NCBI GenBank assembly: GCA_020161355.1
Contig: JAIUOF010000003.1
Location: forward strand, 310,001-374,000
Direction of reading: 5' to 3'
DNA: 64,000 nucleotides
Source of the DNA: Bacteroidota bacterium
Lineage (GTDB): Bacteria > Bacteroidota > Bacteroidia > Cytophagales > Spirosomataceae
Shown here one piece after another: positions 1-64,000 of the stretch. The notes under the pieces are model-generated. The model saw only the letters and a program-made list of their open reading frames with translations. It was not told the origin of the DNA and made no database searches. Each line of letters begins with the position of its first letter. Position 1 is the first letter of the stretch. The translations under genes were made by a program, and so were the position numbers.

Positions 1-1958
1 CAACGGGCAATTTCGAATTTGACAGCCTTACCATCGGACAATATTATGTAAGTTTTGTAAAACCACTCCTTTATGAAGCATTTACACTTAAAAACCAGGG
101 GCTGGACAGTTCGAAAGACAGTGATGTAAATGTGTTAACAAGCAGAACAGACCTAATCACCATTGAATCTGCAGGGAATTCTGAAATAATCAAACTGGAT
201 TCAGCTGATGCAGGATTACTAAGATATGAAAAATCTATAATCGGAGATTTTGTATGGAATGATTTGAATGGAAATGGTATTCAAGACCTTGGTGAACCTG
301 GCCTTGAGAATACCAGAGTAATCTTATCAGGAGTGTCGTATATGGGAAGCATCGTTAATGATACAACATATACCGATATTTCAGGAAATTATACTTTCTC
401 AAATATAGATCCGGGTACTTATCAAATAAATGTAGCGTTGTCTCCAGGATATGCTTTTGCTCCTGAAAATCAGGAAATAACTGATACACTTGATTCCGAT
501 ATCATTAATCTATCGGGTGATTCTTCTCCAATTTTGATAACAGGAGGACAAACCTTAACCAATATCGATGCAGCTCAATACCAGTATGCTTCGCTTGGGG
601 GAATTGTTTGGGATGACCAAAACAGGGATGGTTTGCAGGTATTTGGCGAAAATGCAATGTCAACCATTACAGTGTATCTGAATGGAACAACTGGTAGTGG
701 AGCTCCCGTGAGTTTAATTACAACCTCAGATGTTAATGGCAACTTTAACTTTGACAGTTTGGCACCGGGGCAATATACTGTTAGTATAAATAAACCTTCG
801 GGATATGTATATTCTCCTACTGATGCCGGGTCTGATGATAATCTGGATAGTGATATAAATTCTGGCACCGGAAATTCTCCGGTATATACTTTGATGAGTG
901 GAAACCTGAATAATTCAGTAGGTGTCGGCATTTTTGCACAAATTCCTGAAATAACTTTGATTAAAACCGGAGTTTTATCCGGAAAAGGATATGTAGGAGA
1001 TACTATTCATTATACATTTACCGTCACAAATACCGGAGAAAACACGCTGAGAAACATCAGTATCATGGATAGCCTATTGTTTTCCTCACCGATTACTTTG
1101 AGTCCTGATTCTCTTTTGGTGGGTCAAAGTGGCACTGCTTCAGGCATTTATATTCTGACACCATCTGATATTACCAAAGGATCGGTAAGTAACTCGGCAA
1201 TTGTATATGGTACTGATCCTGAGGGAGATCTTGTTTCTGATATTTCAGATGATAACAATCCTTCAAATCCTGGCCTGAATGACTCGACCATCGTAGTAAT
1301 CCCTAAAGTTGACTTTGCTCTGAGTTCGGTCGTAACAGGCGATTGTCAGGTGCAGGCAGGTGATATCATCACCTATCAGGTAGTTTTAACCCGCCAGGAT
1401 ACCTTATCAATTCCTGCCTCAGTTGTAATCGCTGATAGCCTGCCTGCAAACGTGAGCTTTGTTTCAGCAACAGCTACCAACGGCACCTACAACAATTCCC
1501 TTGGCAGATGGGAGAATCTAACTCTCGCCGCAGGTCAATCTGACACACTTACTATTGCGGCAAGGGTTCTGACACAAATCGGAGGCTTGCTTTGTAATGT
1601 GGCTTACATCGATTCTTCGGAATACAATGATGTAGATTCCAACCCGGGAAATCAGGTAATTACTGAAGATGATTACTCAAAATCATGCAGAAGCTTGCCT
1701 ATTAATATCTGTGTATCTAAAGGCGAAACCACCACCCTTTCTACTTCAGTTGGCCATACCAGTTATCAATGGCAGCGAAACGGAGTGGATATACCAGGTG
1801 CCAATTCCTCAAGCGTGACAATCTCAGTGGCAGGTGACTATACGGTCATCATTGATGGTCAGTCTTGTGTAAGCGGATGTTGCCCAATAATCGTCCAGGA
1901 TAGTTGTTACTGTCCACCAGCGATATGTGTCCCATTGAAAATAACCAAAACTAGATAA
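1..1958 (+). CDS. Surface protein with SdrD-B and DUF11 repeats (5' partial)
   Basis: The frame is open from base 3, so the N-terminus lies outside the window. The visible part holds the end of one SdrD-B-like domain, then two more, recognisable by WNDLNGNGIQD and WDDQNRDGLQ calcium-loop motifs and 'DSL.PGQY.V' endings. Next come two DUF11-type domains (starting near KTGVLSGKGYVGDT and VVTGDCQVQAGD) and an Ig/PKD-like stretch (YQWQRNGVDIPGA). It ends in a Cys-rich tail CPPAICVPLKITKTR. Such proteins are secreted, extended, Ca-binding cell-surface or matrix proteins. No type IX sorting domain of the usual form is visible; the Cys-rich tail may be an alternative ending. Domain families are secure; function as an adhesin is inferred. 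Confidence 0.85.
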   Translation, partial: TGNFEFDSLTIGQYYVSFVKPLLYEAFTLKNQGLDSSKDSDVNVLTSRTDLITIESAGNSEIIKLDSADAGLLRYEKSIIGDFVWNDLNGNGIQDLGEPGLENTRVILSGVSYMGSIVNDTTYTDISGNYTFSNIDPGTYQINVALSPGYAFAPENQEITDTLDSDIINLSGDSSPILITGGQTLTNIDAAQYQYASLGGIVWDDQNRDGLQVFGENAMSTITVYLNGTTGSGAPVSLITTSDVNGNFNFDSLAPGQYTVSINKPSGYVYSPTDAGSDDNLDSDINSGTGNSPVYTLMSGNLNNSVGVGIFAQIPEITLIKTGVLSGKGYVGDTIHYTFTVTNTGENTLRNISIMDSLLFSSPITLSPDSLLVGQSGTASGIYILTPSDITKGSVSNSAIVYGTDPEGDLVSDISDDNNPSNPGLNDSTIVVIPKVDFALSSVVTGDCQVQAGDIITYQVVLTRQDTLSIPASVVIADSLPANVSFVSATATNGTYNNSLGRWENLTLAAGQSDTLTIAARVLTQIGGLLCNVAYIDSSEYNDVDSNPGNQVITEDDYSKSCRSLPINICVSKGETTTLSTSVGHTSYQWQRNGVDIPGANSSSVTISVAGDYTVIIDGQSCVSGCCPIIVQDSCYCPPAICVPLKITKTR

Positions 1959-1971
1959 ATAAACTACACTT

Positions 1972-1999
1972 CCCCGGCCCTTGTGTCGGGGATTTTTTT
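1972..1999 (+). terminator. Rho-independent terminator of the surface protein gene
   Basis: CCCCG at 1972-1976 pairs with CGGGG at 1987-1991, followed by a run of seven T. It starts 13 bases after the stop codon. Confidence 0.7.
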
Positions 2000-2391
2000 A
2001 TTTATTTTGATGCTTAATTTTAGATTTCTGAAAAACAATATTTCCAAAACTCAGTTTGAAAATTGCTAAACCAATCATTGTAAAGTATATGTCTTGAAAT
2101 AGAAACAAATCAAGCAGATTTAAAGCTATGATTTTTGAATAAGATTTTATAAATCAATCTGATAGATTTTTTTACACAAATCTTTTTACAAACTGAATTG
2201 GGATAGAACTAAAGTATTAAATTGATTCCAAAAATTGTTTTAAGAGAAAGTTTAATGGAGACAAAAAAAACATTATAAAAAATCCATTGCCCTTTAATGT
2301 TTTCGAATAAATTGCAAAAATGAATCCGACTGATTTTCGGAGGAAATAAACTAGTAACCTTAAAAACGGTAGAAAAGACTGAAATATCCCT
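2000..2391. other. AT-rich non-coding stretch
   Basis: No supported gene. It holds an inverted repeat AAAACATTA (2267-2275) / TAATGTTTT (2295-2303) that could end transcription of the minus-strand gene arriving from the right, although it lies over 100 bases from that stop codon. The rest is AT-rich sequence without a recognisable feature. Confidence 0.4.
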
Positions 2392-3738
2392 CTATTTTAT
2401 TTTCAAAAATTCTTTGAAATACAATATTGGGTACACAAAAAATAAAAACAAACCCACGTGCAGAAAAACCTGAGCGGTATTGATTAAAAGGAAAATGTTC
2501 CCCGATTTTTCGATAGCCGGCAAAATAATTAATGAAAAAACAGGCAATAAAAGGAACAGAAAAATTATCATTATTTTGTAAAAACTCACTCCTTTCAAAG
2601 ACAAAAACATACCGGAAATTATAATTAACGGAAAACCCACTCGGCTCAAAATAAGAGAAGTCCTTAATTCTGAGTTACTTGAAGGAGTAATTCTGATATG
2701 AAACCAGAAGGAATATAATGCATATCCAATCAGTAATACTGAAACAAAATACACGAGGTTTTTTCTGCTAAAATGAAGATTTATGATTTTCCTTGAGATT
2801 GAAAATGGCACAAAAAGGGTGATTATTAATGCCAAAATATCAATAAAAGGAATAAAAAAGCCCAAATAAAGCCAGTTACTGTTACCTACTTTATCATAGA
2901 AATACATCGTAATATATTTTCTGAAAAATATGGCAGAAATGGATAACATCCCTAAAAACCCAATGGCTGAAAGTACTAATCCGGGTTTATTTGAAAACAA
3001 TGAAACAGCAGAATTTCCCAGCATTGCTATCAGCAAGGAGGATAACATCCAGTAAATCAAAGTTTTGAATACAATAAAAATAATAATCAAATAAGATTTT
3101 TTAAGTGGGAATTCTACATCAAACCTCCATGATTTCAGACCAAAAAACTGATGGTTGATTTCGTGAAATAAAATATATAATGCGGCCCAAAAAATACTTT
3201 GTACAAAAGCAAGTCCGAAATCAATCAGAAAACCATCATTGGGAATCCATTGCAACCAGCCCAATTTAAAAAATGGCAATAAAAACGAAAGATTACCGAT
3301 AAAAGAGTTAGCTATCAAAAGGTTAACCAAAGGAATAAAACCCATCAAAATGGGTAAAAAAATGAGTTTGGGAGATTTTTTTAAAAAAATAAAAATTAAA
3401 AATGGAATAAAATAGCATACTGCCTGCACCAGGAGATTATCATTGTCGAGCCTTATAGGACTATTGGTAAAATATAAAGGAATGGAGGTGAAAATAATAC
3501 TTAAAACTACCATCAAAATATTTTGAAGAGTTGAGTTAAGAATCCTCCGGCCTACCCACCAAAAAACCAACCAATCAAAAGCATTGAAGGCCAAATTGAA
3601 AAAAAACAACTGTTGGGGATCCGCAACTCCCATATTTTGAGACTGAAAAAGGTAGGTCATCAAAATATTTTTGCAGAAAATTATTAAAAATACTACCCAG
3701 AATTCGGCTATACTTATTATTTTGACCTTGGCTGTCAT
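2392..3738 (-). CDS. Multi-pass membrane protein of unknown function
   Basis: About 448 residues with roughly 11-12 hydrophobic segments spread over the whole length and short basic loops, so an integral inner-membrane protein. I do not recognise a family. A HEINH motif near the middle (LFHEINHQFFG) could look like a metal-binding HExxH but reads HEINH within a membrane edge; function is not inferred from it. The frame is open to a TTG at 3762, but that TTG forms the end of a TATATTTG promoter-like element, and an ATG at 3738 lies 21 bases beyond it, so the ATG is preferred. It lies directly downstream of the LacI gene on the same strand. Confidence 0.7.
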   Translation of the reverse strand: MTAKVKIISIAEFWVVFLIIFCKNILMTYLFQSQNMGVADPQQLFFFNLAFNAFDWLVFWWVGRRILNSTLQNILMVVLSIIFTSIPLYFTNSPIRLDNDNLLVQAVCYFIPFLIFIFLKKSPKLIFLPILMGFIPLVNLLIANSFIGNLSFLLPFFKLGWLQWIPNDGFLIDFGLAFVQSIFWAALYILFHEINHQFFGLKSWRFDVEFPLKKSYLIIIFIVFKTLIYWMLSSLLIAMLGNSAVSLFSNKPGLVLSAIGFLGMLSISAIFFRKYITMYFYDKVGNSNWLYLGFFIPFIDILALIITLFVPFSISRKIINLHFSRKNLVYFVSVLLIGYALYSFWFHIRITPSSNSELRTSLILSRVGFPLIIISGMFLSLKGVSFYKIMIIFLFLLLPVFSLIILPAIEKSGNIFLLINTAQVFLHVGLFLFFVYPILYFKEFLKIK

Positions 3739-3759
3739 AGTGATTGGTAAGAAACTCGA

Positions 3760-3767
3760 CAAATATA
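3760..3767 (-). promoter_or_regulatory. Putative Bacteroidetes -7 promoter element
   Basis: TATATTTG on the minus strand fits TAnnTTTG. It lies between the LacI stop codon and the ATG at 3738, about 21 bases from that ATG, the same spacing as several other sites in the window. No clear -33 element was found. Confidence 0.4.
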
Positions 3768-4772
3768 CTACTCAAATTTCAATTTGGTTTCGAGTGTAAT
3801 CATTTCAAATTCCTTAACTTTTTTCTTTGACTCGATAGAATCAATCAAAATCCTCGCAGCATTACGACCCATCTCATAAGCCGGCTGCACTACAGTAAAT
3901 ATCTTTGGATTAAACAAATGCGATACAGAAAGATTGGTAAATCCCACAAAAGGAACGGTTTTTTCGGAATAATGAAGGTGTTTTGAAAACGCTTCGTAGC
4001 AGTTAAGGGCAAGCCGATCACTTGCCACAAAAAAAGCTTCCGGATGTTTTTCAGCAATTAATTTATTAACAGTATCATAAGCATCCTGGGGCTCGAAACC
4101 GACGTATTTTATTAATTCCTCATCCACAGCAATTCCATTCTTCTCCAAAGCTGCTTTGTAACCCTCCAACCTCTCTCTGGTAATTGACAAACTTGGCGGA
4201 CTGGTTACATGAGCTATTTTAGTAATCCCCTTTGCTTTGATCAAATAATCAGTTGCCTCAAAAGCCCCTTTGAAGTTATCTGCCACTACTTTATGATAAT
4301 TGCCGGCTTCGGGTACCCTGTCAAAAAATACCACCGAATAAGGACTGCGGCTATAATGCATGATATGACCTATATCTGTTGTTTTCCCGGAAAGTGAAAT
4401 CAATAAACCATCGATTTGACGTGTGGCCAGATGTTTTACGTTTTGGGTTTCCTTCTCCAGTGACTCATGGCTCTGGCATATCACCACGTGGTATCCGCAG
4501 CCATTGGCCTCATCCTCTATACCATTAATAGCCATAGAAAAAAAATTATTGGCAACCTCAGGCACCACCACTCCTATGCTCCAGCTCTTATTTTCCTTCA
4601 AACTGAGAGCTATCGGATTGGGGCGATAATCTACTTTTTTTGCATAATCAACTACCAGTTTTTTGGTATTTTCATTGATTTCGTAGCTATCATTCAAAGC
4701 CCTCGAAACAGTGGATGTAGACATCCCCAACGCTTTGGCAATATCTTTTAATGTTACGGGTTTGATTTCCAA
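3768..4772 (-). CDS. LacI family transcriptional regulator
   Basis: A 334-residue one-domain-plus-effector regulator. The N-terminal helix-turn-helix (VTLKDIAKALGMSTSTVSRALN, roughly residues 6-27) and hinge region are typical LacI family; the rest is a periplasmic-binding-protein-like sugar sensor (SIGVVVPEVANNFF, QIDGLLISLSG, PEAFFVASDRLAL). It starts with TTG, because no ATG lies upstream and the helix-turn-helix begins at once. It is divergent from kduD with 125 bases between them, so it probably represses or activates the pectin-catabolic genes in response to a uronate intermediate. Family is secure; the effector is inferred from the neighbours. Confidence 0.93.
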   Translation of the reverse strand: MEIKPVTLKDIAKALGMSTSTVSRALNDSYEINENTKKLVVDYAKKVDYRPNPIALSLKENKSWSIGVVVPEVANNFFSMAINGIEDEANGCGYHVVICQSHESLEKETQNVKHLATRQIDGLLISLSGKTTDIGHIMHYSRSPYSVVFFDRVPEAGNYHKVVADNFKGAFEATDYLIKAKGITKIAHVTSPPSLSITRERLEGYKAALEKNGIAVDEELIKYVGFEPQDAYDTVNKLIAEKHPEAFFVASDRLALNCYEAFSKHLHYSEKTVPFVGFTNLSVSHLFNPKIFTVVQPAYEMGRNAARILIDSIESKKKVKEFEMITLETKLKFE

Positions 4773-4813
4773 CTTCAGATTTCTGTTTAAACCTTAAAAC
4801 TAACATATTTTTG

Positions 4814-4827
4814 TGAAAACGATTGCA
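4814..4827. promoter_or_regulatory. Candidate LacI-type operator
   Basis: TGAAAACGATTGCA is an imperfect palindrome around a central CG, with five of seven positions matching in the half-sites. This is the usual shape of LacI-family operators. It sits in the divergent lacI-like/kduD promoter, about 40 bases from the LacI start and 70 from kduD. Confidence 0.5.
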
Positions 4828-4897
4828 TAAATATTTTGAATTCAATTGTTGTATTTCGGTCAAAAGCTGAGTAATCTTGACAGAATTTTTGTAAAAA

Positions 4898-5659
4898 ATG
4901 ATAAATATCGACCTTAAGGGCAAACTTGCTCTTGTAACCGGCTGTAATAAAGGAATAGGTAAAGCGATGGCCGAAGGCCTTGCCGATGCCGGTGCTGACA
5001 TCATTGGCGTTTCTGCAAGTATGCCATTGGGCGAAAGCCCCATATCTGAATCTGTGAAGAGCATCGGAAGGAAATTTTACCCCTATCAGGCCGATTTTTC
5101 CGATAGAAAGTCTCTGTATGCTTTCATTGAAAAAGTAAAATCAGAACATCCTGTTATCGATATTTTGGTTAATAATTCCGGTACAATCCTTAGAAAACCT
5201 GCTGCTGAGCATGATGACGAATTATGGGATAAAGTAATTGACATCAACCTTAACGCACAATTTATATTGAGCAGGGAAATTGGGAAAGAGATGGTTTCCC
5301 GAGGGTCAGGGAAGATAATTTTCACGGCATCACTACTCACTTTTCAGGGAGGTATAACCGTTCCGGGTTATGCGGCCAGCAAAGGTGCGATCGGGAGTCT
5401 TATTAAAGCCCTTGCCAATGAATGGGCCGGAAAAGGTGTCAATGTAAACGGAATTGCCCCCGGTTATATTGCTACCGACAACACCGAAGCCTTGAGAAAC
5501 GACCCGGAACGCAGTGCGTCTATTTTAGGAAGAATACCGGCAGGAAGATGGGGTCAACCCGAAGATTTCAAAGGCACTGTAGTATTCCTGGCTTCATCCC
5601 TTTCTGACTACATACATGGTACTATTCTTACTGTGGATGGCGGTTGGATGGGCAGATGA
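4898..5659 (+). CDS. kduD: 2-dehydro-3-deoxy-D-gluconate 5-dehydrogenase (KduD)
   Basis: A 253-residue short-chain dehydrogenase. In pectin breakdown KduD reduces 2,5-diketo-3-deoxygluconate to 2-keto-3-deoxygluconate with NAD(P)H in the cytoplasm. Visible signatures are the nucleotide-binding TGCNKGIG (14-21), NNSG (92-95), Ser145, Tyr158 and Lys162 (YAASK) and the C-terminal TVDGGWMGR typical of KduD. The neighbouring kduI supports this specificity over other SDR enzymes. No kdgK or kdgA follows, so the last steps must be encoded elsewhere. Confidence 0.93.
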   Translation: MINIDLKGKLALVTGCNKGIGKAMAEGLADAGADIIGVSASMPLGESPISESVKSIGRKFYPYQADFSDRKSLYAFIEKVKSEHPVIDILVNNSGTILRKPAAEHDDELWDKVIDINLNAQFILSREIGKEMVSRGSGKIIFTASLLTFQGGITVPGYAASKGAIGSLIKALANEWAGKGVNVNGIAPGYIATDNTEALRNDPERSASILGRIPAGRWGQPEDFKGTVVFLASSLSDYIHGTILTVDGGWMGR

Positions 5660-5822
5660 GATTTTTGAATCAAATATTTATGCTTTAATATCAAATAATA
5701 ATTTCAAAGCAAGCCAAAAGTAGGCTTATTAGAATAAACTAAACTCAGAAAGGTTTGTTTGCTTTTTTTAATACTCATAAAAAATTTAGAAATATCCTGA
5801 AGGGATTATATATTTATATAAA

Positions 5823-6653
5823 ATGAAAATAATATACGAAAGTAGCCCCAGAGAAGTCGCTGCAATGAAAACAGCCGATTTGAGAGAGAATTTCCTGGTA
5901 GAAAATTTATTCGAAGAAAACCAAATTAAACTCACATACACTCATTACGACCGAATGATTCTCGGTGGAGTAATGCCTGTCAATCAGGAGCTTTTGCTTG
6001 GCACCTACCCTGCCCTCAAAAGCAATTTCTTTTTGGAAAGAAGAGAAATAGGAATAATTAATGTAGGTGGAGTTGGAACAATAAAGGCAGGCGGAAAAGA
6101 GTTTAAGGTTGAAAAACTGAGTTGCGTATATCTTGGAAAAGGCACTCAAAAAGTAAGTTTTGCATCAGAAGATTCCGGTAAACCGGCGAAATTTTTTGTA
6201 CTTTCCACTCCTGCCCATCATACTTATGAAAATATGATGTTTACCAAGGAGCAGGCATCTCCGGTAAATCTAGGTGCAGCAGAAACCTCCAATAACCGTA
6301 CTATTTACAAATACATACACAATGACGGCATCATGTCTTGCCAGTTGGTGATGGGCTTGACCGTTCTAAGCACCGGATCTATCTGGAACACTATGCCGCC
6401 ACATGTACACGACAGAAGAAGTGAGGTTTACTGCTATTTTGATGTACCTGAAAATCAAGGCATAATGCATTTCATGGGCGACCCTTCAGAAACCCGCCAC
6501 ATGTGGATTCAGAATCATCAGGCAATTATTTCGCCACCTTGGAGTATACACTCTGGAGCTGGTTCAGCCAATTATAGCTTCATATGGGGTATGGGTGGTG
6601 AAAACAAAGATTTTACAGACATGGATTTTGTAAATCTTAATGAATTAAGATAA
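5823..6653 (+). CDS. kduI: 5-dehydro-4-deoxy-D-glucuronate isomerase (KduI)
   Basis: 276 residues, the usual KduI length. It isomerises 4-deoxy-L-threo-5-hexosulose uronate, the product of unsaturated galacturonate, to 2,5-diketo-3-deoxygluconate, the substrate of KduD. The cupin metal ligands are present: His194, His196, Glu201 (HVHDRRSE) and His243 (SIHSG). The gene follows kduD after 163 bases, with a possible own promoter in the AT-rich gap, and is followed by a terminator. Cytoplasmic. Confidence 0.96.
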   Translation: MKIIYESSPREVAAMKTADLRENFLVENLFEENQIKLTYTHYDRMILGGVMPVNQELLLGTYPALKSNFFLERREIGIINVGGVGTIKAGGKEFKVEKLSCVYLGKGTQKVSFASEDSGKPAKFFVLSTPAHHTYENMMFTKEQASPVNLGAAETSNNRTIYKYIHNDGIMSCQLVMGLTVLSTGSIWNTMPPHVHDRRSEVYCYFDVPENQGIMHFMGDPSETRHMWIQNHQAIISPPWSIHSGAGSANYSFIWGMGGENKDFTDMDFVNLNELR

Positions 6654-6681
6654 TTTTTTGGTCGAATAAATACGAGTTTTT

Positions 6682-6709
6682 GAGGGTTTTCACAAAATCC
6701 TCTTTTTTT
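6682..6709 (+). terminator. Terminator after kduI
   Basis: GAGGGTTTT (6682-6690), loop CAC, AAAATCCTC (6694-6702) with one G-T pair, then seven T. Confidence 0.75.
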
Positions 6710-6729
6710 ATTTAAAAATATCCTAAAAG

Positions 6730-9063
6730 ATGCGAAACCTGATTGTCCTTCTATCTGTGTTATTTTTTGGATTCACCTTGTCGGAGCCCAAAGTGAGAAT
6801 TTTTATGATTGGAGATTCTACTATGGCCAACAAAAACCCATATGATGCACCTGAAACAGGTTGGGGACAGGTATTTGGTGAATATTTTACTGATGCAGTC
6901 GAAATTCACAATCATGCCTTAAATGGCAGAAGCACGAAATCTTTCAGAAATGAAGGCCACTGGACCAAGGTATATAGCCAGCTTCAAAAAGGAGACTATG
7001 TTTTTATTCAGTTTGGGCATAACGACCAGAAAATTGCGGATAGTACACGATATGCTGACCCGCAGGTTGCCTATAGTGCCAATCTAAAAAAATATATTGA
7101 GGAAACGAGGTCAAAAGGAGCTATCCCGATTATCCTCACCCCCATGATGAGAAGGAAATTTGATGAGGAAGGAAAATTTGTAGACCAACATGGAGATTAC
7201 CCAAAAGTGGTAAAGGAAGTGGCAAAGGAACTGGCTGTTCAGTTGATCGACATGCATAAATTGAGCCTTGGATTAATCGAAACACTTGGAGTAGAAGGAT
7301 CAAAAGACCTGTTTATGAACATAAAGCCGGGAATTTTCGGTAAATTCCCAAATGGCCTGGAAGACAATACCCATTTGACACCTTATGGAGCTCGTAAAAT
7401 GGCTTCATTGGTTGCTGAAGATTTAATGACTCAGTCGCTACCACTTAGAAACTGGCTTAAAAAATCGGTTTATCCTGAAACTTTCGAGTATCAACTTCCA
7501 AAAATAAACACCCCAGTATTCGTCAAAGACACCTTTAATATTTTAAAATATGGAGCCAAGGCCGATGGAATATTTCTGAATACCAACATCATTCAAAACT
7601 GTATCGAGCTGGCAGCAGTAAAGGGAGGAACTGTTTTGATTCCATCTGGATTGTGGCTATCGGGCCCGATTGTGCTCAAAAGTGGGGTAAACTTACATTT
7701 GGCCAAAGGCTCTGTGCTTCAATTTTCCGATAACCGAAACCAATACCCGGTGATAGAAACCACCTGGGAGGGAAATGTGGCCTACCGATGTCAGGCTCCG
7801 ATTTCTGCAATTAATCAATCCAATATCGCCATAACAGGTTTTGGCCATCTTGACGGTGCCGGACAAGTATGGAAGCAGGTAAAAAAATCAAAACTTACTG
7901 AGTCACAATGGAAAAAACTGGTCGAATCAGGAGGAGTTTTAAATGATAAAAAAGACACCTGGTATCCTTCAGAATCTTCGAAATTTGGAAATGAAAACAT
8001 GGACTGGACCAACAAAAAGGTTGAAGGAAAAACGCTGGAGGATTATCTGAAAATCAGAGATTTCCTGAGGCCAAATATGATAAGTTTAACATCTTGCCAA
8101 AAAGTATTAATAGAAAACGTTAGCATGCTTAATTCTCCTGCATGGACCTTACATCCGCTTATGTGTGAGCACATTACAATCAGGAATGTAAACATCAAAA
8201 ACCCGTGGTTTGGACAAAACAATGACGCCCTCGATCTGGAGTCGTGCTCGGAAGGATTGGTTGAAGGTTGTACATTTGATACCGGGGACGACGCTATATG
8301 TATCAAATCAGGAAGGGATGAACAGGGCCGAAAAAGAGGAAAACCCACTCAAAATATCATTGTAAGAAACAATACAGTTTATCATGGTCATGGTGGATTT
8401 GTAATCGGAAGCGAGATGTCTGGTGGAGTTAAAAACCTCTATGTCAACAACTGTAGTTTCCTTGGGACCGACATCGGCCTTAGGTTTAAAACCAAGCGTG
8501 ATCGCGGCGGCGTGGTCGAAAATATCTTCATTTCTGATATTCAGATGAATAATATTCCGGGAGAGGCGGTACTTTTTGATATGTATTATGAAGCAAAAGA
8601 TCCTGTTGCTCTTGTTGGAGACAATACAATTCTGCCTGAAATCAAAGCTATGCCTTTGAATGAGGGCACACCATCTTTCAGAAAATTCTTTATCGAAAAT
8701 GTAAATTGCTGGCAGGCAGAAACTGCGGTGATGTTCAGGGGTTTACCCGAAATGAACATCAGGGATATCTCACTGAAAAATTCTTCCTTTTCAGCCAACA
8801 AAGGCATCCTCTGTATTGAAGCTGAAAACATTACATTTGAAAATGTAAATATTGTTTCAAAAGAAAAAAAATTAGGAACGATTCAAAATTCTAAAAATCT
8901 TATTTTCAACAAATTAAATTTTACGAAAAATATTGAAACAGTTTTCGAAATCACCGGAAGTCAAAACAAAAATATTAAATACCTAAATCCATTATCGGTG
9001 CCAAGTCAAAAAGTAGCGATATTTAAAAACGAGGCTAAGCATGAAGCTTTGAAATTTAAGTAA
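6730..9063 (+). CDS. Secreted rhamnogalacturonan acetylesterase-polygalacturonase fusion (SGNH + GH28)
   Basis: 777 residues with a signal peptide at about 1-18. Residues 22-240 form an SGNH/GDSL esterase like rhamnogalacturonan acetylesterases (CE12): GDST with Ser30, GHND with Asn98, and DNTH with Asp212/His215. Residues 265-770 form a GH28 pectinase: NND (498-500, one catalytic Asp), GDD (519-521), HGHGG (His554) and RFK (585-587), plus parallel beta-helix repeats. One polypeptide would thus deacetylate and hydrolyse pectin in the periplasm or outside. It lies between kduI and a carboxylate symporter. Exact GH28 substrate (homogalacturonan or rhamnogalacturonan) cannot be told. Confidence 0.92.
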   Translation: MRNLIVLLSVLFFGFTLSEPKVRIFMIGDSTMANKNPYDAPETGWGQVFGEYFTDAVEIHNHALNGRSTKSFRNEGHWTKVYSQLQKGDYVFIQFGHNDQKIADSTRYADPQVAYSANLKKYIEETRSKGAIPIILTPMMRRKFDEEGKFVDQHGDYPKVVKEVAKELAVQLIDMHKLSLGLIETLGVEGSKDLFMNIKPGIFGKFPNGLEDNTHLTPYGARKMASLVAEDLMTQSLPLRNWLKKSVYPETFEYQLPKINTPVFVKDTFNILKYGAKADGIFLNTNIIQNCIELAAVKGGTVLIPSGLWLSGPIVLKSGVNLHLAKGSVLQFSDNRNQYPVIETTWEGNVAYRCQAPISAINQSNIAITGFGHLDGAGQVWKQVKKSKLTESQWKKLVESGGVLNDKKDTWYPSESSKFGNENMDWTNKKVEGKTLEDYLKIRDFLRPNMISLTSCQKVLIENVSMLNSPAWTLHPLMCEHITIRNVNIKNPWFGQNNDALDLESCSEGLVEGCTFDTGDDAICIKSGRDEQGRKRGKPTQNIIVRNNTVYHGHGGFVIGSEMSGGVKNLYVNNCSFLGTDIGLRFKTKRDRGGVVENIFISDIQMNNIPGEAVLFDMYYEAKDPVALVGDNTILPEIKAMPLNEGTPSFRKFFIENVNCWQAETAVMFRGLPEMNIRDISLKNSSFSANKGILCIEAENITFENVNIVSKEKKLGTIQNSKNLIFNKLNFTKNIETVFEITGSQNKNIKYLNPLSVPSQKVAIFKNEAKHEALKFK

Positions 9064-9166
9064 CTGATTTTATTATACTCTCTACTTTTTCTATTAAAAA
9101 TCAATTCTTTAAAAGGACATTTTAAAGAAAATACTAAACAGTGTATGATAATTTGAGCTAATCTGA

Positions 9167-9174
9167 TATTTTTG
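9167..9174 (+). promoter_or_regulatory. Putative -7 promoter element of the symporter gene
   Basis: TATTTTTG fits TAnnTTTG, 39 bases before the ATG at 9214. It overlaps the TTG at 9172 that would otherwise extend the frame, which argues for the later start. Confidence 0.35.
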
Positions 9175-9213
9175 AAAAATATTACCTTAACAAACTACCC
9201 TCAAAAATACCAA

Positions 9214-10446
9214 ATGAAATTAAACATTACCTGGAAAATATTTATTGGAATGTTTCTGGGCATTATCGTAGGATATGCCTTAAACACTATTTACAAAAAT
9301 GAGCCCGAAGTGCTCGACTCTGCCGCTACTTATTTCAACCTGCTGAGTAAAATCTTCCTCCGTATGATTAAAATGATCATCGGACCACTTATTTTCTCAA
9401 TTCTAACAGTGGGTATTGCCAAAATGGGTGACTTCAAACTGGTGGGTAGGATTGGTGCCAAAACCTTGGGCTATTTTTATTTTGCTACACTTTTATCACT
9501 CCTTACCGGCCTTATTGGAGTTAATATTTTGCGTCCCGGTCGCATGATGCACATAGATTTGCCAACAGCCGGAGCCGATACTGGTGTGGAAGTCAAAAAA
9601 ATGACACTTGAAAACTTCATCACCCACCTGTTCCCTCAGAGTTTTTTTGAAGCATTAGCAACCAACGAGATTTTGCAGATTGTCGTGTTTTCGGTGTTTT
9701 TCGGAATTGCCACTGCTGCCATTGGTGATACGGGCAAAATCATCATTAAAGGGCTGCATGCCGTCTCGGAGGTGATGTTCAAAATCGTTGATTTTGTAAT
9801 GCGTTTTGCTCCGTATGGGGTTTTTGGTGCTGTAGCAGCCGTGATAGCCGTTAAAGGTCTGGGTATTTTGGGTGGTTACCTTTATTTAATCATTACCTTC
9901 TTCTTTACCCTGATATTCTTTATTACCATTGTTTTATGGCTGATCTGCTTGGTCGCAAAAATCCCTTACTGGAAACTTCTTGCACAGGTAAAAGACGCCC
10001 TCATTTTGTCATTTTCGACAGCCAGCTCCGAGGCTTCCATGCCATTACAGATTGAAAAATTGAAGGAATTTGGTATTTCAGAGCGTATTGTGAGTTTTGT
10101 TTTACCATTGGGATATTCGTTTAATCTTGATGGCTCCATGATGTATATGACTTTTGCAGTAGGTTTTATCGCTCAGGCCTATGGTATTGAACTCACCGCC
10201 TATCAGCAGATTATTATGATGCTTACTTTGCTGATTACAAGCAAAGGAATCGCCGGAGTACCGCGGGCTTCTCTGGTAGTTATAGCAGGAACTATGTCAT
10301 TGTTTAACTTGCCAGCCGAAGGCTTAATTTTGCTTTTTGCAGTTGACTGGCTATTGGATATGGGCCGCTCAGCTACTTCAGTTGCTGGTAATGCAGTTGC
10401 CACTGCCATCGTAGCCAAATGGGAAGGGGAGCTGGATATGGCTTAA
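9214..10446 (+). CDS. Dicarboxylate/amino acid:cation symporter (DAACS family)
   Basis: About 410 residues, an eight-helix secondary transporter with re-entrant loops in the inner membrane (GltP/DctA type). Diagnostic motifs are the serine-rich STASSEASMP, SFNLDGSMMYMT, GIAGVPRASLVV and DWLLDMGRSATSVAGNAVAT. It moves acidic amino acids or C4-dicarboxylates with Na+ or H+; the exact substrate is open. Its place after the pectin genes suggests a carboxylate related to that pathway, but this is inference. The ATG at 9214 (MKLNITWK) is chosen over an upstream TTG. Confidence 0.9.
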   Translation: MKLNITWKIFIGMFLGIIVGYALNTIYKNEPEVLDSAATYFNLLSKIFLRMIKMIIGPLIFSILTVGIAKMGDFKLVGRIGAKTLGYFYFATLLSLLTGLIGVNILRPGRMMHIDLPTAGADTGVEVKKMTLENFITHLFPQSFFEALATNEILQIVVFSVFFGIATAAIGDTGKIIIKGLHAVSEVMFKIVDFVMRFAPYGVFGAVAAVIAVKGLGILGGYLYLIITFFFTLIFFITIVLWLICLVAKIPYWKLLAQVKDALILSFSTASSEASMPLQIEKLKEFGISERIVSFVLPLGYSFNLDGSMMYMTFAVGFIAQAYGIELTAYQQIIMMLTLLITSKGIAGVPRASLVVIAGTMSLFNLPAEGLILLFAVDWLLDMGRSATSVAGNAVATAIVAKWEGELDMA

Positions 10447-10472
10447 ATTGCTTCATTTTTGCGATAAATCTT

Positions 10473-10508
10473 AAAGCTCGTAATGGTGAAAACATTACGA
10501 GCTTTTTT
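10473..10508 (+). terminator. Strong terminator after the symporter gene
   Basis: A perfect 13-pair stem, AAAGCTCGTAATG (10473-10485) with CATTACGAGCTTT (10493-10505), seven-base loop and a T run. Confidence 0.9.
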
Positions 10509-10625
10509 GTCATAAAATAGAATCTTGAAAATAATCGTGTGGGAATAGCAATAATAGTTTAATTTCAAATCAAATAACCTGTAAAAGGCTTTATTTCAAC
10601 TAATATTTAAAATTGCCCTAAACCA

Positions 10626-11516
10626 ATGAATAGAAAAGTTTTATTGCTGGTAAATCCTTTTTCAGGTTCAAAAAAAGGTTTGGTGTATTCTGAAAAAGTC
10701 AAAAAATTCCTCGACGCTGAGGCTCATAAATATGTGGAAGTTATAAGCCAAAATATTGGATTTTTCGCCGGGTGGATAAGTCAAAATAGCCTTTCTGAAT
10801 TCCAACTAATTGTTATAATAGGGGGAGACGGCACCATGAACGAAATAATAAATGCCATTTTTAAAAACCGGATTACTGACTATCCTCCTTTGTATCTTTT
10901 ACCCGCCGGGAGTGGCAATGCACTCAATCATGACCTCGAAAACCTGGATTTGGAGAAAGCTCTTTTGAAAATAAAAAATCCAAAAATTGAATTTATCGAC
11001 CTGCTTGAAATCAAATCGGCAAAAGGAATTCATTATGCTTTCAATGCCATAGGCTGGGGTATGGTCGCGACTATCAATCAAACTTCCGACAAACTTCGTT
11101 GGTTGGGCGGAGCAAGATATGCGGTAGCAGCTATCTGGCACATTTTAAAAAACCCGGTGTATTTTGCAAGACTTTCTTTTGAGAATGTCAGGGCCGAACA
11201 AGGACTTACATTCGTAATGATTATGAACACTATTCATACCGGAAAATCTATGAAAATGGCTCCACATGCCGATCTCAAAGATGGATTATTGGATATTTTG
11301 ATTGTAAAAAAACAACCATTTTATAAATTTCTAAGCCTCTTTCCCAGCATTTTTACAGGAAAACATATCGACACCCCTTACGTTCAATATTTCCATACTG
11401 ACCGCATTAGCATTTCGTCTCCCAATACTTTTCTGGTTGTAGATGGGGAACAATATGATCCCGGAAATTTTGAAGTTTTGATTCATAAACAAAAAATTAA
11501 AATATTGATGCCATAG
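10626..11516 (+). CDS. Diacylglycerol kinase family lipid kinase
   Basis: 296 residues with the YegS/DgkB-type lipid kinase fold: VNPFSG at the N-terminus, the nucleotide-binding GGDGTMNE and PAGSGNALNHDL motifs. It would phosphorylate a lipid (diacylglycerol, sphingosine-like base or another polar lipid) at the membrane face with ATP. Members of this family in Bacteroidota can also act on long-chain bases, so the substrate is unsure. It stands alone after a terminator and is followed by a permease gene with its own promoter-like site. Confidence 0.9.
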   Translation: MNRKVLLLVNPFSGSKKGLVYSEKVKKFLDAEAHKYVEVISQNIGFFAGWISQNSLSEFQLIVIIGGDGTMNEIINAIFKNRITDYPPLYLLPAGSGNALNHDLENLDLEKALLKIKNPKIEFIDLLEIKSAKGIHYAFNAIGWGMVATINQTSDKLRWLGGARYAVAAIWHILKNPVYFARLSFENVRAEQGLTFVMIMNTIHTGKSMKMAPHADLKDGLLDILIVKKQPFYKFLSLFPSIFTGKHIDTPYVQYFHTDRISISSPNTFLVVDGEQYDPGNFEVLIHKQKIKILMP

Positions 11517-11564
11517 TTGACGATTGGGTTTGAATATTCATTTTTCCATAGAGAAAGTTTCTCT

Positions 11565-11572
11565 TATTTTTG
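11565..11572 (+). promoter_or_regulatory. Putative -7 promoter element of the AEC permease gene
   Basis: TATTTTTG fits TAnnTTTG and ends 15 bases before the ATG at 11588. No good -33 element is seen. Confidence 0.4.
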
Positions 11573-11587
11573 CCAAAATTTGTTTAT

Positions 11588-12505
11588 ATGACCCAAGCCA
11601 ATAACACCTTTTTAATCACATTCGCCATGATTTCCATGGGATTTTTGATAAAAAAGTATGGCTATATTACAGAAAAAGAGGGAAAAACACTGTCTAAATT
11701 CCTGATGCACACCACTTTCCCTGCATTAATGATTATCTCGACCTCCAAAGTTGTATTAAAACCCCATCTTTTTCTGGTTCCCTTGCTTTGTATTGTACTC
11801 TCTGTTGTGATGATGAGTGTCGCCAGGTTTGTTTTTAAAAATCGACCCGACCATCTGAAAGGCATCTATATGATGGGAGCTGGCGGTTATAATGTTGGCT
11901 TATTCGGTTTCCCACTCATTGAGGGCATCTGGGGAATCGAAGCCATGGTTTTTGCGGTAATGTTTGATATCGGAAATGCAATTTCCACTTTCGCCGGGGT
12001 GTATCCCTCGGGTGCGTATCACGCTCACAAGGGAACAGGAAAAATAGATGTCAAAAAACTGATTATCAGAATCATCACACTTCCGCCTGTAACTGGAATG
12101 ATTATCGGATTAAGCATCAATGCTTTTAATATTCCGGTTCCAAAAATCGGTTTCGAATTTCTTGAAATTCTGGCCAAAGCCAATAAGCCGCTGGTCCTGC
12201 TTTTGATGGGGATTTATCTGAGTTTTGAGCTTAACAAATCGCAACTCAAAGACATCAGCAAACTTTTGATAATCAGATATTCCGTTGGACTTATAGCTGT
12301 GGCGGCAATCTATTTGGGGTTGGAGGCATCTCTGATACGAAATGTCCTCATTGTGTTGGTGGTATTGCCGTTGGGCATGACCATCCTGCCATTTTCTGAT
12401 GAACTGGGTTACGACAGCCGCATCTCAGGTACTATGGTCAACGTTTCTCTGGTCATAAGTTTTGTTTTGATGTGGGGTCTGGTTGCGGTTTTGGGATTGG
12501 TATGA
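11588..12505 (+). CDS. AEC family permease
   Basis: About 305 residues with ten predicted membrane helices in two halves. The pattern GYITEKEGKTLSKFLMHTTFPALM near the start and GGYNVGLFGFPLIEGIWG in the middle is typical of the auxin efflux carrier/bile-acid-like permease family, which exports or imports organic anions such as malate or malonate. Substrate unknown. A TTG at 11570 would extend the frame but lies within a promoter-like element, so the ATG at 11588 is preferred. Confidence 0.85.
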   Translation: MTQANNTFLITFAMISMGFLIKKYGYITEKEGKTLSKFLMHTTFPALMIISTSKVVLKPHLFLVPLLCIVLSVVMMSVARFVFKNRPDHLKGIYMMGAGGYNVGLFGFPLIEGIWGIEAMVFAVMFDIGNAISTFAGVYPSGAYHAHKGTGKIDVKKLIIRIITLPPVTGMIIGLSINAFNIPVPKIGFEFLEILAKANKPLVLLLMGIYLSFELNKSQLKDISKLLIIRYSVGLIAVAAIYLGLEASLIRNVLIVLVVLPLGMTILPFSDELGYDSRISGTMVNVSLVISFVLMWGLVAVLGLV

Positions 12506-12655
12506 GTTTTCAAAAATCTAAATTTTTAAACTATTCAAATTCCAAAAGTATTCTCTTTTCCCCTTTCCTGAAATTCTCTTTTGATTTCTCAACATTTTTT
12601 CATTTTTTTGAATAATTCTTTTCAGAAAATATCTTTTTTTTAACCAGCCCGGCAC

Positions 12656-14011
12656 ATGATATATTTCTTTGTTTTGTTTTTTGCCCTCACAATCGTCCGG
12701 AAATATGTAAACTACAAGGAAACTATCCCCAAGCTGGACCAATATTTTACTTTATTACATTATATTCTCATTCCACTTGCATTAACTTTTGACCTGTCGA
12801 TTGGCCGCAAAAGTGAACATCTGGCCGACTTCAACTGGTTTGTCCTCCTTTCGGTGGTCATGTACATTTTGTATTTACTTCGTGAAAACAACATCGCCAG
12901 CCTTCTTTTTAAAGCCGGCCTTCCATTTTATATAATCAACACCCTCAATGATCTTGCAGAATATTTTTTACCAAAATTTCAAAGTGAATATGACAATATA
13001 TTTGACCTGATATTTCTTGGAGGATTAGTTTGGATGATTGCCTATGGTTTAAGTGCCCGAAACCAGCTCAAAAACCTAAAAAAGCAGGAAGAGAAAAATA
13101 AGCTCGTTACCGCGGAAAATGAAAAATTAGACCTGCTGGTAAAAGAACGAACAAAAGAGATTTTACAACAAAAAAATCAACTCGAAGACACATTAACGGA
13201 ACTTCAGAATACTCAAAACCAGCTCATACAACAGGAAAAACTGGCTTCCCTTGGTGAATTAACAGCAGGTATAGCTCATGAAATACAAAACCCGCTCAAT
13301 TTTGTAAACAACTTTTCGGAAGTAAGTATTGAGCTTATTGATGAACTCAAAGAAGAACTCGAAAAAGTAACAATTCCTGAGGATTCGGTGGCTATAATTG
13401 AGGATTTGGTGCAAAATCTGCAGAAAATATCGCATCATGGAAAACGTGCCAGCGGAATCGTAAAAAGTATGCTGGAGCATAGCCGGGCCAATTCAGGAGA
13501 AAAGCAGGAAGTGGATATTAACGCTATGGCTGATGAATATCTGAGGTTAAGCTTTCATGGCTTGAGGGCAAAAGACAAAAGCTTTAATTCTGATTTCAAG
13601 CTGGATCTTGCAGAAAATCTCCCAAAAATTACGGCCACGCCACAAGACCTGGGCAGAGTTTTCCTTAATCTATGCAATAATGCTTTTTATGCTGTTCATA
13701 AAAAATCCACCTTGACTGACAAACCTGCCGATTTCAAACCTTTGGTTACAATTTCTACATCAAAAATTACCGAAGAGGGAGAAGATTTACTTAAAATTGT
13801 TATTACTGACAATGGTACAGGAATTCCTGAAGACCTGAAATCAAAAATATTCCAGCCATTTTTTACCACAAAACCTACCGGACAAGGTACCGGCCTGGGT
13901 CTTTCACTGAGTTATGACATCATCACTAAAGGCCACAACGGCGAAATAGAAGTAAATAGTCAGGAGGGTGAGGGCACCACCTTTATTATTAAACTTCCTC
14001 TGAACTCATAA
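12656..14011 (+). CDS. Membrane sensor histidine kinase
   Basis: 451 residues. Residues 1-135 hold about five membrane helices with no known sensor domain; 140-195 is a coiled coil; then a HisKA dimerisation domain with phospho-acceptor His208 (GIAHEIQNP) and an ATPase domain with N box (NNAFYAV), G1 (DNGTGIP), F (FQPFFTTK) and G2 (GTGLGLSLS). It autophosphorylates on His and signals to a receiver. The kinase half closely resembles that of the kinase at 16097, so the two are paralogues with different membrane inputs. Its likely partners are the receivers at 17536 and 17901. Confidence 0.93.
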
Positions 14012-14206
14012 AAAATCATATTATGTATTTTTTCTAACCGAGGTTTGATTTTCTAAAAAAAGAAATATTTTGATTTCCTGTCTGATGAAAAAACAATCTT
14101 AATATTTTGAATCTGTTATTTTCCATCGTTTTCTCTTGATTATCAAGAAATTATTTTTACTTTTATCAACAACTGAAAACTAACAAACCCTAAACTCTGA
14201 TTGACT

Positions 14207-15460
14207 ATGCTTTGGATTCTACTGTTAATTCTGGTGGTGGTATCACTTTTGTATTCATTGTGGTATTTTTATTTACGAAAAAATGCCGCAACTTCAGTTA
14301 AAATAAAAGAAGAGCTCACGGTCAGAAAATGGGAAATTGATTTTTTAGAAAGTAAAAGAAAGCTTACTGACCCCCTCGCCGACAAAGTGATTGAAGAAAT
14401 TATGACCAAAGGCGAATTAGAAATTGTAAACAAGCTGTTCAGAGCCATCAACGAAACTGCTGAAGAAATCCCTGACCACCTTCCTGGAGAAGTAAAAAGA
14501 TATTTTCTTGAAACCGAAAAACTCCCAAATTGGGCTGACCCAAAACTGATAGAAATGGGTCAGGAAGTATATGCCCGAAATGGTGTATATATAGGGATGT
14601 TGCTATCATTTAAGTCACTGCCCGAATGCTATAGTGGTGCCAAAGGAGCCAATGTACTGCATCATACCGGCAGATTGAACCACTCGCATGGTGCTCAAAA
14701 TGCATTTGCTCGTAGGATTGCCGAAACTGCTCAGTTTGTGATTCTGGCCATGTCACCCGGTGGACTTGACCCGCAAGGAAAAGGCATAAGAGCAGCTCAA
14801 AAAGTAAGGCTGATACATGCTGTGATCAGGTATTATCTCAGAAAACACCAATGGGATGCTGATGCCTTCGGTGAGCCTATCAATCAGGAAGATATGGCCG
14901 GCACTTTGATGTCATTTTCGGCGTTGATACTGGAAGGACTTGAACTGCTTGATGTAGAGCTTAGCCATGATGAAAAAGAAGCTTATATCCATACCTGGAG
15001 AGTTGTAGGGCATTTTATGGGTGTTGATCCTGAACTTTTGCCCAATAATGCCGCCGATGCACTGGCTCTAGGTCATGCCATTATCGACCATCAAAAAGGA
15101 GAAAGTGAGCAGGGTAAATCATTGATGAAAGCATTGATTGAGTTTAACGAAAACTCATTTCCTATAAAAATGCACCCCAATACCCTTTACAAAATGTACA
15201 GGTATCTTATCGGTGAGGAACTGGCTGGCTATCTGGGAATTCCTAAAGTGGAAAAAGATGATCTGGAAGATTTTGCCGAAGATTTCAGAGAGATTGTAGG
15301 CACCATTTCAGACATCAGTCAAAACGCCATGCTGGCCCTGATGATGAAAGGCATTGGTAAAATAATGCTTACGGCCATGATAAATTTCATGGATGACAAC
15401 CAAAAAATTAACTTTTATATACCCGAATCCTTGCAGAAAGATTGGGGATTAAATAATTGA
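14207..15460 (+). CDS. MpaB/Lcp-type oxygenase domain protein (DUF2236)
   Basis: About 417 residues: one N-terminal membrane helix (3-25), a basic stretch, then an all-helical domain of the DUF2236 family, which includes rubber oxygenase Lcp and the fungal MpaB oxygenase that cleaves a prenyl side chain. The family pattern R-x-x-H-A-x-x-R is seen in KVRLIHAVIRYYLRK, containing the likely haem-ligating His, followed by QEDMAGTLMSFS. The protein would sit on the cytoplasmic membrane and may oxidise or cleave an isoprenoid. Family assignment is good; substrate is unknown. It starts a tight run of genes (4 bases to the next). ATG at 14207 preferred over TTG at 14201. Confidence 0.8.
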   Translation: MLWILLLILVVVSLLYSLWYFYLRKNAATSVKIKEELTVRKWEIDFLESKRKLTDPLADKVIEEIMTKGELEIVNKLFRAINETAEEIPDHLPGEVKRYFLETEKLPNWADPKLIEMGQEVYARNGVYIGMLLSFKSLPECYSGAKGANVLHHTGRLNHSHGAQNAFARRIAETAQFVILAMSPGGLDPQGKGIRAAQKVRLIHAVIRYYLRKHQWDADAFGEPINQEDMAGTLMSFSALILEGLELLDVELSHDEKEAYIHTWRVVGHFMGVDPELLPNNAADALALGHAIIDHQKGESEQGKSLMKALIEFNENSFPIKMHPNTLYKMYRYLIGEELAGYLGIPKVEKDDLEDFAEDFREIVGTISDISQNAMLALMMKGIGKIMLTAMINFMDDNQKINFYIPESLQKDWGLNN

Positions 15461-15464
15461 AATT

Positions 15465-16124
15465 ATGTTTTCTCAGCCATTAATAAATTTTGCCGAATAC
15501 TCCACCACTGGATTGATATTCAACGGATTGGGATGTATACTTTGGGTAGTCACCTATGCTGTGCTGATTCTGGAAATCAGGAAAAAGAAGTTTGTCGAAA
15601 TGCCCGCTTATGTGGCAGGAGCCAATATCGGCTGGGAGTTTGTCTGGAGTTTTATTTATCACCCCAACTCAGGATTGTTGTATGCCCTGAGCTACCAGGC
15701 AGCCTTCTTTTTGGATTGCTATATTTTTTATGCCATCATAAAATACGGTACTAAACAACCCATGAATCCTGAAGCCAGAAAGCATTTTAAGCTTTTCTCT
15801 CTCATAAATTTCGTGTTTTGGGTACTCTTCTGTTATACTTTTCGTGACGAAGGGTATGACACCCTCAATGGTGCCAATTCGGGCTATATTATCAATGTAA
15901 TCCTTTCATTGCAGTGCCTGTTTATGCTTTTTCAGGTAAAAGAAACCGAAGATTTCTCGATGCTGCTGGCCTGGAGCAAAATGCTGGGAACCGGGCTTAT
16001 CTCGGTAAGTTTATTTTACTTTTTCCCAGCCAACCAATTCGTTCAATTACTCGGAATCTCTTGTTTTATTATTGACAGCACCTACATTTACGTATTATGG
16101 AAGCGACATGGAAAACTAATCTGA
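15465..16124 (+). CDS. Seven-helix membrane protein resembling Pyr4/PaxB-type terpene cyclases
   Basis: 219 residues, seven predicted helices (about 16-36, 48-66, 71-92, 110-126, 139-156, 165-186, 191-212). The size, helix number, WEF motif in helix 2 (Glu58) and Asp204 in helix 7 match the layout of integral membrane terpene cyclases such as Pyr4, where a Glu in helix 2 and an Asp in the last helix are essential. This is a resemblance judged by eye, not an alignment. It follows the oxygenase by 4 bases and its 3' end overlaps the next kinase gene by 28 bases, so the products are probably made together. It could instead be a sensor or scaffold. Confidence 0.6.
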   Translation: MFSQPLINFAEYSTTGLIFNGLGCILWVVTYAVLILEIRKKKFVEMPAYVAGANIGWEFVWSFIYHPNSGLLYALSYQAAFFLDCYIFYAIIKYGTKQPMNPEARKHFKLFSLINFVFWVLFCYTFRDEGYDTLNGANSGYIINVILSLQCLFMLFQVKETEDFSMLLAWSKMLGTGLISVSLFYFFPANQFVQLLGISCFIIDSTYIYVLWKRHGKLI

Positions 16125-17518
16125 ATCAGAAGCTGGATCAGATGTTCAGGTTTTTTATTCCTGAAGAATACTATTCTGAGCCCGAAAGCTTGAGGCAGGC
16201 TAAGATTAGCATCAGTTTTTATCTTTTCAATTTTCTTTCGTTTACATTATTTTCTGTAAATGGTATTTTCTTTAATTTTTTACCTCATTTTTATTCTACT
16301 TTTCTAATCGGAATGGTCTGCCTTTCGGCGGCTTTTCTTTTCAGAGCCAGAGTCAATCCTGACAATTGTGCCAATTTCTTCGGCGTCAATGTAAGCGTTT
16401 ATATGTTCTACATGATCCATTCCAGTGGCGGAATGCAGACCTCGGCAGCGATTTCCACAATTCTGACTCCTATTTATATTCTTTTGCTCACCAATAAACT
16501 CAAAACTGGCTTTTCATGGTTTCTAATTTCACTTTCTATATATATTTTATCTAATAAATACAATTCGGAAATTATCAAAATTATTGAGGTCGCCCCCTCC
16601 GATCCATCCGGAATATATTATTTTTCAACCATCATGGGCTTCTTCACCAACCTGTTTGTGTTGGTGGTAATTTTTGAATATGAAAAAAACCGTGCTATTT
16701 CAGCCTTAAAAGGCATAAACAAAGACCTGAAAAACACTCAGGAACAGCTGGTACAAAAAGAAAAATTGGCTTCATTGGGTGAACTCACTGCCGGTATCGC
16801 CCACGAAATCCAGAATCCCCTGAATTTTGTAAACAATTTTTCGGAATTAAGTATCGAATTGGCTGATGAGCTTAAAGAAGAATTTGAAAAGGAAAATTTT
16901 GACAAAGAACTGATAAAAGAACTGGCGGCAGATTTAGTGCAAAACCAGGAAAAAATAAATTTTCATGGAAAAAGAGCCAGCAATATTGTAAAAGGGATGC
17001 TCGACCACAGCCGGGTTTCGACAGGAGAGAAAAAACTCATCAACCTCAATGAGCTCACCGAGGAATATCTCAGGCTGAGTTTTCATGGAATGCGGGCCAA
17101 AGACAAAACATTCAACGCCGACTTCAAGGCACATCTTGATTCTGATTTACCCGAAATTTTTGGAGTACCGCAGGATTTGGGCAGAGTTTTCTTGAATCTT
17201 ATCAATAATTCTTTTTATTCGGTTTTTGAAAAATCAAAGAAACTAGGTGTCTTTTATAAACCAATGGTAGAACTTACTACACAAAAGAATAAAAAGGAGG
17301 TAATTATAACCATTGCCGACAATGGAGAGGGTATTCCGGAAGCTATCAGGCACAAAATATTTCAACCCTTTTTTACTACAAAACCAACAGGAGAAGGTAC
17401 CGGACTGGGTTTGAGTCTTAGTTATGACATTATCACGAAAATGCATGGAGGAAACATGGAAGTTGATACTGTGGACGGTGAATATTGCAAATTTATTATT
17501 AGATTACCTGCAAATTAG
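16097..17518 (+). CDS. Membrane sensor histidine kinase (paralogue of the one at 12656)
   Basis: 473 residues. About six membrane helices (residues 38-195) without a recognised sensor domain, a short coiled coil, HisKA with His236 (GIAHEIQNP), N box (NNSFYSV), G1 (DNGEGIP), F and G2 boxes. The catalytic half is nearly superimposable on the kinase at 12656, down to shared linkers ([25 protein letters not shown]), while the membrane parts differ. The start lies inside the preceding gene, which suggests translational coupling. A receiver gene follows after 17 bases. Confidence 0.93.
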   Translation: MEATWKTNLNQKLDQMFRFFIPEEYYSEPESLRQAKISISFYLFNFLSFTLFSVNGIFFNFLPHFYSTFLIGMVCLSAAFLFRARVNPDNCANFFGVNVSVYMFYMIHSSGGMQTSAAISTILTPIYILLLTNKLKTGFSWFLISLSIYILSNKYNSEIIKIIEVAPSDPSGIYYFSTIMGFFTNLFVLVVIFEYEKNRAISALKGINKDLKNTQEQLVQKEKLASLGELTAGIAHEIQNPLNFVNNFSELSIELADELKEEFEKENFDKELIKELAADLVQNQEKINFHGKRASNIVKGMLDHSRVSTGEKKLINLNELTEEYLRLSFHGMRAKDKTFNADFKAHLDSDLPEIFGVPQDLGRVFLNLINNSFYSVFEKSKKLGVFYKPMVELTTQKNKKEVIITIADNGEGIPEAIRHKIFQPFFTTKPTGEGTGLGLSLSYDIITKMHGGNMEVDTVDGEYCKFIIRLPAN

Positions 17519-17535
17519 AATTCTCTTTTTCTATT

Positions 17536-17904
17536 ATGAAAATATTGGTTGTTGACGACGAACTGGACATCAAAGATTTGTTTTTGCAAAAATTTAGAAA
17601 AGAAATCAAAAATGGTCTCACAGAATTTACTTTTGTATTTTCGGGTGAAGAAGCCATTGATTTTCTGAATAGTCACGAATCGGAATCTATCCTGATTTTG
17701 TCAGACATCAATATGCCCGGCATGACAGGTATCGAGCTCCTGAAACGTATAAGAGCCAAATATCCGGTGCCTCCACCCGAAGTGATGATGATTACGGCTT
17801 ATGGCGATGAGGCCAACCGGCAACAAGCTATGGCTTTAGGTGCCAATGATTTTCTGGCTAAACCACTGGATTTTAATGAATTGAAAACCAAACTTTTGAA
17901 ATGA
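17536..17904 (+). CDS. Single-domain response regulator
   Basis: 122 residues, a stand-alone receiver with acidic pocket VVDDE, phospho-acceptor Asp57 (LSDINMPG), conserved Thr (MMITAYG) and Lys (AKPLDF). With no output domain it probably acts through protein contact or as a phosphate relay between the kinases and the next protein. Its stop overlaps the start of the next gene (ATGA at 17901-17904), a sign of coupled translation. Confidence 0.94.
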   Translation: MKILVVDDELDIKDLFLQKFRKEIKNGLTEFTFVFSGEEAIDFLNSHESESILILSDINMPGMTGIELLKRIRAKYPVPPPEVMMITAYGDEANRQQAMALGANDFLAKPLDFNELKTKLLK

Positions 17905-18947
17905 AAACCAAAATTCTGGTAGTTGACGATGAGAGTGATTTGCAAATTTTGATCAAACAGAAGTTCAGAAAGCAAATCAGAGAAGAAAAGTACGAATTTA
18001 TTTTTGCCGAAAACGGACGTCAGGCACTGGAAATGATGGACGCCAATTCCGACATCTCATTGGTACTGAGTGACATCAATATGCCGGAAATGGACGGTCT
18101 TACGCTATTGGTTAAAATTAGCGAAAGTAATCCCCTTATCAAAGTGGTGATGGTCTCAGCCTATGGAGACATGGATAATATCCGGACTGCCATGAACCGC
18201 GGGGCTTTTGACTTTGTGTGCAAACCGGTCAACTTTGATGACCTGGAAACCACCATGGAGAAGACCATTAAACATATTGACCAGATCAGGCAGACCTTCG
18301 ATGCGATCAGAGAAAATAATATACTGAAAATGTATGTCGATGATTCGGTTCTCAATTTTATGTCCAGGCAGGAATTTGAGAACTCGCTTATTTCCAATGA
18401 ACTCATTACAGCCAGTGTGGTATTTATGGATATTTGCGGCTTCACCGCCATTTCGGAAAAAGAAAAACCCGATGTGGTAGTTCGTCTGATTAATAAATAT
18501 TTTGACATTATGGTCAAGGGTATCATTGCTCAGAATGGTATCATAGACAAGTTTATGGGAGATGCCGTCATGGCCATATTTAAAGGAGAGTATCATTTGG
18601 ATAGGGCTATAGAGGCTAGTTTGACTGTAAGAGAAGAAATCGACAAAATCATTGAGCCTATCGCAGGTCAAAGCGAGTTTGTCCCGAAAGTAGCCATAGG
18701 CATTAAAAGTGGTGAGATGGTTTCGGGAAATATAGGCTCGGTTACCCTCAAACGACTGGACTATACTGTTATTGGCGACACCGTAAATACTGCCCAAAGG
18801 CTGCAATCGGTAGCTAAAGCAAGTCAGATAATCATTTCAGAAGATGATTACCAAATAATCAAAGACTCCTTTGTTTGTAAAGAGAAAGGCTCTGTTTCAT
18901 TGAAAAATAAGGCTGGTGAAGTAAAAATTTATGAAGTAATAAATTAA
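17901..18947 (+). CDS. Response regulator with class III adenylate cyclase output
   Basis: 348 residues: receiver domain 1-120 (phospho-acceptor Asp58, LSDINMP), linker helix to 165, class III nucleotide cyclase 170-348. The metal-binding Asp177 (VFMDICGFT) and Asp221 (GDAVMAIF), the purine-selecting Lys217 and Asp287 (KFMGD, LDYTVIGD) and the catalytic Asn296/Arg300 (VNTAQR) are all present, so it should be active and specific for ATP. It would make cAMP when phosphorylated by one of the neighbouring kinases. The next gene, an HD-domain membrane protein, starts after 11 bases. Confidence 0.94.
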   Translation: MKTKILVVDDESDLQILIKQKFRKQIREEKYEFIFAENGRQALEMMDANSDISLVLSDINMPEMDGLTLLVKISESNPLIKVVMVSAYGDMDNIRTAMNRGAFDFVCKPVNFDDLETTMEKTIKHIDQIRQTFDAIRENNILKMYVDDSVLNFMSRQEFENSLISNELITASVVFMDICGFTAISEKEKPDVVVRLINKYFDIMVKGIIAQNGIIDKFMGDAVMAIFKGEYHLDRAIEASLTVREEIDKIIEPIAGQSEFVPKVAIGIKSGEMVSGNIGSVTLKRLDYTVIGDTVNTAQRLQSVAKASQIIISEDDYQIIKDSFVCKEKGSVSLKNKAGEVKIYEVIN

Positions 18948-18958
18948 ATCTTCTTATC

Positions 18959-20425
18959 ATGCGATTTGACGAACTAAAGGAATTTATCCTGGAGAATCTC
19001 CGTTCCAAACTTGACCCCAGACTCAGTTATCACAATGTTCATCATACCGAATATGTCCTGGATGCAGTCGAAAAACTTGCAACTGAGGCAGAAATTAATT
19101 CTGAGGAAAAAACTATTCTTTTGACCGGTATGCTGCTTCATGATTATGGATTTCTTGAAAACCCAAAAGCTGCAGGCCATGAAGACCGGGGATGTAAGAC
19201 TGCTGAAGAATTATTGCCAAAATTTGGATATAATAAAAATCAGATTACTCAAATAAAAGGTATCATCAATTCCACCCGATTGCCTCAAACTCCGTTAAAT
19301 CTTCTGGAAGAAATAGCCTGTGATGCTGATTTATTTTACTTGGGATCAGACGATTATGTGGCAGTTGCAGAGAAATTCAGGAAAGAGCTTATTAATATGG
19401 GGCAAACACTTTCAGCAGAACAGTGGCTAAAACTCCAGACAGATTTTCTTGAACAACATAAATATTTTACCGATTTTGCACAAAAATCACTTGAACCGAT
19501 AAAGAAAGAAAATTTAAAGAAATTGGAAAAGACTCAAATCACAGATTCAAAACCTCACCATAAGCCCGGTTTTTCGGAAATAGCTCAGGATATAGTTTTC
19601 ATGATTCTCGGGGTATTACTTGCCGGAATCGCCCTGAAAGGTTTCCTTGTACCCAACCATTTTTTTGATGGAGGAGTGACGGGTATTTCGCTGCTTATCC
19701 ACGAAATTACCCATTTCAACCTGGGTATCATTATCGTTTTGATGAATTTACCGCTTATCATTGCGGCATATTATTCGGTTGGAAAAAGGTTTGCATACCG
19801 TACCCTGCTAGCTGTGGTGTTTTTGGGTATCTGCCTTACCTTTCTCCCCTATTTTGACCTGACCCATGACAAACTTTTGATTTCTATTTTTGGCGGGGTT
19901 TTTCTGGGATTGGGTGTGGGATTAATCATGCGTACCGGTGCTGCATTAGACGGCATAGAAGTATTGGCTCTTTACACGCTCAAAAGAACTTCATTCACCA
20001 TTACCGAAATCATTCTTGGTATTAATATCCTGATTTTCAGCATAGCAGCCTTTAAATTTGGCCTCGAAACCGCCCTATACTCCATTCTTACCTATTTCAC
20101 AGCCTCAAAAACCATCGATTATGTGGTGGAAGGTTTGCAGGCCTACACCGGGGTTACTATCATATCGGGAAAAAGCGAAGAGATAAAATTTCAGTTGGTA
20201 AATACCATGAATAAAGGAATAACCGTATATAAGGGCGAGCGTGGTTATCTGCCGGGTAGCTATGAAGTTTCAAACGACTGTGATATCATTTTTACTGTCA
20301 TCACGCGTTTGGAACTCCGTAAACTCAAAAATCTGGTGTACGATATCGACCCCAAAGCCTTTGTTTTTGCCAATACAATCAAAGAAGCCTCCGGCGGAGT
20401 GACCACCAGGAGGCAGCATCATTGA
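18959..20425 (+). CDS. HD-domain phosphohydrolase fused to YitT-type membrane protein
   Basis: 488 residues. Residues 1-165 are an HD-domain: HH at 28-29 (NVHHTEYV), HD at 61-62 (LLHDYGF), HED at 74-76 and Asp122 (ACDADLF) are the expected metal ligands. After a charged linker (about 165-205) the C-terminal half is a YitT family protein: five or six helices (GVLLAGIALKGFLVPN.FFDGGVTG) and a C-terminal DUF2179 domain (KGITVYKGERGYLPG). HD domains hydrolyse phosphate esters, often nucleotides; the YitT part has no settled function. Last gene of the run beginning at 14207 and next to an adenylate cyclase, so a role in removing a nucleotide signal is possible. Confidence 0.88.
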   Translation: MRFDELKEFILENLRSKLDPRLSYHNVHHTEYVLDAVEKLATEAEINSEEKTILLTGMLLHDYGFLENPKAAGHEDRGCKTAEELLPKFGYNKNQITQIKGIINSTRLPQTPLNLLEEIACDADLFYLGSDDYVAVAEKFRKELINMGQTLSAEQWLKLQTDFLEQHKYFTDFAQKSLEPIKKENLKKLEKTQITDSKPHHKPGFSEIAQDIVFMILGVLLAGIALKGFLVPNHFFDGGVTGISLLIHEITHFNLGIIIVLMNLPLIIAAYYSVGKRFAYRTLLAVVFLGICLTFLPYFDLTHDKLLISIFGGVFLGLGVGLIMRTGAALDGIEVLALYTLKRTSFTITEIILGINILIFSIAAFKFGLETALYSILTYFTASKTIDYVVEGLQAYTGVTIISGKSEEIKFQLVNTMNKGITVYKGERGYLPGSYEVSNDCDIIFTVITRLELRKLKNLVYDIDPKAFVFANTIKEASGGVTTRRQHH

Positions 20426-20545
20426 GGAATTTTCCGATTTAGATTGATTCGATTTACGATTGATTGGATTTGAAAAATGCCTTACTTTTTTGTTATCGTT
20501 TATATTTTTTGCAATTTTGATTTAAATTAATTTTAATAAACAAAA

Positions 20546-20788
20546 ATGACAGTTGTTGATTTGACCAGAAACAAGCTCATTGACAAATTGCTGACTATCA
20601 GGAATCAAAAAATTCTTGATACGATTACCGAATATCTTGATTCTGTTTCCAAAACTACCGGACCTTTAGAATTATCTGATTTTGAACGGAAAACATTGGA
20701 GCAAAGTCATTTGGATTATTTAACCGGAAAATTTAAATCACACACCGAAATTGACGCTGAAGATAAAAAATGGTTAAGTCAAAAGTAG
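20546..20788 (+). CDS. Antitoxin-like protein of a RelE/ParE-type pair
   Basis: 80 residues, highly charged, predicted helical, with a C-terminal stretch typical of small antitoxins that wrap their toxin (SHTEIDAEDKKWL). No clear DNA-binding domain family is recognised. Its end overlaps the start of the toxin gene by 19 bases, the usual arrangement for such pairs. It would neutralise the ParE-like toxin and perhaps repress the pair's own promoter. Confidence 0.75.
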   Translation: MTVVDLTRNKLIDKLLTIRNQKILDTITEYLDSVSKTTGPLELSDFERKTLEQSHLDYLTGKFKSHTEIDAEDKKWLSQK

Positions 20789-21075
20789 TTTGGTCTGACA
20801 CTACCTTGAACCAAAGAAGACAAATTTTTGAATATTGGAATCTACGCAATGGCAACACAAAATATTCTGAAAGAATCAGAGTGTCAATCAATAATCGAAT
20901 TAAACTAATAACAAAAAATCCTGAAGCTTTCTTAAACGTTGATTTTGTGAATACCCACGTTACTGTCATTGAAAAATTCAAACTCTTTTAAAGAATTTAC
21001 CCAGAAATAATAATGATAACAGCATTTTGGGATACCAGACAAGACCCTGAAAAGCTCTCAAAAATTCTAAAATAG
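20770..21075 (+). pseudogene. ParE/RelE-type toxin gene with an in-frame stop
   Basis: The first 73 codons give a ParE-like N-terminus (VVWSDTTLNQRRQIFEYW.LRNGN..YS). A TAA at 20989-20991 then interrupts the frame, but the same frame continues with RIYPEIIMITAFWDTRQDPEKLSKILK and a proper stop at 21073. The WDTRQDPEKL ending is the classic C-terminus of this family and the interrupted position is where the family has a conserved Tyr (F-Y-x-I), so one base change (TAT or TAC to TAA) explains it. The toxin core strand is lost, so it is probably inactive. A sequencing error is the alternative. Confidence 0.8.
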
Positions 21076-21087
21076 TTTTTCTCCGTC

Positions 21088-21522
21088 ATGAATAACCCTA
21101 CTCTTTGTATAAAAGCTGACATAGACGCTCCCCTGGAGAAAGTATGGCTTGTATGGACAAAACCCGAACATCTCACTCAATGGTGGGGTCCCGCCGGATT
21201 TACAACTACCATACACCAAATGGAAATGGTCGTGGGTAGTGAGTGGAAACTTACATTACACAGTCCTGACGGCACCAATTTCCCTAATAGAAGTATTTTT
21301 AGAGAAATAATTTCTCATAAAAAGATAGTTTATGAGCATTTTAATCCACATTTTATCGCAACTGTAGTATTTGAAGAGCAGAGAAAAGAAACCTCAATAG
21401 AGTGGTCAATGGAATTTGATACTGTAGAAATGTACGAAGTGGTGGTAAAAACCCATAAAGCAGATGAGGGTCAAAAACAAAACATAGAAAAACTAAAAGC
21501 CTATCTGAAAAAATTACAATAA
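21088..21522 (+). CDS. SRPBCC/AHSA1-like domain protein
   Basis: 144 residues with the START-like fold of the Aha1 C-terminal family: IDAPLEKVWLVWTKPEHLTQWWGPAGF at the N-terminus is diagnostic. These small cytoplasmic proteins bind hydrophobic ligands in a deep cavity; most bacterial members have no known partner. No operon partner is obvious; it follows the broken toxin gene by 12 bases. Confidence 0.88.
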   Translation: MNNPTLCIKADIDAPLEKVWLVWTKPEHLTQWWGPAGFTTTIHQMEMVVGSEWKLTLHSPDGTNFPNRSIFREIISHKKIVYEHFNPHFIATVVFEEQRKETSIEWSMEFDTVEMYEVVVKTHKADEGQKQNIEKLKAYLKKLQ

Positions 21523-21624
21523 CAATTAACCATTCCCTAAAACCTGAGTATATACTTTTTATTCATAATCAACGTTTTAAATCAAAACAATAAGCTTATC
21601 AAAACTTTATTTGTGTTTATAATT

Positions 21625-22080
21625 ATGGGTTTCTTCAATTTTATTTATCCTCTGGGGGGGCATAAAATTACGAACGAAGAAGCCAGCCGCATTCTTGGAG
21701 AACCATGTCATGAAACTGCCACAGAAAGTACAAGCCAGGCTTTTGGGCATCAATTTAAAAGTACTTTCACAGCTAAATCAAGTTCTGAAAAACAATCAAA
21801 AACGGTTGCTCTTTATTATATGTTTGAAAGTTATAAAGATGAAACCTCCGCTAAAAATGCCTTTGCGATATTCCGGGAATCCAATGAAGATAGTAAGGGT
21901 TTCGAGCTATTAAATAATCTGGGCGATGAGGCCTTTTTCCACACTGATAATGAAAATTTCTGCCTGACAATAGCCAGAAAAAACAATGAACTCATAAGAT
22001 TGAAAGTCAATAAATTAACCAAAAAAACATCAACTTCTGAACTTAAGAAAGTAACAGAAAATTTGCTATCCAGAATATAA
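21625..22080 (+). CDS. Hypothetical protein
   Basis: About 151 residues with no family I recognise. The N-terminus (MGFFNFIYPLGGHKIT) is mildly hydrophobic but not a clear signal peptide. The C-terminal part (LNNLGDEAFFHTDNENFCLTIARKNN) resembles small domains that monitor a ligand or surface, only loosely. ATG at 21625 preferred over GTG at 21613. It ends at a bidirectional terminator. Confidence 0.6.
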   Translation: MGFFNFIYPLGGHKITNEEASRILGEPCHETATESTSQAFGHQFKSTFTAKSSSEKQSKTVALYYMFESYKDETSAKNAFAIFRESNEDSKGFELLNNLGDEAFFHTDNENFCLTIARKNNELIRLKVNKLTKKTSTSELKKVTENLLSRI

Positions 22081-22124
22081 AAAAATACCCGCCAGTGGCA
22101 GGTATCTTTTCCGGGTATTTTTTT
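22081..22124. terminator. Bidirectional terminator between convergent genes
   Basis: AAAAATACCCG (22081-22091) pairs with CGGGTATTTTT (22112-22122). T runs exist on both strands, serving the genes ending at 22080 and 22126. Confidence 0.75.
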
Positions 22125-22125
22125 A

Positions 22126-23727
22126 TCATTTCAATAAATCAAACAATTCTTTGTCTTGTTGAGGCTGTACAGTGCATTTGTTGTCGAAATGCATAGTAGA
22201 AGTATTGCTACTATTGTATTTAGGCCATGCGGGTAATCCTGCATGGTTAGGATTTCCGGTTTTTGCAAAATTAATCCATGCCTGACTTACTTTTGCTGCC
22301 AGGGCAATAGCCTCTTTCCCACCACCTGTCATTTCTTCACAGCGTTGAATATTGTCAAACACAAATGGCAACTCCATACAGTGCATTGATTTATACTTCC
22401 CTCCTACTGTGGGCGACTGCCAATCAAAAAGATACATATACACAGGAGCCCCACCAGCTACAGCTGACTTAACATTGGCCTGATGTACTGCACCCGGACG
22501 AAACATAGCATCAATATCTATCAAATCAGAAGGTTTTTTGTAACCCGGATAGGCTTTTTTGGCTGCAATTTTGTAAGCTGAAGCTTTTTCTCCATATTTT
22601 TTTGCTATAAATGCATCCACTTCAGCTTCTGAGGCATCGGTAAGGTTGGCTCCCATCGATGCCATAAATTCATTTTTCACTGTTCCAATCATCAAAGGCA
22701 CATTTTTGGAAAGTTGAAGTGCCTCCTCAGACAAGGGCTGATATGGCAATACTTCGCCATCCAGGCTTGGGCCCCAGCTCAGGCCAAATCCCTGAACCGG
22801 ACGACCTTCTGCCTTGAGCTGATCCGAAACCACCTTCAAGGCTTTGTTTCCGGCAGCAACTAATTTATCATAAGGTACTTTTTGTATTTCATCTACTTTA
22901 TCAGGACTGATTCCGAGCTCTTTCAGTGTTTCGGCACCAAGCTTTTGCGTATCTTTTTTGTCTAGCATATTTGACCTGAAAGCACCTGACTGATTAATCG
23001 CTTTGTGGAACAACCCATGTGCACGCGGCATAGCCATTAGGACATTTACTTTTGCTCCTCCACCGGATTGACCGTAAATGGTAACATTTCCGGCATCACC
23101 TCCAAAGCTGGAGATGTTATCACGAACCCATTCCAGAGCCATGGCCATATCAACGATGCTGTTATTGGCAGAGGTTTTGTATTTATCACCATAGGCTGAG
23201 AGGTCCAAAAATCCAAGAATATTGAGTCTGTGATTGATAGAAACCACCACTACGTCACCTTTTTTGGCTAAGGCTTCTCCATCATAAGAAGGCAGCTCCT
23301 GACTTGAACCTGCAGCAAAACCTCCGCCATGAATCCAGAATAACACCGGACGTTTCTTGCCATCGTTGATGCCGGGCGTCCATACATTGATACGCATACA
23401 GTCTTCGTTAGTATAGCCCCAGTCATGCGAAAACACAAACTCACTTTCGTCATGTACTTGTGTAGTAGGATTCATAAGTGGTGAAACTGGTCCATAGACC
23501 ATTGAGCTTCTAATGGCATCCCATTTAGCCGGTTTTTTGGGAGTTTCAAATCTCCCTGCGGTGGCATAAGGCATCCCTTTGTAAGTAAAGATTCCATTGT
23601 GAATATACCCACGCACTTTGCCGTACTCAGTGTTGGTCTCTGCGATCCCGGGACCGGAAGTAATCTGAGCAAAAACACTGCCTGCCGACAATGCTGCGAT
23701 TAAAAGAAAACTAAGTGTTTTTTTCAT
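22126..23727 (-). CDS. Secreted type B carboxylesterase
   Basis: 533 residues with a signal peptide (1-20, ending SVFAQ). Carboxylesterase/lipase family: oxyanion loop WIHGGGFAAGS, nucleophile Ser221 in GQSGGG, an acidic residue in GTVKNEF and His in SMHCMELPF. It would hydrolyse esters in the periplasm or outside the cell. Its place next to other secreted esterases and a fucosidase suggests work on plant or algal polysaccharide esters, but the family is broad. Single-gene transcript, bounded by terminators. Confidence 0.92.
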   Translation of the reverse strand: MKKTLSFLLIAALSAGSVFAQITSGPGIAETNTEYGKVRGYIHNGIFTYKGMPYATAGRFETPKKPAKWDAIRSSMVYGPVSPLMNPTTQVHDESEFVFSHDWGYTNEDCMRINVWTPGINDGKKRPVLFWIHGGGFAAGSSQELPSYDGEALAKKGDVVVVSINHRLNILGFLDLSAYGDKYKTSANNSIVDMAMALEWVRDNISSFGGDAGNVTIYGQSGGGAKVNVLMAMPRAHGLFHKAINQSGAFRSNMLDKKDTQKLGAETLKELGISPDKVDEIQKVPYDKLVAAGNKALKVVSDQLKAEGRPVQGFGLSWGPSLDGEVLPYQPLSEEALQLSKNVPLMIGTVKNEFMASMGANLTDASEAEVDAFIAKKYGEKASAYKIAAKKAYPGYKKPSDLIDIDAMFRPGAVHQANVKSAVAGGAPVYMYLFDWQSPTVGGKYKSMHCMELPFVFDNIQRCEEMTGGGKEAIALAAKVSQAWINFAKTGNPNHAGLPAWPKYNSSNTSTMHFDNKCTVQPQQDKELFDLLK

Positions 23728-23928
23728 AAAAACTTGATGTTTTGTAATTCAGAAATAAAGGCTGAAAATTGCGACATTTCTGTCTTTAATTAATTATTTT
23801 CTAAAATAAATGAAATTTTTGTAACGAAAAAAATATATTGTCGCAAAATGATACAATAAATAGATGAAAGGAAATAATTAGTGTATGAAAAGCAAATAAA
23901 ATTTAGAAAAGAAAAAAATACTTATAAA

Positions 23929-23961
23929 AAAAGCAGTGCAAATAATATCTGCACTGCTTTT
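23929..23961 (-). terminator. Terminator of the double-esterase gene
   Basis: Perfect stem AAAAGCAGTGCA (23929-23940) / TGCACTGCTTTT (23950-23961); on the minus strand it follows the stop codon at 23984 and ends in a T run. Confidence 0.85.
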
Positions 23962-23983
23962 AAATTAATCTTAAAAACTTAGA

Positions 23984-25558
23984 TTACTTTTTCGCTAATG
24001 CCTTCTTAATAGCTTCGTCAGCCAGCTTTTCCATGATTTTATAGCATGAAAGATTAGGATGAATACCATCACCCGCCATATCAGGGGAAAGGCCGCCTTC
24101 TTTGTTTTTGAGTCTATCGTAATAATTCAGATACACCAAACCATATTCATCAGCGAGTTTTTTGATACCACTATTCAATGCAAATACTTTGGCTGCTACG
24201 TCTTTAATCTCTGGTCTCCACGGAAAGGCTGCTGCAGGCAAAACTGAAGCTAACACTGGCGTAATACCATTAGCTTTGGCGGTTGCAATCATGGACCGAT
24301 AATTTCCAAGAGTATATTCTTCCATATAATCACCGGTATTTTCAGCCACATCATTGGTTCCGATATTAATTACCACTGCCTTGGGTTTTAGAGCCACTAC
24401 ATCTTGCTGAAAACGCAACAGGGTTTGAGGAGAAGTCTGACCGCTAATCCCTCTTCCTACATATTCATTTTTCTCAAAATATTCCTTATCGGCGTTGACC
24501 CAACCTTCAGTTATGGAGTCTCCCAGAAATACAATTCTGTTTTTACCTGATTTGGGTTGTCCTGTTTTCATATTGGCATCTTTATATCTGGCGAGGTTGG
24601 CAAAATCTCTTCTGGCACGTGCCTCGTTTTGTTTGGCTCCTTCTTCGAGTTCCCAGTATTTTCTACCTACTTCCCACTGATTGGGATAGCGTTTGTTCAT
24701 ATAATCCTGCATTTTCATCCAGTCGGTAAGGCGATCTATCCATGTATCTACCGGAAGGTGTTTTTTGCCCATTCCAAATCCATGCCCTCCTCTCTCATAA
24801 ATATGCATCTCAGCCGGTTGACCAGCGTTTTTCCAGTCAAGGTATAGCTGAGCATTGGCCGGTGCAAAACCCAGATTATCATCGGAAGCCAAAGCAATAA
24901 ATATCGGATACTTTTCAGCAGGTATATTCTTCAGATAATCTACAGCAGGCACGTAAGGGTATATGGGTGCAATAAAATTGGGTTTTGCAGATTTTTCTGA
25001 AGCATAAAAAGTTCCTAAAGTGAGTGTGCCACCCGCCGAAAATCCCATCATACCCACTTTGTCGGTATTGATGTCATATTTGGAGGCATTGTCTCTAATA
25101 TGTTTCAGGGCAGTTTGAGCATCTTTTATGGCTAGTTCAATTACTGGAGCATTTTCCGCATCCAGTTTTTTGAAGTCCTGCATTTTGCCCATGAGTTCAG
25201 CCATAGGGTTTGAAGTTTTAAGCTGTACCAATCTGTATTTCAACACAAAAGCTGCAACTCCATTTGCTTGAAGATGTTTGGCTACCATATGACCTTCACT
25301 GTCCATCGACAAAATATGAAATGCCCCTCCGGGAGCAATGAGCATCGCAGTACCTGTAGCTTTACTTTTGGCTGGAATATATGCCGTGAGGGTAGGCACG
25401 GAAACATTGTAAGCAATGATATTGCCATCCGGAGTTTTGATTTCTGATTCTTTCCAATCCCAGGTTTCAGAGCCGGGAGCAACAGCTGGATAAAGATTAA
25501 TGACTTCCTGGGCATTAATAGTAAAGCCCAACATAAGGAGAAAAACTATTTTTTTCAT
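23984..25558 (-). CDS. Secreted double esterase: alpha/beta hydrolase + SGNH hydrolase
   Basis: About 524 residues from the ATG at 25558, which gives a good signal peptide (MKKIVFLLMLGFTINAQ). Residues 20-280 are an alpha/beta hydrolase of the xylan esterase/BD-FAE kind: nucleophile in GFSAGG, Asp in ASDDNLGF and His in GGHGFG. Residues 330-520 are an SGNH esterase: GDSITEGW, GRGISGQT, GTND and DGIHPN. Two different esterases in one secreted chain suggest removal of acetyl or feruloyl groups from plant polysaccharide. An upstream in-frame start at 25648 is rejected because it would put the signal peptide inside the chain. Confidence 0.88.
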   Translation of the reverse strand: MKKIVFLLMLGFTINAQEVINLYPAVAPGSETWDWKESEIKTPDGNIIAYNVSVPTLTAYIPAKSKATGTAMLIAPGGAFHILSMDSEGHMVAKHLQANGVAAFVLKYRLVQLKTSNPMAELMGKMQDFKKLDAENAPVIELAIKDAQTALKHIRDNASKYDINTDKVGMMGFSAGGTLTLGTFYASEKSAKPNFIAPIYPYVPAVDYLKNIPAEKYPIFIALASDDNLGFAPANAQLYLDWKNAGQPAEMHIYERGGHGFGMGKKHLPVDTWIDRLTDWMKMQDYMNKRYPNQWEVGRKYWELEEGAKQNEARARRDFANLARYKDANMKTGQPKSGKNRIVFLGDSITEGWVNADKEYFEKNEYVGRGISGQTSPQTLLRFQQDVVALKPKAVVINIGTNDVAENTGDYMEEYTLGNYRSMIATAKANGITPVLASVLPAAAFPWRPEIKDVAAKVFALNSGIKKLADEYGLVYLNYYDRLKNKEGGLSPDMAGDGIHPNLSCYKIMEKLADEAIKKALAKK

Positions 25559-25623
25559 TTTAATAGTCGGAATAAATTTTCCGAAAGTTAAGGAAAACAA
25601 ATATTGTATTTTAAAAAGAAAGG

Positions 25624-25651
25624 CATAAAAAAGCCCCTTTCGGGGCATTTT
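25624..25651 (-). terminator. Terminator of the DUF2911 gene
   Basis: GCCCC (25633-25637) pairs with GGGGC (25642-25646), flanked by A and T runs, so it can act on either strand; 18 bases past the stop at 25669. Confidence 0.75.
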
Positions 25652-25668
25652 TTTAAAAAGAAAATTTT

Positions 25669-26202
25669 TTATAATCTGCCAATAGGCACAGCAACTCTCA
25701 CATTATCCCAGTTAAAACTAAGCGTTGAATCTATATCAATACGAAGATTCTCCTGGATAGCGGGTAAACCCGATACGGGAGCAGTTACGTTCACAATATC
25801 TCCTTTGGGATTTCTCTGGGCTTTTCCATTAAATCCTATCCCCCAACCCGGAATTTTGGTATTAAGTATAACATTCCAGCTTTCTTTTCCGGGAATTGTC
25901 CACAAAGAATATTTTCCGGCAGGTAGGCTCTGATTGCCCAGAGTTATTGGTTTATCGGTTTCCAGGGTTGTAGGCTCATTTGCACCTGTACGCCATACTT
26001 CGCCATAAGGCACTAAATTTCCAAATATCTCCCGGTCATTTTTCGAAGGGCTACAATAAAAAAGTTTTACCGTTGCATCCCCAACTTTGTAAGTTTTATG
26101 TACTTCAGGGCTATATTTTTTGGTATTGAATTGCATGTATTTAAACACACCAAACAGTATTATGGCCAATACGACCAACCCAATAAGAATCTTTTTTAAC
26201 AT
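25669..26202 (-). CDS. DUF2911 family protein
   Basis: 177 residues with an N-terminal membrane anchor or uncleaved signal (3-22) and a DUF2911 domain, recognised by YCSPSKNDREIFG.LVPYGEVWRTGANEPT and PAGKYSLWTIP. The family is widespread in Bacteroidota, lies outside the cytoplasm and has no known function. It lies 60 bases downstream of the fucosidase gene and may share its transcript. Confidence 0.9.
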   Translation of the reverse strand: MLKKILIGLVVLAIILFGVFKYMQFNTKKYSPEVHKTYKVGDATVKLFYCSPSKNDREIFGNLVPYGEVWRTGANEPTTLETDKPITLGNQSLPAGKYSLWTIPGKESWNVILNTKIPGWGIGFNGKAQRNPKGDIVNVTAPVSGLPAIQENLRIDIDSTLSFNWDNVRVAVPIGRL

Positions 26203-26262
26203 TTTGTTTAAATTAAGGTTTTGGGAAATAACAGTTTATTAAGTTTTTACGTTCAAAACTAA

Positions 26263-27696
26263 TTAATTGACACTATACTTAAAAACTACTGCCGGCTGAG
26301 ATGCCAAAGTCTGCCCTATTTTTATAGGCAACTTTATGGTTACTTTTCCATCTTTGATTTCCCATTTTAGTGGTTTTTCTTCCCCTAAAATATAAATCTT
26401 TGAGTTTTTGGCAGGTTCATTCCCTTCCCATTGTACAGTTTCAGTCAGCTGATTTTCTTTTCCTAAAAGCTGAATGGCGTAAATCTGCTTTCCATCTTTG
26501 GAAGCAGTAAAATAGGTGGAATTATATTTAAAATTATCAATAGCTCTGGTCTCATAAATACCTTCGCCATTTATTTTTAACCAATTACCAATTTCTTCCA
26601 GCTTTTTGATTTGCTCATCCAAAAGAAGCCCCTCTGCAGTGGGGCCAACTCCCAATAGCAAATTACCTCCTTTTGCCACTATTTCGACCAATAGATGGAT
26701 TACTGATTCGGAAGTCTTAAACTGGTCATTGGGCACATAGCCCCAGGCTCCTCCAAGTGTGATACAGCTTTCCCATGGGTCGTGCGACATGCCTTTGGGT
26801 ACCGCCTGCTCGGGTGTACGATAATTTTCAAATTCCCCGTGAACGGTGCGGTCAACTATCAATATACCGGGTTGATTTTTTCTGGCTTTTTCGGCGAGTT
26901 TTGACATATTTATTTCCTGATCAAAATCGGGAATAGGTGCTCCCCAGGCCAGAACTTCGTCTGTTACAGTGCTTCTGGGCCGCACCCAACCCCCATCCAA
27001 CCAAAGAATATCGACATTACCATACTTACTGGTGAGTTCATCAATCTGTTTGTGGGTGTAATTAATAAACTGATTCCATCGCCATGGATGTTTTCTGATG
27101 TCATAATTTACGTTGCGATTAGGAGTGGCATACAAATCCCACCAAAAATACTGAGAGTGCCAGTCTGGCTTTGAATAGTAAGCCCCAATCATCATATTTT
27201 GCTTTCTGAAGGCATCAAAAACAAATTTTGCGACATCGGCTTTTGGGTTTTCTTTAAAAGGTCCATTTGAAATCTTGAAATCTGAAAATTGGGTATCAAA
27301 CATATTGAAGCCATCATGATGCTTGGTGGTGAAAACCACATATTTCATCCCGGCATTTTTGGCAGCTTGTGCCCATTGATCAGGGTTAAATTTAGTTGGA
27401 TTAAATTTTTCACTTAAACCCCAATACCATTTTTTGTAGTCATCATATCTGGACGATGAGTCACGGGTGATCCAATCTTCGTTACAAATTGACCAGGATT
27501 CAATAATTCCGGGTACTGCATATAGCCCCCAATGGATTATCATACCAAACTTTTGGTCACGCCAATGTTCCAATTTCTGAGCTACCAGCGGGTCTTTGGG
27601 ATATTCGTATAGATTAGATGAAGGGTGAAGGGTATTTTGGGCAAAAGAACCGGAAACAGAAAATAATATTAAAAGAAATAATCGGAAAGATTTCAT
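26263..27696 (-). CDS. Secreted alpha-L-fucosidase (GH29)
   Basis: 477 residues with a signal peptide (1-19). GH29 features: KFGMIIHWGLYAVPG near the start, TTKHHDGF, the nucleophile Asp in DILWLDGGW and the PWESC motif near the acid/base region. A C-terminal beta-sandwich follows from about residue 380. It removes terminal alpha-L-fucose from glycans in the periplasm or outside. The neighbouring secreted esterases fit a glycan-degradation cluster, though no SusCD-type pair is present. Confidence 0.95.
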   Translation of the reverse strand: MKSFRLFLLILFSVSGSFAQNTLHPSSNLYEYPKDPLVAQKLEHWRDQKFGMIIHWGLYAVPGIIESWSICNEDWITRDSSSRYDDYKKWYWGLSEKFNPTKFNPDQWAQAAKNAGMKYVVFTTKHHDGFNMFDTQFSDFKISNGPFKENPKADVAKFVFDAFRKQNMMIGAYYSKPDWHSQYFWWDLYATPNRNVNYDIRKHPWRWNQFINYTHKQIDELTSKYGNVDILWLDGGWVRPRSTVTDEVLAWGAPIPDFDQEINMSKLAEKARKNQPGILIVDRTVHGEFENYRTPEQAVPKGMSHDPWESCITLGGAWGYVPNDQFKTSESVIHLLVEIVAKGGNLLLGVGPTAEGLLLDEQIKKLEEIGNWLKINGEGIYETRAIDNFKYNSTYFTASKDGKQIYAIQLLGKENQLTETVQWEGNEPAKNSKIYILGEEKPLKWEIKDGKVTIKLPIKIGQTLASQPAVVFKYSVN

Positions 27697-28015
27697 TTGG
27701 AGAATAGTCTATTATTTGATTTTCAAATTTAGACATTTAACCTTAGAATATTTGAATTTTCAAATCCTACCTAATGCAAAAAACTAAAAAATGACTATTG
27801 GCTAACCTTTCTTGCCAACTTTCCAAAAATTCATTTTGTCGATAATTCAAATTTTACAGTTTCCATTTATCGGTAATATCGGTCGGTTTATCGGTTTTTA
27901 GGTTTCTGCTCATCGAAATATGCTGTGCCATCGGTTTGAAATGTCCCAATTTTGGATCACAATTATGAAAAAGACAGAATGGTTCATCCTTCTGATTTAA
28001 AGCAAATTAAATAAT
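27697..28015. promoter_or_regulatory. Divergent promoter region with three TATCGGT repeats
   Basis: Non-coding stretch between the fucosidase and the TonB receptor. It contains TATCGGT three times (27868-27874, 27877-27883, 27889-27895), two of them as TTTATCGGT. Such a cluster could be regulator binding sites. No terminator and no clear -33/-7 pair was found. Confidence 0.4.
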
Positions 28016-30184
28016 ATGAAAAAGCTATTTACTATTTTTTTTATGTGTGTGGGGATGGCGGTGCAGGCTCAAACCAAAGTGTCGGGTACTGTCTCTGACG
28101 ATAAAGGGGAGCCCTTGCCGTTTGCCAACGTGGCATTGGAAGGAACTTATGACGGAGCCTCAGCGGATGTAAACGGGAAGTACGAGTTTACGACCGATGA
28201 AAAAGGTCAAAAGTTATTAAGTGTGACAATGGTAGGTTTTGAAGCGGTAAAAAAGAGCGTAACACTGGAAGGAAGTGCCGTAGAGGTGAATTTTAAGATG
28301 AAAGAGTTGATAAACACCCTGAATGCAGTAGTAGTGTCGGCAGGGATGTTTGAGGCCTCAGACGAGAAAAAAGCGGTAATGATGAAGCCGCTTGATATTG
28401 TAACCACCGCCGGCGGAAATGCGGACATTACCTCGGTGATGCAATTGCTACCCGGTTCCAACCGGGTGGGCGAACGCGAGGGGCTCTTCGTGAGAGGGGG
28501 CTCTTCGAGTGAAACCAAGACTGTTATTGACGGTATGATTGTACAGAATCCGTATTTCAGTAGCACGCCGGATGTGCCGCAGAGAGGTAGGTTTGACCCG
28601 TTTATGTTTAAAGGAACGGCCTTTAGTACGGGTGGATATTCGGCACAATATGGACAGGCTTTGTCGTCGGTGCTATTACTAAATACTCAGGACAAACAAG
28701 GAAGCAATAGCTCTACCACATTGAGTGCCAATCTGGTAAGTGGGGCGATCACACACACACACAAGGGCTGGCTTACAGGAAGCTTGTATTACAGTAATAT
28801 CAGTCCACTGCTGAAAGTTGCTACCAATTCTTTTAATTTTGAAAAGGTACCTCAAGGCTTGGGTGCAGTGGTTTCGGTAAATGAGGTGTTGAAAAATAAG
28901 GCGACATTGAAGGTATTTGGGACACTTTCAGACAACAAGTCGGCGATTTGGTTGCCAAGTTACGATGCAATAAACAGCAAGTATTTATTTGACAATAAGA
29001 ATTTTAACACCTTTAATCATGCCCACTATCGTCAAACCTACAAGGACGGCATATGGGTGCTGCAAGCAGGGGCATCATATAGCAGAAACAATGATAATCT
29101 GGCTCTGAGTGGTGCCGGTTTTCAAAGAAAAGACGAACGTACGCAAGGCAGGTTGGTGATGAGCAGATTGTATGGAAACAACAACAGCAGCACACTTAAT
29201 TTTGGTACTGAAGTGCACCATATCAACGTAAGCAACCGCTACAATGAATTTGAAATGAAGATGACAGACAACTATTCGGCGGTGTTTGTGGAATCAGAGA
29301 CTTATCTGTCGAAAGATCTTGCTCTAAGAATCGGAGCGAGAGGGGAATATACCAGTGTACTGGATAGATTTAATGTAGCTCCCAGAATATCAATGGCTTA
29401 TAAAACAGGGGAATATTCGCAGGTTTCGGTGGCTGGCGGAAGGTTTTATCAAAATCCTGAGAAAGAGTATCTGTATATGAACAAGGCCCTCGACTTTGAA
29501 ATTGCAGATCATTATATTGCTAATTTTCAGAGAATTAAATCAGGAAAAACCTTTAGGACTGAGATTTTTTACAAAAAATATGACCAATTGGTAACCGAAA
29601 AAACGGAAACTTTTGATCCTAATCCTTATAGATTTCCGACAGGAATGACCAGCAACAACGGATACGGCTATGCCAGAGGATTTGATGTGTTTTTGAGGGA
29701 TCAGAAAAGCCTGAAAAATGGTGATGTATGGGTGACTTATTCATTTTTGGATACTGAAAGATATTTCAGGAATTATTCAAAATCAGTGATGCCATATTTT
29801 GCTTCAAAACATAATATGAGCGTGGTATATAAACAATTTTTAACCTCAATTACAACCAATGTGGGCTTAACGTACAGCTATTCGTCGCCAAGACCGGTAT
29901 ATGCTCCCGGCAATGATTTGCAGGAACCAGTTTTCACAAAGCCGTACCACAATGTAAGCTTTATGGCCAGTAAAATCAGACAAAGGCCCAATAACTTCCT
30001 GGTTTTCTATGTGATTGTGGACAATATTCTGAACAGAAACAATGTGTTTGGTTACAGGTTTTCGCAGGATGGCTCACAAAAATATGCTGTGAACGCACCC
30101 ATGAGAAGGATGTTACTGTTTGGTGCCACGTTTACTTTCGGAAAGCTTAACGGCAGATCAAAAGAAGCAGAGTTAGATTTTTAA
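28016..30184 (+). CDS. TonB-dependent receptor
   Basis: 722 residues: signal peptide (1-18), carboxypeptidase-regulatory-like domain (22-110, TKVSGTVSDDKGEPLPFANV), plug domain (about 125-230, MLPG-like LLPGSNRVGEREGLFVRGG and TVIDGMIV) and an outer-membrane barrel to the C-terminus. It takes up a ligand through the outer membrane with TonB energy. It is shorter than SusC-type receptors and no SusD gene follows, so the ligand may be a siderophore, metal or small compound. A TPR-like secreted protein gene follows after 127 bases. Confidence 0.93.
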   Translation: MKKLFTIFFMCVGMAVQAQTKVSGTVSDDKGEPLPFANVALEGTYDGASADVNGKYEFTTDEKGQKLLSVTMVGFEAVKKSVTLEGSAVEVNFKMKELINTLNAVVVSAGMFEASDEKKAVMMKPLDIVTTAGGNADITSVMQLLPGSNRVGEREGLFVRGGSSSETKTVIDGMIVQNPYFSSTPDVPQRGRFDPFMFKGTAFSTGGYSAQYGQALSSVLLLNTQDKQGSNSSTTLSANLVSGAITHTHKGWLTGSLYYSNISPLLKVATNSFNFEKVPQGLGAVVSVNEVLKNKATLKVFGTLSDNKSAIWLPSYDAINSKYLFDNKNFNTFNHAHYRQTYKDGIWVLQAGASYSRNNDNLALSGAGFQRKDERTQGRLVMSRLYGNNNSSTLNFGTEVHHINVSNRYNEFEMKMTDNYSAVFVESETYLSKDLALRIGARGEYTSVLDRFNVAPRISMAYKTGEYSQVSVAGGRFYQNPEKEYLYMNKALDFEIADHYIANFQRIKSGKTFRTEIFYKKYDQLVTEKTETFDPNPYRFPTGMTSNNGYGYARGFDVFLRDQKSLKNGDVWVTYSFLDTERYFRNYSKSVMPYFASKHNMSVVYKQFLTSITTNVGLTYSYSSPRPVYAPGNDLQEPVFTKPYHNVSFMASKIRQRPNNFLVFYVIVDNILNRNNVFGYRFSQDGSQKYAVNAPMRRMLLFGATFTFGKLNGRSKEAELDF

Positions 30185-30197
30185 AAAGTAATAAAAG

Positions 30198-30236
30198 TTG
30201 CGAGTACCGAGGTTTTGGGTGAAGAGTTAGCGAGTT
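30198..30236. repeat. GAGT-rich intergenic repeat words
   Basis: Contains GTTGCGAGT and GAGTTAGCGAGTTG, related to the words in the gap 32455-32649 (CCGAGTTACGAGT on the other strand). Confidence 0.4.
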
Positions 30237-30311
30237 GAAATACATCTGCTGCCTGATGCCTATTGCCTGCATCCTTAAAAAAAAATTAAACAAAATAAAA
30301 CAAATACAAAA

Positions 30312-30950
30312 ATGAAAAAGCAAATTTTGACCCTTTCTCTTATCGCCGGAATGGCGTTTGGCTCGATGGCACAATCAGAAAAATATGTTAGTGCTATGAC
30401 CGAGATTACTTCGGGAATACAGCAGGTGCAAGGCAAAGGTTTCCTGCCTTTTGCCAACAAAATGGAGCGTATTGCAGCCGCAGAGGCCAACGAGTGGCTA
30501 CCCAACTATTGGGCCGCATATTGCTATATAAATGAGAGTTTTACTACCGAAAAAACTGCCGACAAAGATTTGTTGCTCGATAAAGCCGAGGGTTTCCTGG
30601 TAAAAGCTGAGTCACTGGCCAAAGATAATGACGAGTTGGAAGTGGTAAAAGCACAATATGCGATGGCCAGGGTAAGTGTGGATCCAATGAGTCGTTGGCA
30701 GAAATATGGAGCTAATTTCCAGTCGGCATTAGCCAAAGCAGAAAAACTTAATCCTGCTAATCCAAGGATATTTTACACTCAGGGCTTAAATACTTTCTAT
30801 ACGCCGGAAGGATTTGGTGGAGGAAAATCAAAAGCTAAACCAATTTTTGAAAAAGCTGCCGGCCTTTTCGAAAAACAAAGTCCCGCTAATGCATATTCAC
30901 CGGCCTGGGGTAAAGGTGAAACCCAATATTTTTTACAGCAGTGTAACTAA
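30312..30950 (+). CDS. Secreted TPR-like protein
   Basis: 212 residues with a signal peptide (1-20, MAFGSMAQ). The mature part is helical with TPR-like pairs (WLPNYWAAYCYI, LDKAEGFLVKAESLAK, ALAKAEKLNPANPRIFYTQG). Proteins of this kind often lie next to TonB receptors in Bacteroidota and may act as periplasmic partners. Direct function unknown. It ends at a terminator at 30971. Confidence 0.75.
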   Translation: MKKQILTLSLIAGMAFGSMAQSEKYVSAMTEITSGIQQVQGKGFLPFANKMERIAAAEANEWLPNYWAAYCYINESFTTEKTADKDLLLDKAEGFLVKAESLAKDNDELEVVKAQYAMARVSVDPMSRWQKYGANFQSALAKAEKLNPANPRIFYTQGLNTFYTPEGFGGGKSKAKPIFEKAAGLFEKQSPANAYSPAWGKGETQYFLQQCN

Positions 30951-30970
30951 TAAAATTTATAGCAATTTCA

Positions 30971-31004
30971 AGCCGCATCTCTGTAAACGAGGTGCGGTTT
31001 TTTT
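30971..31004 (+). terminator. Terminator after the TPR-like gene
   Basis: CCGCATCTC (30973-30981) pairs with GAGGTGCGG (30989-30997), one G-T pair, then seven T. Confidence 0.8.
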
Positions 31005-31031
31005 ATTAATTTGGCAGAAAAATTCGCAGGA

Positions 31032-31781
31032 ATGATTGGAGTATTTGATTCGGGTATTGGGGGATTGACACTTTTGAAGGAGCTCGTAAAAACCCTCCCC
31101 AAAGAAGATTTTCTGTATTATGCCGATACTGAAAATGTACCCTATTCTTACAAAACCAGAGAGCAAATACTTGAATTTGTGGAGAATGCCGTTATTTTCC
31201 TTCGAAAAGAAAGCTGCAAAGCCATTGTGCTGGCATGCAATACCGCCACCAATGTGAGTATTGAGTATCTGAGAGAAAAATATGATTTTCCGATTATTGC
31301 CATTCAGCCTGCTGTGAAGGTAGCTTTTGACAATAATGAACCAGACAAACGGATCCTGGCTTGTGCCACTCCGGTTACACTTTCAGCTGATAGATTTGAA
31401 AACCTTATTAATTCATTGGATATCAATCATATAGTAGACAGACTTCCCCTGCCGGGATTAGTAGAATTTGCTGAAAATGAGATTTTTGAAGATGAAAAAG
31501 TCTTGGAATATTTGAAAACTGAATTTTCAAAATTTGACCTGAATCATTATAAGTATATCGTCCTGGGCTGTACACACTTTACTTATTATGAGAACTTTAT
31601 AAAGAAAAACTTCCCCTCACTCACCCCTGTTGACGGCAACGAAGGCACTGCACGCCATCTAAAAAATACACTTGAAACTTTGGGTTTACTCTCAGTTGAA
31701 GGAATTGGAAATATGAGATTTGTGGAATCAGGAAATTATGTAAAAGACGAAAGCCGATTCTTGAGGTATTTGGGAAGATAA
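31032..31781 (+). CDS. murI: Glutamate racemase
   Basis: About 249 residues. It converts L- to D-glutamate for peptidoglycan in the cytoplasm. Diagnostic motifs: IGVFDSGIGGLT at the N-terminus, the first catalytic Cys in ACNTATN and the second in GCTHF. The ATG at 31032 starts directly at MIGVFDSG, the family's usual start; a TTG at 31011 would add seven residues. It follows the preceding terminator closely and a TAATTTG element at about 31008 may be its promoter. Confidence 0.95.
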   Translation: MIGVFDSGIGGLTLLKELVKTLPKEDFLYYADTENVPYSYKTREQILEFVENAVIFLRKESCKAIVLACNTATNVSIEYLREKYDFPIIAIQPAVKVAFDNNEPDKRILACATPVTLSADRFENLINSLDINHIVDRLPLPGLVEFAENEIFEDEKVLEYLKTEFSKFDLNHYKYIVLGCTHFTYYENFIKKNFPSLTPVDGNEGTARHLKNTLETLGLLSVEGIGNMRFVESGNYVKDESRFLRYLGR

Positions 31782-31792
31782 ATCTTATTAAA

Positions 31793-32446
31793 TCACCCCT
31801 TCCTATACTTCCTGGTCCATTCAATAGCTCCAAAAGTAGCAATTACACAAAAAACTGCATAAAGTACTGAATAAAGTTTTACATCTTTAACAAAATACAT
31901 ATAGGTACTTATCAGGTCAATGGCCAGCCACATCCACCAGGCTTCTACTTTCTTTTTCATTAGCATAAATGTGGCCACGATGCTCATTACGGTTGTAAAA
32001 CTATCCATATAAGGAAAGGCACTGGGAAGGCTAAATATTTTCGGAAAAAATTCATGAAGGTTTTTTGAAAAAGTTCCCATCAAAAATGTAGCTACCAATC
32101 CCCCGAAAATTAGAAGAAAAGCATTTTTTTGTGTCAATCTTGTGATTTTAAGCTCATGTTTTTGGTTGGCCTCTGATTCTTTCGGAAATTTCCATAGCCA
32201 GAAACCTATTACATTGGTCACAAAGAAAAAGCCCTGCAAAAACATATCGGGGTAGAGCTGAATCTGGTAGAACATGATGGCAGCCAGCACTACATTTATG
32301 AGCCCTATTATCCAGCTCCATACATTTTCTTTTGCAGAAAGCCACACCGCATATCCACCAGTTAAAGTAGCCCAAAACTCCAGGTGACTCATAGGATAGC
32401 CCCAAATCGTGAAGAATATGTTTTTTATATCGAAAATTTGAATCAT
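31793..32446 (-). CDS. pnuC: Nicotinamide riboside transporter PnuC
   Basis: 217 residues, seven to eight membrane helices, the PnuC size. EFWATLTGGYAVWLSAKENVWSW at the N-terminus, GFFFVTNVIGFWLWKF and a C-terminal WMWLAIDLIST are typical of the family, which admits nicotinamide riboside by facilitated diffusion for NAD synthesis. No nadR-type kinase follows in the window. Convergent with murI, 11 bases apart. Confidence 0.92.
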   Translation of the reverse strand: MIQIFDIKNIFFTIWGYPMSHLEFWATLTGGYAVWLSAKENVWSWIIGLINVVLAAIMFYQIQLYPDMFLQGFFFVTNVIGFWLWKFPKESEANQKHELKITRLTQKNAFLLIFGGLVATFLMGTFSKNLHEFFPKIFSLPSAFPYMDSFTTVMSIVATFMLMKKKVEAWWMWLAIDLISTYMYFVKDVKLYSVLYAVFCVIATFGAIEWTRKYRKG

Positions 32447-32454
32447 TATATTTC

Positions 32455-32483
32455 AGTTCCGGGTTGCGAGTTATGAGTTCCGG
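32455..32483. repeat. Short direct repeat AGTTCCGGG
   Basis: AGTTCCGGG at 32455-32463 and 32475-32483, separated by TTGCGAGTTATG. Part of the same family of GAGT words as at 30198 and 32610. Confidence 0.45.
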
Positions 32484-32609
32484 GCATTATTTACCAAAAA
32501 AAACTAAATAACATATAAACAGCTTAATAACAAATACTTACATCTTCAGAAAGACAAATCTAGATTAACTTTATCCCAAGAAAACTGACTTCTCGTGTCT
32601 CAACAATCG

Positions 32610-32649
32610 ACTCGTAACTCGGCTCTCGACACTCGTAACTCGGCTTTCG
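32610..32649. repeat. Two-copy tandem repeat, 21-base period
   Basis: ACTCGTAACTCGGCTCTCG (32610-32628) and ACTCGTAACTCGGCTTTCG (32631-32649) differ at one base. Non-coding gap between pnuC and the DUF2480 gene. Confidence 0.8.
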
Positions 32650-32659
32650 CAACTTTACT

Positions 32660-33169
32660 TTAACTTTTCCTCTTAAAAAGGGGCACCGTACTGCATGGTT
32701 CACCAAACATCAGGCTGCGGGCAAGGGGTTTGAGGATTCTGGTCAGTTCTACATAAACTTCCACTGGAATTGACGCATTGCTACAGCCTTTTACCACTAT
32801 ACGTTGCCCTTGAAATCCCTCCCAATTTATTTTTCGGAAAATCTCTTCGAAAATTTTTATTTCCAATTGTTCCAGACTGCCGAAAACCACCATTTCTGCC
32901 ACCTCGCTCATATGGCCGGCCAAAAGCATATATGCCCAGGTAGGCACTATGGCATCTGCAGTGCAAACTATTCCCACATATTTTCCCCGATATTGCTCCC
33001 AATCATGTGTTTTCAAAAACTCCCTGAAGTCTTTTTCTTTCAGGATCAACTCCATGAAAAGATTCTGCTTCAGGTCATATAGTTCCCTTTCTCCTTTAGG
33101 ATAGTAGTCTTCCAGGTCAAAAGTCATTAACCCGCTCTGCGTCACACGATTTATGATTGTCTCTTCCAT
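32660..33169 (-). CDS. DUF2480 family protein
   Basis: 169 residues. The pattern INRV..SGLMTFDLEDYYP, LKEKDFREFLKTHDW, CTADAIVPTWAYMLL and EPCSTVPLFKRKS identifies DUF2480, a cytoplasmic family nearly confined to Bacteroidota and without known function. It follows the membrane protein gene at 33182 by 12 bases and is probably the last gene of the run MazG-like, DUF1016, membrane protein, DUF2480. Confidence 0.93.
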   Translation of the reverse strand: MEETIINRVTQSGLMTFDLEDYYPKGERELYDLKQNLFMELILKEKDFREFLKTHDWEQYRGKYVGIVCTADAIVPTWAYMLLAGHMSEVAEMVVFGSLEQLEIKIFEEIFRKINWEGFQGQRIVVKGCSNASIPVEVYVELTRILKPLARSLMFGEPCSTVPLFKRKS

Positions 33170-33181
33170 TTTGGTTTTTAA

Positions 33182-34090
33182 CTATTCCACCCTTACCACC
33201 GAATCATCCTCTAAATCAGAATTAGGCTCCGATTTTACTCTTTTTTCCAGACTGATTGGATTAGCTTTAAAAAATGCACTGGCAAGGGTAAGATTAAAGA
33301 TTTTTAAAAATGTTCTTGCCAAAACCGAAAATTGCTGAACCAAAAACATCATAAAAATAGTAATGCCGGTGCTCATCTGTGTCAGGCCGTCGATTCCCAA
33401 ATACACCAATAGCAACAAAAAACCAACAAAAAGAACTCCCCAAAACAGCAAAAATGTCACAGGTCTTTTCATTATGTAGCCAAATGCCTTCCCAAACGCT
33501 TCCCATGGGCCTAAATCACCCTTTTGGCTCATCATGACTTTTGCATACATATTTTGTACTATTACAACACTAAAAAAGTAAGCCAAAATCGCAACTGGTG
33601 GCAGCATCACGAAGAAATAGGTTTTCTCACTTCCGCCTTCACCAATAGATGCGAAAATGAAAAAAAACATTCCTGAGAAAGCCACCAGTACCAAAAGAAA
33701 TATCATAGAATAAACCAGTAACATCAGATATTTACCAAATTGAATACTAGCTCCTGCAAAAAAATCAGCAAAAGTAAAATCCTTATTACTAATCACTTTC
33801 AGGATTCCTCCGTCAAAGAAATTGCTTAATAATAAATACAACAGTCCTACTACAAAAAACAATGAAACAAGCGGCCTGAAAGCATCTCCACTTTGATTGA
33901 TAAAATCGCTGAATATCATAAAGTCGAAGTCTTTCAGCAAAGCATCCAATGCTACCGAGGTATCCGCTTCATTGAGAAAAGTAACATAAAATGGTCTTGC
34001 CACCAGCATAGCCAGCACAAATCCAACCCCATATATCAAAAACAACATCTTTGGTCTGCTCCAGACCGCCGAAAACGCCGATTTAATCAT
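33182..34090 (-). CDS. Membrane protein of unknown function
   Basis: 302 residues with about six helices in two groups and an extracytoplasmic region between helices 1 and 2; the last 30 residues are charged (EKRVKSEPNSDLEDDS). No recognised family. Its start overlaps the end of the DUF1016 gene by 8 bases, so translation is probably coupled, and DUF2480 follows. Confidence 0.75.
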   Translation of the reverse strand: MIKSAFSAVWSRPKMLFLIYGVGFVLAMLVARPFYVTFLNEADTSVALDALLKDFDFMIFSDFINQSGDAFRPLVSLFFVVGLLYLLLSNFFDGGILKVISNKDFTFADFFAGASIQFGKYLMLLVYSMIFLLVLVAFSGMFFFIFASIGEGGSEKTYFFVMLPPVAILAYFFSVVIVQNMYAKVMMSQKGDLGPWEAFGKAFGYIMKRPVTFLLFWGVLFVGFLLLLVYLGIDGLTQMSTGITIFMMFLVQQFSVLARTFLKIFNLTLASAFFKANPISLEKRVKSEPNSDLEDDSVVRVE

Positions 34091-35096
34091 AATTTTTATT
34101 TCTTTCTATTTTCTCTATTTCCTTGTTCATTTCGTCCAAAAGCTGCTGTTCGGTCGGCAGATACAATTGGTATTTACTCGCAAAAATACTCATATTATCT
34201 TCAGGAAGTGTGATTTTTACCATCGCGTCATTTTTATCGGCACAAAGTAAAATTCCTATCGTCGGGTTTTCGAAATCCTGCTTTTCAATTCTATCAAAAT
34301 AATTGACATACATTTGTAGCTGACCTATGTCCTGATGAGTAATTTTATCAGTCTTAATCTCAATAATTACAAAACATTGCAAAAGGCGGTTGTAAAACAC
34401 AAGATCGACAAAGAAATCATCCCCATCCAAATGAATTCTTTTCTGTCTGGCCACAAACGAGAATCCATTGCCTATTTCCAATAAAAAATCCTGCAAATGA
34501 CTAATTATCAACGATTCAAAATCTTTTTCATAATAATTACTCTCTTTCTTTAAGCCTAAAAACTCCAATACCATCGGGTCTTTTATTACTTCCTTTACAT
34601 CAGAGGGTAGTTTTTCGTTTCTTGCTATTGCCAGAACTGACTCCACATCGTTACTTATAAGCAGCCTCTCAAAAAGCTGGCTATTTACCTGCCTCTCCAG
34701 TTGTCTCGCTGTCCAAAGATTTTTTTCGGCTTCGGCCAAGTAGAAAGCCCTTTTCTCCTTATTTTCTATCCTGATAAAAGTACGATAGTGAGTCCAACTA
34801 AATTGCGAACGCAGTGCGTTCGTAATTGGAAATATTCTGTAAAACTGTCTGAATAATTCTAATTGTCTAATGGAAAATCCACTTCCAAACAGTGGTGTAA
34901 GCTCTTCCGAAAGTGATTTTATCAAAAACTCTCCATACTTCGCCCTATCCAGGCCCTTCTGTTCTTCTTCGAAAATCACCCGGCCTATTTCCCAATACAT
35001 CAAAACTCTTTCATAATCAACCGACCGGACCGCACGCTCTCTCGCATTGTCAATGATGGATTTAATTTCCGAAACCAGATTTTTATTCAGTTGCAT
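34083..35096 (-). CDS. DUF1016/YhcG-type PD-(D/E)XK nuclease family protein
   Basis: 337 residues. The N-terminal DUF1016 domain (residues 5-160; YWEIGRVIFEEEQ, FSIRQLELFRQFY, SWTHYRTFIRIE) is followed by a PD-(D/E)XK nuclease-like domain: FFVDLVFYNRLLQCFVIIEIKTDKI supplies the Asp and E-x-K core. These proteins are often found near restriction or mobile elements, but here the neighbours are a MazG-like protein and membrane proteins. It contains a near-perfect 27-base palindrome at 34801-34827. Confidence 0.93.
   Translation of the reverse strand: MQLNKNLVSEIKSIIDNARERAVRSVDYERVLMYWEIGRVIFEEEQKGLDRAKYGEFLIKSLSEELTPLFGSGFSIRQLELFRQFYRIFPITNALRSQFSWTHYRTFIRIENKEKRAFYLAEAEKNLWTARQLERQVNSQLFERLLISNDVESVLAIARNEKLPSDVKEVIKDPMVLEFLGLKKESNYYEKDFESLIISHLQDFLLEIGNGFSFVARQKRIHLDGDDFFVDLVFYNRLLQCFVIIEIKTDKITHQDIGQLQMYVNYFDRIEKQDFENPTIGILLCADKNDAMVKITLPEDNMSIFASKYQLYLPTEQQLLDEMNKEIEKIERNKNYD
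34801..34827. repeat. 27-base near-perfect palindrome inside the DUF1016 gene
   Basis: AATTGCGAACGCA, centre G34814, then TGCGTTCGTAATT: twelve of thirteen positions pair. It encodes ITNALRSQF in the nuclease family protein. Confidence 0.7.
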
Positions 35097-35108
35097 ATCT
35101 AAATTGTT

Positions 35109-35435
35109 TTATTTCAACTTCGGATTATTCTTATGCCTATCGGCATCTCTAATCGACTTTTTCTCCAGATTTTTCTCCAGAGCATCTGTTAAATTCACCC
35201 CAGTTTGATTGGCGAGGCATACCAGCACAAAAAACACATCAGCCAACTCATCACCAAGATCTTTGCCTTTGTCAGTTTCTTTTTCTGATTGCTCACCGTA
35301 TCTTCTGGCCATAATCCGGGCTACTTCACCCACTTCCTCCATCAAAATCGCCGTATTGGTAAGTTCATTAAAATATCTAACTCCTGTTGTATTAATCCAC
35401 TTATCTACAGCACCTTGCAATTCATTCAAAGTCAT
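35109..35435 (-). CDS. MazG-like nucleotide pyrophosphohydrolase
   Basis: 108 residues, a single all-alpha NTP pyrophosphatase domain. Metal-binding residues are in LMEEVGEVARIM (ExxE) and DELADVFF (ExxD). It would hydrolyse NTPs or dNTPs to monophosphates, perhaps as housecleaning. It is 12 bases upstream of the DUF1016 gene on the same strand and likely heads that transcript. Confidence 0.92.
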   Translation of the reverse strand: MTLNELQGAVDKWINTTGVRYFNELTNTAILMEEVGEVARIMARRYGEQSEKETDKGKDLGDELADVFFVLVCLANQTGVNLTDALEKNLEKKSIRDADRHKNNPKLK

Positions 35436-35454
35436 ATTCTTTACCTATTTTTGA

Positions 35455-35565
35455 GGGCGATTCCACGCAAAAGGCGTGGCCGGGCTTTCGCCTTTACTCC
35501 TCCCACGCCACGCCATTCGGCTTAGGCGTGGTGCGGGGTATCGGCTCTATCCCTATCGCATTCAT
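35455..35565. repeat. REP-like intergenic repeat with two hairpins
   Basis: GC-rich island in AT-rich DNA. Hairpin 1: CCACGC (35463-35468) / GCGTGG (35474-35479). Hairpin 2: GCCACGCC (35507-35514) / GGCGTGGT (35525-35532). Between and after them are GGGCTTTCGCCTTTACTCC and GGTATCGGCTCTATCCC, words typical of dispersed Bacteroidota intergenic repeats. No coding sequence is supported here. Confidence 0.65.
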
Positions 35566-35712
35566 TATTTTTCAGTGCTAATTTAATCATCCCTGAGCAA
35601 TAATTCTTACAAATACCTGACAAGTCAATTACCATTAAGTAAAAACCTATTTCAAAATCCAATCTCATTCATAAATTTTCGTTTCTTTGAGATAAACAAA
35701 CCCTCTATTGAC

Positions 35713-36336
35713 ATGGAAAAAAACATTGACCGCCGGAAATTTACCCGGAATCTCAGCATAGGCCTTGGAACTTTTATGCTCCCATCGGCAGGAATCAGTC
35801 AGCCGGCAACGATTCTCGACGAAAACAACCTCAACCACATTGGTCCCCGTTCGGGATTTACGCCCCAAATTGGCACTTTGATTTCGATGCTTGACTGGCT
35901 GAGCAATTCGGTGATTCAATATCATAAAAAATTAACTGTCGAGCAGCTGGACTTCCTTTTTGATAAAGAATCCAATACCATAGGCTCGCTTATGATGCAT
36001 TTAGCCGCCACCGAGGTTATTTATCAGGATATTACGTTTCATAATTTAGAAGACTTCACTCCCGAAAACAAGAAAAAATGGAATATTGCCATGGAACTAG
36101 GGGATGATGCCCGAAAAGAAATTAAAGGAAATCCACTGAGTTATTACAAAGATATGTTTGATGAGGTGCGGGCAATGACCAAAGCCGAAATGAAAAAACG
36201 GGACGACAAATGGCTCCTTAGCGGCGAAACCAAAGATTGGGATTGGAACAACTACTGTAAATGGTTCCATGTGGCAGAGCACTACGCCAATCATCGTGGT
36301 CAGATGACCTGGTATGCTAAAAGATTGCCTAAATAA
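35713..36336 (+). CDS. Tat-exported DinB superfamily protein
   Basis: 207 residues. The N-terminus DRRKFTRNLSIGLGTFMLPSAG has a twin-arginine motif and hydrophobic stretch, so export folded through Tat is likely. The rest is a DinB/YfiT four-helix bundle with putative metal-binding His in LMMHLAATE and FHVAEHYANHRGQM. DinB proteins are usually cytoplasmic thiol-dependent enzymes, so an exported one is unusual but not rare in Bacteroidota. Function unknown. Confidence 0.88.
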   Translation: MEKNIDRRKFTRNLSIGLGTFMLPSAGISQPATILDENNLNHIGPRSGFTPQIGTLISMLDWLSNSVIQYHKKLTVEQLDFLFDKESNTIGSLMMHLAATEVIYQDITFHNLEDFTPENKKKWNIAMELGDDARKEIKGNPLSYYKDMFDEVRAMTKAEMKKRDDKWLLSGETKDWDWNNYCKWFHVAEHYANHRGQMTWYAKRLPK

Positions 36337-36481
36337 GGACAAAGGTCAAGTTCGCAAAAGTCATTTTTTATCTATTCAATCATACTTTAAGTCTCATTGT
36401 GCTGTTCATACGCAGGGCAATGGGCTTTTTTTTTGTAATTTTGAGAAATCAAAAAAACAACAAACAAACAAAACCATTAGC

Positions 36482-37459
36482 ATGAAGCGTACCGGACTTT
36501 TTCTCCTGGCTATCATATTTACTATTTTTTTGGGTTCCTGGGGCATGTGGGGGCACTACGCCATCAACCAGTCAGCTATTTTTGCTTTACCACAACCCCT
36601 GAGTCAATTTTTTTACAATCATATTGATTTTGTATCTGAAGGCGGCAACCTTCCTGATGTCAGGAAATACAGCCACCTGAAAGACAAAGCCGAAGGACCA
36701 CGTCATTATATTGATATTGAAGACTTTGGAGATATTCCTTTCGACAGTATCCGCACCAAAAAGTGGGATGAAAAAAGCCTTCAAAAATGGGGCTCTCTGC
36801 CCTGGTTTATGAGCGATACTTACAAAAGTTTGGTAGCTTCGATGAAAGGCGGTCGCCGCACAGAAACACTCTTTACGGCAGCTGAGTTGGGCCACTATAT
36901 TGCCGACGCTCACATGCCATTACATACTTCTTCCAATCATGATGGCCAGCTAACCAATCAACGGGGAATTCACGCCCATTGGGAAGCCTTGTTGGTGGAA
37001 CGATATGGAAAAGGGTATAATCTGAAAGTTGACAACGCCATATATATCAATGATGTGGATGCTGAAATTTGGAAAATTATCAAGGAGACGCATAGCCTGG
37101 TTGATACGCTTCTGGCAATTGACAGAAATCTCAGAAATGAATTCCCTGCAGATAATCTTTATGAAAAAGATGCCGATGGAAAGGTCATAAAGAATAAATT
37201 TGGGCAATGGGTTTTTTCAAAAGAATATTCAGAACTGCTTCATAATGCTCTGAATGGAATGGTAGAAAAGCAAATGAGAAAATCGGTACAGGATGTGGCT
37301 AATTTTTGGTTCACGGCCTGGATAGATTCCGGAAAGCCAAATTTGATTTCAATGGATCAGCCTGAGGTGACCAAAAGAGCTCAAAAACAATACAAAAAGG
37401 ACTTAAAAATCTGGCAGAAAGGTATGGTACCATACCAATATCTTGAAAAAGAATATTGA
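36482..37459 (+). CDS. Secreted S1/P1 nuclease-zinc phospholipase C family protein
   Basis: About 325 residues from the ATG at 36482, which gives a signal peptide (2-20) ending just before WGMWGHY. The family has three zinc ions bound by the N-terminal Trp and His, by RHYIDIEDFG, HYIADAHMPLH and HAHWEALL; all these segments are present. It hydrolyses nucleic acids or phospholipids outside the cytoplasm. The frame is open upstream to 36314, but that part has no family resemblance. Ends at a strong terminator. Confidence 0.9.
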   Translation: MKRTGLFLLAIIFTIFLGSWGMWGHYAINQSAIFALPQPLSQFFYNHIDFVSEGGNLPDVRKYSHLKDKAEGPRHYIDIEDFGDIPFDSIRTKKWDEKSLQKWGSLPWFMSDTYKSLVASMKGGRRTETLFTAAELGHYIADAHMPLHTSSNHDGQLTNQRGIHAHWEALLVERYGKGYNLKVDNAIYINDVDAEIWKIIKETHSLVDTLLAIDRNLRNEFPADNLYEKDADGKVIKNKFGQWVFSKEYSELLHNALNGMVEKQMRKSVQDVANFWFTAWIDSGKPNLISMDQPEVTKRAQKQYKKDLKIWQKGMVPYQYLEKEY

Positions 37460-37476
37460 CATTTGACTTTGAATAA

Positions 37477-37518
37477 AAAAACTCCCGGCCATTGATTTTA
37501 AGGCCGGGAGTTTTATTT
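37477..37518. terminator. Bidirectional terminator
   Basis: Perfect ten-pair stem ACTCCCGGCC (37481-37490) / GGCCGGGAGT (37502-37511), with A and T runs on both sides, between convergent genes. Confidence 0.9.
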
Positions 37519-37540
37519 TGAAAGAGTTTAACCAGAAAAC

Positions 37541-38476
37541 TTAAAACATTGATTTGTAAGGAGCTGTATCAAAAGTAAATTTATCGTTGACTTTGATTTC
37601 TTCTACTTCCATATCAGTTTGGTCGCCTTTTTCGGACCTGATGCTGTAGCCTAAAACCGCTCTGCCTTGAGCCATTATTTTCGCAAGCTCAGGATGAGCC
37701 GTATATGCCATATAGTTTTTAGAATTTCCTTTTCCAGTCATACCTGCATTTCCTCCCATTTTCTGACCCATTTTCGCAAAATCTCCCACCTTGTTTTGGC
37801 TAATCCACATCAACACCTGATCTTTTGATTCCTGATCTTCGATGCGGTAGCCTTCGCATTTGTACCCTGCGATGGTTTTGGTCTCTGTTGTTTTGGTGAT
37901 TTTTATTTTTTCATCGTTTTCAGTGGCATATTGTTCGAGTTTATCAGGCTTATAGCCTATGGCCATTACATTTTTTGTGCCCTCATTATTGGTAAAAGTG
38001 AAAAACTTATTTTGTTCAAAATCCATCAAAAACATCTCCATCGTAGCCTGGGATTTTTGCATGTCGGCATTGGAAGAACTTAAGAATTTTACACCCACGG
38101 CTTTGTCATCAACCCCAAACAGGTATTTGGAACGCATGATGGTGGCTGTTTTTTCTTTAGCAGGAGTCGAAGAAATTTTCATAGTCATAGATGAAACAAA
38201 GCTATAATTTGCCTTTGGCTTTCCCCCAAAACTAAAACCTCCAAACGAACCCTTAGATTCCTTTTTCTCGACTTCCTTTTCTTTTGCTACTGGCTCTTGC
38301 TTTTTAGGATCTTCGCTTTTCTTTTTGGTTTTAAAAAGCCCGTCAAAGGCTTTGTCAAAGGCAGCCTCAGCGTTTTTGAGTGGATCTTTTTCGGTTTTTT
38401 TCTCAGATTCATTTTCCTGAGCAAAAATATTTAAACTACTGACTGTTAATAAGATAATAATGCATATTTTTTTCAT
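37541..38476 (-). CDS. Secreted DUF4412 family protein
   Basis: About 311 residues from the ATG at 38476, giving a signal peptide (MKKICIIILLTVSSLNIFAQ). A charged linker (about 20-90, rich in Lys/Glu and KKK) precedes a DUF4412-like domain (GYKCEGYRIEDQESKDQVLMWISQNKV). It is periplasmic; function unknown. It may be the last gene of the run starting at 42973, 128 bases after the lipoprotein gene. Confidence 0.82.
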   Translation of the reverse strand: MKKICIIILLTVSSLNIFAQENESEKKTEKDPLKNAEAAFDKAFDGLFKTKKKSEDPKKQEPVAKEKEVEKKESKGSFGGFSFGGKPKANYSFVSSMTMKISSTPAKEKTATIMRSKYLFGVDDKAVGVKFLSSSNADMQKSQATMEMFLMDFEQNKFFTFTNNEGTKNVMAIGYKPDKLEQYATENDEKIKITKTTETKTIAGYKCEGYRIEDQESKDQVLMWISQNKVGDFAKMGQKMGGNAGMTGKGNSKNYMAYTAHPELAKIMAQGRAVLGYSIRSEKGDQTDMEVEEIKVNDKFTFDTAPYKSMF

Positions 38477-38604
38477 TCTTATTTTAGATTTATAATCCCA
38501 AAATTTACCAAAACAACCCCCTAATTCCAATAGAAATGACAAAATTTTATTTTGTGACACTAAATTTCAGGGATAAGGATTTGCAAAAGATTCTTTTTAA
38601 AAAA

Positions 38605-39102
38605 TCACTTATATTCCATCGAAAACTTACAATCTTCCAGCTCAATATCAGCATCAATAAAATTAGTAAGGACGGCATTTAATTCACCCTCGATTACTGA
38701 ATTCCTCTTGTATTTTTTAAAAGTAAATGTTCCTGCCTTTGCAAAAAGAATTTTTCCTCCGGTTTGAACTACCAAAGTTGCAATTAAGTTTTCTTCCAGA
38801 TTATTTGGATCAAACTTATAAGACTTACCCGTCTGTAATTTTGTTTCATTAAATTCGAGCGAAATGATGTTTTCATCATCAATTTTGCCGGCCATAGTAA
38901 CAGTGGCAAACAGCCCTCCAAAGCTAAGGGTTTTGGCTTTCCAGCTTTTACCATCAATGGTAGCTGTCATGGTACCGGTAATTTTTGAACCTGACGCCGC
39001 CCCGCCTGAGTCATCTTTGTCGGGATCAATAGAAAGTTTACCACATGAACTTACCAGCAAAGAAAATGCAAAAAGAAATGTAAGTTTTTTCATTGTTTTC
39101 AT
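38605..39102 (-). CDS. Lipoprotein, DUF6252-like
   Basis: 165 residues. The lipobox is LLVSSC (Cys20), so the mature protein is lipid-anchored. The mature part is a beta-rich domain (ATIDGKSWKAKTLSFGG) like small Bacteroidota lipoproteins of the DUF6252 type. It starts 12 bases after the stop of the large repeat protein gene and is probably co-transcribed. Confidence 0.75.
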   Translation of the reverse strand: MKTMKKLTFLFAFSLLVSSCGKLSIDPDKDDSGGAASGSKITGTMTATIDGKSWKAKTLSFGGLFATVTMAGKIDDENIISLEFNETKLQTGKSYKFDPNNLEENLIATLVVQTGGKILFAKAGTFTFKKYKRNSVIEGELNAVLTNFIDADIELEDCKFSMEYK

Positions 39103-39114
39103 GATTATTGATAT

Positions 39115-41619
39115 TTAATGAATATTTACTAATACTTTAATTTTTCCGGTTTCGGCCTCAAAATTTTCGAGGGCTTTACCGATAATTTGGCCTGGTTTAA
39201 CTTTATCGGGATCACCTTTCATTGCGTAACCATTTCGGGAAGAGCTGACAATGAAGTCACCACGCCTAATGGTACCTCCTTCGCTGCAAACTTTAGTAGG
39301 AATAACTCCCACTACGCCCATAGGTACTTGATTATCAAGTGGAGTATCGATATTTTCTTCGGTTAGTAACACGCCGGGTTTAGTAGCATACACACCAGCG
39401 ACGAGATTTGAATAAGGCTCAAAAGATTTTTCAACTTTTCGGTCAGAAGATGTAGAAATAACCAAAATATCACCTTCTTCATAGCTATTTCGCAATCCCT
39501 CTACCTCAAAAGCCTCGGCTAAATCGGCTCCGGAGTTTTGCGTACCTCCGTTGAAAAAGCCTTTTCCTGTTCTGTCAACCCGAGCCACATTAAAACCATT
39601 GTTATTCATTATTAAAATATTCCCTGAAGACCCGGAACCTTGGTGGGCTAAATAGAGTGTACTACCTCCCCCAAGTGTATTTACCGTAAGTGCATTACTA
39701 TTATTTGATGTGTTTGTTATTTCAAAAAATCCAGCCCTACCTGAAGTTCCAGACTTAATTCCTTCAATTGCATTGTTCAGCGTACCGCTTGATAAGGCAT
39801 AAATTGCACTCCCTACTCCTGATGTAGATGCATAAATAGCATTGCCCGTATGCGAGCTACTTCCACTAATTTCAAATCTTCCACCACTACCTGATGTACC
39901 ACTCTTTTGGACAAATAAACCGTGGCCATTCCCATTAGTGAATGAATTTATTACATTACTTGGATTTGTACTATTTGTTATTTGAAAATCGGCTGCTGAT
40001 CCTGATCCTGTATTAGTACCAAAAATTAGAGAGCCTATTCCATTGCTATTAAGACGAATCAAATTTGCTGATGTTAATGTATTCGTATTCTCAAAAAATG
40101 CTGCCGAAGCGGATCCAGTATTTTTTGCGTATAATGCTGCACCTGATCCATTAGTTTTTACTGAGATACCATTGGCAGAGCTTAAAGCATTGTTTATTTC
40201 AAAATCTGCGATTTCACCCAAACCAATTGTTGTAGCTTTAATTACACTTTTCTGGTTTTGATTATTGTTAATGCTTATGTCAACTCCGATACCTTGTCCG
40301 TTCTGAAATGCCGAAATTATTGGATTCAATCCCGAGACCAAATGATTTTTAAGGTATAGGCCTGAGGCAGTTCCGTAGTTATCCCCATAAATAAGATGTG
40401 CATTATTAAAACTGTTGTTTTCAAATCTACCCGCAGATCCTGATGCACCAGCAGCTTGAGATAAAAAAGCATGCCCTAATCCAACATTGTAAGCAACAAG
40501 TTGTGACTTTGTAGATTCCGGGTCTTGATTTTCAAAAAATCCGGCTACACCATTTTTTGTAGCAACTCCATGAATAACATTGCCGCTACCATTACTTTCT
40601 ATATAAACGGCATCAGAATTACTGATTTCATGGTCAATTATGAATTTTCCGGCGGAGCCTAAATTTCGAGACTTTAAAGAATAAATAGTAGGAGATTCTA
40701 CACCATATGAAAATGCAGATATTGCACTTCCTCTTCCAATATTATTTACTTTTAAAGTGGTGCTGTCACTTTGATTGTTGGTATTACTAAATACTGCTAC
40801 AGAGCCTTTTCCATTGGTACTTGCTACTAATGTAGGTTTAACATTAGAAGTATTTAAAATACCGAAACTTGCTGCACTACCACTACCCTGTGTGGTTGCC
40901 TGAAGCGATGGATAAAAATTGTAAATATTGGTAATATCAAATAAAGCAGCCCCTCCGAAATAAGACCTACCCAAAACAGCATATCCAAAACCATTATGAG
41001 AAGCCAAAAGTGCAGGTGAATAAGCGTTATTATTCAACTGTTGGAAACTGCCGGCATTACTCGTGCCATTGGTTTTTGCAACCAATGCTGGACTATTATT
41101 AACAGGATTGGATATGATAAAATCAGCAGAAGAACCCAAACCATTAGTAAAACCTGTCAAGGCATTTTTTGAATTTAAATTATTATCAATTGCAAAATCA
41201 GCTGCAACACCATTACCATTATTATAACCATATACCGAAATGCCTGTACCATTAGAAAGCCCGGCTATAGCATTTTCTGCATTATTTATGTTGTTAATCC
41301 TAAAAAGACCCGTTCCACCTGTAGATGCTTGGGTCAATTCCAAAACCCTCGTTGGCTGGGTAGTATTTATAGTTTGGTTGATAGGTAAAGCTATTGTTCC
41401 TGAAGTATTTTGCCACGAACTTCCATTGTATTGCCAATTAGAATTAGTTGCCAAATTAAAAACCAACATGCCTTGTAAAGGAGAGGTGATTGCAGTTGTA
41501 ATAGCTGATAAGTTAACATATCGCGGAATCAAGATACCCTTTGAGTCAACCTCAAAAGCTTGTTGAGCCAAGGTTTTCAAACTCAAAAACAAGAGAACTA
41601 ATAATAATTTAATTTTCAT
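39115..41619 (-). CDS. Large secreted repeat protein with phage-tail-like ends
   Basis: 834 residues with a signal peptide (1-18). The N-terminus (VDSKGILIPRY..ITSPLQGMLVFNLATN..WQYNGSSWQN) is a module common in Bacteroidota surface proteins. Residues about 90-690 are some twenty degenerate repeats of roughly 28-32 residues with the pattern N-G-x-G-x-A-A-x-F-x-I-x-N. The C-terminus (DLAEAFEVEG..Y..GDILVIS, GVVGVIPTKV..EGG.I..GDFIVSS..GYAMKG, GKALE) is a conserved domain found at the end of many large surface or tail-fibre-like proteins. Probably an extended trimeric or fibrous surface protein. Thirteen bases downstream of the OmpA gene. Confidence 0.8.
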   Translation of the reverse strand: MKIKLLLVLLFLSLKTLAQQAFEVDSKGILIPRYVNLSAITTAITSPLQGMLVFNLATNSNWQYNGSSWQNTSGTIALPINQTINTTQPTRVLELTQASTGGTGLFRINNINNAENAIAGLSNGTGISVYGYNNGNGVAADFAIDNNLNSKNALTGFTNGLGSSADFIISNPVNNSPALVAKTNGTSNAGSFQQLNNNAYSPALLASHNGFGYAVLGRSYFGGAALFDITNIYNFYPSLQATTQGSGSAASFGILNTSNVKPTLVASTNGKGSVAVFSNTNNQSDSTTLKVNNIGRGSAISAFSYGVESPTIYSLKSRNLGSAGKFIIDHEISNSDAVYIESNGSGNVIHGVATKNGVAGFFENQDPESTKSQLVAYNVGLGHAFLSQAAGASGSAGRFENNSFNNAHLIYGDNYGTASGLYLKNHLVSGLNPIISAFQNGQGIGVDISINNNQNQKSVIKATTIGLGEIADFEINNALSSANGISVKTNGSGAALYAKNTGSASAAFFENTNTLTSANLIRLNSNGIGSLIFGTNTGSGSAADFQITNSTNPSNVINSFTNGNGHGLFVQKSGTSGSGGRFEISGSSSHTGNAIYASTSGVGSAIYALSSGTLNNAIEGIKSGTSGRAGFFEITNTSNNSNALTVNTLGGGSTLYLAHQGSGSSGNILIMNNNGFNVARVDRTGKGFFNGGTQNSGADLAEAFEVEGLRNSYEEGDILVISTSSDRKVEKSFEPYSNLVAGVYATKPGVLLTEENIDTPLDNQVPMGVVGVIPTKVCSEGGTIRRGDFIVSSSRNGYAMKGDPDKVKPGQIIGKALENFEAETGKIKVLVNIH

Positions 41620-41632
41620 AGTTTTATCATAA

Positions 41633-42973
41633 TTACAATTTCACAAATTCAACTCTACGATTATTAGCTTTGCCTTGCGGTGTGGTGTTGGGCTCCGAAG
41701 GCTGGCTTTCGCCTTTACCGTCGGTTTCCATGCGGCTGGCTTCGATGCCAAATTCGGTAGCAAGAGCGTTTTTGACCGAAGCAGCACGACGTTTTGATAA
41801 GTCAAGGTTTTTGGCATCGGCTCCGTCAGAATCTGTATGACCGATGATTTTGACTTTGACATCAGCGTTTTCTTTCAAAACCATACCTATTTCTTTCAAA
41901 ACGCCATAAGATTCAGGCTTAATTTTGTCAGAATTGACATCGAAAAGTATTCCTCTGGTCACCAGTTTGCCCTCGGTGATGAGTTTATTGCGGGTATCAG
42001 GTGCACCTTCGGCAATTCTTAGATTGGTGATGTAATTAGCCCCTCCAAAAAGATTGTTATTAAAAAGTAAACTGTATTTTAGACTTAGGTCAAATGCCCG
42101 AGGCAGATCCCACACTTTTGTTTCATTTACATAAAGTCTGATTCTTGTCTTTTGTCTCCAAATCGAGATTTTATTTACAGTACCTTGTTTCCACGAAATG
42201 GGAAGATTATTCTCTAAAATTTTTTCACTATTTTTATCAAAAACCCATGCGTGACTGGAACTACCCTCGCTCTCGGCCACCGGATGAATATCAAATCCAA
42301 CTTGTGGGTCAGAGCCAAAACTAGCATCAAAAGTGGGTTTTCGTTTGCTGAATTCAGGAAAGAAAATCATCAAGCCTGACATGTTATTAGAGACATCGTC
42401 ACTTATCATCATGTCAAACTCCATCGTGAAGTTTTCAGGTAATTGATTCACAAAATCAGGAAAAAACAATCCCCTATCACTGGCTTTGAGCCATTTTCCT
42501 TCTACACCGTCAATATTTACAATTTCACCTCCTGCGTTGGTGTTCCATTTGGCTGGAAAATCGCCCACAGCATCTTGCTCAAAGTTTTCAAATGCCACCA
42601 CTTTCTCGCCTGGCACAAAGTCGAATTTTGAATAAGCCTTCATTCCGGCCTTTGGAGCTGGTGCAGCTTGTTCCTTTTTGGTCTCTTTCTTATTGTTTGA
42701 TTCCTGATTTTCTGATGCATTTTCATTCTCATTTTCTTCCGTTTCGTTTTCTTCTGATTTCTCCGAATTAGTCTCCTTTGTAGGCTTATCTTTTTTCTTA
42801 AAAATATTCCCAATACCCTCTTCTACCTTGTCCAAGCCTTTATCAATACTTCTGTCAATGGCGTTATTGGTACGATCTGTAGCTTTTCTTTTTGCCACCT
42901 CTTTGGGTTTTATGATTTGGGCCGAAAGACTCCCCACGGCCAGAAACAAAATCAGTGTTAAGTCAAATCTCAT
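41633..42973 (-). CDS. OmpA-family envelope protein with central jelly-roll domain
   Basis: 446 residues: signal peptide (1-18), charged Lys/Glu/Asn-rich region (20-110) with KETK repeats, a beta-sandwich, LamG-like middle (about 120-330) and an OmpA C-terminal domain (350-446: LFDVNSDKIKPES, GHTDSDGADAKNLDLSKRRA, NRRVEFVKL) that binds peptidoglycan. It would link the outer surface and wall. Heads the run with the repeat protein and lipoprotein. Confidence 0.9.
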   Translation of the reverse strand: MRFDLTLILFLAVGSLSAQIIKPKEVAKRKATDRTNNAIDRSIDKGLDKVEEGIGNIFKKKDKPTKETNSEKSEENETEENENENASENQESNNKKETKKEQAAPAPKAGMKAYSKFDFVPGEKVVAFENFEQDAVGDFPAKWNTNAGGEIVNIDGVEGKWLKASDRGLFFPDFVNQLPENFTMEFDMMISDDVSNNMSGLMIFFPEFSKRKPTFDASFGSDPQVGFDIHPVAESEGSSSHAWVFDKNSEKILENNLPISWKQGTVNKISIWRQKTRIRLYVNETKVWDLPRAFDLSLKYSLLFNNNLFGGANYITNLRIAEGAPDTRNKLITEGKLVTRGILFDVNSDKIKPESYGVLKEIGMVLKENADVKVKIIGHTDSDGADAKNLDLSKRRAASVKNALATEFGIEASRMETDGKGESQPSEPNTTPQGKANNRRVEFVKL

Positions 42974-43041
42974 TTTATATAAAGTTTTGCATTAGTGTTA
43001 TTTTTAAAAAAAAAGTAAACTCAGGTTTCTAAAAAAATCCA

Positions 43042-43368
43042 TCAACCCATTCTCTTTGCAATCAAAATGCTGTTTTTCAAGCCATTAAACCTTCCCCTCA
43101 AAACACTGGCTTTAAGGTTATTGTGGAGTAAAACTTCTTTTTTCTGAATTTCAAGACAAAAATTCAAGTTGATAATACATGAGCGATGGGTTCGGTAAAA
43201 TGGGTATGGCTCAAAAATCCCTTCACATTCTTTAAGGGTTTTAGCCAAAGTAATGATCCTACCATTGGAAAAATAAAACACACTATAGTTTTCGTCGGCT
43301 TCGACCTTTATCACATCCTCGGGTTTGGCTTTTTTGAGGCCTCTTATATTTTTGAATACGTATTTCAT
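43042..43368 (-). CDS. Stand-alone LytTR DNA-binding protein
   Basis: 108 residues, a single LytTR domain (IIKVEADENYSVFYFSNG, LAKTLKECEGIF, FYRTHRSCIINL). Without a receiver it may act as a constitutive or protein-controlled regulator. It lies 68 bases upstream of the OmpA gene on the same strand, and divergent from the sigma factor gene at 43475, so it may regulate either or both. Confidence 0.9.
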   Translation of the reverse strand: MKYVFKNIRGLKKAKPEDVIKVEADENYSVFYFSNGRIITLAKTLKECEGIFEPYPFYRTHRSCIINLNFCLEIQKKEVLLHNNLKASVLRGRFNGLKNSILIAKRMG

Positions 43369-43474
43369 AGCCGCTTTTTCAGGTTGGTGTCAAAAAAACT
43401 AAAAAGTAAACTGCCGTAAAATAAAAAATTTCGTATGTTTACTTTTCAAGAAAAAAAACACTAATCACTGAACA

Positions 43475-43996
43475 GTGACGGAAATAGAGAATTTAAAAAA
43501 GCGGGACAGTAAGACACTGGAGCGGATTTATACTTCGTATCGTAACGGATTTTTGATGTTTGCCTCAAAGTATAATTTACCTGAGGAAGACATTTTGGAT
43601 ATATATCAGGATGCTATCGTGGCTCTTATTGAAAATGCCGAAAAAGGAAAGCTCGACGGGTTGTCCGCAGAGCTAAAAACTTATCTTTTTTCGATTGGCA
43701 AGTATATGATTTTTGCCAAAATAAGAAAAAGAAAATCCGATTTTACAGAAATAGAAACCCTGCCTGAAGCTATTGAATGGCCTGAAATTGAGGAGAAGAA
43801 TGATCAAATCAGCCAACTGGAAAGTAGTTTGAAAAAGCTTGGTGAACAATGCTACAAGATCCTTAAGCTGTTTTATTATGAAGAAAAAAAGCTGGACGAA
43901 ATCATGAAAATGCTGCCGTATCAGTCAAAGGATGTGCTAAAAAGTCAAAAAGCGAGATGCTTGAAGCAACTCAAAAAAATGTTATCGAATAACTAA
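43475..43996 (+). CDS. ECF-like RNA polymerase sigma factor
   Basis: 173 residues, an alternative sigma-70 family factor: region 2 (LERIYTSYRNGFLMFASKYNLPEEDILDIYQDAIVALIEN) and region 4 (LGEQCYKILKLFYYEEKKLDEIMKMLPYQS.DVLKSQKARCL). It starts with GTG at 43475. The next gene, a membrane/TPR protein that looks like its anti-sigma factor, follows after one base, so activity would be controlled by that protein. Confidence 0.9.
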   Translation: MTEIENLKKRDSKTLERIYTSYRNGFLMFASKYNLPEEDILDIYQDAIVALIENAEKGKLDGLSAELKTYLFSIGKYMIFAKIRKRKSDFTEIETLPEAIEWPEIEEKNDQISQLESSLKKLGEQCYKILKLFYYEEKKLDEIMKMLPYQSKDVLKSQKARCLKQLKKMLSNN

Positions 43997-43997
43997 A

Positions 43998-44692
43998 ATG
44001 GAAGACCTGATCAACAAATATTTTGAGAAATCACTAACCGAAAAAGAGTTGGCAGATTTTTATCAAAAACTGGAAACCGAGCCCGAATTTAAAGCAGAAT
44101 TTGAGTTTCAAAAATCGGTGCAAACCGCTTACGCTCAAATGAAAGAGCCGAACTCAAGAGTCTTGTATCGAGTTTTGAGAAGCCGAAACAAAAAAGCATT
44201 TGGTGGAAATATGCCGCAGCGGCGGTAGTTGTCATATTAGCTGGAGTCGGGATTTTTTCTTATCTAAATTTGAGCAAAAGCAACGAGGATTTGTATCTGG
44301 CTTATTACCAAACTTACCCCAACGTGGTAGCACCCAACGTGAGAGGTGAAAATAAGAACAACTTTAAAAATGAGGCTTTCAGAGCTTATGATACCGAAGA
44401 TTACAAAGAAGCCATAAGATTGTTTTCCCAAATTAAAAACGAAGAATTTGCAGTTTTTTACTCGGCGGTTTCTTATCTGGAACTTGATGAAAACCCAAAA
44501 GCCATTCAAATACTCGAATCTGGCAAATTTAGTGATAGTCCATATCCATTTGAAACTTACCGAAAATGGTATTTGGCTTTAGCCTACCTGAAAACCAATC
44601 AAAAAGAAAATGGAAAAAAGATTTTAAAGGAACTTGTGGAAAGTGAAAATCCACAAAAAGAAAAGGCTATGGAGCTTTTAAGCAGCTTTTGA
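43998..44692 (+). pseudogene. Frameshifted anti-sigma-like membrane/TPR protein
   Basis: The first frame gives a cytoplasmic N-terminus (MEDLINKYFEKSLTEKELADFYQKL) to about codon 48, then loses sense. The +2 frame continues with NERAELKSLVSSFEKPK, a membrane helix (WWKYAAAAVVVILAGVGIFSYL) and two TPR-like repeats to 44692. Adding one A to the CAAAT at 44136-44140 joins both parts into a 231-residue protein of typical layout for Bacteroidota sigma/anti-sigma gene pairs. The total length, 695 bases, is one short of a multiple of three. Either a real inactivating deletion, a frameshift event, or a sequencing error. Overlaps the convergent CHAT gene by 15 bases. Confidence 0.8.
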
Positions 44693-47617
44693 TCTGGTTT
44701 TGAAATAAAATAAACCAGTACCCAGTATCGCTACCAATAATGCTGCCCCAGCATATAGCAACCAATTTTGAGGCTTGGAAAGCGACGATACATCACCGTT
44801 AAGAATAAATCCTGACCAATAATAAGGATGACTTTTTAATGGATTTTTCTTTATAAATTGCCTTTTTGCTTCCGATAATGCCAAATCTTTCGATAAACCA
44901 TCAGAAAGATATTGATAAAAATACCCCATCAACTCGGCGGTTTCTTTGTCAGGCACTTGCCAGAGACTATGAACCAGTGATTTAACGCCTGCATAATTCA
45001 AAGCCCGACTTATACTCATAAGCCCCTCACCGTTCTGAAATTGGCCTACTCCCGTGTTGCAAGCACTCAAAACCACCAATTCTGACGGAAAATTCAATGC
45101 GTATAATTCTCTAAAATATAGCTTCTCCGAATTCTGAAACAATAAACTCGACTGCTCGTAGTCGTTATCGTTGAGTAATGAGTGCATGGCTAAATGATGA
45201 ATCTTACTCTGACCGATGCTATTCAAAAAGTTTTGTTTGGTGGCCGACCCACTTTTAAATATTTGGGAATTTCGGAATGTTTCAGCGATTTTTTCTAATT
45301 CAGAACCAGTATATAGCAATTTTCCATTCAGGTCTCTTGATGCTAATACGTTTTGGCTATATTCGGGAGCAAACCCTGTAAGATTAAGACTATAATCGCC
45401 TGATTTTGATGACGATTCATTCCAAAGTCTAAATGAATAATTGTAAGAAATGTCCGTTTTTGATAATAGCAAATTACCATTTCTGTCGGTCAATGTTTCA
45501 AACGGAATATAGCTCAAGAAATCTTCGGTGATGAAGTCTGTTTTTTCAGAATTGATTTTGAGGGGCTCAATCAAAATTCGATATAATTCTTTTGATAAAT
45601 TACCAAACCCGAAGTCAATTTTTGAAAGTTTTTGATAATAATCATCGCTTAATTTTTTGACACTTTCCTTTGGTCCAAGTTCACGAACCTTTATATCATT
45701 ACCGGAAATCACGTGAGCAAAAACTGTACTATCGCTTACGGTATATTTTACGATAATTCTATCGTTTTTGAGCTTTAGCTGTATCACTTTTATATCAAAA
45801 TTAGATTCCGAAAACCGTTTAAAATCAGGGTTTTGTTGATATAACTCATTTTCAATTTTCACTAACTCTATTTTGGCTGATTCAAGTTCAGTTGTTCCAA
45901 CTTTCCCCGAATTTTCGAGTGAATTTATTCTTAATTGCAATTCATTTTTCTTACTCAAAAGTTCTTTAGAAAGATTCAGATTTTCCTCATTTTTCAATAT
46001 GAATCGCTGCCAAAGATGCTGAGAACCAATACTTTCGAGCATATTCAGCGAGACATAAAGTTCGGTTTTATCCGTATTATTTTTAGCATCGGCATAGAGC
46101 AAACCTTCTTTAATATTTCTTAGATACTGATCAAGTGTTGGATTAAAAATGCCTTTTCGATAATATCTTTCAAACATAGCCGCTGCCAAATAATAGAAAT
46201 GCTTCATGATCTTCAAATCGGCCTTTTTCCGGCCATTCAATTCATAAATTTTTCTATAAGCCAAGCCTGAGTGAATAAAAATATTGATATAATAAGTTGA
46301 AGAAATATCTCCAAAATCAGAAACCTGGATTTGAGAAAAGTTTCTGTCTTTTTTAATCATCAATTTATAAACTTCCTGCAAAACCTTGATGGCCTCAACC
46401 GGTCGATTAAGATTAGCCAATAATTCAGCCTTGAGTATGCTTAATGTCAAAAAACTTGTGCCTTTCCCATCATAACTAAGTGATTTGAGGCTATTTTTAG
46501 TAAAGTTGAGCGATTTCGAATAAACTTTTTGCTCGTAATGAATCATAGCATACGCAGCTTGTGCCTTCATTTTTTCAAAATCACTTTTTGCAATCTTTTC
46601 CGAAATGGCATTGAACCTCAATGCATTTGCAAAGTCTCCTTTTGTTCGCGAGGCATAAGATGCAGCATCATAGGCCGCAGGTAAAACATAAAATTCTTTT
46701 TCGTAATAATCTTTGGGGCAATTTTTGAAAATTTCTTCCAGTGAATTTAAATGGAAATTTATTTTGGAGAGCTCATAAAACTGACCGTAGAACCGAACAC
46801 TGCTCAGGTGAAACATCGTGCGGGCGTGTATGTCATCATGTTTGCCTTTTGGTGTAAATTTACCACTCGAAAAACGCAAGAAATGTTCGTTCATGATTGC
46901 TTCAAATTCCTTCTGCAACTTTTTGGTTTTATCCAAATCACCATAACTCAAAAAATCATAAATTGTATTATTGTAAGAAGACGATAAGATATCTACATCT
47001 TGACGGTAGTACTTAGACCAGATTTGAAGTGACTTCTCATTGATGTTTAAAGCCTCTCGTATCAATCCGACTTTATCATAACTAAATGCCAAATTGTTGT
47101 ATGCCAAAGCTGTCGCATAATGATTTTGCATTTTATTGGACTCAAGTACTTTAATGGCTGATTTATAAACATTTACTGCATCAGTATATTCACTATTTTC
47201 GCCTAATTCAATTAGCAGGATTCCATCATGTATAGTTTTTTTTCGCTTTACACCTTCCAGTTTTTTCAGAAAATCAACCGCTTCACTCCATTTTTCTTGC
47301 CCACGCAATACCCTCGCTTGGGTGAGATTTATATAGAATTCAATACTTTTCTTTTTTGTACTTTTCTTGTAATCAGCTAAAACTTTTTCAAATAAAGTTT
47401 TAGCTTTTTCAATCTCTTGCGATTGTAATAAAAAATTAACTTGGGCATTATCTAAAAGAATCCGGTTTTCGGGGATATTCTGCGGTGAGGCTTTTCTCAG
47501 AACGATTTCTTCTTTGTAGTATCCACAAAAGTGAAGGCTATCGGCTTTGAAAACCAAGTTTGATTGTGAAAAAACAGAATTTGAAAATAATAAGAATATA
47601 AATATTGCTGTCTTCAT
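44678..47617 (-). CDS. Secreted/anchored TPR-CHAT protein
   Basis: About 979 residues from the ATG at 47617 (signal peptide MKTAIFIFLLFSNSVFS). Residues 20-500 are TPR repeats, then a coiled coil, then a CHAT domain with caspase-like His (HHLAMHSL) and Cys (VLSACNTG), followed by a C-terminal membrane helix (LLYAGAALLVAILGTGLFYF) and short basic tail. CHAT domains are caspase-like proteases, often switched on by TPR-sensed signals. An upstream start at 47707 is rejected because it would bury the signal peptide. It is convergent with a sigma/anti-sigma pair. Confidence 0.9.
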   Translation of the reverse strand: MKTAIFIFLLFSNSVFSQSNLVFKADSLHFCGYYKEEIVLRKASPQNIPENRILLDNAQVNFLLQSQEIEKAKTLFEKVLADYKKSTKKKSIEFYINLTQARVLRGQEKWSEAVDFLKKLEGVKRKKTIHDGILLIELGENSEYTDAVNVYKSAIKVLESNKMQNHYATALAYNNLAFSYDKVGLIREALNINEKSLQIWSKYYRQDVDILSSSYNNTIYDFLSYGDLDKTKKLQKEFEAIMNEHFLRFSSGKFTPKGKHDDIHARTMFHLSSVRFYGQFYELSKINFHLNSLEEIFKNCPKDYYEKEFYVLPAAYDAASYASRTKGDFANALRFNAISEKIAKSDFEKMKAQAAYAMIHYEQKVYSKSLNFTKNSLKSLSYDGKGTSFLTLSILKAELLANLNRPVEAIKVLQEVYKLMIKKDRNFSQIQVSDFGDISSTYYINIFIHSGLAYRKIYELNGRKKADLKIMKHFYYLAAAMFERYYRKGIFNPTLDQYLRNIKEGLLYADAKNNTDKTELYVSLNMLESIGSQHLWQRFILKNEENLNLSKELLSKKNELQLRINSLENSGKVGTTELESAKIELVKIENELYQQNPDFKRFSESNFDIKVIQLKLKNDRIIVKYTVSDSTVFAHVISGNDIKVRELGPKESVKKLSDDYYQKLSKIDFGFGNLSKELYRILIEPLKINSEKTDFITEDFLSYIPFETLTDRNGNLLLSKTDISYNYSFRLWNESSSKSGDYSLNLTGFAPEYSQNVLASRDLNGKLLYTGSELEKIAETFRNSQIFKSGSATKQNFLNSIGQSKIHHLAMHSLLNDNDYEQSSLLFQNSEKLYFRELYALNFPSELVVLSACNTGVGQFQNGEGLMSISRALNYAGVKSLVHSLWQVPDKETAELMGYFYQYLSDGLSKDLALSEAKRQFIKKNPLKSHPYYWSGFILNGDVSSLSKPQNWLLYAGAALLVAILGTGLFYFKTRSKAA

Positions 47618-47769
47618 AGTCATTGAGCACAATTCCAATCGTTGGTTCCAATGACGCAAGATATTGCTCATAATCTCTTTATACAAGACTAAATTCCCTA
47701 AAGCCACTAAACTTTTATTTTAAGGTTTTCCGGATTTATATTTTACAAGCAAAAAACAGCATTTTTGAT

Positions 47770-47777
47770 TAATTTTG
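47770..47777 (+). promoter_or_regulatory. Putative -7 promoter element of the DUF2490 gene
   Basis: TAATTTTG followed by C fits TAnnTTTG, 20 bases before the start codon. Confidence 0.45.
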
Positions 47778-47797
47778 CAGAAAAAAATCTCTGATTA

Positions 47798-48538
47798 TTG
47801 GTGAATAAACTGACAGGAACTCTTTTTACTCTTTTTTTACTGATTTTGATTCCTAATACTGTTTTATCCCAAAACCACATCACCCATCAAAATCTGATGT
47901 GGTTTAGAGCGATGACCAATGCAACATTGAGCAAGAAATTTTTTCTGGTTAACGAAATCGACAATCGTCGGTTTATTGACGGGAATATTCAGCATCATAC
48001 CATCCAGCATAATCACCTTCATTATAAAGTAAACCCGAAGTTTGATGTGGCATGGGGACAGACCTTCTCCTGGCAAAGTCCGCAATTTCCAGATGCCGAA
48101 AAAAAACTTGTGATTCCAGAAATCAGGCCCTTTCAGGAATTTAATTTTTCGGAAAATTCAATGAAAAACATAATATTCTCCACAAGAATAAGGATTGATG
48201 AACGTTTTATCCGAAAAAATGATGGTGTGCAATTGCTCGATGGCTACAATTTTAATTTTCGCTACCGTACCCGTTTCCAAATGCAGATTTTGATAGGTAA
48301 AAAGAAAAAAGACAATGTCAAAATAATAGATGAATTAATGTTGAATTCCGGCAAAAATGTTAATTTTTTTGACCAGAACAGAGTTTATTTTGGCTTTGAA
48401 AAATTTTTATTGAAAAATACTTCGCTCGAAATGGGGTATTTGCGATGGTATCAGCAAAGACAGACAATTGACACCTACTTTCAAAGAGATATTATTAGAT
48501 TTACTCTGCTACAAAAACTCAATTTCACAAAAAAATGA
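47798..48538 (+). CDS. DUF2490 outer-membrane protein
   Basis: 246 residues with a signal peptide (LFTLFLLILIPNTVLSQ) and a DUF2490 beta-barrel: alternating aromatic strands such as FFLVNEIDNRRFI, HYKVNPKFDVAWGQTF and a final strand RDIIRFTLLQKLNF. Outer membrane; function unknown. The start is TTG (47798) or GTG (47801); no ATG is available near the signal peptide. A response regulator follows after 38 bases. Confidence 0.82.
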   Translation: MVNKLTGTLFTLFLLILIPNTVLSQNHITHQNLMWFRAMTNATLSKKFFLVNEIDNRRFIDGNIQHHTIQHNHLHYKVNPKFDVAWGQTFSWQSPQFPDAEKKLVIPEIRPFQEFNFSENSMKNIIFSTRIRIDERFIRKNDGVQLLDGYNFNFRYRTRFQMQILIGKKKKDNVKIIDELMLNSGKNVNFFDQNRVYFGFEKFLLKNTSLEMGYLRWYQQRQTIDTYFQRDIIRFTLLQKLNFTKK

Positions 48539-48576
48539 TATATTCACATTCAAATGCTTATTAATTCAGGAAAATT

Positions 48577-49251
48577 ATGAAAATATTACTGGTAGAGGAC
48601 GAGCCCAAAACTTTGCAACTCATCAAGGAAGGTTTGGAGCAACACCAATTGGAAGTTGATATCGCTTACGATGGACTCTTAGGCTTGACATTAGCTCAAA
48701 GAAATTATTATGATCTTATTATTTCTGATATTATTCTGCCTGAACTCAACGGCTTGCAGCTTTGTAAAAAAATAAGGGAGCAAAATATTGCCACTCCGAT
48801 ATTGTTACTCACCGCCATGAGTACGCCCGAAGACATTGTGACTGGTCTTGACGCCGGTGCCGACGATTACTTGCCCAAGCCTTTCGAATTTGCAGTATTA
48901 ATGGCCAGAGTCAGGGCATTGACCCGCCGGAGTTCTAATTCTGCTTCTACTGCAAACATTCTCAGAATGGCCGATCTGGAACTCAATCTTGATTCTAAAT
49001 TGGTTAAAAGGGGAGGTAAAGAAATTCTCCTTACCGCTAAAGAATTTAACCTCCTGGAGTATTTTCTCCGAAACCCGGGACGAGTGATTAGTAAAGTAGA
49101 ACTGGCTGAAAAGATTTGGGATATCACGTTCGATACCGGCACCAACGTAATTGAAGTTTTTGTGAATTTTCTCAGAAAAAAAATCGATAAAGACTTTGAC
49201 AAGAAACTGCTTCATACCCAAATCGGCATGGGTTATGTGATGAAAGAATGA
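48577..49251 (+). CDS. OmpR-family response regulator
   Basis: 224 residues: receiver (1-118; phospho-acceptor Asp51 in SDIILPELNG, conserved Lys in LPKPFEF) and winged-helix DNA-binding domain (125-224; LTAKEFNLLEYFLRNPGRVISK, TNVIEVFVNFLRKKID, QIGMGYVMK) of the PhoB/CusR type. No kinase lies next to it in the window, so it is an orphan here and its signal is unknown. It follows DUF2490 and may be expressed with it. Confidence 0.95.
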   Translation: MKILLVEDEPKTLQLIKEGLEQHQLEVDIAYDGLLGLTLAQRNYYDLIISDIILPELNGLQLCKKIREQNIATPILLLTAMSTPEDIVTGLDAGADDYLPKPFEFAVLMARVRALTRRSSNSASTANILRMADLELNLDSKLVKRGGKEILLTAKEFNLLEYFLRNPGRVISKVELAEKIWDITFDTGTNVIEVFVNFLRKKIDKDFDKKLLHTQIGMGYVMKE

Positions 49252-49352
49252 ATACTTTTTCTTAAAAAATTGTTAAAGATTTGGATTGGTAGAATTTTTG
49301 AAGAAATATTACCTTTCAGATTTCTATTTTAATAATTATAGTTGAGTCCAAG

Positions 49353-49386
49353 TTTGTCAGCAATTAAACTATATCAGCTATTTTTG
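49353..49386 (+). promoter_or_regulatory. Candidate Bacteroidetes promoter of cysS
   Basis: TTTG (49353-49356) as the -33 element, 22 bases, then TATTTTTG (49379-49386) as the -7 element. The start codon follows 22 bases later. Confidence 0.55.
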
Positions 49387-49408
49387 TATTCATTTTTCAA
49401 TTTTCTCA

Positions 49409-50899
49409 ATGCAAAAACTCAAGATTTACAATACACTTTCCAGACAAAAAGAAGAATTTGAACCTATAACTCCCGGCTACGTGGGCATGTATGTGTGCGG
49501 ACCTACCGTGTACAACAATGTGCATCTGGGCAATGTGCGTACTTTCCTTACTTTTGATATTCTTTATCGATATCTCACCAATATCGGCTATAAAGTACGA
49601 TATGTAAGAAACATAACCGATGTAGGTCATTTAGTAGGAGATGGCGATGAGGGCGAAGACAAAATTGGAAAAATGGCGAAGCTCGAAAAGATAGAGCCCA
49701 TGGAGATTGTCCAACGCTATACCAACGATTTCCATCATGTACTCGAACAGTTCAATTTCCTGCCTCCAAATATTGAACCCTCGGCAACCGGCCACATGGT
49801 TGAGCAGATTGAAGCCGTAAAAGACCTGATAGACAAAGGCTTGGCCTATGAATCAAATGGGTCGGTTTACTTTGACATTAACAAATACAACGGAGAAGGA
49901 AACAATTATGGGAAACTTTCGGGAAGAATACTCGAAGACCTCCTCAACGAGACCCGAGAATTAGACGGACAAGCTGAAAAACGCAATCCGCTGGACTTTG
50001 CCATCTGGAAAAAAGCAGCTCCAGAGCACATCATGCAGTGGCCGAGCCCCTGGGGAATGGGTTTCCCCGGCTGGCATCTGGAATGTACCTGCATGAGCAC
50101 CAAGTACCTTGGAAAACAATTTGATATTCACGGTGGAGGCATGGATTTGAAATTCCCGCATCATGAATGTGAGATAGCACAGGGTGTTGGACTTACCGGG
50201 CAAGATCCCGTAAAATATTGGATGCACTCCAATATGCTCACTGTCAATGGCCAAAAGATGTCAAAGTCACTGGGCAACAGCTTTTTACCCGCTGAATTAT
50301 TTGCCGGTGCCCATCCGCTGCTTGATCAAGCTTACAGCCCGATGACCGTAAGGTTTTTTATGCTTCAATCGCAGTATCGTAGCACCCTTGATTTTTCTAA
50401 CGATGCTCTGAAAGCTGCTCAAAAAGCATTCCGAAGACTTTTAAATGGATTTAGAGTATCAAAAACGCTGGTTTATTCCGAAAATCCAGAGGTTGCGATT
50501 GATGAGAAGAAGAAAACTGAAATTGAAAAGGCAATAGAAGGATTTTATGAAGCACTAAATGACGACCTTAATACCGCAGTGGCTTTGGCACAGATGTTTA
50601 CAATGCTCAAATATATAAACATGCTGTATATGAACCAACTCCAACCTGCTGCTTTAGGGCGGGAGACCTTCGAAAGTCTGATTTCCAAATTTGAGATTTT
50701 CTTTGAAAAAATACTTGGTTTAAAAGAAGAAAAAGCCCAAAACGACGAAGTTGTGCTGTTGGGTATGCTTGAATTGTACCGTGAATACAAACTCAATCAG
50801 CAATACGAAAAAGTAGATCAGATCAGAAACTATTTCAAAGCCAACAACATGGTCATAAAAGACCTGAAACACCGGATTGACTGGGCCTGGGAAGAGTAG
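49409..50899 (+). CDS. cysS: Cysteinyl-tRNA synthetase
   Basis: 496 residues, the usual length. Class I synthetase that charges tRNA-Cys in the cytoplasm. Motifs: VCGPTVYNNVHLGN (Zn-ligand Cys30, HLGN as HIGH), GWHLECTCM and HHECE as further zinc ligands, and KMSKSLGN as the KMSKS loop. Single-gene transcript with promoter and terminator. Confidence 0.98.
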   Translation: MQKLKIYNTLSRQKEEFEPITPGYVGMYVCGPTVYNNVHLGNVRTFLTFDILYRYLTNIGYKVRYVRNITDVGHLVGDGDEGEDKIGKMAKLEKIEPMEIVQRYTNDFHHVLEQFNFLPPNIEPSATGHMVEQIEAVKDLIDKGLAYESNGSVYFDINKYNGEGNNYGKLSGRILEDLLNETRELDGQAEKRNPLDFAIWKKAAPEHIMQWPSPWGMGFPGWHLECTCMSTKYLGKQFDIHGGGMDLKFPHHECEIAQGVGLTGQDPVKYWMHSNMLTVNGQKMSKSLGNSFLPAELFAGAHPLLDQAYSPMTVRFFMLQSQYRSTLDFSNDALKAAQKAFRRLLNGFRVSKTLVYSENPEVAIDEKKKTEIEKAIEGFYEALNDDLNTAVALAQMFTMLKYINMLYMNQLQPAALGRETFESLISKFEIFFEKILGLKEEKAQNDEVVLLGMLELYREYKLNQQYEKVDQIRNYFKANNMVIKDLKHRIDWAWEE

Positions 50900-50903
50900 A
50901 GAA

Positions 50904-50941
50904 AAGAAGAGGTTGCCCAAACGGTAACCTCTTCTTTTTTT
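50904..50941 (+). terminator. Terminator after cysS
   Basis: AAGAAGAGGTT (50904-50914) pairs with AACCTCTTCTT (50926-50936), then a T run. It may also serve the convergent transporter gene. Confidence 0.85.
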
Positions 50942-50958
50942 AACAAGAATTTCAAAAT

Positions 50959-52245
50959 TTAATACAAAAGACCCGCAAAAGTCGCAGAAAGTAAAGAAGC
51001 CATACTTCCACCTATTACAGCTTTGATTCCAAACTCAGAAAGTGTCTTTCTTTGTCCAGGAGCAAGTGATCCTATTCCCCCAATCTGTATTCCAATTGAA
51101 GCAAAATTGGCAAAACCACAAAGCATATAGGTGGCCATTACAATTGATTTTTTCTCCGTAAAATGAATAGCATTAGCAGCATTTTTCAACTCTGCCAGCT
51201 GTACATATCCCACAAACTCTGAAGCAGCAAGCTTAATACCCAGCAATTGTCCCATCAACATCATATCCTCTTTGGCAACCCCTATCAACCACATCAGAGG
51301 AGAAAATACGGTACCTAATACAAACTCCAGGGAGAATTTCTTATAAGGTGTGTGAGCAGCAATAATATCATTTAGTCCTGTAAATGTTCCTATTACATCT
51401 CCCATAATATAATTTATCATAGCAATAAATGCAATAAATACCAATAACATTGCCGCTACATTGGCAGCCAGCTTAAGCCCCTCAGTGGTACCTGTAGCAA
51501 TTGCATCCAGAACATTTGATCCGATTTTATCTTTTGTAACTTCCACAGAAGAATCAATGATTTCGGTCTGGGGATATAAAATTTTTGATACCACTATGGC
51601 ACCGGGAGCCGCCATTACAGAAGCTGCTAACAAATGACGGGCATATTCTGCTTCTGCTACAGGATCACCATTGCCCAGAAAACCAATATAGGCAGCCAAT
51701 ACTCCACCTGCCAGCGTTGCCATACCGGCTATCATCACCAGGAGTATTTCGGAGCGGTTCATTTTTTCAAGATAGGCCTTAATCATAAGTGGAGCTTCTG
51801 TTTGACCCAGAAAAATATTTCCTGCCACGCAAAGCCCTTCGGCTCCTGAAACTGCCAATAGCTTGGTCAATACTTTTGCAAAGCCTTTTACGACCACCTG
51901 AATTACACCCAAATAAAACAACAGAGAAGTAAGAGCTGAAAAGAAAATAATAGTGGGTATCACCTGAAAAAGAAATACATAGCCAAAGCTTTTTACATTC
52001 ATCATGTTGCCAAGTAAAAACTCGCTTCCGGCACGTGTAAAGTTAAGTACCTGAACAAAAATGCTGCCCACAAAATTGAAAGCTTTTTCAACCACCGGCA
52101 CTTTCAACACCCCAAACGCAAGTATTAATTGAGCCAAAAGCCCTATGCCAACAACTTTAAAATTGATGGCTTTGCGGTTACTTGACAGCAAATATGCAAT
52201 TCCCAATAAGGCTACAATGCCCAAAATCCCTGTAAATCTTCCCAT
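50959..52245 (-). CDS. Concentrative nucleoside transporter (NupC/CNT family)
   Basis: 428 residues, about ten helices. Family signatures: GQTEAPLMIKAYL, MATLAGGVLAAYIGFLG and the VPFVG-like region at the N-terminus. It imports nucleosides with Na+ or H+ across the inner membrane. Close to the NupC type used for salvage. Monocistronic, convergent with cysS. Confidence 0.95.
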   Translation of the reverse strand: MGRFTGILGIVALLGIAYLLSSNRKAINFKVVGIGLLAQLILAFGVLKVPVVEKAFNFVGSIFVQVLNFTRAGSEFLLGNMMNVKSFGYVFLFQVIPTIIFFSALTSLLFYLGVIQVVVKGFAKVLTKLLAVSGAEGLCVAGNIFLGQTEAPLMIKAYLEKMNRSEILLVMIAGMATLAGGVLAAYIGFLGNGDPVAEAEYARHLLAASVMAAPGAIVVSKILYPQTEIIDSSVEVTKDKIGSNVLDAIATGTTEGLKLAANVAAMLLVFIAFIAMINYIMGDVIGTFTGLNDIIAAHTPYKKFSLEFVLGTVFSPLMWLIGVAKEDMMLMGQLLGIKLAASEFVGYVQLAELKNAANAIHFTEKKSIVMATYMLCGFANFASIGIQIGGIGSLAPGQRKTLSEFGIKAVIGGSMASLLSATFAGLLY

Positions 52246-52335
52246 TAATGTGTTTAAAAATGTGAATTAAATACATTTTTAAGAGAAATGAAAGATATTA
52301 GCTGAATATGAAGAAATTGTTAAACCGTGAAAAAA

Positions 52336-52368
52336 CAAAAATACCGAAAGCTACAAGCCTCCGGTATC
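52336..52368 (-). terminator. Terminator of the amidase gene
   Basis: On the minus strand ATACCG and CGGTAT (52341-52346, 52362-52367) enclose an inner AGGCT/AGCTT stem, followed by TTTTTGTTTTTT. Confidence 0.65.
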
Positions 52369-52394
52369 TTAAAATTGTATGTGAAGTAATAATC

Positions 52395-53219
52395 CTAGTT
52401 GTCAAGTAATCCTGCGAGAAACCAGTTGGCTATCGCTTGTCGGTTGTCAGGAATGAGCAGCCTTTTGCGGTCGTACTCATTCGTAATATTCCCGAGTTCG
52501 ATAAATACTACAGGGGCTTTGGAGGCAGTTATGGTCCAAAGTGATCGGGGTTTAACTTCTCCGTTGTAGCCACGGCCTTTCTGCTTGGCCTCGTATTTAT
52601 CTTTGATGGTTGAATACATCCCTTCTGCCAATCTCTTGCTTTCGGGCTTGTTTTCATTGTAATAAAAGAAAATATCCACTTTATGATCGGTATATCTTGA
52701 GTCAACGTGGGTTTCTATTACCCGCTGAATCTCATATCCTTTAGCTTTGTTTTCTTCATATAATGCATTAATAATCTGTGTCCTTTGTCTTAATCTTTGC
52801 GATTGATTCAAGGGTATCTTTTCTCCTCCCCACACTACTTCGTCGGTATCCACAGCCAAATATTCCTCATCTCTTATCCCATCGTTTTCATCTCTTACGA
52901 TCATATATACCTTGGCTCCATGGGTAATCAGATTTTTCGCTAGCCTCAAACTTACATCATAAGCGTATTCATCTTCAGCCACCATATTTCCATTTACCTG
53001 TGTGTTGGCTCCGGGGTCAGGGCCACCATGACCGCTTACGATATAATATACATGATCTTTAAGTTCCTGTCCTACAATTGGGGTGAGGGAATGGTCATCA
53101 CCAAAAAGGGCGTAGTTTGCAGTAGTTAATCCGGCAGTTTTCTTAGGCTTTTTATCATCTACACTTCCAAAAAGCAGAAAAGTTATTAGGTTTAGACCTA
53201 AAGTAAATAATAATCTCAT
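52395..53219 (-). CDS. N-acetylmuramoyl-L-alanine amidase (Amidase_3)
   Basis: 274 residues, signal peptide (1-18), then an Amidase_3 domain: zinc ligands His in GHGGPDPGA, Glu in EDEYAYDVSLRLA and His in ETHVDSR, and the catalytic Glu in FIELGNITNEYDRK. It cuts the bond between muramic acid and the peptide stem in the periplasm, in cell division or wall turnover. No SPOR or LysM domain is present, and the extra segment with DDHSLTPIVG at the N-terminus is unassigned. Confidence 0.9.
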   Translation of the reverse strand: MRLLFTLGLNLITFLLFGSVDDKKPKKTAGLTTANYALFGDDHSLTPIVGQELKDHVYYIVSGHGGPDPGANTQVNGNMVAEDEYAYDVSLRLAKNLITHGAKVYMIVRDENDGIRDEEYLAVDTDEVVWGGEKIPLNQSQRLRQRTQIINALYEENKAKGYEIQRVIETHVDSRYTDHKVDIFFYYNENKPESKRLAEGMYSTIKDKYEAKQKGRGYNGEVKPRSLWTITASKAPVVFIELGNITNEYDRKRLLIPDNRQAIANWFLAGLLDN

Positions 53220-53319
53220 TAGCGTAAAGTTTATTAGAAAAGCTCACAGACATTGTCTGCTTGTATTTCATAAAATTCAAATACTGTGCCAAAAAATTAT
53301 TTTTTTCATTCATTAAACT

Positions 53320-53327
53320 TATTTTTG
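53320..53327 (+). promoter_or_regulatory. Putative -7 promoter element of the M28 peptidase gene
   Basis: TATTTTTG fits TAnnTTTG, 21 bases before the ATG at 53349, which supports that start over the in-frame upstream codon at 53286. Confidence 0.45.
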
Positions 53328-53348
53328 TTAAAATTTAATTCAAAAACA

Positions 53349-54368
53349 ATGTACAAAAACACATTAAAGTATTCATTTATAATATTTTATGTTTTATTTA
53401 GTTTTTCTTGTAAAAAATCAAATAATACCTCTGAAAGTCAATCCACCGAAACAGAAAACACAACCAAAGCCGCAAAAAATGCTCCAGTATTTTCAGCTGA
53501 TTCGGCTTTTTTATTTACAGAAAAACAGGTTGCTTTTGGTCCGCGGGTACCCGGTACTGCTGCATCACAGAAATGTGGGGATTGGCTGGTGACAAAATTC
53601 AAATCCTATAATCTTGAAGTAACAGAGCAAAAATTCAATGCCGTTTTATATAATGGAAAAACGGTTCCTTCCAGAAATATTATAGCAAGCTATAACCCAA
53701 AAGCTGCCAAAAGGATTATTCTCGCCTCCCACTGGGACTCCAGGCCGTTTGGAGATAAAGACAAAACCATTAAAAACAAAGCCATTGACGGAGCCAACGA
53801 TGGAGCAAGCAGTGTGGCGGTCTTAATCGAACTCGCAAGGATTATAAGTGCAGACAGCCTGAACTTCGGCATCGACTTTATTCTTTTTGATTCGGAAGAT
53901 TGGGGAGTACCCAATGACTACACCGGAGATGTAAAGCATGAATATAGTGGCTATTGCCTGGGATCAGAATATTGGGCAAAAAATCCTCACAAAGTGGGCT
54001 ATACTGCCTATTTTGGTATCTTACTTGACATGGTAGGTGCTGAAGGAGCTACCTTTAAAAAGGAAGGCCTATCTATGCAGGCGGCACCATCTATAGTTCA
54101 AAAAGTTTGGAATACTGCATCACAGTTAGGGTTTAGCAATTATTTCATCGAAGCAGATTTACAAGGACTAACAGACGACCATGCCCCTGTAAATACCATT
54201 GCCAAAATACCTATGATTGACATTATTGACACCAGAAATACTGATAATTTGTTTTTTGACCACCACCATACCATGCAGGATAATATGAGTATAATAAATA
54301 AAAACACCCTGAAAGCAGTTGGACAAACCATGATCCAGGTTTTATATAATGAGTCAACAGAAATGTAA
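53349..54368 (+). CDS. M28-family lipoprotein, glutaminyl-cyclase-like
   Basis: About 339 residues from the ATG at 53349, giving a lipoprotein signal (FYVLFSFSC). M28 fold with metal ligands His in SHWDSRP, Asp in GANDGASS, Glu in DSEDWG, Asp in LLDMVGAEG and His in DDHAPV. The residues around HWDSRP and the DLQGLTDDHAPVN region match glutaminyl-peptide cyclases better than aminopeptidases, so it may form N-terminal pyroglutamate on exported proteins. Located in the periplasm on the outer or inner membrane. Confidence 0.88.
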   Translation: MYKNTLKYSFIIFYVLFSFSCKKSNNTSESQSTETENTTKAAKNAPVFSADSAFLFTEKQVAFGPRVPGTAASQKCGDWLVTKFKSYNLEVTEQKFNAVLYNGKTVPSRNIIASYNPKAAKRIILASHWDSRPFGDKDKTIKNKAIDGANDGASSVAVLIELARIISADSLNFGIDFILFDSEDWGVPNDYTGDVKHEYSGYCLGSEYWAKNPHKVGYTAYFGILLDMVGAEGATFKKEGLSMQAAPSIVQKVWNTASQLGFSNYFIEADLQGLTDDHAPVNTIAKIPMIDIIDTRNTDNLFFDHHHTMQDNMSIINKNTLKAVGQTMIQVLYNESTEM

Positions 54369-54426
54369 TTTTGAGTACTACAGTTTATTATTCTAAAAAA
54401 CCTGGAATGAGAGATACAAATATTAG

Positions 54427-54434
54427 TATTTTTG
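54427..54434 (+). promoter_or_regulatory. Putative -7 promoter element of trpA
   Basis: TATTTTTG followed by C fits TAnnTTTG, 22 bases before the start codon. No clear -33 element. Confidence 0.5.
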
Positions 54435-54456
54435 CATTTTCCAAAAAATCGATTGA

Positions 54457-55230
54457 ATGAACCGTATAGAGGAGCTTTTTCAAACTAAAAAACAGGATAT
54501 ACTAAATATTTATTTTACCGCAGGATTTCCTGCATTAAACGATACCGTTACAATTCTTGACTCACTCCAAAAGGCAGGAACAGACATCGTTGAGATTGGT
54601 ATGCCCTACTCTGACCCCGTGGCGGATGGGGAAACGATTCAGGGTTCAAACCAAAAAGCTCTTGAAAACGGAATGTCCCTCAAGGTTTTATTTCAGCAAC
54701 TTGAAGGTATCCGAAATAAAGAAATTATTGTACCCATTGTGCTCATGGGGTATTTCAATCCGGTTTATCAGTTTGGCGTCGAAGAATTCTGTAAAAAATG
54801 CCAGGAAACAGGTATTGATGGGCTTATTTTGCCCGATTTGCCTGTAGAAGAATATCAAAGAAATTATAAAGCTATTTTTGACAAATACGGGCTTCTGAAT
54901 ATTTTTCTAATCACTCCTCAGACCTCATCCGAAAGAATCAAACTCATCGATGAAATATCAGAAGGTTTTATTTATATGGTAAGTTCGGCAAGTGTAACGG
55001 GTGCCGTAACCGGAGTAAGTCATAATATGGAGGAGTATTTTGAAAGGGTAAATGCCATGAACCTCAAAAACCCCCGTTTGATTGGATTTGGCATAAAAGA
55101 TAGGGAAACCTTTGCGAAAGCATCTAAATCCGCCTCAGGAGCCATTATAGGCAGTCAGTTTGTAAGAGTATTAGAAACCGCGACCGACCTACCGGCAGAT
55201 ATTGACAAATTTGTAAAATCTTTAAAATAG
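54457..55230 (+). CDS. trpA: Tryptophan synthase alpha chain
   Basis: 257 residues. It splits indole-3-glycerol phosphate into indole and glyceraldehyde-3-phosphate, and passes indole to the beta chain. Catalytic Glu46 (VEIGMPYSDP) and Asp57 (ADGETIQ) are present, plus SSASVTGAV and the phosphate-binding GFGIK. No other trp gene is near; it has its own promoter-like element and terminator. Confidence 0.97.
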   Translation: MNRIEELFQTKKQDILNIYFTAGFPALNDTVTILDSLQKAGTDIVEIGMPYSDPVADGETIQGSNQKALENGMSLKVLFQQLEGIRNKEIIVPIVLMGYFNPVYQFGVEEFCKKCQETGIDGLILPDLPVEEYQRNYKAIFDKYGLLNIFLITPQTSSERIKLIDEISEGFIYMVSSASVTGAVTGVSHNMEEYFERVNAMNLKNPRLIGFGIKDRETFAKASKSASGAIIGSQFVRVLETATDLPADIDKFVKSLK

Positions 55231-55257
55231 AAACATCTGAATTTATCGAAAAATGGG

Positions 55258-55285
55258 GCTTCTGAAAAGGAGCTTCATTTTTTTT
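55258..55285 (+). terminator. Terminator after trpA
   Basis: GCTTCT and AGGAGC form a stem (one G-T pair) with loop GAAA, followed by a long T run. Confidence 0.7.
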
Positions 55286-55293
55286 TGCACAAA

Positions 55294-55320
55294 AAAAAGC
55301 CCTCCAAAGGAAGGCTTTTT
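55294..55320. terminator. Second, bidirectional terminator
   Basis: AAAAAGCC (55294-55301) / GGCTTTTT (55313-55320) with inner CTCC/GGAA, between trpA and the convergent TonB receptor gene. Confidence 0.75.
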
Positions 55321-55387
55321 CCACTTAAACCAAAGAAAATTATGAAGTTTGGCCGAAGCCAATTATCGATAATTTTTGGTATAAGTC

Positions 55388-58300
55388 TTATCTGTTAAAT
55401 AATTCGTCATAAGCAATAGAAACATAATACATCGAACCTACATATGCACTACCAAATGCCTGCATGTATGGTTTTCCGCCGATATTGGTACCTCCCAATT
55501 TAACAACCGACTTCATTGCAGGAAGTTTATAACTTACCTGAGCGTCAATGTTAAATATAGCGGGTACAGTTGTATTGCCAAACAAAGGCACCGTGCTGGT
55601 GGTAGGCACTACAAAACTCGACTCCCATGTAAATGCATCCTGGTAACGTGCAGCCAGGTTGAATCCGAATTTTTCACCACTACCCAATTTTTTGGCAAAA
55701 TTAACATTATATCTGTTTTTAGGTGCATTAAATCCGGCATATTGTTGTTCTGGAGTTGCCACAAAGTCATTCAAACGGTTTACGGCCCAGTTAGCACCTA
55801 CACTGTATCCTTTAGGCAAAGAATAGTTTAAGCCCAATGCCCAGCCATCTGCGGTAATTTTCTCACTTGTATTTGAAGGACGAGAATAGCCTTTAAAGTT
55901 TCCGACCCCAATACCTGATTGCAGAGGAAGACCTGCAGCGGCCGGTGCTGTTGGAACAACAATTACCGTTCCTCCAATGAAATTACTGTAAACGCTGCTG
56001 TAATAATATGTATCAACAAAAAGTTTTTTTCCAATCAATCCTTTATAACCTATCTCCCATGATTTGATTCTTTCTGGTTGAAGGGCAACGGGTGAATATT
56101 TTGGAAGAGCACCGAGAGCAAATGCAGGGGTTACCTGATCACCTAATGCTTTTGCCTGGTTGGTTACATTAGTTGCAATTAATGTTTTTACCGCATCACT
56201 ACTCATTTGAGCTGTTACCTGAGCCTGAATAGCTGCAGGTGCTGCTTCAGCTGGAAGTTGACCTGCTGCAACCATTGCCTGAACTGCTGCTGTAACTTGT
56301 GCAACCACTCCGGCCTGAACTGCAGCAACTACTGCATTTTGTATAGTTGGAAGGTTTGCCTGAACAAATGCATTGATATCAGTAGCTAGTTTTTGCTTTG
56401 CTGCAGCATCCAGATATTTCGAATTTGCACCGTTAATCTGGAAGTCTGCCAAAACATTTCTTGGAATACCTGCAGTAAGATTATATCTGCTGTTAAATTC
56501 ATCCAATCCACCCACAAGCGTACCATTTGGAGTACCCAAATCAATATACTGGTTTTGGGTAGTAGGGATACGGAAACCTGTCTGGTAGGAAGCTCTGATG
56601 TTATGATCTCCAAATGTACCTACAGCCGAAACTCTTGGCGTAAACTGACCATCAAAGTTTTGGTTTTTATCGTACCTCACCGAACCAATCAATTTTAAAT
56701 GATCTCCAATTAGATTTTTACTTGCCTGAGCAAATGCACCATATTCATTGATAGGAATTACACCATTTCTACCATCTTTCATATCAGAAAATAATGTTCC
56801 GTTTGACTGCAATCTGTATTGTCTGATATTGGCACCAGCTATAAGGTCAATAAATTTGATTTGGTTCTTGAAGTTATAGACTCCTTCCGCATGGTACATG
56901 TCGGTTTTATCGGCAAAGGCACTACCACCCTGGCTGATAGGCATTTCTCTGTATTTATCGAGTAAAGTATTGAATTGAGCAGAGCCTGGTTGTGGCATGT
57001 TTTTGTCGGCAAAAGCCCTGGCAGCTGCATGAGCCTGAGCTTCAGGTACACCGGCAGATCTGGCTTGAACAAAAGCTCCTACATATTCACCAAACCAGTT
57101 GGCATGAGGTTTTGCTTCGTTTAGCATATTTACTGCTGTTAAACCCGCCAAAAATGATTGACCAGAATTCTCCTGAGTAGTGTAAGCTCTTAAGGTAAAA
57201 TTGTCCCCTCTTAACTCCAATTTTCCTTGCATGATATTAAAGTTTCTCAAACCATAACGACCCGTACCGGTATAAACAGTCGTACCATACCCATAATTAA
57301 CCTGACCGATGGCTTCTATTTTTTCAGTAAGCCTGTAATGAAGGGCAGCATTGACTTTAAAGCTTTTAGTATTATAGTCCATCAAATCACTTTCATTATA
57401 ACCCGTTCTGCTCACAATCGAGTTGGGCACAAGACCCCTTGCGGCTGCGGGAAGCAAACCACCTTTTACCATGGCATCAGCTACAGTACCCAGGTTAGTT
57501 TGTACTTCATCACCATAAATGTTAGTTCCATCATAGTCGAGAGCAGATCTATTATTTGCTCCCCCTTTTACATAATTAAGGTTGTCGGTATTATTAGCTT
57601 CCCAGTCTTTAGCACCCAGATACGATATGTTAACTTTAAATGCAAACTTATTATTGAAGGCCTTGGCATATCTCAAAGACATATCATAGAAAGGGGTTGT
57701 TTGTACCGCTCTGTTAGAAGCACTCATTATTCCGCTTTTGATGTTAGCACTCAATCCCTGATATAGAAACGGGCTTTTGGAATTCATCAAAATCAGGCCA
57801 TTAAGTGCATTGGGGCCGTACAAGGCAGAGGCTGCACCGGAAACCAATTCCACACTTTCAACATCAAGTTCAGGCATACCCACAATATTGTCCACCGGGA
57901 AATTTAATCCGGGTGCCTGGTTATCCATTCCATCAATCATTTGCACAGTACGTACGTTTCCGGTAGAGTTAAATCCTCTCATGTTTACTGATTTAAACAG
58001 TAAGCCCTGAGTGGTTAAATCCACACCCTTCATGTTTCCAAGAGCATCATAGAAATTGGGGGCGGTAGTCTCGCGAATGGCTCTTAAATCCATTTTTTCG
58101 ACCGAAACCGGAGACTTCATTACACTCTCTTCCATCCGGGATGCAGACACAACCAATTCTTGCCCCATAATATTTTGGTCCTCAAGGCCTATATTTATGG
58201 CTGCATTTTCTGATTGAACGGTGTATTCTTGAGGTTTATATCCCACAGAAGAGATAACGAGTTGAAATGGCACGGGAGTTGCGGTAGTAAATTCAAATTT

Positions 58301-58492
58301 ACCATTTAAATCGGTGATTGTACCAATGATTTTTCCTTTGATTTGAATACTCACTCCAACCAAAGGCTCTTTGGTGCGAGCATCAGAAATCATTCCGGAA
58401 ACCTTGGTTTGGGCCATTACAAAAGCACTGGAAACCAAACATAAAAAGGTTATCAGAAATAATTTCTTAAAATTAGGGTAAGAATTTGCCAT
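55388..58492 (-). CDS. TonB-dependent receptor with Ala-rich insertion
   Basis: 1034 residues: signal peptide (about 1-27), carboxypeptidase-like domain (30-115, TKVSGMISDARTKEPLVGVSI), plug (about 120-245, ASRMEESVMKSPVSVEKMDLRAI) and barrel. Within the barrel, about residues 690-790, is an Ala/Gln/Val-rich helical stretch (AVVAAVQAGVVAQVTAAVQ, QAQVTAQM) that is unlike beta-barrel sequence. It would be an extracellular loop. The ligand is unknown; no SusD gene is near. Confidence 0.92.
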   Translation of the reverse strand: MANSYPNFKKLFLITFLCLVSSAFVMAQTKVSGMISDARTKEPLVGVSIQIKGKIIGTITDLNGKFEFTTATPVPFQLVISSVGYKPQEYTVQSENAAINIGLEDQNIMGQELVVSASRMEESVMKSPVSVEKMDLRAIRETTAPNFYDALGNMKGVDLTTQGLLFKSVNMRGFNSTGNVRTVQMIDGMDNQAPGLNFPVDNIVGMPELDVESVELVSGAASALYGPNALNGLILMNSKSPFLYQGLSANIKSGIMSASNRAVQTTPFYDMSLRYAKAFNNKFAFKVNISYLGAKDWEANNTDNLNYVKGGANNRSALDYDGTNIYGDEVQTNLGTVADAMVKGGLLPAAARGLVPNSIVSRTGYNESDLMDYNTKSFKVNAALHYRLTEKIEAIGQVNYGYGTTVYTGTGRYGLRNFNIMQGKLELRGDNFTLRAYTTQENSGQSFLAGLTAVNMLNEAKPHANWFGEYVGAFVQARSAGVPEAQAHAAARAFADKNMPQPGSAQFNTLLDKYREMPISQGGSAFADKTDMYHAEGVYNFKNQIKFIDLIAGANIRQYRLQSNGTLFSDMKDGRNGVIPINEYGAFAQASKNLIGDHLKLIGSVRYDKNQNFDGQFTPRVSAVGTFGDHNIRASYQTGFRIPTTQNQYIDLGTPNGTLVGGLDEFNSRYNLTAGIPRNVLADFQINGANSKYLDAAAKQKLATDINAFVQANLPTIQNAVVAAVQAGVVAQVTAAVQAMVAAGQLPAEAAPAAIQAQVTAQMSSDAVKTLIATNVTNQAKALGDQVTPAFALGALPKYSPVALQPERIKSWEIGYKGLIGKKLFVDTYYYSSVYSNFIGGTVIVVPTAPAAAGLPLQSGIGVGNFKGYSRPSNTSEKITADGWALGLNYSLPKGYSVGANWAVNRLNDFVATPEQQYAGFNAPKNRYNVNFAKKLGSGEKFGFNLAARYQDAFTWESSFVVPTTSTVPLFGNTTVPAIFNIDAQVSYKLPAMKSVVKLGGTNIGGKPYMQAFGSAYVGSMYYVSIAYDELFNR

Positions 58493-58591
58493 AGTTTAAA
58501 AAGGTTATTATTTGGTTAAGAAATTAATCGTTGGCCAAAAATAAGAAAGATAAATTATTTGAATACAATAAAATCAAAAAATAATTATAAA

Positions 58592-59650
58592 ATGAGAAAA
58601 GTATTTGGTATCCAATTGATTTTATTGGTGTTTTTTTGTCTAAATATGGATTTTGCTAGGGCACAAAAGCATTATCAAATTACCAGTTCATTCTCAGAAA
58701 ACAATATTCCACCGGTTCCTGACTATGCACAGGCATCATCTTGGCTCACATTGCCTACTAAAATCGACATGGCAGATAAACTGCCAAAAGGTAAACACAA
58801 TCTCAAGGATTTTCAATTTCAGGCCCAGGTAGATGTTTTTTACATTTATCCAACTATCTATACCCAGCAGCCTGCCAATCAGTATATTTGGAATGCTTCA
58901 TGCCTGGATTCAGACCTCAATGAAAGAATTGAGAAGACCGCAGTTTATAATCAGGCATCCGTTTTCAATGGTTTAGCAAAAATCTATACGCCATTGTACC
59001 GGCAAGCTCACTATACCGCATTTACGACTTCAGATACGACCTCAGCAAAACAAGCTTTGGATTTAGCATATTCTGATGTAAAAAAAGCATTTGAATATTT
59101 TTTGGAAAAATACAATCATAACCGACCGTTCATTATTGCCGGGCATAGCCAGGGCACCTTGCATGCCATAAGGCTTCTCCAAGAGTATGTTGATAATAAG
59201 GACTTACAACAAAGATTGGTAACTGCCTATCTTGTTGGAATGCCCGTTAATGATGAAATGTTTATTAATCTGAAACTGATGACTGAACCTAATCAAACGG
59301 GCGGTTACCTTAGCTGGAACACTTTCTCAAAAGATTATTTTCCTCCATATTATGAAAATGGACTCCATTTGGCACAGTGTATTAACCCAGTAACCTGGAG
59401 AGCCGACGCTTTGTGGTCCATGAAAAGTTGGCACAAAGGTACCTTGGGCATAAAATCAAAACTAAGTCCAAACATAATTTCATGTAAAATAGAAAAAGGG
59501 ATTTTATGGATAAAAAAACCGGATATTCCGGGAAAAGCATTTCTTAATGAAAAAATTTGGCATTTTGCAGACTACAATCTTTTTTGGATGGATATAAGAG
59601 AAAATGTAGCTTTACGTACAAATCAGTATTTTCTTAATAATAAAAAATAA
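58592..59650 (+). CDS. Secreted DUF3089 alpha/beta hydrolase
   Basis: About 352 residues from the ATG at 58592 (signal peptide MRKVFGIQLILLVFFCLNM, ending ARAQ). DUF3089 family: QVDVFYIYPTIY near the start, nucleophile Ser in IAGHSQGTLHA, ESLAKYFKE-like end IWHFADYNLFWMDIRENVALR. It probably hydrolyses lipid or polysaccharide esters outside the cytoplasm. Its stop codon abuts the manC start, so the two may be translated together, though a functional link is not known. Confidence 0.88.
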   Translation: MRKVFGIQLILLVFFCLNMDFARAQKHYQITSSFSENNIPPVPDYAQASSWLTLPTKIDMADKLPKGKHNLKDFQFQAQVDVFYIYPTIYTQQPANQYIWNASCLDSDLNERIEKTAVYNQASVFNGLAKIYTPLYRQAHYTAFTTSDTTSAKQALDLAYSDVKKAFEYFLEKYNHNRPFIIAGHSQGTLHAIRLLQEYVDNKDLQQRLVTAYLVGMPVNDEMFINLKLMTEPNQTGGYLSWNTFSKDYFPPYYENGLHLAQCINPVTWRADALWSMKSWHKGTLGIKSKLSPNIISCKIEKGILWIKKPDIPGKAFLNEKIWHFADYNLFWMDIRENVALRTNQYFLNNKK

Positions 59651-60724
59651 ATGAGCAATTCAAATTTCCTGATAATAATGGCAGGAGGGGTAGGAACCCG
59701 ATTCTGGCCTTTTAGCAGACAGACTTTTCCAAAGCAATTTCATGACATTCTTGGCACTGGTAAAACTCTCATACAGCAGACCGCTGAAAGATTTGAGGGT
59801 ATATGTCCCAAAGAAAATATTTATGTGGTCACCAGCCCTGAATATTATCAGATTACAAAAGATCAGCTTCCATATCTTTCTGATGATCAAATCCTTTTAG
59901 AGCCAGGCAGACGAAACACCGCACCTTGCATTGGCTATGCATGCTACAAAATTGAAAAAAAAGATCCCAATGCCAATATCGTGGTGGCACCTGCGGATCA
60001 CATAATTTTAAAAGAGGAAGAATTCAGAAAAAGAATTGGAATTGCTTTGGATTATTCTAAAGATAACGATGTTTTGGTCACAATAGGTATAAAACCTACA
60101 AGACCTGACACAGGCTATGGATACATTAAGTTTGATGATTCGAGCCAAACCGAAATTAAAACTGTCCAGACTTTTACAGAAAAACCTAACCTGGAACTGG
60201 CCGAAATGTTTCTTGCGAGTGGGGATTATGTTTGGAATGGGGGAATTTTTGTCTGGAATATAAATGCTATTAAGAAAGCATTTCACGACTTCCTGCCAGA
60301 AATGGCGGACGCATTTACCATCGCTCAAAAAAGCTTCTATACCTCAAAAGAGAAAGATGCTTTAGAAACCGCCTACCAGCGTTGCCGGTCGATTTCGATT
60401 GACAATGGTGTAATGGAAAAAGCCGAAAATGTTTATGTAGTTTTATCAGATATCGGATGGTCTGATCTAGGAACCTGGAAGTCTGTGTATGAAAACTCAG
60501 AAAAAGACGAAACCAATAATGTAGTCGATGGGCAGGTGATGCTTTATGCCACTGAGGATTGTGTCATAAAAACTCCAAAGCACAAATTGGTGGTTATTAA
60601 CGACTTGAGGGGCTATATCGTTGCCGAGTTTGATGATGTACTGATGATTTGTAAAAAGGATGATGAACAAAAAGTCAAAGAGTTTGTAACCAAAGCTGAA
60701 GAATACGGAAAAAGGTATGTTTAA
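59651..60724 (+). CDS. manC: Mannose-1-phosphate guanylyltransferase
   Basis: 357 residues, a single nucleotidyltransferase domain without the ManC isomerase domain. It makes GDP-mannose from GTP and mannose-1-phosphate in the cytoplasm, for polysaccharide and glycoprotein synthesis. Motifs: MAGGVGTRFWPFSRQTFPKQF, EPGRRNTAP, PADHII and the substrate motif FTEKP. The start codon follows the DUF3089 stop without a gap. Confidence 0.94.
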   Translation: MSNSNFLIIMAGGVGTRFWPFSRQTFPKQFHDILGTGKTLIQQTAERFEGICPKENIYVVTSPEYYQITKDQLPYLSDDQILLEPGRRNTAPCIGYACYKIEKKDPNANIVVAPADHIILKEEEFRKRIGIALDYSKDNDVLVTIGIKPTRPDTGYGYIKFDDSSQTEIKTVQTFTEKPNLELAEMFLASGDYVWNGGIFVWNINAIKKAFHDFLPEMADAFTIAQKSFYTSKEKDALETAYQRCRSISIDNGVMEKAENVYVVLSDIGWSDLGTWKSVYENSEKDETNNVVDGQVMLYATEDCVIKTPKHKLVVINDLRGYIVAEFDDVLMICKKDDEQKVKEFVTKAEEYGKRYV

Positions 60725-60730
60725 AGCTTA

Positions 60731-60765
60731 AGATATTTCCTGCAAAATTAATTGCAGGAAATATC
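60731..60765. terminator. Inverted repeat after manC
   Basis: GATATTTCCTGCA (60732-60744) and TGCAGGAAATATC (60753-60765) form a perfect 13-pair stem. A T run is missing, so it may be an attenuator or mRNA-end structure for the convergent genes. Confidence 0.6.
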
Positions 60766-60771
60766 CTGAAA

Positions 60772-63180
60772 TTATTCAAAATTGAATTTATAAGCCAAAG
60801 AAGGTATTGGGGAGCCAAAAATTATAAGTTTATAAGGATTTAATACTCTGTTTTCAGACCTGTAAAAGACCGAGTATGCGTTTTTTTGACCATAAAGATT
60901 ATAAACTGAAAATGCCCAGTTACCTTTAAAACGACGGTTTGGATTCATTTTGGGATTGTAAATATTCCAAGCAAAATCTAATCTGTGGTATGCCGGAATC
61001 CTCTGGTTATTTCTTTCAGAATAATAAGGAAAAAGATTATTGTTAAATTCCACTAATCCTTGTGGTGAAGTAAAAGGTCTTCCGGTTGAAAATGTAAAAT
61101 TGAAGGCAAAATCATGATGTTTTCCTTGGCCGATTATTAGGGAGGAATTAAATGAATGTGGGCGATCATAATTTGCTGGATAATAGACTCCATCATTGAT
61201 TCTTTGTCTTTCCGAGGAGCCCTCATTTACTCTGTTCAATGATCTGGAGTAAGTATAATTAATCCACCCTGTGGCCATACCCTTCTCTTTAGAAGCCATT
61301 AATTCCAATCCATAGGATTTATTTTCGCCTTGTAATAATTCGGTTTCAGGAAAATCCTTCAGGAAGAAGTCTGCACCGGGCACATAATCTATGATATCTT
61401 TTGTTTTTCTAAAGTATATCTCAGCACCCAGCACATATGTTTTATTATTCAAATCAACATTTACTCCTCCGCTTATGAGTTGGCTCACCTGTGGTCTGAT
61501 ATTGTGATCAGAGAGTTTCCAGCGAGAAGTAGGTAGAGGAGTGGTGGTATTGGATACTTGCTGTAAATATTGTCTTGAAAGATTATAACCCAACTTGGCA
61601 TTGACTTTCGAATTGATGGCATATTTTAAACCCAATCTTGGTTCAATACCTTGATAGTGTTTTATAGTTTTATTCTTGGACAAAGTTTCAATCGAAACCA
61701 AATTTGATTCAGTTCGCTCTTCTCCAGGTTTATAATACCTAATTGAACTTGGTCCTAAATTATCAAATCTGGAAATTCTTAAACCGGCAGAGATATCTAA
61801 TTTTTTTCTATAATTAAAATCATCCGAAAAGAACAATCCACTTTCAAAGCCAAATTCCTTTTGTGTTGAAATTGGGGAGACAGTTACACTTTGGTTTGGT
61901 TCAAGATTCCCCGGGTTGATATCATATTTTATTCCATCTAAACCAGCTTCAAGGAAATGATTGTTTTTTTGAATTTTATAAGACGATTTTATCTGGTTAT
62001 ATTTTATTCCCTGCTTTACCACGACTTTATTATCAGAGCCAATCTCAGGCAATAAAATATCAGGTTTATATTCAGAGTTAACATAAATGGTTTCAAGAAA
62101 AGCCGATTTACTTAATGCCATATTCCATTTTCCCGAAATATTTTTAGTATAATATTTGTACTGGGTTGAAGACGCATTTACGTTTTTTATGGTTCCCAAT
62201 AACTCCGTTTGAAAAAAATCATAACTTAAGTAGTTGGAAAGTGTTATGGTATTTTTACTGTTTAACTTGTAAAATAACCTGGAGGCAATATCACCAAAAT
62301 TGGATTTCATCTCTTTAAACTTTGGAGATACAATCGGCAGAATAAAATCATTGAATGAGCCTCTACCTGAAATCATTACAGCCAACTTCTCTTTAACTAA
62401 TGGAATCTCCATACTAACTTTTTCGGAGACCATACTAATTCCGCCATCCATTTTAAATTTAGTTAAAGATGGATTTCGAAGAGATATATCAAGAACAGAT
62501 GCAGATCTTCCCCCAAATCTAGAAGGGATATTGCCTTTATATAACTGTAAATTGGAAATGCCATCTGAAGGGAATGCAGAAAATAGCCCGAACATATGTG
62601 TAGGATTAAAAATTGGGGCATTATCAAGTAAAATAAGATTTTGGTCTGTAGTTCCTCCCCTTACATTCAAACCATTTGAAGCCTCACCTACACTACTTAC
62701 CCCTGGAAGCATTTGCAGCCCTTTCAGGATATCGGTTTCTCCCAAAGGTGTTGGAAGTTTATTTATAGTTTTTACATTTAAGCTATTGACTCCCAAAATC
62801 GGTCTGTTAAAATCCTGTATTGGAGTACCAGTACTTACTACTACCTCATTAAGATACTTGGTATCTTTATCCAAAAGAATCTCAAAAGTATTTGAAGCTG
62901 GCTTAATATCAGTAACAATTTTCTTAGTCAGGTACCCAATTATACTGACTGAAATTGGCGAGTTCAAATCATCGGCCTGAAACGAAAACCTACCCTGATT
63001 ATCAGCAATTTGCGTCTTTTTATTCTTTTCAAAAAAAATAGTAGCTCCAGGCAATGGCTCTTTCGTTTCTGAATCCTTAACTACTCCGAAATATCCTTTT
63101 TGCCCTAAAGCATCAAGGTTTATCACAAAAAGTGTTAAAAACATTATCTTCCACATAAAAAATTTAGTTTTTCCAACCAT
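60772..63180 (-). CDS. TonB-dependent receptor paired with DUF4249
   Basis: 802 residues: signal peptide, carboxypeptidase-like domain (28-110, YFGVVKDSETKEPLPGATI), plug (about 115-235, KGLQMLPGVSSVGEASNGLNVRGG) and outer-membrane barrel of the OMP_b-brl kind ending in a C-terminal aromatic strand. Its start overlaps the end of the DUF4249 gene by 17 bases, so the two products are coupled. DUF4249 pairs act in uptake through the outer membrane, function otherwise unknown. A second ATG at 63156 (MWKIMF) is an alternative start. Confidence 0.93.
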   Translation of the reverse strand: MVGKTKFFMWKIMFLTLFVINLDALGQKGYFGVVKDSETKEPLPGATIFFEKNKKTQIADNQGRFSFQADDLNSPISVSIIGYLTKKIVTDIKPASNTFEILLDKDTKYLNEVVVSTGTPIQDFNRPILGVNSLNVKTINKLPTPLGETDILKGLQMLPGVSSVGEASNGLNVRGGTTDQNLILLDNAPIFNPTHMFGLFSAFPSDGISNLQLYKGNIPSRFGGRSASVLDISLRNPSLTKFKMDGGISMVSEKVSMEIPLVKEKLAVMISGRGSFNDFILPIVSPKFKEMKSNFGDIASRLFYKLNSKNTITLSNYLSYDFFQTELLGTIKNVNASSTQYKYYTKNISGKWNMALSKSAFLETIYVNSEYKPDILLPEIGSDNKVVVKQGIKYNQIKSSYKIQKNNHFLEAGLDGIKYDINPGNLEPNQSVTVSPISTQKEFGFESGLFFSDDFNYRKKLDISAGLRISRFDNLGPSSIRYYKPGEERTESNLVSIETLSKNKTIKHYQGIEPRLGLKYAINSKVNAKLGYNLSRQYLQQVSNTTTPLPTSRWKLSDHNIRPQVSQLISGGVNVDLNNKTYVLGAEIYFRKTKDIIDYVPGADFFLKDFPETELLQGENKSYGLELMASKEKGMATGWINYTYSRSLNRVNEGSSERQRINDGVYYPANYDRPHSFNSSLIIGQGKHHDFAFNFTFSTGRPFTSPQGLVEFNNNLFPYYSERNNQRIPAYHRLDFAWNIYNPKMNPNRRFKGNWAFSVYNLYGQKNAYSVFYRSENRVLNPYKLIIFGSPIPSLAYKFNFE

Positions 63181-64000
63181 CAGGTTTAATGTTAGTTCGG
63201 TTCAGGCTATTAATACAAGGTGCTAAAGGTGGACGAGTAGTATTGGGACCTGTTGGTTCAAGCTTTATTGACCTTCCTCCGAGGAGCCCTGTTGTCTGTA
63301 CTTTTTCATTGAATGCTTTACTTTTATCAAGCCAGTATTTAAAAGTAGATTGACCCGCAACTATAAAATATCCCGAAGTATTGATGGTGGGGTCTGTTTT
63401 ACATTTCAGATTACCAGATAATTTTGCCGGAGGAGTATCAGCCAATCCACCGGTACTTATTCCTTGCTGCAGACTAAGATTTATAAAATCATAAGCACTT
63501 TCTGAAATCGAAAATTGGCTAATTTCCAAAAGTGCATCGGTATATTGAAAAACCGGAATTTTACCAACATAAACCGATTTCAGTAAATTCCCATCCGATA
63601 GTTTATCTGAAAGAGTGATAAGGTCACTTGAGTTAAATATATCCCAGCAATCAATTTCGCAGTTATAATCAAAAATATTATTATACCTTTTTAAAATTGC
63701 ATCTTCCACACAGCTTCCTAATGGTAAGGGGGTACGATAATAATAACCCCCTGTGCAGGATTTACAGATACTTTGCCTTTCAAACAGTTTCCATTGCCAC
63801 AAATAACTATTTTTTATTCCCGCAGGATCCAAAATATTTGCAAATAACTTAAACCCCGGACTAATATTACCTTTTAGGTCCTTGAAGGCTTCCAAATCCA
63901 AAGAATTGGAAACTGATTCAACGGGTACCGGATTAGGTAAAATTTCCGCATCCGTTTCGAATACGTTACCATCGCTTGCGTTGATTAGAATACTATAACT
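63164..64000 (-). CDS. DUF4249 family protein (5' partial)
   Basis: The frame is open to the right window edge, adding residues such as YSILINASDGNVFETDAEI before the visible part, so the N-terminus with its lipoprotein signal lies outside. About 278 residues are visible: Cys-rich middle (KSCTGGYYYR, DCWDIF) and the terminal pattern PPLAPC. DUF4249 proteins are surface or periplasmic partners of TonB receptors in Bacteroidota. Overlaps the receptor gene by 17 bases. Confidence 0.9.
   Translation of the reverse strand, partial: SYSILINASDGNVFETDAEILPNPVPVESVSNSLDLEAFKDLKGNISPGFKLFANILDPAGIKNSYLWQWKLFERQSICKSCTGGYYYRTPLPLGSCVEDAILKRYNNIFDYNCEIDCWDIFNSSDLITLSDKLSDGNLLKSVYVGKIPVFQYTDALLEISQFSISESAYDFINLSLQQGISTGGLADTPPAKLSGNLKCKTDPTINTSGYFIVAGQSTFKYWLDKSKAFNEKVQTTGLLGGRSIKLEPTGPNTTRPPLAPCINSLNRTNIKPDGWKN

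Follow-up and report, generated by a model that had tools for sequence, protein, structure and literature searches.

The locus described here raises the question of whether a secreted CHAT protein controls the ECF-type sigma factor encoded beside it. It lies in a 64,000-nucleotide stretch of a Bacteroidota genome (the window), in which the initial annotation had grouped an ECF-like sigma factor, a membrane-TPR protein as its presumed anti-sigma partner, and a convergent, secreted CHAT protein with a caspase-like His and Cys. To our knowledge, little is known about the substrates of bacterial CHATs outside CRISPR. The sigma and anti-sigma genes comprise the following features:

43475–43996, plus strand: ECF-type sigma factor of 173 aa with a GTG start (TIGR02937 above cut-off)
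43998–44228, plus strand: 5′ part of the anti-sigma gene, an N-terminal cytoplasmic helical domain (translation; the L169 orthologue is intact)
44118–44156, plus strand: stretch holding a 1-base frame break (DNA alignment with the syntenic orthologue; reading frames)
44210–44266, plus strand: transmembrane (TM) segment of the anti-sigma, YAAAAVVVILAGVGIFSYL (hydropathy and orthologues; helix 77–99 in the orthologue model)
44345–44692, plus strand: extracytoplasmic TPR domain of the anti-sigma, through the stop codon (Pfam TPR_6/TPR_19; fold match)

Profile searches confirmed the ECF-like sigma factor, which scores 62.5 bits against TIGR02937 (cut-off 42.9). For Pfam sigma-70 region 2 the window protein reaches 22.8 bits and its orthologue L169 25.4 (cut-off 24), the profile of the module sigmas matches the SigW, SigH and RpoE structures, and the GTG start with its context is identical in L169. 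The membrane-TPR protein fared less simply: its TM and TPR parts are present, and intact in orthologues, but do not form one open frame in the window, where the initial annotation treated the gene as whole and overlooked a 1-base frameshift. The frame at 43998–44228 carries the N-terminal domain and ends at a stop codon (44226–44228), while the TM and TPR part occupies a different frame that reaches 44692 and has no good start; alignment with L169, the syntenic orthologue, places the loss of a single base somewhere within about 44118–44156. A single intact anti-sigma ORF is found in the congeners L169, L364 and L365 and in all other convergent modules surveyed, and orthologues display the single-pass build (directly 3′ of sigma, N-terminal helical domain, one TM) that is frame-broken in the window copy. 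Since all other copies occupy one frame, programmed frameshifting is ruled out, and the break is either a sequencing error or a real mutation; in the sequenced strain, the switch proposed below is therefore mis-sequenced or not working as designed. Another CHAT gene in this genome, L003, is likewise divided over two overlapping frames. In fold comparisons, the TPR domain matches the periplasmic TPR domain of YbgF, and no anti-sigma clearly matches the N-terminal domain, for which the matches listed are TPR proteins.

On the opposite strand, the CHAT gene meets the anti-sigma gene tail-to-tail with a 15 bp overlap:

44678–47617, minus strand: TPR-CHAT protein of 979 aa, predicted to be periplasmic and C-terminally anchored (translation, Pfam, structure model)
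47564–47617, minus strand: signal peptide, MKTAIFIFLLFSNSVFSQ (sequence)
45182–45184, minus strand: codon of the predicted catalytic His812 (conserved in the CHAT domains compared)
45059–45061, minus strand: codon of the predicted catalytic Cys853 (conserved in the CHAT domains compared)
44792–45598, minus strand: CHAT peptidase domain, residues 674–942 (PF12770)
44702–44764, minus strand: C-terminal transmembrane anchor with the short basic tail KTRSKAA (sequence; C-terminal TM associated with sigma linkage)

The secreted, convergent CHAT protein of the initial annotation is thus borne out by a signal peptide, a PF12770 match of 174 bits (E 5e-51; curated cut-off 24) and the His-Cys dyad His812 and Cys853. 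A structure model of the protein (pLDDT 80) matches Csx29 and separase. Sequence searches of the PDB depended on the query: TPR hits overwhelmed the search with the full CHAT alignment, an alignment of the CHAT domain alone found Csx29 and DdvA, and the single window CHAT domain returned no matches.

The grouping of the three genes also holds in other genomes. Across several Bacteroidota families, CHAT genes with a C-terminal membrane anchor adjoin genes for an ECF sigma and for a TPR anti-sigma with one TM, in three arrangements (convergent, divergent and same-strand operon) of which the convergent one predominates. In the window's own, Lacihabitans-type genome, all four CHAT genes converge at their 3′ end on a sigma and a TM-TPR gene, with only ~21 sigma genes of this type in 4.8 Mb, and no TPR anti-sigma of the same build stands beside those non-CHAT-linked sigmas whose neighbourhoods were readable; the linkage in this genome is far above chance. 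Of 392 sampled Bacteroidota genomes, 190, or about half, carry CHAT genes. A sigma is linked to 44 of 83 CHATs with a C-terminal TM and to 9 of 104 without one (Fisher p 1e-11, kinship of genomes ignored), by a 1.5 kb criterion that undercounts true pairing: in G003 and G004, sigma and anti-sigma lie ~6–8 kb away from their CHAT. Many CHATs have no nearby sigma, including some with a C-terminal TM. The predicted catalytic His and Cys are kept in 66/66 sigma-linked CHATs.

This distribution could also suit a role in cell death or defence, with the activated CHAT cleaving many proteins in caspase-like fashion and sigma raising the response, given that the module is patchy within the genus (0–4 copies per genome) and that CHAT proteases are found in immunity systems such as Craspase (PMC10028731). 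However, PADLOC run on the trio and eight nearby genes found no defence match, returning only generic MotB/OmpA and receiver-domain similarity and no Cas match among the eight neighbours, and a single main substrate is the better fit to a predicted periplasmic location and a conserved site in the partner; we regard the defence reading as very improbable.

The reading that we consider likely is that the CHAT acts as a site-1 protease, which would cut the anti-sigma after a conserved juxtamembrane residue and so free sigma, the three proteins forming a transmembrane switch. It draws on one anti-sigma residue and two CHAT residues:

44342–44344, plus strand: codon of the invariant juxtamembrane Arg (YPNVVAPNVR-GEN, the hyphen marking the cut), proposed P1 of the CHAT cut (position, conservation in 37/38, covariation)
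44948–44950, minus strand: codon of Asp890 in LWxVxD, proposed P1-Arg-binding Asp (covariation; separase equivalence, PMC10317155)
45299–45301, minus strand: codon of Glu773, second proposed acidic S1 residue (covariation, model; PMC4626109)

Among 38 convergent modules chosen by geometry only, with a median anti-sigma identity of 18%, a single Arg is the most conserved anti-sigma residue (37/38; top column of 191). It lies in the short extracytoplasmic stretch between the TM helix and the TPR domain, which is unstructured in the orthologue model (112–130). In modules that lack the Arg, its place is taken by Met (a large clade and a single isolated case) or by Gln (one clade). Separase binds P1 Arg through an Asp (PMC10317155) and has been modelled with a second acidic residue in this pocket (PMC4626109); the equivalent Asp890 follows Cys853 by 37 residues (41 in human separase), and Glu773 is located at the start of the helix after the first strand. 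Where the anti-sigma Arg is replaced, the Asp position also changes, although 13 Met-site CHATs retain Asp and one Arg site (L133) is paired with Asn at S1. The Asp column ranks first of 302 by class-specific constraint and first of 307 in a tree-aware scan, where it changes once in the Arg part and 13 times elsewhere (p 1.6e-4, uncorrected for the scan) and where the Glu773 column ranks second. The Asp+Glu pocket is present in 48/51 Arg-site modules, 0/47 Met-site and 0/7 Gln-site modules (0/54 for Met and Gln combined), with some misaligned rows (L155, L192 and L189) assigned to their site class by hand and the Met-class residue aligning one column away from the Arg. Within Aquimarina, an Arg site pairs with Asp and a Gln site with Glu. 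Most CHATs without a nearby sigma share the Asp+Glu pocket, and Arg specificity is therefore not unique to sigma pairing.

About three independent losses of Arg underlie this covariation (the large Met clade, the Gln clade and L195), too few independent pairs for a paired-branch sign test to reach significance, and other clade-specific CHAT columns exist. ECF genes also often adjoin genes under their control. All of this would fit a neighbourhood without enzyme–substrate contact, where sigma controls CHAT expression and two old lineages (Arg and Met) simply differ widely. We nevertheless judge such an origin unlikely, since in separase the positions of the two highest-ranked columns (of 307) are known or modelled to bind P1 Arg, the same pattern recurs independently in the Gln clade and in L195, and the genes are mostly convergent rather than in a one-promoter operon.

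An S1-contacting site would covary with the pocket whether the protein bearing it were a substrate or a pseudosubstrate, and securin inhibits separase through the same pocket (PMC10317155). The TPR anti-sigma might accordingly inhibit the CHAT in securin-like fashion, as a pseudosubstrate or anchor, with other envelope proteins as the real targets and sigma only adjusting the dose. This, too, seems improbable: Arg-type anti-sigmas carry the residue that separases cut, whereas securin has a non-Arg at P1 (PMC10317155), and the anti-sigma site falls in an exposed juxtamembrane stretch, as in the site-1 cuts of other anti-sigmas. Because the pocket changes in step with one anti-sigma residue, the covariation indicates precisely which cut would activate the switch, and with the invariant juxtamembrane Arg it lends strong indirect support to CHAT proteolysis as the step releasing sigma, a model that the initial annotation had called attractive but unproven.

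In the proposed switch, the single-pass anti-sigma, with the TPR domain as its outer part, would hold the ECF sigma through its N-terminal cytoplasmic domain, while the secreted TPR-CHAT protease would be tethered to that membrane through a C-terminal helix. On an envelope signal, the CHAT would cut the anti-sigma just after the conserved residue, which is Arg in the window type, within the short stretch between membrane and TPR domain; removal of the stub by a site-2 protease of RseP type and by cytoplasmic proteases would then free sigma. The genome encodes two PF02163 (M50) proteins, one of which, at 444 aa, is of RseP size. Linkage, architecture, the invariant site, its covariation with S1 and the two M50 proteases were computed. 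We infer the topology, the cleavage, the binding of sigma, the signal, the site-2 step and the regulon.

More broadly, we lean towards an envelope-signalling pathway widespread in Bacteroidota, where the site-1 proteases for TPR anti-sigma factors would be separase-like CHATs of the periplasm and a two-residue pocket code would predict their specificity: Asp+Glu for Arg, Glu+Lys for Gln, and an uncharged second position for Met. If true, protease, substrate and cut residue would be named for a common pathway, the pathway would be open to a direct bench test, CHAT specificity would be readable from sequence by a rule, a separase-like enzyme would be placed outside the cytoplasm, and the circuit of CHAT, inhibitor and sigma would have a second, non-CRISPR setting.

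Several known systems share parts of this design. As in RseA-DegS-RseP, a single-pass anti-sigma would be cut outside the membrane at site-1 and then at site-2, but the proposed site-1 protease, as a CHAT enzyme, belongs to clan CD and not to the PDZ serine proteases. Like separase (5fby; rmsd 3.1 over 312 against the window CHAT model), the window protein has a C-terminal clan CD domain behind helical repeats and an Asp equivalent to the P1-Arg binder; separase, however, is eukaryotic, cuts cohesin and has no membrane anchor. ECF54 genes have CHAT, subtilase and carboxypeptidase genes nearby, and proteolytic control has been proposed for them (PMC8999054). A CHAT is likewise nearby here, and Met-type operons also include a subtilase, yet every module has a TM-TPR anti-sigma, while ECF54 is described as lacking one (PMC8999054). 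The closest known systems are Craspase (Csx29/Csx30/CASP-sigma) and DdvA. In the type III-E CRISPR locus of Craspase, the TPR-CHAT protease Csx29, which is the best structural match of the window CHAT model (Z 32), cuts the inhibitor Csx30 at 427–429, with M427 required (PMC10028731). Both loci combine a TPR-CHAT protease, an ECF-like sigma and a sigma inhibitor; unlike the window type, with its signal peptide, membrane anchors and TM-TPR anti-sigma, Craspase is cytosolic and RNA-triggered via Cas7-11, and Csx29 has Ser at the position of Asp890, in line with the covariation. DdvA, the cognate anti-sigma of the ECF sigma DdvS, was described with Myxococcus xanthus CarD (PMC4374960), and its solved chain (PDB 8rot, 8rw5), titled a transmembrane anti-sigma factor, bears a CHAT domain; the modules examined here encode as two genes, mostly convergent, what DdvA unites in one polypeptide.

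The module, consisting of an ECF-type sigma factor, an anti-sigma with one transmembrane (TM) helix and TPRs, and a TPR-CHAT protease, most likely functions in the regulated release of the sigma factor via predicted CHAT cleavage. Its features in the window are:

43475-43996, + strand: ECF-type sigma factor gene (profile match)
from 43998, + strand, directly 3' of the sigma gene: middle gene, one-TM TPR protein, the putative anti-sigma (translation)
44342-44344, + strand: codon of the conserved juxtamembrane Arg, the R of YPNVVAPNVRGEN
44678-47617, - strand: TPR-CHAT gene (979 residues), 3' end overlapping that of the middle gene

The initial annotation had described this trio as a possible regulated protease system. 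The sigma, TM-TPR and convergent CHAT genes are indeed present, but a one-base frame break interrupts the middle gene: the frame from 43998 ends at 44228 and the TM-TPR part lies in another frame. Alignment with a syntenic congener locus (L169; LytTR gene, sigma, anti-sigma, CHAT and DUF2490 in the same order) places one missing base within about 44118-44156. A conserved frameshift was rejected because the anti-sigma is a single intact frame in congeners G003, G004 and G008 and in all other convergent modules surveyed; the break is an assembly error or a recent mutation. A further CHAT gene in this genome (L003, 62-2358) likewise falls into two overlapping frames, through assembly indels or decay, which makes assembly indels more likely for the window. 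If the break is real, what the sequenced strain could make of the anti-sigma would be no more than a soluble piece of its sigma-binding domain.

From its sequence, the CHAT protein is predicted to be located on the outer side of the inner membrane with a C-terminal anchor, since it begins with a signal peptide and its last helix is hydrophobic and followed by a few basic residues. In the middle protein, an N-terminal helical domain leads to basic residues, the TM helix and then TPRs, an arrangement from which the TPRs are predicted to be on the protease side. An inverted repeat, AAAAGTAAAC-N25-GTTTACTTTT (43402-43446), is located in the region shared by the sigma gene and the divergent LytTR gene and is conserved in congener loci L169 and L364. 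A further half-site occurs upstream of the OmpA operon (43011-43020). The window contains four half-sites in all, where 0.42 would be expected; the repeat is possibly a site for LytTR or another regulator linking the three units.

Conservation, which the initial annotation had named as a check, bears out the trio. All four CHAT genes of this genome face, at their 3' ends, a convergently transcribed pair of sigma and TM-TPR genes, and the same partners recur in divergent layout in Aquimarina and other Flavobacteriaceae and as one operon in Spirosoma, Pedobacter and Chitinophagaceae. The genome encodes about 21 TIGR02937-type sigma factors (≥37 bits), and the genes that come after those without CHAT linkage are of other types. 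CHAT occurs in 7/10 genomes of the genus, 64/81 of the family and 190/392 of the phylum sample. In a set of 187 distinct CHAT genes whose flanks were long enough, a sigma gene lies within 1.5 kb of 44/83 encoding a C-terminal TM helix versus 9/104 without one (Fisher p 1e-11, relatedness not corrected for). In 42 convergent modules a single gene intervenes; its product is 195-272 aa long and in almost every case has one TM helix. Among congener loci with displaced or absent CHAT (L161, L170, L364, L365, L367), G003 and G004 carry the CHAT gene about 6-8 kb away, beyond the neighbouring operon (OmpA cluster), with sigma, anti-sigma and DUF2490 in place; G002 retains just a stop-containing remnant of the anti-sigma, and no CHAT gene was found there. 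That the partners are kept through rearrangement and lost together argues for a functional unit. Elsewhere, small ORFs sharing the double-glycine-leader-like N terminus MKKSILNLGKALNKAEQKNISGG adjoin sigma, anti-sigma and tandem CHAT genes in a flavobacterium (L197, 1046-2373), and second sigma and TM protein pairs of another type flank the module at L140, L144, L155 and L156.

Across 38 convergent modules picked by gene geometry alone (median pairwise anti-sigma identity 18%), the highest conservation among 191 scored anti-sigma columns belongs to an Arg (37/38) soon after the TM helix, before the first TPR. Its stretch (112-130) is the only long non-helical one in the predicted orthologue structure (pLDDT 89). 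The site is Met in a large operon-type clade (47 rows including L195) and Gln in a Flavobacteriaceae clade (7 rows, mostly Aquimarina), whose sister Aquimarina keep Arg. In all three Met-type operons examined, a subtilase gene (PF00082) lies between anti-sigma and CHAT (L164, 8697-10409; L167, 8560-10041; L171, 8691-10247).

The closest structures to the CHAT domains are Csx29 and separases. Separases cut after Arg, with a conserved Asp salt-bridging the P1 Arg (Asp2070 in human, Asp2151 in Chaetomium; PMC10317155); modelling proposed a further acidic residue that is conserved, Glu917 of the C. elegans enzyme (PMC4626109). Judged by position and motif (LWQVPD), Asp890, which follows the catalytic Cys by 37 residues and begins a helix, is the putative equivalent of the P1-Arg-binding Asp (S1). 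Glu773 stands at the beginning of the helix following the first strand, the place where separase or gingipain would have its second acidic pocket residue.

Site and pocket covary. In a program-made alignment, hand-corrected in three rows, Arg/Lys sites accompany Asp at S1 with a single exception (L133, Arg with Asn), Gln accompanies Glu (7/7), and Met accompanies Asn, Glu, Asp, Thr or His. The Asp+Glu pair occurs in 48/54 rows labelled Arg/Lys (48/51 with three Runella rows, Lys inside the Met clade, set aside), 0/47 Met-site and 0/7 Gln-site modules, the last mostly carrying Glu+Lys. In a scan of all CHAT columns, S1 shows the strongest class-specific constraint of the 302 ranked. When this column was masked for tree building, S1 changed once in the Arg part (branch length 45.6) versus 13 times in the rest (26.8), which places it at the top of 307 columns (p 1.6e-4, uncorrected for the scan), with Glu773 second. 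About three independent Arg losses underlie the covariation, and a paired-branch test gave 2-3 concordant and 0 discordant pairs, too few for significance. Asp+Glu is also the usual pair in CHATs that lack a nearby sigma (70 of about 90); Arg specificity may therefore be the ancestral state, and other substrates are possible for some of these proteins.

We propose that CHAT would cut the anti-sigma after the juxtamembrane residue, leaving a stub that could become a substrate of an RseP-like protease (the genome has two M50 genes) and so free the sigma factor. Candidates for sensing or docking are CHAT's long TPR arm and the anti-sigma TPR domain.

A literature search with limited reach into subscription journals found no description of a two-gene module of TPR anti-sigma and anchored CHAT, or of the site-pocket code. 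ECF54, reported to lack an anti-sigma, has been described in the vicinity of genes for CHAT and subtilase proteins (PMC8999054). In Craspase, a CHAT protease cuts a sigma inhibitor (PMC10028731). Its Csx29 has Ser in the position of Asp890, and cleavage of Csx30 falls between residues 427 and 429 and requires M427, in agreement with the Met type of these modules. In DdvA, a transmembrane anti-sigma, the solved chain itself bears a CHAT domain, a fusion that supports the pairing of anti-sigma and CHAT.
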